From IMG/VR virus record IMGVR_UViG_3300047367_000320, positions 1-23,189 of that record: a stretch of DNA of 23,189 nt; one strand, 5' to 3'. The notes beneath the pieces were generated by a model. It did no database searches, had not been told where the DNA came from, and worked only from the letters and a program-made list of their open reading frames with translations. Positions 1 to 23,189 of the stretch are shown here, piece by piece (the first letter of the stretch is position 1; each line of letters starts with the position of its first letter). The position numbers were made by a program, and so were the translations under genes. This stretch comes from a virus.

Positions 1-83
1 TTGAAAAGATAGTTGAATGCTACTGTACGCTGTTTAGCAACAGTATTTGCATTTTCATCTTTTATCTCTTGAATGATGCTCAT
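1..83 (-). CDS. 5' fragment of an unidentified phage protein (runs off left edge)
   Basis: An open frame on the minus strand starts with ATG at 83 and stays open to the window edge. It gives 27 codons beginning MSIIQEIKDENANTVAKQRT. Its ATG overlaps the TGA of the gp4-type gene (ATGA, 83-80), a typical translationally coupled arrangement, so it is probably the next gene in that leftward operon. Too little is visible to assign a family. In T4 the gene after gp4 is the baseplate wedge gene 53, but this N-terminus does not obviously resemble it, so I make no functional call. Confidence 0.7.
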   Translation of the reverse strand, partial: MSIIQEIKDENANTVAKQRTVAFNYLF

Positions 84-514
84 ATTTTTAATTCTTTTTC
101 TGTTAGGATTTTAAATTGCCATCTTCTGTCTTTACAGTATTCAGTTGCTGCTTTCCACTTTGCGTCATTTACAGCATATGTGGTAACTTCAGTTATATAC
201 CTCTTTGTACGACGCTGTTGTTTTTGGGGAGGTGCTGTCTGCTTAAACGGTTTGATCTCGATAATAAATTTCTCCGTCCCCCCAGTTTTAGTTCTTGCTC
301 GGACATAGAAATCTGGGAAATAGCGATGGACCCTATTATCAAGAGGAGAGATGTAAGGGATAACAATTTCTTCACTTCCCCATTGTAAAACATTTGGATT
401 GCTGTCACACCATACCATGAATTTTCTTTCCCATAAAGAACGGTAGATAACATTAGTTGGATCTCCTTTATACTTTTGAGGTTGAGAAGGTCTGTACTTA
501 CCACAATATGCCAT
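80..514 (-). CDS. gp4: gp4-type head completion protein (PD-(D/E)xK nuclease-like)
   Basis: A 144-aa protein matching the T4 gp4 head-completion family, which acts on filled capsids before tail joining. These proteins are related to TnsA/PD-(D/E)xK endonucleases. The expected residues are visible: E29 in SLWERKFMVW, D68 in RYFPDFYV, and E86/K88 in FIIEIKP. The spacing is typical of that fold, so the active site looks intact. A basic stretch follows (KQTAPPQKQQRRTKR), and the C-terminus is WQFKILTEKELKI. It lies on the strand opposite the tail-hub operon, separated from it by a 44-base gap. Its TGA overlaps the ATG of the next leftward gene. I see no strong Shine-Dalgarno sequence before the ATG at 514 and no late-promoter motif on its strand in the gap. 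The family call is fairly firm. Whether it cuts DNA is inference. Confidence 0.85.
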   Translation of the reverse strand: MAYCGKYRPSQPQKYKGDPTNVIYRSLWERKFMVWCDSNPNVLQWGSEEIVIPYISPLDNRVHRYFPDFYVRARTKTGGTEKFIIEIKPFKQTAPPQKQQRRTKRYITEVTTYAVNDAKWKAATEYCKDRRWQFKILTEKELKI

Positions 515-529
515 AATAACGTCGCTAAA

Positions 530-537
530 TATAAATA
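530..537 (+). promoter_or_regulatory. T4-type late promoter (TATAAATA)
   Basis: An exact TATAAATA octamer lies in the 44-base divergent gap, 21 bases before the ATG at 559. This is the late -10-like element used by T4-like phages with gp55/gp33/gp45. A transcript starting about 6 bases downstream would have a leader of roughly 15 bases and would drive the rightward hub operon. No matching element is seen on the minus strand of the gap. Confidence 0.75.
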
Positions 538-558
538 TACGTTCCTAGACCTATTTAG

Positions 559-1299
559 ATGAACATTGATAAAATAAGAAAGAACATAGTTGGGGACTAT
601 GGATTAGCTTCTTCAAATCAATATCATATTTCGTTTGAACTTATGGATCCCGTTCGTAGTAATACGGATGCAACTCTGTCATCATATATGTTTAATAGAG
701 GGTTTTTGATGGAAGGTGCTAGTTCACCTGAATTCTTTGGACAGAATGATACGGCAGTTAATAATGCAATTAAGTTAAGTTTTTTGGCAGATGAAGTTAA
801 TATTCCAGGTTATAGTGTTGCGACTGGAGATTTCAAAGGACCTGTTCCTGGCATTAATATTAGATATGCTCATACCAAGAATTTCTCTGAAATGAATATT
901 GCATTTTTGATGGATATGGATCATACTCCATTAAAATTTTTAAGATTGTGGTCTGATTTTATATTTGGGTTTGAAAGTTCTCTAGGTGTAAATTCTGGCA
1001 CAATTACGCCAACAATTTATTCGCAGATGCAATATTATAATAATTATACCAAAGATATTATTATTGACAAATTGGAACCAAACACTAGTTCTAGAACAAA
1101 ATTTTCAGCAAATAGTAGTTATGATACTCATAATGTAGTTACAAGAACCCGACTTCATAATGCATACCCATATATGATTAATGATCTTACTGTAAGTAAT
1201 GCACCAAATCAACCAATGAGATTGCAAAGTACATTTTATTATGAGTATTTTACGACAGAAACTTTAAGAAGAAATCAGGTAAATGACCTTAAGCAGTGA
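559..1299 (+). CDS. gp48: Tail-tube-like baseplate protein (gp48/gp54 type, tail tube cap or initiator)
   Basis: A 246-aa protein that is the first gene of the hub operon. It has the layout of tail-tube-derived baseplate proteins. An early beta-strand (QYHISFELMDP) is followed by a lipoprotein-like loop (DEVNIPGYSVATGDFKG), then IRYAHTKNFSEMNIAFLMDM and a helix with a conserved-looking tryptophan (FLRLWSDFIFG). It ends with a strand region (MRLQSTFYYEYFTTE). In T4, gp48 and gp54 cap the baseplate hub and nucleate tube polymerisation. Both have this fold, and I cannot separate them by eye. Cyanophages usually label the gene beside gp26 as gp48. The ATG at 559 has no good Shine-Dalgarno but lies 21 bases downstream of a late promoter motif. 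The family is fairly secure; the choice of gp48 over gp54 is tentative. Confidence 0.7.
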   Translation: MNIDKIRKNIVGDYGLASSNQYHISFELMDPVRSNTDATLSSYMFNRGFLMEGASSPEFFGQNDTAVNNAIKLSFLADEVNIPGYSVATGDFKGPVPGINIRYAHTKNFSEMNIAFLMDMDHTPLKFLRLWSDFIFGFESSLGVNSGTITPTIYSQMQYYNNYTKDIIIDKLEPNTSSRTKFSANSSYDTHNVVTRTRLHNAYPYMINDLTVSNAPNQPMRLQSTFYYEYFTTETLRRNQVNDLKQ

Positions 1300-1332
1300 T
1301 GCTAAATAAAATTATGATATGGAGTTTAATTA

Positions 1333-2034
1333 ATGTCTTTACCATCTTTAAATACGCCAACGTATAATCTGACTATACCATCTACAAAACAGCGAATTAA
1401 GTATAGACCCTTTGTTGTAAAAGAAGAGAAAATTCTTCTCATAGCACTTGAATCTGAAAATGATCAAGAAATTGCAGATGCCTTAAAATCAATTATTACT
1501 GCTTGTGTAACTACAAAAGATTTTGATTTTAATAAACTAGCAACATTTGATATTGAGTATATCTTCTTAAATATTAGAGGTAAATCAGTTGGTGAAGTTA
1601 TAGATCTTCTTCTTACCTGTCCAGATGATGGTGAAACTGAGGTAAAGGTTAGTTTTAATATTGATGATGTCAAAGTAAAATTTGATAAGGAACATTCTAA
1701 TAAGATTCAAATTTCTAACGATCTTTGGGTGGAGATGAAATATCCAGGACTTGAAAGTTTCACTAATCCTCAAGAAAATATTGATGATGCTTTTAAGTTT
1801 GTCGCAAACTCAATTGATAAAATTTATAATGAAGAAGATGTTTGGGACAGTTCAACTACAACTGTTGATGAATTAGTAGGTTTTCTTGAAAATATGAGCA
1901 GTAAACAGTTTAATGATATTCAGAAGTTTTTTGAATCTATGCCTTCATTGAAGCATGAAGTAAAATTCACTAATCCAAATACAAAGGTTGAATCGAAGTA
2001 TGTTATTGAAGGACTTTCTAATTTTTTCGAGTAA
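1333..2034 (+). CDS. gp26: gp26-type baseplate hub assembly protein
   Basis: A 233-aa protein of the T4 gp26 baseplate family. The N-terminus reads MSLPSLNTPTYNLTIPSTKQ, and the conserved core includes YRPFVVKEEKILLIALES, FDIEYIFLNIRGKSVGE and a cysteine in LLTCPDDGE. T4 gp26 helps assemble the baseplate hub, and I infer a role comparable to the N-terminal half of siphovirus tail-assembly chaperones. A clear GGAG at 1321-1324 supports the ATG at 1333. The last codons before TAA (AAT TTT TTC GAG) hold a perfect -1 slippery heptamer, T TTT TTC at 2022-2028. A fraction of ribosomes could therefore extend the product into the gp51-like frame, giving a 295-aa fusion. Confidence 0.85.
   Translation: MSLPSLNTPTYNLTIPSTKQRIKYRPFVVKEEKILLIALESENDQEIADALKSIITACVTTKDFDFNKLATFDIEYIFLNIRGKSVGEVIDLLLTCPDDGETEVKVSFNIDDVKVKFDKEHSNKIQISNDLWVEMKYPGLESFTNPQENIDDAFKFVANSIDKIYNEEDVWDSSTTTVDELVGFLENMSSKQFNDIQKFFESMPSLKHEVKFTNPNTKVESKYVIEGLSNFFE
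2022..2028 (+). promoter_or_regulatory. -1 ribosomal frameshift site T TTT TTC
   Basis: The heptamer fits X XXY YYZ in the gp26 reading frame (AAT TTT TTC), two codons before the gp26 stop. In the -1 frame, a TAA at 2019-2021 closes everything upstream. The window in which a -1 shift could work is therefore only about 12 bases, and it contains the whole heptamer. Slippage leads into 63 codons ending at 2219. Confidence 0.75.
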
Positions 2035-2219
2035 GCCTCTTCCATAATTCTTTAGAGAATTATTATAGAACTAACTTTTCATTAATGCAACATCATAAGT
2101 ATAGTTTAACTGAACTTGATGGTCTTATTCCTTGGGAAAAAGATATATACATTGCATTATTGAAACAATATCTGGAAGAGGAACGACAAAGAATCGAACA
2201 ACAAAAACATCAAAGTTAA
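2028..2219 (+). CDS. gp51: gp51-like hub assembly segment, probably made as a gp26-51 frameshift fusion
   Basis: This -1 frame relative to gp26 encodes 63 residues, including NYYRTNFSLMQHHKYSLTEL and IPWEKDIYIALLKQYLEEE. The pattern of a helix, then SL-x-E, then PWE-(R/K)-D-IY, then YLxEE is what I associate with gp51-like proteins and with the distal half of tail-assembly chaperones. The first ATG in this frame is at 2085, giving 44 aa. It has no Shine-Dalgarno before it, and starting there would cut off the coherent upstream portion FHNSLENYYRTNF. I therefore infer that the segment is reached by -1 frameshifting at 2022-2028. The stop TAA (2217-2219) overlaps the ATG of the next gene, so translation is coupled. 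The alternative is independent initiation at 2085. Confidence 0.7.
   Translation, partial: RVSLFHNSLENYYRTNFSLMQHHKYSLTELDGLIPWEKDIYIALLKQYLEEERQRIEQQKHQS
2044..2063 (+). other. Hairpin downstream of the frameshift site
   Basis: ATAATTCT, a TTAG loop and AGAATTAT form a perfect 8-bp stem with a 4-base loop. It begins 15 bases after the slippery heptamer, further than the usual spacing for stimulatory structures, and it is AU-rich. Its role as a frameshift stimulator is therefore only possible. Confidence 0.4.
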
Positions 2220-4996
2220 TGAAATCAAAGCAAGTAGGATTAACAGAATATAATGACATCATCCTATCAGTGTATGATGCAAATCCTATTGTCAATGTTT
2301 CTAAGGCACTAACAAAGAACGCGCCTGAACCTAAGGCGACTACTAAGAAAGCAAACCCTAAAACTGGAACACTTGTAAAAGAAACTCTTCGTCTTAGAAA
2401 TACTGCAGTTTTAAATCTAAAACTTGCACAGAATATATTTAAGTATGAAAAGAGTAGATTATCTAGTTTAAAACCATACTTAGATGGAGATAAAACTTCA
2501 GAAGTAGAAGATGGTAAGAGTGAAGAGGAAGAAGATGAAAATAAGAAGAAAAAGAAAAACTCTAGATGGTTAAGGAATCTTGGTAGAGGATTAAGAAGAT
2601 TAATTAAGAAACTCTTTAAGAAACTAGTTCCTAAAGGAGTTAGGGCACGTGGTAGATTATTACGTAAAAGAATAAACAAGTTTAAGAGAAGAGTAAAAGT
2701 CAATATTAAACGACAGTGGAGAAAATTTACTAAACCATTTAGACAAGCAAGAAGATTTACTCAACCATTTAGACGTAATGTTGCAACAAGATTTAGAAGA
2801 TTAGGAAGAAATCTTGGTAGACCATTTAGACAAGGAAAAAGATTTGCTCAAACATTAGTTAGAGATCCTAGAAGAGCACTGCAACAAACTCAACGTGCAT
2901 TTGGTCAAGCGAAACAATTTGCCTCTGCTGGCATGGCAACAGCAAGACAATTTGCTGGGAATAAGATTAATCAAACAAGAAAATTTGCAGTTAGTGGATA
3001 TAATGAAGTAAGATCTGGGGTAAACTTTGCCCGTGATATGTTAGGTCGTGCTGGATTTAAAGGTCCTAAATTACCATCCCTTGGTGGCGGTGGCGGAGGA
3101 GGATTTTTTGGTAGATTTACTGGAATGGGTGAAAAATTTAAACAAGGTAAAAATGCTTTTTTAGGTGGTCTTGATGCTGTTACAACTTTTGGTGGTAAAG
3201 TAGTTAAATCAGTTAGTGCTACAGTTGGTAGATGGAAAAATGTTTTAACTGATCCAAAAACTTATGCATCAATTAAAAATGGAGCAGCTACAGCATGGAA
3301 GAATGTAAAGGGTGCGACAAAAAAACTGTATGATGATTTCTTTGCTTGGTTAGCAGGCACACCCCAGTTTAGGAAGTTAATAGAAAGTAAAATTGGTAAG
3401 AAAATAACTGAAAAAATAATACAAAAAGGTGGTAAGAAAGTATTAATAAAAATAATAGGTAGGATGGTTGTTGGTCTTGCCACCGTCTTAGCATTATGGG
3501 ATATGGTAGTGAGATGGACTGAAGGTGATTATGAGGGTGCTGCTATTGCTGCTCTTAGTGCTATTCCTGTTGTTGGATTAATTGCTGTTGTTGTTGATAT
3601 TTTGAGGGATTTATTTCCAAAATCTTATGAAGGTATGGTAGCCCAAATTACTGGGATGAATAAAGATGAGAGAAATGCAGGTATCAAATCTGGGGTTGAC
3701 ACAGCAATCACTCCTATGGAGAATGCAGGGGGTAATGATATTGCCGGTGTTCCCATGGCAGCAGATGGCATGGTTACTGGTAATACACCACAACTTGTTA
3801 TTGTTGGAGATGGTGGAGAAGAGGAGTATATTGTTCCCAAAAGTAAACTTTCATACTTCCTTGGATCTGATACCGCACTTGACTTTTTAAATTTTGGAGG
3901 ATCGCAATTACTTTCTACAGTAAAAGATTATATCAATAAAGCAGGTCTTGGAAGTCAGGCATCTAGTATTAAAGAACTTGCAGTTGCCAATGATTTGCCA
4001 TATGCAACTACTAATAACGTTAAAGGCATTTCACCTGCAGAAGTACGTACTGGTAATATTGCTGAGAAAATTTTAGAGTTTCTTCGTGAAGGATTTGAAA
4101 GTATTTTAGAACCAATTAAGGGAATATTTAATTGGGTAAAAGAGAATGTACTTGACAATCCAATAGTCAAAGGTCTTGGTGCTATAGGTGCTCATATATT
4201 TGGTGGGAGTCCTGCTGCTGCAGCAACGATGGATAGATTTAATCTTGATTTATCAGGAATGTCTGCAGATGGAGTATTTAATACAAAAATGAAAACTGGT
4301 AAATCAGCATATATTGGTGGATCTTCTGATTACCACATTGACACTAAATTTAATGCTTCTCTTTCTATGGAAGAAAAGGTAGCAATGATGGATCAACTTG
4401 CAGCAGGATATGCTGCTCAAGGTAGAAAGATTGAATTCTCTAATGATATGATTGCCAATACAGTATATGATCCTAATGCTTCTATGGAAGAAAAGAGTGC
4501 CCTATTACAAAGAGCATTTGAAGCACATAATCTTCCTAGAGGACGTGCTATTGATCAAGGTGGTTTCAATAGTATTGATTACTATGCTCCTCTCATGGGA
4601 GAAAATAGATTTGGATCTAGTGTAGAAGGTCATGATATTCTTATTCCAACTATTGGTGGTTCCAAGGTAAACTATGCTAAAGGAGGAGGGTATGGTGGAT
4701 ATATTACACTAACAGATGATCAAGGAAGAGTTGTTTTAAAAACAGGTCATGGTGATTCACGAACTGCAAGATCAGGAAGTGTTGATGTATCAGCACTAAA
4801 TAAAGATGATGCAGTAGGTGAAGATCCTGGTGACATGGATAACAATATCTTTGCACAAATGTTACAGAGACAGATTGCTCAGAAGCAAAGTACACAAGTC
4901 CCTCAGGTTCTTCCTATTCCGATTGGATCAGGATCTTCTATTAATATAATACAAAAGAATACTCCAGCATGGGGTCACGCAGTAATAGGTAACTGA
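2219..4996 (+). CDS. Tape-measure-like large hub/tail protein with cationic amphipathic and membrane segments
   Basis: A 925-aa protein if it starts at 2219, where the ATG overlaps the previous stop (TAATG). The in-frame ATG at 2132 would overlap the gp51 segment heavily and is less likely. Order of segments: a helical N-terminus; an acidic run then a lysine run (about 96-113); a strongly basic amphipathic region (about 114-215) with FR-Q-x-R/K-RF repeats; a glycine run (about 289-295); a hydrophobic region able to cross a membrane (about 409-463); then LVIVGDGGEEEYIVPKSKL (526-544), which resembles the GE-x-GPE-x-(I/V)-P motif near the end of many tape-measure proteins. The C-terminal 220 residues contain HIDTK, GHDILIP and GYGGYITL. 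Size, position and hydrophobic segment suggest a tape measure or an ejected hub protein. I cannot prove which. Confidence 0.6.
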   Translation: MKSKQVGLTEYNDIILSVYDANPIVNVSKALTKNAPEPKATTKKANPKTGTLVKETLRLRNTAVLNLKLAQNIFKYEKSRLSSLKPYLDGDKTSEVEDGKSEEEEDENKKKKKNSRWLRNLGRGLRRLIKKLFKKLVPKGVRARGRLLRKRINKFKRRVKVNIKRQWRKFTKPFRQARRFTQPFRRNVATRFRRLGRNLGRPFRQGKRFAQTLVRDPRRALQQTQRAFGQAKQFASAGMATARQFAGNKINQTRKFAVSGYNEVRSGVNFARDMLGRAGFKGPKLPSLGGGGGGGFFGRFTGMGEKFKQGKNAFLGGLDAVTTFGGKVVKSVSATVGRWKNVLTDPKTYASIKNGAATAWKNVKGATKKLYDDFFAWLAGTPQFRKLIESKIGKKITEKIIQKGGKKVLIKIIGRMVVGLATVLALWDMVVRWTEGDYEGAAIAALSAIPVVGLIAVVVDILRDLFPKSYEGMVAQITGMNKDERNAGIKSGVDTAITPMENAGGNDIAGVPMAADGMVTGNTPQLVIVGDGGEEEYIVPKSKLSYFLGSDTALDFLNFGGSQLLSTVKDYINKAGLGSQASSIKELAVANDLPYATTNNVKGISPAEVRTGNIAEKILEFLREGFESILEPIKGIFNWVKENVLDNPIVKGLGAIGAHIFGGSPAAAATMDRFNLDLSGMSADGVFNTKMKTGKSAYIGGSSDYHIDTKFNASLSMEEKVAMMDQLAAGYAAQGRKIEFSNDMIANTVYDPNASMEEKSALLQRAFEAHNLPRGRAIDQGGFNSIDYYAPLMGENRFGSSVEGHDILIPTIGGSKVNYAKGGGYGGYITLTDDQGRVVLKTGHGDSRTARSGSVDVSALNKDDAVGEDPGDMDNNIFAQMLQRQIAQKQSTQVPQVLPIPIGSGSSINIIQKNTPAWGHAVIGN

Positions 4997-4997
4997 T

Positions 4998-7457
4998 ATG
5001 GCAAGAGATCCTAAGGTATTAAGAAAGGCATACGAAGCCAAACTTGGCAAGAAACTTGCTGACCAACTTACTAATGAACAGATTGGTCTTATCTCTAAGT
5101 ACTATAATTCTTTGAGTGATTCAGAGTCGAGTGCTCTCGATAGTAAGATTATTCAAGGAAGAAATAATACTGAACTGCATGAAATGGCAGAAAGTTTTAT
5201 TGCCGAAAAAAAGGATAGTGGTGGTGGAACAGTTTCTGTATACAAACCTGAAAATAAATTTGCTGATGATAAGATTGAAGAACTTGATGAGAAGTTAGAA
5301 GGAACCTCTGACAAGATTATGGATGCAATTGATGAACTCATTGCAGCAGATAAGAAGAAGTTTGAAGATTTTAAAAAGAAATCAGCGCAGGAAGTAAAGG
5401 GTAAATTCCAATATGAGAAACCTATTGGTCCTCAAGCGATGCAGGGACCAAAGCAACCTCCTAAGAAAACAGTTTCTCCTGAAAAAGATGAAGATTGGGA
5501 AGGTGAGGTTGAGGATCAACTTGGTAGTAAATTAGATGATGTTCTTGAGCAGGTAAGAAATGAACCTCTTCCTCAACCTGCTAAAACTAAAAGAAGAAAA
5601 ACTAAGGGTAAGAAAGCACTTCAGAGAAAAAATGCTAGAATAGATGCCAAAGAGATGGGTGTAGGTGCATCTCTTACTGAAATTATGACGAATGTTGTTG
5701 AAACTAGAGTGGCATTATTTGATCTTTATAAAATTACAAAGGCAAGATTTGAATTTAAAAAGAAAATTGATAAAAAACTGACAGGTGCTTTACAGGCAAA
5801 ACTTAGAGAAAAGCAGATAGAAAAACCTGCAGGTGCTGATGAAAACTTAAAACCTGGTGAAGAGAAAGAAGAAAAGAAGAAAAGGAAAAAGAATGTTGTT
5901 GAAGAGGGATTGATAGCATCTATGGTTAGTGGTGCTGTATTGTTTTCACTGCCATTGGTGATTGAAGGATTGCGACCATTTCTTCAACGTGATAGGGAGA
6001 GTGAGGGAGAGAATCAATGGTGGGATTTCTTAGATGTATTTCCTAATGAAATTAAAAAAGATCTAGAGGAAGATCCTCCAGTACAACCTATTTCGGCAGA
6101 AGAAGAAGATACCGTACCTGCTGAATCTAGTTCCTCAGCGGCACCTACACCTGCTCCACAGGCACCTGTAACTCCTGTCGCACCAATTCCAGCACGTGAT
6201 ACTAATATTCCTGGTGATTCTGGGTATAAGGGTCCTTCTATGCCAATGAGGGCAGCTGCTCAAGGTGGTAGATTTACTGGAGGTCAGCATAAACCACTTA
6301 CTCCCCTTAGTCAAAAACCTAAAAGATCATCTCTTGTCGCTAAATTAACTAGACCTCTTAGTTCTGTAGTATCATTACCTCAGAAAGCAGCAGCTGCTGG
6401 TGTCTTATCATTTGCAAATAGTATCATTTCTCCATTCTCTGCCTTCATTCCAGATTCTGGTAGGCAGTTTATTCAGAATATTTACAGTGATGTTGCTAAA
6501 TCAACAGGACTATCTGGAATGAAGTTAGATTTCGGTAAAACTTCAGATATATTTGAACAGGTTAAGAAATTTATAGATAATATTCTTAAATCATTACTAG
6601 GTACAAGTGATGATGATCCTTCACCTGCTCCTGGTGAATATTATGGTCCTGGTTTTGGTCCTGGTCCTGGCGGCGGTATGACTGACCCAACTATTTCTGG
6701 TGATGAAAAAGAATACTTAATGCGTCTAATGATTGCTGAAGCAGGTGGTGAGGGTGAACTTGGAATGGCAGCAGTTGGAAGATCTGTTCTTAATAGAGCG
6801 GGTCTTATTCAAAGTGGGGAAGTTGGTGCTGGCACATTCATGTCAAAAAGCGGTAGTATTACCGATGTTATTGAAGGAAAGAATCAGTATCAACCATTTG
6901 CAGAAGGAAAACTAAAAAGAGGATTAACAGAAGGAGAGAGAGCAAGAGCAATGAAAGCACTTGAGATGGCACGTAACGAAGCATCATTACGTGCTAATCT
7001 AGAAGCATCTGGTATGGATGCTAGTAGTATTAACAATATTATGGCATCTACTGGATTTAGAACTCATTCTGCAAGGTATGATGGATCTCAAGATGTTAAT
7101 CCTACTAGATTAGGTGGACATCAATTTAACACTGCTGGTAATGCTAAAATGCTTACCCCTGGTGCTAAAGTAGAAACTGCTCCCGCTTCTCCAGAACAAC
7201 ATACTGTTCCTTTGAGTGAGATGCCAGATGAAAACTCATCACCAGAAGAATGGGCAGCACATTTTAGACGAGTTGATGCAATGGGTGCTAGACCGCCTGC
7301 CAGTCCACCACCTCCATCTGCTAAACCAAAGGTTGACCTATTACAGATGTTATCCTTCCCAACATCTCAACAGCAACAACAGCAACCAAAAATGTCTATG
7401 TTCACACCTCCATCTACTCAAATTGGACGTAGAGCACCTCAACAAACAGGAAGTTAA
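4998..7457 (+). CDS. Tail-associated protein with C-terminal SleB-like cell-wall hydrolase domain
   Basis: An 819-aa protein starting one base after the preceding stop. The N-terminal 300 residues are charged and helical. A membrane-type segment follows (about 304-322, GLIASMVSGAVLFSLPLVIE), then a Pro/Ala/Ser linker (about 372-400) and Gly/Pro linkers (about 540-562). Residues 567-715 look like a SleB/Hydrolase_2-type peptidoglycan hydrolase: EYLMRLMIAEAGGEGELGMA, AAVGRSVLNRAG, TDVIEGKNQYQPF, and a late GGHQF. The glutamate in IAEAGGEGE (E581) is the likely catalytic acid. The tail is low complexity (a proline cluster near 770 and Q790-Q796). I infer a virion lysin that opens the cell wall during injection, replacing the lysozyme that T4 carries in gp5. 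Tape-measure function is an alternative for the N-terminal half. Confidence 0.65.
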   Translation: MARDPKVLRKAYEAKLGKKLADQLTNEQIGLISKYYNSLSDSESSALDSKIIQGRNNTELHEMAESFIAEKKDSGGGTVSVYKPENKFADDKIEELDEKLEGTSDKIMDAIDELIAADKKKFEDFKKKSAQEVKGKFQYEKPIGPQAMQGPKQPPKKTVSPEKDEDWEGEVEDQLGSKLDDVLEQVRNEPLPQPAKTKRRKTKGKKALQRKNARIDAKEMGVGASLTEIMTNVVETRVALFDLYKITKARFEFKKKIDKKLTGALQAKLREKQIEKPAGADENLKPGEEKEEKKKRKKNVVEEGLIASMVSGAVLFSLPLVIEGLRPFLQRDRESEGENQWWDFLDVFPNEIKKDLEEDPPVQPISAEEEDTVPAESSSSAAPTPAPQAPVTPVAPIPARDTNIPGDSGYKGPSMPMRAAAQGGRFTGGQHKPLTPLSQKPKRSSLVAKLTRPLSSVVSLPQKAAAAGVLSFANSIISPFSAFIPDSGRQFIQNIYSDVAKSTGLSGMKLDFGKTSDIFEQVKKFIDNILKSLLGTSDDDPSPAPGEYYGPGFGPGPGGGMTDPTISGDEKEYLMRLMIAEAGGEGELGMAAVGRSVLNRAGLIQSGEVGAGTFMSKSGSITDVIEGKNQYQPFAEGKLKRGLTEGERARAMKALEMARNEASLRANLEASGMDASSINNIMASTGFRTHSARYDGSQDVNPTRLGGHQFNTAGNAKMLTPGAKVETAPASPEQHTVPLSEMPDENSSPEEWAAHFRRVDAMGARPPASPPPPSAKPKVDLLQMLSFPTSQQQQQQPKMSMFTPPSTQIGRRAPQQTGS

Positions 7458-7460
7458 ATT

Positions 7461-8774
7461 ATGTCAAACCCCTATCAAATTAAGAATTTTTCAGTCAACT
7501 CTGTAGCAGTAAGATTTAATGATGGATCTGCTGTTTATATTGATAAAGGATCTATCTTACAGTTAGAGTATAAGGAAGGTTTATTTGATAAATTTTTGAC
7601 GGTTACTCTTAATATTATGGATACTACTACAAGAATCTCAAATGTTCTTGTGGGAATGGAAGTGTTTGAAGTTGTCTTTACTGATGAGCAGAATGGGGTA
7701 AAATTTGAATTTACTAATAATTCTACAAATGGACCTTTATATGCTTATAATATCCATAGTAAATCTGTTCTTGATACGGGTAAATCATTTGTAGTTGAAT
7801 TGTGTAGGAAAGATGCAATTCTTTCTATGCAAAAAAGAGTTTGTAAGAAATATAAAGAGTATGATTCACAAAGGTTAGTTGGGGAAATTATTGGTAAGGA
7901 ACTTGAAAATACGAACAAACCTGTTGTTTCAACTAAAAGTGTGAATAAACTTACGTTTATACCACCAAATTCTAGACCTCTTGATATTTTAACCTGGGCA
8001 AGAAATAAATTTATATCTACAGATCAAGCACCAAGTAAACAATACAACAGTGCAGGATATTTATTTTATGAAACATATGTAGCTTACAACTATGTTTCTG
8101 TTGATACACTTGCTGCACAAAGAAATCATAAAGTAGTGCTTACTACAGGAACAGGCACAAATGGTAATCAAGATGCATTTAGGATTGATAATCCTGAATT
8201 TCAAAATAGTATTGATATGATACAAAATTTTGATAGAGGATTTTATTCTGGTCAGATTGAATTTTTTGATGTAGTTAATTGTACAATGACTACTAGAAAG
8301 TATACATTGAAAGAACTATATCCTAAATGGAAAAAGATTGCTGGTTCTGATTGGATGGGGTCTTTAAATAGTCCTGCGATGAAAGATGACTTGGAACCTA
8401 AAGGGGATGATCAACCTCAAGTTGAAAGTTCATATGCCACTAGAAATATGATAGTTGCTTATAATAGTGACCTGTTTGCTTCATTAGATTCGTCTAAAGA
8501 GGATGATGCGTCAGCGTTTCAAGAAACTGTACTCCAATCAGTGTCCAGATTGGGCATTTTTACTAGTCAGGTCTTGACAGTTACCTGTACTATTGGTAAT
8601 ATGGCATTACATGCAGCGGACCCAATATTCATCGAATTTTTTGATTCTCAAGGTAATCTTGATACAAATACTTCGGGACGCTACATTATTGCTGACCTCA
8701 CTCACATATATACTAGAAGTGAGGACAAATTTAAAACCAATCTCACACTTATAAGGGACTCATTCGGACTCTAA
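7461..8774 (+). CDS. gp27: gp27-like baseplate hub subunit
   Basis: A 437-aa protein with the features of T4-like gp27 hub proteins, which form the trimeric ring under the tail tube and hold gp5. The N-terminus has a beta-rich domain (AVYIDKGSILQLEYKEGLFD, about 25-44). The central part has PPNSRPLDILTWARNK (168-183) and AGYLFYETYVAYNYVSVDTL (198-217), both of which I associate with this family in T4-like phages. The C-terminus (ADLTHIYTRSEDKFKTNLTL) is beta-rich. AGGAAG at 7448-7453, inside the end of the upstream gene, is a good Shine-Dalgarno for the ATG at 7461. It is followed after one base by cp12. It is somewhat longer than T4 gp27. Confidence 0.8.
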   Translation: MSNPYQIKNFSVNSVAVRFNDGSAVYIDKGSILQLEYKEGLFDKFLTVTLNIMDTTTRISNVLVGMEVFEVVFTDEQNGVKFEFTNNSTNGPLYAYNIHSKSVLDTGKSFVVELCRKDAILSMQKRVCKKYKEYDSQRLVGEIIGKELENTNKPVVSTKSVNKLTFIPPNSRPLDILTWARNKFISTDQAPSKQYNSAGYLFYETYVAYNYVSVDTLAAQRNHKVVLTTGTGTNGNQDAFRIDNPEFQNSIDMIQNFDRGFYSGQIEFFDVVNCTMTTRKYTLKELYPKWKKIAGSDWMGSLNSPAMKDDLEPKGDDQPQVESSYATRNMIVAYNSDLFASLDSSKEDDASAFQETVLQSVSRLGIFTSQVLTVTCTIGNMALHAADPIFIEFFDSQGNLDTNTSGRYIIADLTHIYTRSEDKFKTNLTLIRDSFGL

Positions 8775-8775
8775 C

Positions 8776-9003
8776 ATGGAAAACATCGAAGCACACATTG
8801 CCAAGGATAAGGAGATTCTTGACAATCCTATGACTTCACCTAATCAACGTCGTCACATTGAAGGTGAATTACAAGAACTTGAATTTTATGCACAAAATCA
8901 CAAAGCAGAGATTGAAGCAGGAGATCATCATGATCCCACACCTTTAGAATTGTTTTGTGAAATGGAACCAGACGCAGACGAATGTAGAATTTACGAGGAT
9001 TGA
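8776..9003 (+). CDS. cp12: CP12-type Calvin cycle inhibitor
   Basis: A 75-aa protein. Its C-terminus, LELFCEMEPDADECRIYED, matches the CP12 signature CxxxPxAxECRxYxD, with cysteines at 61 and 70 in the CX8C spacing. The middle, GELQELEFYAQNH, matches the AWDxVEEL-type helical core, although the Trp is missing. Only the C-terminal redox cysteine pair is present; the N-terminal pair of plant-type CP12 is absent. CP12 binds GAPDH and phosphoribulokinase and shuts down carbon fixation. Cyanophage copies are thought to divert host carbon toward the pentose phosphate pathway. The gene starts one base after the gp27 stop and ends 6 bases before the gp5 start, so it is embedded in the hub operon. It has no clear Shine-Dalgarno and is probably translated by coupling. 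Confidence 0.87.
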   Translation: MENIEAHIAKDKEILDNPMTSPNQRRHIEGELQELEFYAQNHKAEIEAGDHHDPTPLELFCEMEPDADECRIYED

Positions 9004-9009
9004 TAGCGT

Positions 9010-11319
9010 ATGTTAGGCGCAGCACCTACATTAGAATCTAACTATTGGTTTGGGGCACAGGGTAACCGTCTTTGGGTAGGTCAGGTTGAAGGAGATGGGA
9101 GAACTCTCATCGATGGCACTGAATCTACTGATGAAGATGAATCCTTCCGTGTCAAAGTTAGGATTATGGGATATCATACTAGGAGTAGAGATCCACAGGT
9201 GGGTTTACCTTCTAATGATCTTCCATGGGCATCTGTAATGATGCCAACCACTGAAACTATTACTAGAGATGGTGCTGGTACTACCCATGGTCTAGAGAAT
9301 GGCATGTGGGTACTTGGTATGTTCATGGATGGAGAGAGTGCTCAACAACCATTAGTTATGGGTTCACTTGGTATTGTAGATAAAAGTCAACCATTTGAAG
9401 ATAGATTAGATTCTATTGGTGGTACTAATAACTATATCCCAACTGAGAAGGTATTAAAAACTAGAGATCAAAACAAATCTTCTGGGGGTCATGGTGCGGC
9501 AGGTCGTGGTAGTAAAAGAGGAACTACTAGTGATGCTGATCAGAGGCAATCTGATAATGAAAAGGTAACTCTTGCAGTTTCTAATGGAAAATGTGGACCA
9601 AGACCTGAGAATGAAATTTCTAGAATATTAGGAGACCTTTTTAAATTTCTTAGTAATCAAGAGAATGTTGGTGGATTGTTAGTTGATAAATTAACAGGTA
9701 ATATCACTAGAACTGCAGATATCATTACAGGATATTTTGGCAGATTAGCAAACTCTGTTAATGGTCTTTTAGGAGATATCAAAACACTTGTAGTTAATGA
9801 ACTTAAAAATCTATTTGAAAAGACACTTCTTCCTATAATCACAGCACTGTCGCCTCTTTCAAATGGTAGAGGGGTTGCAATCACTGCAGGGATGAAATTT
9901 TCTGAAGTATTATTTGAAATTATTAAATGTATTTTCCAAACTATTCTTGAGAAAGTATACAATCTTCTTCTTGACATCCTTACTACACTGGTTGAAGATG
10001 TCTTAAATACGGCATTTTGTCAGGTTAGTAATATCTTAAAGGGTATTGTTAAAGAAATTGAAGATGGAATTGGAAGTGCATTAAGTGCTCTCGGTCAGAT
10101 TACTTCACTAATTAGTGATTTTGGTGGTGCATTTAATGGTAATTTCTTAGCATCAATTGGTAAATTGATCTCAATGTTCTGTGATGGTGGTCTTTCATGT
10201 ATTTTAGGTATTGGAGATTACACTACTGGTGTTGGTGATCGACCAGACAATGCAGTTAATGCATTCTTTAATAGATTAGAAACTTTTGGCGGATTGCCAG
10301 ATTCAGTTAATACTGGTCTTTATGGATCGGATTCTTTCCTATCTTCAATCGATAGTATAGAATTGAGAGACAGTAATGGAAACATTGCTAAAGGAACTTT
10401 AGATTGCAGTAAAGCAACATCTTTTAATTTTCCTATGATCCCAAACTTATTCTTCACTGGTATTCAGAATGAATTAGATAAGTTTGTACTTAAAGGATCT
10501 CTTATTAATTATGAACCAGGATCTAGATCTGGTGGTAGTGGGAGTAGTTTTGGATCTGGTGGCGGTAGTGGCAGTGGTGGTAATAATTTTACTATGACTG
10601 ATGACATTTATCCTAAACCAAATTATGATAGCAGTAACCCAACTCCTTATGCAGTTCCAGTAATTAATTCTTATGGTCAAGTTGTTGGTGGGGTCGTAAC
10701 AAATCCTGGGTTTGGATTAGTTAATCCACCAAATGTCACTATATTCCCTGCTCCAGGGTGGGGTAGTGGAAGTGAAGTTATTTCTATTTTAGATGATAAA
10801 GGTGGAATCAAAGATCTTGTTGTAACAAATCCAGGTGGGGGTTATCCTTATTTTGATGGATCTGTTTCTAATTCTGAAATAGTATCTACTGATGAAAATG
10901 GAGATCCAAACTATGATAATATTCCTGGTATATTTGCCGATAATGGGTATTGGTTAGGAATTATTACTGACAATAGTCCACCTTTTGTTATAAAAAGCGG
11001 TGAGGGTTATGATGAAACATGTGCAATCATTGTAGAACCAGGAAAAAATGAAGAAAATGAAGTAGTTCTTCCAGAATTAAAACCGATTATTGAAAACGGA
11101 TTCCTAGTTGGAGTTCAAGTTGTTAAAGAAGGTTTTGGTTTTACTGATCTGCCTAAGATTTATATGTCTTGTGGGTCTGGAATTGGATTAGGTCAACAAA
11201 GAAAAGCAGTCATCAAACCAATTTTGAAATATATTCCTAGGAAAGATGCTAAGGATTATCTCAACAATTATGATGAATACAGAGAAATTATTGATTGTGT
11301 AGGACATCCAGGAGAATAA
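9010..11319 (+). CDS. gp5: gp5-like baseplate hub protein: OB domain, hydrophobic helical region, repeat C-terminus, no lysozyme
   Basis: A 769-aa protein. Residues about 20-120 form a gp5/VgrG-type OB-fold (FRVKVRIMGYHT, GLPSNDLPWASVMMP, LENGMWVLGMFMDG, QQPLVMGSLG), which forms the collar joining hub ring and spike. No T4-lysozyme-like sequence follows. Instead, residues about 200-405 are mostly hydrophobic and helical with several cysteines (307, 337, 391, 397). A Gly/Ser linker (about 504-525) leads to a C-terminal region of beta repeats built on GGVVTNPGFGLVNPPNVTI and DLVVTNPGGGYPY. GAGGA at 8995-8999 serves as the Shine-Dalgarno. The triple-helix spike is a separate gene immediately downstream. 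The OB identity is strong; the roles of the middle and C-terminal parts are unknown. Confidence 0.8.
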   Translation: MLGAAPTLESNYWFGAQGNRLWVGQVEGDGRTLIDGTESTDEDESFRVKVRIMGYHTRSRDPQVGLPSNDLPWASVMMPTTETITRDGAGTTHGLENGMWVLGMFMDGESAQQPLVMGSLGIVDKSQPFEDRLDSIGGTNNYIPTEKVLKTRDQNKSSGGHGAAGRGSKRGTTSDADQRQSDNEKVTLAVSNGKCGPRPENEISRILGDLFKFLSNQENVGGLLVDKLTGNITRTADIITGYFGRLANSVNGLLGDIKTLVVNELKNLFEKTLLPIITALSPLSNGRGVAITAGMKFSEVLFEIIKCIFQTILEKVYNLLLDILTTLVEDVLNTAFCQVSNILKGIVKEIEDGIGSALSALGQITSLISDFGGAFNGNFLASIGKLISMFCDGGLSCILGIGDYTTGVGDRPDNAVNAFFNRLETFGGLPDSVNTGLYGSDSFLSSIDSIELRDSNGNIAKGTLDCSKATSFNFPMIPNLFFTGIQNELDKFVLKGSLINYEPGSRSGGSGSSFGSGGGSGSGGNNFTMTDDIYPKPNYDSSNPTPYAVPVINSYGQVVGGVVTNPGFGLVNPPNVTIFPAPGWGSGSEVISILDDKGGIKDLVVTNPGGGYPYFDGSVSNSEIVSTDENGDPNYDNIPGIFADNGYWLGIITDNSPPFVIKSGEGYDETCAIIVEPGKNEENEVVLPELKPIIENGFLVGVQVVKEGFGFTDLPKIYMSCGSGIGLGQQRKAVIKPILKYIPRKDAKDYLNNYDEYREIIDCVGHPGE

Positions 11320-11322
11320 ATT

Positions 11323-12201
11323 ATGGGTCATTCTAATAGGGATACTTCTAACTATGACAGTAAAACTAAAAATGCTGTCAAAAAAATAGATGATAACAAC
11401 AATACAGATTCTAGAGTATATCCTGATAATAAGCAGAAAGTAACTGCTATTGGTCATAAATGGGAGATGAATGAAACTGATGGTAATGAATACATTAACC
11501 TCAGACATGGTACTACTGGTGCATACATTAAAATGTTTGCAAATGGTGATGTCCAAGTTCATTCACCAGTAAGAGATGTTAATGTTATTGCTGCAAGACA
11601 TATTAACATTAAGGCAGGATCTAAGGTAGATGCTAAACAGAAAGATTTAAGTGATCGTTTATGCATCAATGTTGTTGGTAATGCTCACCTTTTAGTAGAG
11701 GGTGATATGCATCAACATGTTAAAGGTGATAAGTTTGAAACTGTTGACGGTACTTATACTCTTAATGTTAAGAATAAGTATATCATCAATGCTAATGATG
11801 CTGGTTTTAAGTGCTTAGGTACATATCAGGTCGAAGCAAACAAAATGGCAACCAGTGGTCAAAATGTAGAAACTACAGTTGCTGGTGGTGCAATTACTTT
11901 TAATTATGCTGGAGGATTTATTGTGAATACATTGACACCTGGATCTACGATTAGTTTCAATGGTGCAGGTAATTTTGAAGTAAATGTCCTTGCCGATGTT
12001 ATCTTTAATGTTGGTGGTGTTGAGAGGCACACTATTGCTGGTGTATCACCATCGGGTGCTTTGGGTCCTTTAACCCCTGCATTTGCGGTTACAACTGCTC
12101 TGGGTGGCATCAGTATGAACGCTCTTCTGGGAGTCGGTAACATCTTTGCTGGCGGTCCATATCTTGATGTTGATTGTCTGACCGGAGTGTACTTGAACTA
12201 A
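11323..12201 (+). CDS. Baseplate central spike, beta-helical (gp5 C-terminal domain equivalent)
   Basis: A 292-aa protein. The N-terminus is hydrophilic, followed by GHKWEMNETDGNEYINLRHG, a typical entry sequence of gp5C/VgrG-type spikes. It continues with short alternating strands (YIKMFANGDVQVHSP, VNVIAARHINIKAGSKV, HLLVEGDMHQHVKGDKF, GTYTLNVKNKYIINAND) that suit an intertwined triple-stranded beta-helix. The C-terminal third is glycine- and hydrophobic-rich and ends YLDVDCLTGVYLN. This is the membrane-piercing needle, in T4 part of gp5. Here it is its own gene, three bases after the hub gene stop, with GGAG at 11311-11314 as Shine-Dalgarno. No PAAR tip gene is seen in the window. It ends the hub operon. 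Confidence 0.8.
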   Translation: MGHSNRDTSNYDSKTKNAVKKIDDNNNTDSRVYPDNKQKVTAIGHKWEMNETDGNEYINLRHGTTGAYIKMFANGDVQVHSPVRDVNVIAARHINIKAGSKVDAKQKDLSDRLCINVVGNAHLLVEGDMHQHVKGDKFETVDGTYTLNVKNKYIINANDAGFKCLGTYQVEANKMATSGQNVETTVAGGAITFNYAGGFIVNTLTPGSTISFNGAGNFEVNVLADVIFNVGGVERHTIAGVSPSGALGPLTPAFAVTTALGGISMNALLGVGNIFAGGPYLDVDCLTGVYLN

Positions 12202-12206
12202 GGGGG

Positions 12207-12235
12207 TTGACAACGACCAATTCCCATGGTATACT
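12207..12235 (+). promoter_or_regulatory. Near-consensus sigma-70 promoter
   Basis: TTGACA (12207-12212), a 17-base spacer and TATACT (12230-12235) form an almost perfect host sigma-70-type promoter. It begins six bases after the spike gene stop. Transcription from about 12242 would give a leader of about 20 bases to the 59-aa gene and would then include tRNA-Leu and the small genes beyond. It is unlike the late promoters that flank the module. Confidence 0.8.
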
Positions 12236-12262
12236 TACAGAGTCCACAAAAACACATACACT

Positions 12263-12442
12263 ATGTTTACTGACGAATCTGTTTGCCGGGTAGAGGTGAG
12301 TATTACCAAACGGTTAATTACACTTCATTCTGATCTGGGCAGAGAGTTAAGCGTTGATTGTAGAACACCTGATGAGTTTCAGCAGGTTTTAAGTTTGGTA
12401 CGTGAAAATTCCGAACGATTTGAAATCAATTATGATTTCTAA
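12263..12442 (+). CDS. Small conserved-type cyanophage protein, unknown function (59 aa)
   Basis: A 59-aa frame beginning MFTDESVCRVEVSITKRLIT and ending ERFEINYDF. It alternates short strands (CRVEVSITKRLITLHS, ELSVDC) with a helix (DEFQQVLSLVRENSERF), a pattern of a small alpha/beta domain. It is the first gene after the sigma-70 promoter and stops 9 bases before tRNA-Leu. There is no obvious Shine-Dalgarno in the short leader. Its style resembles small hypothetical proteins common in cyanomyoviruses. I have no functional assignment. Confidence 0.7.
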   Translation: MFTDESVCRVEVSITKRLITLHSDLGRELSVDCRTPDEFQQVLSLVRENSERFEINYDF

Positions 12443-12451
12443 CTATTTCTT

Positions 12452-12536
12452 GGGAGCGTGACGGAATCGGTAGACGTATCGGACTTAAAATCCGCTGAGT
12501 ATTAAACTCGTGGGGGTTCAAGTCCCCCCGCTCCTA
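12452..12536 (+). tRNA. tRNA-Leu (anticodon TAA)
   Basis: An 85-base class II tRNA. The acceptor GGGAGCG pairs with CGCTCCT (one terminal G-U), followed by discriminator A and no encoded CCA. The D stem is ACG/CGT with GG in the loop. The anticodon loop CTTAAAA holds TAA. There is a long variable arm (TGAGT...ACTC) and a T arm of GGGGG, TTCAAGT, CCCCC. The outermost anticodon-stem pair (T27-C43) appears to be a mismatch. It reads UUA (and UUG), useful for an AT-rich phage. Confidence 0.95.
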
Positions 12537-12544
12537 TTAAAGAA

Positions 12545-12808
12545 ATGTACAAATTAAGATGTGACTACAGATATGTTAATTACATAGGAATTGTTCTTGT
12601 ATATTACTTAAACGGGATGCCATTTGTTTATGATGACATTACGGAAGTAGAGCGAGATGATCCTTATGTAAAAGCAGTAGCAGGATCTGAAGATGCTATC
12701 GATGTTGAGCAATTGACAAAGAATAGTGAGTATCTTATGATGGAAGAACTCCATCCATTATTATTTCCAGTAGAATTAGATGAAATTTCTGAACTCCCAC
12801 CAGCATGA
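12545..12808 (+). CDS. Hypothetical acidic protein (87 aa)
   Basis: An 87-aa protein starting only 8 bases after the tRNA-Leu discriminator base. It opens with a strand-rich part (YRYVNYIGIVLVYYLNGMPF) and becomes acidic (DDITEVERDD, EELHPLLFPVELDEISELPPA). There is no room for a normal leader if the tRNA is cut out of the transcript, and only a weak AAAGAA precedes the ATG. An in-frame Met at residue 25 (MPFVYDD) is a possible later start. Its stop overlaps the next ATG (ATGA, 12805-12808), which supports its being a genuine gene. The function is not recognisable. Confidence 0.6.
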   Translation: MYKLRCDYRYVNYIGIVLVYYLNGMPFVYDDITEVERDDPYVKAVAGSEDAIDVEQLTKNSEYLMMEELHPLLFPVELDEISELPPA

Positions 12809-12999
12809 GTGAATATGATTTTGGTGGACTTGAAAGGCACCCCGCTAACATACTAAGATTGATTAGTGAGTTGGAGGGGTCCTATCAACTCTGTAAATAT
12901 ATGGGTTTTGAAGAGGATATGAAAATCCTTGACGAAATGAAAAGACCATACTATAAACTCTACTTCAAAACGAAGAAAGAGTATGACAAACCTTCTTAG
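12805..12999 (+). CDS. Hypothetical helical protein (64 aa)
   Basis: A 64-aa protein beginning MSEYDFGGLERHPANILRLI. It is predicted largely helical (LISELEGSYQLCKYMGFEED, MKILDEMKRPYYKLYFKTKK) with a basic C-terminus. It is coupled to the previous gene by an ATGA overlap and overlaps the start of the following gene. This compact packing argues that it is translated. I recognise no domain. Confidence 0.65.
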   Translation: MSEYDFGGLERHPANILRLISELEGSYQLCKYMGFEEDMKILDEMKRPYYKLYFKTKKEYDKPS

Positions 13000-13006
13000 T
13001 ACTATT

Positions 13007-13198
13007 ATGGAAACTTACACTATTGAATACTGGCAAGAGCATTGGGATGAATTGATCACACGTGTGGAAGAAGGTTCTATCATAGGTGTGACTGATGGTA
13101 AAAACAATGCTGTCATGGTTCCATATGATATGTACCTAGATACAATAAACGCAATAGAAACATGTACTCCAAACACGACGGATTTGACAGAGCACTGA
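13007..13198 (+). CDS. Phd/YefM-like antitoxin-type small protein
   Basis: A 63-aa protein starting METYTIEYWQEHWDELITRV and continuing EEGSIIGVTDGKNNAVMVPY. This matches the Phd/YefM N-terminal DNA-binding fold: a short strand, a helix with an E-L-I-x-x-V core, then a G-x-x-I-G-V-T-D-G-x-x-x-A-V-M-V-P beta hairpin. An upstream in-frame ATG at 12983 (71 aa) would overlap the preceding gene; 13007 aligns better with the family start. No RelE/Doc-type toxin sits beside it. It could repress a phage or host promoter, or neutralise a host toxin. Both are inference. Confidence 0.65.
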   Translation: METYTIEYWQEHWDELITRVEEGSIIGVTDGKNNAVMVPYDMYLDTINAIETCTPNTTDLTEH

Positions 13199-13329
13199 GT
13201 GACTTTGGTAAAAAGGTAGAAATCATCTGTGCAATGGAGTTTGCAGGTAAAATTGATGCTGAATGTGCTTATCAAAACATTAAAGCTGAACTGAAGTCAG
13301 TAAAGAAGGTTCGTAAAGAGTATAAATAA
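13162..13329 (+). CDS. Small conserved-type cyanophage protein (55 aa)
   Basis: A 55-aa frame, MYSKHDGFDRALSDFGKKVE through CAMEFAGKIDAECAYQNIKA, with a lysine/arginine-rich end (VKKVRKEYK). It overlaps the 3' end of the Phd-like gene by 37 bases in another frame. Its composition (two helices, positive C-terminus) and tight packing argue that it is real. Similar small proteins are common in cyanomyoviruses. It is shorter than RelE-type toxins and has no recognisable toxin motif, so I do not call it the partner of the antitoxin-like gene. The late promoter octamer TATAAATA overlaps its last codons and stop. Confidence 0.65.
   Translation: MYSKHDGFDRALSDFGKKVEIICAMEFAGKIDAECAYQNIKAELKSVKKVRKEYK
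13321..13328 (+). promoter_or_regulatory. T4-type late promoter (TATAAATA)
   Basis: An exact TATAAATA overlaps the final codons and stop of the 55-aa gene and lies 39 bases before the ATG at 13368. Initiation about 6 bases downstream would leave a leader of some 33 bases containing AGGA (13357-13360) as Shine-Dalgarno. It restarts late transcription after the small accessory module. Confidence 0.75.
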
Positions 13330-13367
13330 AAATAAGAAATAGACCTGTGTTATACTAGGACGATTTA

Positions 13368-16300
13368 ATGGCATTAACACGACTTCAAAATATCATTTCA
13401 TCAGTAGAAGGTAGAATCATCTACGTCAATCCTGATGACTTTGACTCCACTGATGCAATTGATAATAAGGGCAATTCGCCAATTAGACCATTCAAGACGA
13501 TTGCAAGGGCAGTTCTTGAAGTAGCGAGATATTCATACGTCAGTGCAGGTAATGCTGACGATAAATTTGACCAGTTTACAATTATGTTGTATCCTGGTGA
13601 TCATATTGTTGACAACCGTCCTGGATCCTATGCATATAAACTTGATGGTAGTAATAATATTGTTCCTAATGTAGATGGTCAATTCACTGAACTTGCAAGT
13701 GAAGGTAATCTTGGATGGAGTAATTCTACTAAACAATACGCAGATCTTTTTAGAATTACAAATGCAACTAGGGGTGGATTGATTATTCCTAGGGGTGTCT
13801 CTATTATTGGTCTCGATCTTAGGAAAACCAAACTCAGACCAAAGTATATTCCTGGTGGTGGTAATAATACTGCAGCAAGCACTATTCAGGTAAACTTTGA
13901 TGTAAATACAGTCAATAGAACTCAAATTGTAATTAACAATTCGAGTGGTGGTGATACAAATTCATTTAATGATGTGTATGTTGGTTCTGTCTTTAAGAAT
14001 GGAATACAGGATGGAAGTGGATCTGATTTAATTTCACCTGGAACAACAATTACATCATTTGAAACTGCTCTTGGTGGTCAAACCTTCATTGCAAATATTT
14101 CAAAACCTCATGCATATTCTTCAAATACATCGGGTATTGAAGGAGCAATAAATGTTCCATTTGAAGATGATAATACAAGAACTGCTCTGTTTAGAATTAC
14201 TGGTGGTTGTTATTTCTGGCAGTTCTCTATTTTTGATGGAGATCCTAATGGGGTATACAATGCAAGTCCCGTAGTACCTACTGCTCATGATGTAGCATGG
14301 GACACTCCTGTTGCTCCATTCTATAGTCATACTAAACTTACTATCTTTGAATATGCATCATTGCATGATCTTCATGTATTCTATAGAAAAGTAGCAGATG
14401 CTGTCTTAACAGTTCTTCCTGATAAGATTGAACCTAAGATTCAGGAAAACAGAATTGTCGGTCCTCTTGCTGATAAAGTAGAAATAACTAAGGTTCAAAG
14501 AAATGCAGCTACAGTTACTATAACTCTTGCAGAAGAACTAAACTTAACTGCTGGTAATTTTATCTCCGTCAAAGGTAGTGGTAACTTTATTACAGGAAGT
14601 CCCAACACCAATGGATTCTACTCTGGTGAGAAGAGAGTATCTTCTGTTATCAGTAGAAGTCAATTTACTTTCATATTATCTCCAACAGAAGTATCAGGGT
14701 TGGATGTTTATGAGTCAAGTTCTGATGATGATAGTGATCCTCTAAATGGAACTCAAATTACGTATGAGGCATCAATTGGTTCTAGTGCAGTAGTAGAGAT
14801 TGAAATTGATACAGTTGAATCTGCATCTCCATATATCTTTAATATTTCTTTGAGATCCACTCAAGGAACGTGTGGGATGCACGCGGATGGTTCACGTGCG
14901 ACCGGATTTAAGTCCATGGTCGTAGCTCAATATACAGGAATCAGCCTTCAAAAAAATGATGAAGCATTTGTTACGTATAATGCAGGTTCTGGTCAATATG
15001 TTGCTGCAGGTGCTGGCGGACATACAGATATTAATGCAATTTATAAACCATCAGCAAGAAGTTACCACGTTAAGGCATCTAATCGTGCAGTAATTCAGGC
15101 AGTTTCTGTCTTTGCTGTTGGTTATGCTGACCACTTCATTGCTGAAGATGGTGGAGACATGAGTATTACAAACTCAAACTCCAACTTTGGTTCAAATTCG
15201 ATGAGATCCATTGGATTTAGTGATACTGCATTCGGTAAAGATGCTCTTGGTGAAGTTACCCACATCATTCCTCCAAGGAATATTGAATCTGCAGCAACTA
15301 ATGTTTATTGGGAATCTATTGATACCGTACTTACTCAATCGGTAGCAAATAATACTAGATTGTATCTTGAAGAAAGAACCGAAGAACTTGCAATCTCTGC
15401 TCCTGGATCAGGATTTACTGGAGGAGATTATGAGGCATTCCTGAATGGTTTTAGTACCGGAAAAAATCTGACTATTACTGTAAATAGTGGTGAAGTTGCA
15501 ACTGCAACCTTTGATAATGGTGATTATGGTAATTTGCAACCAGGAGATAAAGTAACTATAAATTCACCTACAAATGGTGGACTTCCTGCTGAAATTACTG
15601 TTGGTGGTAGTTTAACATCATTTGCTGCAGAATACAAGATTGGATACAAAACTCTTAATCAAAATGGTGTTTCTGAGAATGAACTTCTGTATGTTCCTTT
15701 ATTTGCAACTGGTCCAGCATTAGAACAGACAACACAATCATCAAGAATTGCTAGAGATCAAACTACTGGAAAAGTGTTTGAGTATGACTATACTAATAAT
15801 AATTGGTATATCAGAGTATCTAGTTCCTTTAACGACATTTATAGTGTTATAGTCAGTAATACTACTAAGTATGGTTCAGGAAAAATTGAATCAACCCCAA
15901 CATCATACATTACAAGAATTGTAGATGAAAGAATTGATGACGATAAAATCTTTAGATTGCGTTATGTAACTCGTCGTGGTCCAACTGGTACTATTCCATC
16001 ATTCCCACAGGCAGGTTATGTCATTCAACCTAAGAAGGGAAGTACAAGAGGTATTGGTGATAGATTCACTGATGCTGCAAACCTTTTGCTACTTAACAAA
16101 GAAGTTATGGCGGAAGATCTTGTAAGTAGATATAAGACATATATTGGAACTGGTTCTACCCCACCATTGCAAAGTGCTGCTGGTACGACTAGTTGTGAAG
16201 AAGATATCATTAGAATTATTGAAACTGTTGCATATGATTTAAGGTATGGTGGTAACGCTAGAAGTTATGATGGTGCTAATCTTTATACATCAGGAACAGG

Positions 16301-18722
16301 TGCAACTGGAATTACTGGTGAAAGAAGTGAGACCGTTCAAATGATTAACTCTGTATCAGCATTAAATGGTGGTACAGATCAATTTGATGGTTTGAAAATG
16401 ATGTTTAATAATGTCATCAACAATGGTGTTGTTGGAACAAGTGCAACTGGCGGTCCATCAGGAACAGAAAATGGTGTTAATGTTGGAGCAAAAGTATGGG
16501 GCAATTCACCAACAAACTTAACACCCGAATATATCGTAGGTGAAGAGCAATTAATTAATGTACTTGGTGGATGTACTAATGTACTTAGTGCTGCTGATAC
16601 GCTTTTGAATGTTTACACCACTGCTTTAGGTTCTGATTCTTCTCCAGGCAATCTTAGTGGTGTAACTAGAGTTACATATGATTCTACTAGATCGTCCGAG
16701 CAGGAAGGTGCCGAATTCTTTAACATCTATAATAAAATTAGTGGACATGAATATAATGATGTTTACTACATCTATGAAGTAGAAGAAGAACAAGCATTTA
16801 ATTATAATGAAGTAAATGATGTAGAAACACCAGGAATTTACTATCTGACTGTTCTTAAGGGATCTGTTTATATTAACGGTAGTAAGAGTGAGAGTGATAA
16901 TGCTCTTGCAGGTAATACATTTAAGTTTAGTCAAGAAATTACTGACTTGTATCCACAAATTGATATTGATAATGTTGTAAGTGATCCTATAATTGCAAAA
17001 AGTATTGCAGATCCAGTAATTATTGGTCGTGTTAATACACAAGACGGTACAAATGTAAACCCTGCAATAGATGCTAATAAAGAGTTTAGTATTACTAAGG
17101 AATGCCTTGCATACTTCTTAGATGAATATTTAAATAATGAAGTTGAATGGGATTGGAGTGGAGTAGGTGATAATACTGTAGTTCATTCAAGAGTTCCCAA
17201 TTTAAATTCTGGAAGCAATGGAAGTATTTTAACTTCGATGGAATCCAAGAGTGGTGGTAGTGAAGTAAGGAAGATTGATATTAATCCTAATGAATCTAAT
17301 TGGAGTATTGAAGTAGAACTTCGTAGACCATCTACTATTAGATCTGGTAACCATACATTTGAATACGTTGGTTTTGGACCGGGTAACTACTCAACTGCAT
17401 TCCCAATTAGACAGACCAAAGTTCTTAGTGCTGAAGAGCAAAAGTATTCTCAATCTCTTAAAGAAGCGGGTGGTATTGCATTCTATTCAGGTCTTAATTC
17501 TAACGGTGATTTGTATATTGGTAACACAGTTATTAATGCTGTTTCTGGTAAAACTACCAGTAACGAAATCAGTGAACTTACTACATTAACAATTAAGAAT
17601 AATCTTAATGTACTTGGAGGAACTGGAAATAGTATTGCATCAAACTTCCAAGGACCAACTAACTTCATTGGTAATATTAATGCTGATGGTGGTAAATATG
17701 TATTCTCTAATCTTCAGTTAAGAAACACTGCTGGATTTGTTAGCAAAATAACAAATGGAACTCTATCAACACTTCCAGTAAGTGCTACTAAGAGTGACAT
17801 TCAGTTAAATCTAGATCCAACTGATGGTGGACATGTTGGGCATGTTTACACTGAGCAACTTGAATGGAGAAAGTATGGTTTAGTTGGAACTGAAGATATT
17901 CATTCTTACAAGCACCCTGCAGTTAATGGACAGAGTGTTCATACTTTCCAGGTTGGTAGTCCTTTTGATTCTGATGCATACAATACTCAAACATCATATA
18001 ATTATCGTTACAATTTTGATGTAACTGAAAGTGCTAGGATCGGTAGTAGATTAAGTATCGGAACTACTGTTGGATATACTGGAGGATTTGAACTTTCTTC
18101 TAATACTGTAACTGGAAGAAAAACTAATTTGCACATCTCCAGTGATTGGACTGCAGAATCTAATCATCCATTGAAGACAGGTATTCTGTTATCATTGACT
18201 AATGCAGGTTCTGGTAAATACATCGATTGTTTAAATAGTAGCAATGCGAGTGTATTCAATGTTGATGAGGTAGGTAATGTTTCGATTCCAACAAACGCTA
18301 CTTACGGACTTTCTGCTAAAGCATGGTCCATTACTCTAACTGTAGTTTCTGGAGGAACTGCCGCATCTGGTTCTAATATTAGTTTCGGTACAATTGCTGG
18401 AAATTACTTCACTCTGAATGGAGTTGATGTTAATCAATATCAAGGATCTTCGTTAAGTGGTACATTTGTGCCTGGTAGTTCAGGTCAATCTGGAACCGCA
18501 TTTGTTTGGCAATCAACTGCTTCAATTGATTCAAAAACATTCTATGGTGCTCCAGGAGAACTTTCTCAATACAAAGGGAAATCAAATTCCGTTATGATCT
18601 TTATTAATGGTGTCATGCAAGACCCATTCCTTGATTCACATCTTGGTTCAGATGGTAAATTGTATTTCACTGGACAACCACAAGTTGGCGACGTAATCAC
18701 AATTCGTGGTTTCGCAACCTAA
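13368..18722 (+). CDS. Giant virion structural protein (1784 aa), beta-helix-type, probable baseplate/fibre component
   Basis: A 1784-aa protein starting MALTRLQNIISSVEGR, with a good AGGA Shine-Dalgarno. The first 350 residues (GRIIYVNPDDFDS, SPIRPFKTIARAVLEVARYS, FTIMLYPGDHIVDNRPG) have the style of a pectin-lyase-like right-handed beta-helix. A glycine-rich strand region around 500-620 contains ISLQKNDEAFVTYN and SITNSNSNFGSNSM. Residues about 900-1090 contain a helical module with DAANLLLLNKEVMAEDL and CEEDIIRIIETVAYDLRYGG. The C-terminus has NVLGGTGNSIASNFQGP and ends with SVMIFINGVMQDP and QVGDVITIRGF, typical of fibre and baseplate end domains. It is probably a peripheral baseplate or fibre protein of cyanomyoviruses. 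The exact T4 counterpart is unclear. No enzymatic residues are evident. Confidence 0.75.
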   Translation: MALTRLQNIISSVEGRIIYVNPDDFDSTDAIDNKGNSPIRPFKTIARAVLEVARYSYVSAGNADDKFDQFTIMLYPGDHIVDNRPGSYAYKLDGSNNIVPNVDGQFTELASEGNLGWSNSTKQYADLFRITNATRGGLIIPRGVSIIGLDLRKTKLRPKYIPGGGNNTAASTIQVNFDVNTVNRTQIVINNSSGGDTNSFNDVYVGSVFKNGIQDGSGSDLISPGTTITSFETALGGQTFIANISKPHAYSSNTSGIEGAINVPFEDDNTRTALFRITGGCYFWQFSIFDGDPNGVYNASPVVPTAHDVAWDTPVAPFYSHTKLTIFEYASLHDLHVFYRKVADAVLTVLPDKIEPKIQENRIVGPLADKVEITKVQRNAATVTITLAEELNLTAGNFISVKGSGNFITGSPNTNGFYSGEKRVSSVISRSQFTFILSPTEVSGLDVYESSSDDDSDPLNGTQITYEASIGSSAVVEIEIDTVESASPYIFNISLRSTQGTCGMHADGSRATGFKSMVVAQYTGISLQKNDEAFVTYNAGSGQYVAAGAGGHTDINAIYKPSARSYHVKASNRAVIQAVSVFAVGYADHFIAEDGGDMSITNSNSNFGSNSMRSIGFSDTAFGKDALGEVTHIIPPRNIESAATNVYWESIDTVLTQSVANNTRLYLEERTEELAISAPGSGFTGGDYEAFLNGFSTGKNLTITVNSGEVATATFDNGDYGNLQPGDKVTINSPTNGGLPAEITVGGSLTSFAAEYKIGYKTLNQNGVSENELLYVPLFATGPALEQTTQSSRIARDQTTGKVFEYDYTNNNWYIRVSSSFNDIYSVIVSNTTKYGSGKIESTPTSYITRIVDERIDDDKIFRLRYVTRRGPTGTIPSFPQAGYVIQPKKGSTRGIGDRFTDAANLLLLNKEVMAEDLVSRYKTYIGTGSTPPLQSAAGTTSCEEDIIRIIETVAYDLRYGGNARSYDGANLYTSGTGATGITGERSETVQMINSVSALNGGTDQFDGLKMMFNNVINNGVVGTSATGGPSGTENGVNVGAKVWGNSPTNLTPEYIVGEEQLINVLGGCTNVLSAADTLLNVYTTALGSDSSPGNLSGVTRVTYDSTRSSEQEGAEFFNIYNKISGHEYNDVYYIYEVEEEQAFNYNEVNDVETPGIYYLTVLKGSVYINGSKSESDNALAGNTFKFSQEITDLYPQIDIDNVVSDPIIAKSIADPVIIGRVNTQDGTNVNPAIDANKEFSITKECLAYFLDEYLNNEVEWDWSGVGDNTVVHSRVPNLNSGSNGSILTSMESKSGGSEVRKIDINPNESNWSIEVELRRPSTIRSGNHTFEYVGFGPGNYSTAFPIRQTKVLSAEEQKYSQSLKEAGGIAFYSGLNSNGDLYIGNTVINAVSGKTTSNEISELTTLTIKNNLNVLGGTGNSIASNFQGPTNFIGNINADGGKYVFSNLQLRNTAGFVSKITNGTLSTLPVSATKSDIQLNLDPTDGGHVGHVYTEQLEWRKYGLVGTEDIHSYKHPAVNGQSVHTFQVGSPFDSDAYNTQTSYNYRYNFDVTESARIGSRLSIGTTVGYTGGFELSSNTVTGRKTNLHISSDWTAESNHPLKTGILLSLTNAGSGKYIDCLNSSNASVFNVDEVGNVSIPTNATYGLSAKAWSITLTVVSGGTAASGSNISFGTIAGNYFTLNGVDVNQYQGSSLSGTFVPGSSGQSGTAFVWQSTASIDSKTFYGAPGELSQYKGKSNSVMIFINGVMQDPFLDSHLGSDGKLYFTGQPQVGDVITIRGFAT

Positions 18723-18728
18723 TAAATA
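18721..18728 (+). promoter_or_regulatory. T4-type late promoter variant (AATAAATA)
   Basis: AATAAATA overlaps the TAA stop (18720-18722) of the 1784-aa gene and lies 25 bases before the ATG at 18754. It fits the relaxed NATAAATA late consensus and would give a leader of about 19 bases. Confidence 0.65.
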
Positions 18729-18753
18729 AAATATAGGGAAAAACCAAAAGTAA

Positions 18754-21700
18754 ATGGCGTTAACCAGAATTACATCGAATGTTATCAAGGATAACACGAT
18801 TGAAGAGGGTAAGTTTAGCAAACCTTATCTAGATTCTTCTAATGCGGATACAGCACAGCAGTCAATAACATTCCAGTCGAATGTAGATATTCAATCTGGT
18901 GCTGGTCCAGTTTATTTTTCTGCTTCTAATAGTTTATTAACTCTTACTGGAAGTAATGCAAATGCTTCCATTTTAAGCATTATTACTGGTGGAATTACCT
19001 TAGGTAATGGTGACATTACATTAGCAGAACCAGGTCGTAAAGTTGAAACTCCAATTTTGGATGTTGGGAATGGATCTACTAATAATCCTAGTATTTATTT
19101 TGGTGGAGTAACAGGAACAGGTTTTTATAGAACTGCAAATCCAACAGAATCTGTTAGTATTTCTATTGCTGGTGCTGAGGTTTTCACAGTAGAACCGGCA
19201 GAGTTTAAACTTGGAACCAATAACGTTAAGATTCTTACAACCGGATCTTCTTATACTCAAAGTATTGGATTTGACAGTGCTACAGGTTCTCTCACATATG
19301 GTTCTAGTAACGCAAAATTAGAATTAAAGGTAAATAATTCATCAGTTGTTTATGTAAGATCTGAAGATACTGGCGGCAATCCTTATGTTAATAATGAAAA
19401 TAGGGTAGGTATTAACACAGATAGTCCAGCAGCAACTCTGGACGTTGATGGAACAATTAGGGCAACTAATTTTCAAGGACCTTCTGGTGCAATTCCTACA
19501 GGGGATTTGCCTATTATTCCAATTACAAAAGGTGGTCTTAATATCAGCACTATTGGATCTCCAGGTCAATTGCTTCGAGTTAATGAAGCTGCTTCTGCAT
19601 ATGAATTCTTTGATCAATCAAGTGGAGACCCTAACAATTTAAAATCTTTTGGTGTTGCTGGTAATGGTACTCTGTTTACGGTAACCAATAGAGATACTGG
19701 TACTGCTAGTAAAGTTCGTTTGAAAATTTCTGATTCTTTATCATTTGCAGTAAATCAAGAAGTCAAAATATTTGGTTTAAATACAAAAAACTATTCAAGT
19801 TATGATCTTGATGGTCCTGCTGGATCTACATTTAACGGTTGGGCATCACTTATTGATAGCGAGCAATTAAACTTAATTGCTTCTCAGGGTCCTGCTGGTG
19901 GAGTTGTGCAATACACATATTATGCATGTTTGATGAATACAAAAACTGGATTAATTTCTAGTCCTAAAAAGTTAAAGCACGATGGACCACAAACATCTGA
20001 GTACGTTACAAATTATCCTTTAGGTAATTTTAATGAAACAATTTATAATACAGTTCCATTGAGAAGACCAGTTATTGGTGATCCTCATGCAATTCTTCTT
20101 TATAGAAGAGTTAATTATGGTGCAACAGATATTCCAGTATTTGATAGAAATGAGAATTTAGTTGTTGATCATAATGATAAAGTTAATTTAATTGCAATTC
20201 TTGGCAATAGAGATATCGGTGCCAGTACAACTGATAGTTTCACGTTTAATGATTATGGTCCATATGATAGAACAAGTTGGGGTGATTTTAACACTGATGG
20301 TACATACAACCAACAGTTCCAGGAAGTTGGTAATGTCCCATGTTCATTGTTGCTAAGTAATATAACTAAGAGAAAGGCACGTCCAGGTTGGTCATATAGG
20401 GTTGTTGATGAAATAGATTATGCACAGGATAAGATTACAATTTCAGATGCAACGGAATCTACAGATACTACAGATACTGCAATATTAAGTGCTTTAGATT
20501 TAAATGGATTTGATGGCAATAATAAAGGATTCTTTAATTCAGTGCAAGTATCACATGATGATACAGTTCCTTTACAAACTGCTATTGATGAGCAAGTAAC
20601 TAAAGGATTAAATTCTTTGTATGTTATTGGTGGAACTTATCTTGTAAGAAGGTTGGTTATTCCATCTTCATTCTCATTTGTTGGTTCTGGTAAGGCAACT
20701 AAAATCAAGAAGCAATATTTTGATACTGAATATCAAAAAACAACTGGAGCGTTAGAATATAGTAGATTCTATGCAGCATTGTGGATGAGAGATGGAACTA
20801 ATGCTCAAGGTGCAGCATCTGTTAGTGAATCTAAAGCTATTAAAGATGTTACCGTAAGAGATATGGTTATTGATGGTAATTATAATTCTCAGGCAAGATT
20901 GGGATTATCTACCACACCTCAAGCAAATGCTCTAATCTATTGTGAAGAAATTGAAAATGCAAATTTCTCAAGTTTAGATATTAAGAATTCTATTGGTGAT
21001 GGAATTTATGCTGAAACTTCAAATAGAATGTCAATTCAAAACTGCAGTATATTTGATAATTCTATTACATATGCAACATTTGATAGTCCACTTAATGCAA
21101 CTAATTCTACAGTATTAAAAGTTTCTGACTCTGCATTCCTTGCAACACCTGGACCAGTAGATATTACAACTTCTGAAGTTGTTGCATTTAATTCATGTAT
21201 TATTAGAAACTGTGGAACAGGACTTAGAATTTATGGTGCTAAGAGTGCAAATACTGAAAACAATTTAGTTCTTGGTCCAGACGACGAGTGGATTCCGACT
21301 GAGGATATCTATGATAGTGATTATAACTCAGTAAATATCATATGTTATAAAACAGTTGGTACTGGAACTAATGGTTCAATTAAATTCACCTTTGTTGAGG
21401 ACAATCTTGCTAAAGATTTAACAAATACAACTGTTTCTGCAACTGTATATAAAATTCTGGTTGATAATCTTGGTAATGAGACAATTATTGGTACTCTAAA
21501 TTATAGGCAGGATGGTAATCCTAGTAATCCAGAAATATCTGTTCTTGCTGCAAGTGTTTATGATGGAGATAATGGTGGAGTTCAAGTTCAAATTGTATCA
21601 GCTATTGATGCTAATGGAAATTATGAAATTTTCCCACAAATTGCTACACAGGCAGTTCATTCTATCCCATATAGAACCACATTAAGTGGTGGTTCTATTA

Positions 21701-22125
21701 GTAATAATTATAATTATCTTGCATATAGTGTTGTTGGCCAAGAGTCATTAGCAATTGGAGCTGCCAATGAGTATATCATTGATGGCGTAATTGATTATGA
21801 TTCAACCAATGAAAGATATCAAATTAAAATTGATACAGATGTTACATCTGATTTTGAAACAGGCGATTTAGTTACACTTAAAGAGCATGCTACAGCATAT
21901 GGATTGCCACAAGACATGACCGTTGTTGGTTTTGGATTTGCCGAGCAGTCATTTACATTAATCTTATCATTCACTGGAGGATTTAATACCTATCATGACC
22001 AGAACAATACTGGTAATGGTTGGAATCCTGCAACTAACGTCTTAACAATTGATGCAGGCGCTAGAGGATATATAGAAAAGAAAAGATCATTCACAATCGC
22101 AAAAGGTATCATAGGAGTCGAGTAA
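18754..22125 (+). CDS. Tail-fibre/baseplate-like protein with pectate-lyase-type beta-helix (1123 aa)
   Basis: A 1123-aa protein starting MALTRITSNVIKDNTIEEGK. The N-terminal 240 residues are repetitive strands (ITFQSNVDIQSGAGPVYFSA, SILSIITGGITLGNGDITLA) ending in VGINTDSPAATLDVDGTIRA, a segment common in fibres. Residues about 590-830 form a pectate-lyase-3-like right-handed beta-helix: PLQTAIDEQ, LYVIGGTYLVRRLVIPSSFS, VRDMVIDGNYN, SLDIKNSIGDGIYAET, CSIFDNSIT and CIIRNCGTGLRIYG. The remaining 280 residues are beta-rich. Receptor binding or polysaccharide recognition is plausible; catalysis is not shown. It has its own late promoter, and its N-terminus resembles that of the preceding giant protein in the first five residues. 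The ATG has only a distant AGGG upstream. Confidence 0.75.
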   Translation: MALTRITSNVIKDNTIEEGKFSKPYLDSSNADTAQQSITFQSNVDIQSGAGPVYFSASNSLLTLTGSNANASILSIITGGITLGNGDITLAEPGRKVETPILDVGNGSTNNPSIYFGGVTGTGFYRTANPTESVSISIAGAEVFTVEPAEFKLGTNNVKILTTGSSYTQSIGFDSATGSLTYGSSNAKLELKVNNSSVVYVRSEDTGGNPYVNNENRVGINTDSPAATLDVDGTIRATNFQGPSGAIPTGDLPIIPITKGGLNISTIGSPGQLLRVNEAASAYEFFDQSSGDPNNLKSFGVAGNGTLFTVTNRDTGTASKVRLKISDSLSFAVNQEVKIFGLNTKNYSSYDLDGPAGSTFNGWASLIDSEQLNLIASQGPAGGVVQYTYYACLMNTKTGLISSPKKLKHDGPQTSEYVTNYPLGNFNETIYNTVPLRRPVIGDPHAILLYRRVNYGATDIPVFDRNENLVVDHNDKVNLIAILGNRDIGASTTDSFTFNDYGPYDRTSWGDFNTDGTYNQQFQEVGNVPCSLLLSNITKRKARPGWSYRVVDEIDYAQDKITISDATESTDTTDTAILSALDLNGFDGNNKGFFNSVQVSHDDTVPLQTAIDEQVTKGLNSLYVIGGTYLVRRLVIPSSFSFVGSGKATKIKKQYFDTEYQKTTGALEYSRFYAALWMRDGTNAQGAASVSESKAIKDVTVRDMVIDGNYNSQARLGLSTTPQANALIYCEEIENANFSSLDIKNSIGDGIYAETSNRMSIQNCSIFDNSITYATFDSPLNATNSTVLKVSDSAFLATPGPVDITTSEVVAFNSCIIRNCGTGLRIYGAKSANTENNLVLGPDDEWIPTEDIYDSDYNSVNIICYKTVGTGTNGSIKFTFVEDNLAKDLTNTTVSATVYKILVDNLGNETIIGTLNYRQDGNPSNPEISVLAASVYDGDNGGVQVQIVSAIDANGNYEIFPQIATQAVHSIPYRTTLSGGSISNNYNYLAYSVVGQESLAIGAANEYIIDGVIDYDSTNERYQIKIDTDVTSDFETGDLVTLKEHATAYGLPQDMTVVGFGFAEQSFTLILSFTGGFNTYHDQNNTGNGWNPATNVLTIDAGARGYIEKKRSFTIAKGIIGVE

Positions 22126-22128
22126 TCC

Positions 22129-23189
22129 ATGCCAGTAAACACTAACGTAAACAATAACTCTGCTGTTGTTGTTGTCGGCAGAACAGCTCCAGTACCTACT
22201 GGTCAGCAATCTGCAGCAAAATCAATTCCAGTTGTTATTGCATCTGACCAGGAAGCGATTCCTGTTGAGGAACAGAATAAGCAACAATCAGAAGTTGCTC
22301 TATCTCTGCTTGGTATACCCAGATCAGAAGTTGCTCTAGGTATCTTTGCAGACGTTAACACTTATGATGTTAACCCTACTGAATGGTCGGCAGAACCAAT
22401 TCAATTAAAAACTGTCTTAGCAAATGAAAGAGCAGATTTTCTTGGATATCTTGGGCAACAGGACTGGGGTTTAAGTCATGTCCCTGCAGAAGCAGGAGCA
22501 CTTATTGAAGCACCTGCTACTGAGTATGCAGTTTTAACTTCAAAGAGATTCTTTAGATACCAACCAGGACGTGTTTCTGCTGGTACGTTTGGTGTTAAAT
22601 TTGGTCGTGCTCCTAATACTACATTAACTGTTTCTGGTGCGTATCCTTCAGGAACTAATCTTGAAGATTATATGCTTGCTGAACAAAATAAGCAAGTAAG
22701 ACACCCATCAATTAAGAAATATGGTGTATTTGATAACTTTGATGGTTACTATTATGAGAGTATTAATGAGAGTCGTGGTGATAATTTCTGTTGTGTAAGA
22801 AGAACACAGTCACTGATTCAACAGAAGTCGAAATTTTTCTTCTTTGACCCATCTAATCCAAATAATCCTAAGCAATATGGATCAGCACAATATGATGACT
22901 ATGGTAATTTTGAAATTCCTGGAATCTATTACAAGTATCATGGAGATGCATGTATTCTTCGTGATGGATTAGTTAATATTCATGCAGGACTGTTTGATCC
23001 ATCTCTTTTAAAAGACAAGAGAAACATTGATATTGCTCAAATTAATGGAAATAACAGTGGTGGTGAAATTATCCTTGACACGGTTGAAAGTGAAATTTCT
23101 AATTTCCAGTATAACAATGTAACTGGTAGAGCAACTGTTACTACTGTTGGAGATCATGGATTTAAAGATGGCGATAGCATTACTTTAAA
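22129..23189 (+). CDS. Virion structural protein, 5' part (runs off right edge)
   Basis: The frame opens at ATG 22129, four bases after the previous stop. GGAG at 22114-22117 is the Shine-Dalgarno. The frame stays open to the window edge (353 codons visible). It begins MPVNTNVNNNSAVVVVGRTA and contains AAKSIPVVIASDQEAIPVEE, then a near-duplicated phrase SEVAL (QSEVALSLLGIP, RSEVALGIFADV), then YAVLTSKRFFRYQPGRVSAG, VKFGRAP and KKYGVFDNFDGYYYES. It resembles proteins annotated as structural in cyanomyoviruses and sits in the fibre/baseplate operon. A baseplate wedge or tail-pin role (gp10-like) is possible, but I cannot confirm it. Confidence 0.7.
   Translation, partial: MPVNTNVNNNSAVVVVGRTAPVPTGQQSAAKSIPVVIASDQEAIPVEEQNKQQSEVALSLLGIPRSEVALGIFADVNTYDVNPTEWSAEPIQLKTVLANERADFLGYLGQQDWGLSHVPAEAGALIEAPATEYAVLTSKRFFRYQPGRVSAGTFGVKFGRAPNTTLTVSGAYPSGTNLEDYMLAEQNKQVRHPSIKKYGVFDNFDGYYYESINESRGDNFCCVRRTQSLIQQKSKFFFFDPSNPNNPKQYGSAQYDDYGNFEIPGIYYKYHGDACILRDGLVNIHAGLFDPSLLKDKRNIDIAQINGNNSGGEIILDTVESEISNFQYNNVTGRATVTTVGDHGFKDGDSITL

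Follow-up and report, generated by a model that had tools for sequence, protein, structure and literature searches.

The question raised by this locus is whether a gp26-type chaperone gene and the small gp51-like reading frame that follows it are two genes, or one gene from which ribosomes make a short and a long product by slipping back one base on a T TTT TTC heptamer next to the gp26 stop codon. The locus lies in a 23,189-nt stretch of DNA from an uncultured marine T4-like phage (IMG/VR record IMGVR_UViG_3300047367_000320). The whole stretch is called the window below, and an earlier note on this DNA had proposed the second reading. Vladimirov, Gautam and Davidson are said to have reported, in 2022, frameshifting in several T4-like groups and separate genes 26 and 51 in T4. 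In passages of two papers, Vladimirov et al. are credited with poly-T -1 frameshift signals in the TAC-N genes of T4-like phages (PMC12846349) and with T4-like phages that have separate short and long form genes (PMC10885494), and a passage of the Atkins review (PMC5009743) describes G-T frameshifting as conserved in long-tailed phages except T4. The portions of the PRFect, GeneTack and Atkins papers covered here mention neither cyanophages nor baseplate genes. The frameshifted type of chaperone is already known for T4-like phages, and the locus in the window is a newly identified, well-supported case of it.

The gp26 3' end and its heptamer

The features of the locus are collected in Table 1. 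The gp26 gene (Pfam PF12322, E 2.3e-67; phrog_150, E 1.9e-70) ends with AAT(2020) TTT TTC GAG TAA(2032-2034), just as the earlier note had read it. The room for a shift is also bounded as claimed, with a -1 stop codon (TAA, 2019-2021) and the heptamer directly after it at 2022-2028; the overlap of the two frames holds here an in-phase heptamer of the X XXY YYZ type, the single plus-strand copy of TTTTTTC in the window. A fusion made at this point has the proposed length of 295 aa, of which 232 are encoded by gp26 and 63 by the -1 frame. From the heptamer the -1 frame is open to the TAA at 2217-2219, a stop overlapped by the ATG of the next ORF (TAATG), and positions 2022-2219 translate in this frame as FFRVSLFHNSLENYYRTNFSLMQHHKYSLTELDGLIPWEKDIYIALLKQYLEEERQRIEQQKHQS*.

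Table 1. Coordinates of the gp26 locus and its neighbours in the window.
Feature	Positions	Strand	Remarks
Tail tube protein gene, 5' neighbour of gp26	559-1299	+	PF23849, E 3.8e-16; phrog_45, E 8.9e-28
gp26 / TAC-N, short tail-assembly (baseplate hub) chaperone	1333-2034	+	zero frame, 233 aa
Candidate upstream stimulator, SD-like GAAGGA	2008-2013	+	ends 8 nt 5' of the heptamer; correlative only
TAA closing the -1 frame directly 5' of the heptamer	2019-2021	+	read from the sequence; limits the shift window
Slippery heptamer T TTT TTC	2022-2028	+	in phase with gp26
TAC-C (gp51-like) domain	2028-2219	+	-1 frame, 63 residues after the shift; phrog_634, E 3.2e-29
8-bp AU-rich hairpin, ATAATTCT TTAG AGAATTAT	2044-2063	+	unsupported as a conserved element
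In-frame ATG of a 44-aa 'gp51', gene-caller start	2085-2087	+	judged not to be a real start
925-aa ORF, candidate tape-measure protein by position	2219-4996	+	adjoins the end of the -1 frame

No family match was found for the 925-aa ORF in the window, nor any BLASTP similarity to the tape-measure gene of HTVC008M; in HTVC008M, phiN3 and SynMITS9220M01, the long genes 3' of the gp26-gp51 pair match tape-measure PHROGs. Other long ORFs of the window include one of 819 aa (4998-7457) with a cell-wall hydrolase/endolysin-like region close to its C-terminus (phrog_34252, E 1.6e-57), one of 769 aa (9010-11319) that matches baseplate hub/tail lysozyme families (phrog_1922, E 3.2e-78) and, less strongly and in its central part, tape-measure families, and one of 1123 aa (18754-22125) without any PHROG match, which adjoins a 1784-aa tail fibre gene (13368-18722).

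The heptamer of the earlier proposal proves to be conserved across relatives. The comparison covers 342 usable related loci, which are gp26 relatives from viral contigs and phage records. In 336 of them an in-phase T TTT TTN lies no more than 60 nt from the gp26 stop, and in 330 no more than 15 nt from it; the heptamer reads TTTTTTC in 288, TTTTTTT in 25, TTTTTTA in 22 and TTTTTTG in one. In a set of relatives, the -1 stop is found 13-55 nt 5' of the gp26 stop. As background, an in-phase T TTT TTN is seen at only 16 of the 63,840 other gp26 codons of these loci, and none of the 389 other Phe-Phe pairs in gp26 genes is written as T TTT TTC. The occurrence of the heptamer near the gp26 stop far exceeds chance.

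A run of this kind might also be slippery for RNA polymerase, which could stutter on the Ts and make a message that is already in the -1 frame; the site is a homopolymer run, and the run extends to T8 in Pelagibacter and Methylophilales phages. However, the run in the window consists of six Ts followed by a C, position 7 varies between C, A, G and T among the loci without disturbing the X XXY YYZ phase, and the upstream SD-like bias described below would act on ribosomes. Transcriptional slippage is moreover inefficient on such short runs, which counts against it here, and we regard this explanation as extremely unlikely.

Coding in the -1 frame and the internal ATG

We used the -1 product as a tblastn query and matched 565 phage records, 552 of them at a query coverage of at least 80%, and among the matches listed all begin at residue 1 of the product, upstream of the ATG. 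When a profile of the -1 domain was applied to the 342 loci, 339 gave the domain in the -1 frame and none gave it in the zero frame; one locus (L354, indel-like) gave it in the +1 frame. In each of the 130 non-redundant loci, the -1 frame stays open for 58-75 codons and the zero frame closes within 2-10 codons. Stop codons after the end of gp26 and ahead of the ATG, which the earlier note had said would refute a fusion, are absent from the -1 frame of all 130. From the heptamer to the ATG, the -1 frame has a pN/pS of 0.25, as compared to 1.44 for the zero frame and 1.89 for the +1 frame (868 pairs), so that this part of the -1 frame is, judging by its substitutions, under purifying selection. 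With its low pN/pS and its open frame, the region is therefore coding where a fusion predicts it to be, and where an independent start at the ATG does not. The amino-acid conservation 5' of the ATG that the proposal implied can be seen both in this ratio and in the starts of the tblastn matches listed. Pfam gives no match to the -1 domain above its curated cut-off; the domain is predicted to be helical, one helix spanning residues 11-25.

The same frame could instead be a separate short gene, gp51, that starts from the internal ATG (2085) by reinitiation or translational coupling and is never fused to gp26. Public annotation favors such a gene, as the -1 domain is a small separate CDS (with varying starts) in 13 out of 17 phage records and is joined to gp26 in none (it is missed in the other four, ACG-2014e, AS-yj, allotria and Sa157lw), and many loci have an in-frame ATG at codon 21-22. 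Purifying selection, however, starts directly after the heptamer, about 20 codons 5' of the ATG, and the ATG itself varies in position and is missing from codons 1-30 in 8 of the 130 non-redundant loci. SD-like 4-mers are found ahead of an ATG/GTG in just 25 of the 130, and the SD energies ahead of the most frequent ATG codons average -1.1, similar to those of random gp26 sites (-1.9). In the window, the ATG at 2085 lacks a Shine-Dalgarno sequence, as the earlier note had stated (duplex energy of +0.2 vs -5.9 kcal/mol before gp26), and a start at this codon (residue 22) would cut the predicted helix 11-25. A separate gene also leaves the heptamer unexplained. The -1 frame is coding and has no conserved independent ATG or SD, and we consider a start at 2085 without any fusion to be very unlikely.

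Comparison with T4 bears on the nature of the two parts. The gp26 profile aligns with T4 gp26 (hhalign E 1.3e-17 over 203 columns) and with residues 11-201 of T4 gp51 (E 1.3e-10), the -1 domain aligns with residues 200-246 of T4 gp51 (E 1.5e-6) and gives no alignment with T4 gp26, and T4 gp51 covers positions 13-280 of phrog_150 but T4 gp26 only 14-235. T4 gp51 thus contains both domains in one frame and T4 gp26 lacks the second, i.e. T4 has one gene for the short form and another for the long form (genes 26 and 51, on opposite strands). The locus in the window has the make-up of a T4-like TAC-N/TAC-NC pair, its N domain being homologous to T4 gp26 and its C domain to the C-terminal part of T4 gp51. 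That a gp51-like pattern begins before the ATG, as had been noticed earlier, agrees with the selection 5' of the ATG. T4 gp26 and gp51 are described, in a passage of a review (PMC3004832), as hub assembly chaperones, gp51 being absent from the final particle.

The identical one-frame architecture of T4 gp51 would also fit a decayed or sequencing-split gene, in which gp26 and the -1 part derive from a single gene and their separation reflects an artefact or a pseudogene. Yet the break is found identically at the heptamer in 336 loci, including isolate genomes, and the -1 part is under purifying selection, contradicting a split gene; the probability of this explanation is close to nil.

Reading the pair as one frameshifted chaperone would correct the annotation in hundreds of cyanophage genomes and would account for the tiny 'gp51'. 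The -1 domain is present without an annotated CDS in L096 (Aeromonas phage AS-yj, 3732-3896), L087 (ACG-2014e), L098 and L099.

Loci without the heptamer and candidate stimulators

Some departures from the heptamer rule are only apparent: L118, L144, L163 and their relatives keep the heptamer and have the zero-frame stop about 30 nt further 3'. In the marine loci L118, L144, L163, L164, L166 and L178, the zero frame continues for about 8-9 codons beyond the heptamer, and gp26 gains a short extra tail. The true exceptions are Ackermannviridae (ATT TTC), Vibrio phage K452 (CTT TTT) and the loci L104 and L354, both of which look like sequence errors. The gp26/-1 layout is kept without a canonical heptamer in the Ackermannviridae loci L095 (3790-3965), L098 (3790-3965) and L099 (3727-3902), which read GAG ATT TTC ATT TAA, and in Vibrio phage K452 (L092, 3705-3905), which reads ACG CTT TTT GCG TAA. 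Since these lineages share the layout, T TTT TTN cannot be a strict requirement throughout the wider family. In Ackermannviridae and K452, the long form might arise from a single-tRNA slip on Phe codons.

The earlier note had also pointed out a hairpin at 2044-2063. The hairpin exists, its 8-bp stem being perfect and closing a TTAG loop, but it is unsupported as a conserved stimulator, because pairs are lost without compensation. Relatives down to 66% gp26 identity have lost 1-4 of the 8 pairs and distant ones more, and no compensatory changes in this hairpin were seen in relatives with 61-93% gp26 identity. Conserved N-S and E-N-Y codons determine most of the arm sequence, and the wider region has little or no folding advantage over shuffled sequences (z of -0.29 for 101 nt and -1.61 for 52 nt). 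On average, folding 3' of the heptamer is stronger than in synonymous recodings (mean z -1.23 +/- 0.16, n = 122 loci), with stems that differ between lineages; the window's own 3' fold is ordinary in this respect (z -0.56). A single conserved downstream hairpin was tried as a candidate in an ungapped alignment of the 122 loci and rejected (best stem 0.31 vs a row-shuffled null maximum of 0.305).

Upstream of the heptamer, GARGG with a 9-nt spacer is found in 107 of the 130 non-redundant loci. The Glu codon of this motif is GAG in 68 of the 107, as compared to 29.6 expected from the gp26 usage of each locus (the GAG share before Gly elsewhere is 32%), and synonymous recoding gives a mean z of -0.65 +/- 0.11 for SD-likeness at the site vs 0.04 +/- 0.11 at control Glu-Gly sites, all of these being statistics over related sequences that are not independent. 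A conserved Glu-Gly could itself yield an SD-like element; the codon controls argue for extra selection, and the SD-like GARGG is a better-supported candidate stimulator than the hairpin at 2044-2063. We consider it possible, although short of probable, that the shift is driven by the SD-like sequence 9 nt upstream, in a dnaX-like manner and with no common 3' RNA structure, and that the heptamer-less lineages (Ackermannviridae and K452) use another slip. If true, this would be a 5'-stimulated tail-chaperone frameshift. No account of the upstream SD-like bias or of the heptamer-less lineages was found in a literature search that covered Vladimirov et al. 2022 through papers citing it, and the conservation data make the stimulator question accessible to reporter testing.

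Proposed mechanism and comparison with known systems

The frame of the C domain, the heptamer, the lack of a conserved start and the architecture of T4 gp51 together support the frameshift reading. On these comparative grounds, the locus very probably uses a programmed -1 ribosomal frameshift to produce two forms of one tail-assembly chaperone. As for the shift itself and its efficiency, we infer that the majority of ribosomes would terminate at the gp26 stop codon, producing the short form (TAC-N, 233 aa), and that a minority would slip back by one base on T TTT TTC (2022-2028), with tRNA-Phe in the P and A sites, and continue in the -1 frame to give the 295-aa long form (TAC-NC), which would carry the added, presumably helical, gp51-like domain. 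If lambda gpG/gpGT is taken as the model, the tape-measure protein may be covered by a large number of short chaperones and a few long ones, whose added domain may recruit the tail tube subunit; these binding roles are putative.

The gpG/gpGT analogy, drawn already in the earlier note, is backed by gene order and by the two-domain T4 gp51, and weakly by fold. In lambda, according to a passage of the Atkins review (PMC5009743), ribosomes slip by -1 close to the end of a chaperone gene that sits between the tail tube and tape-measure genes, which yields a short and a long isoform. The gene in the window comes after the tail tube gene, and tape-measure matches of the 3' gene are seen in the relatives only. 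Unlike lambda/HK97-type phages, the phage in the window is contractile and T4-like, its chaperone is larger (233 aa), and its heptamer is T TTT TTC, where lambda has G GGA AAG. The window chaperone has no detectable sequence similarity to lambda-type chaperones (Pfam and PHROGs return T4-type families only), and a profile search of PDB chains with gp26 and the -1 domain returned no chaperone and no meaningful match. For the predicted gp26 model (pLDDT 88.5), the HK97 chaperone 2ob9 has the highest probability (0.51) among the PDB matches listed, a weak match with a non-significant E of 2.2.

In Escherichia coli dnaX, an SD-like element is located about 9-10 nt upstream of the heptamer, and the window also has an SD-like element upstream of an in-phase homopolymeric heptamer. 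The window differs from dnaX in that it has no conserved downstream hairpin and that its shift would give a longer fusion, whereas the shift in dnaX gives a truncated form. T4 arrived at the same short/long pair using two genes (26 and 51), whereas the phage in the window has one gene and a proposed shift.
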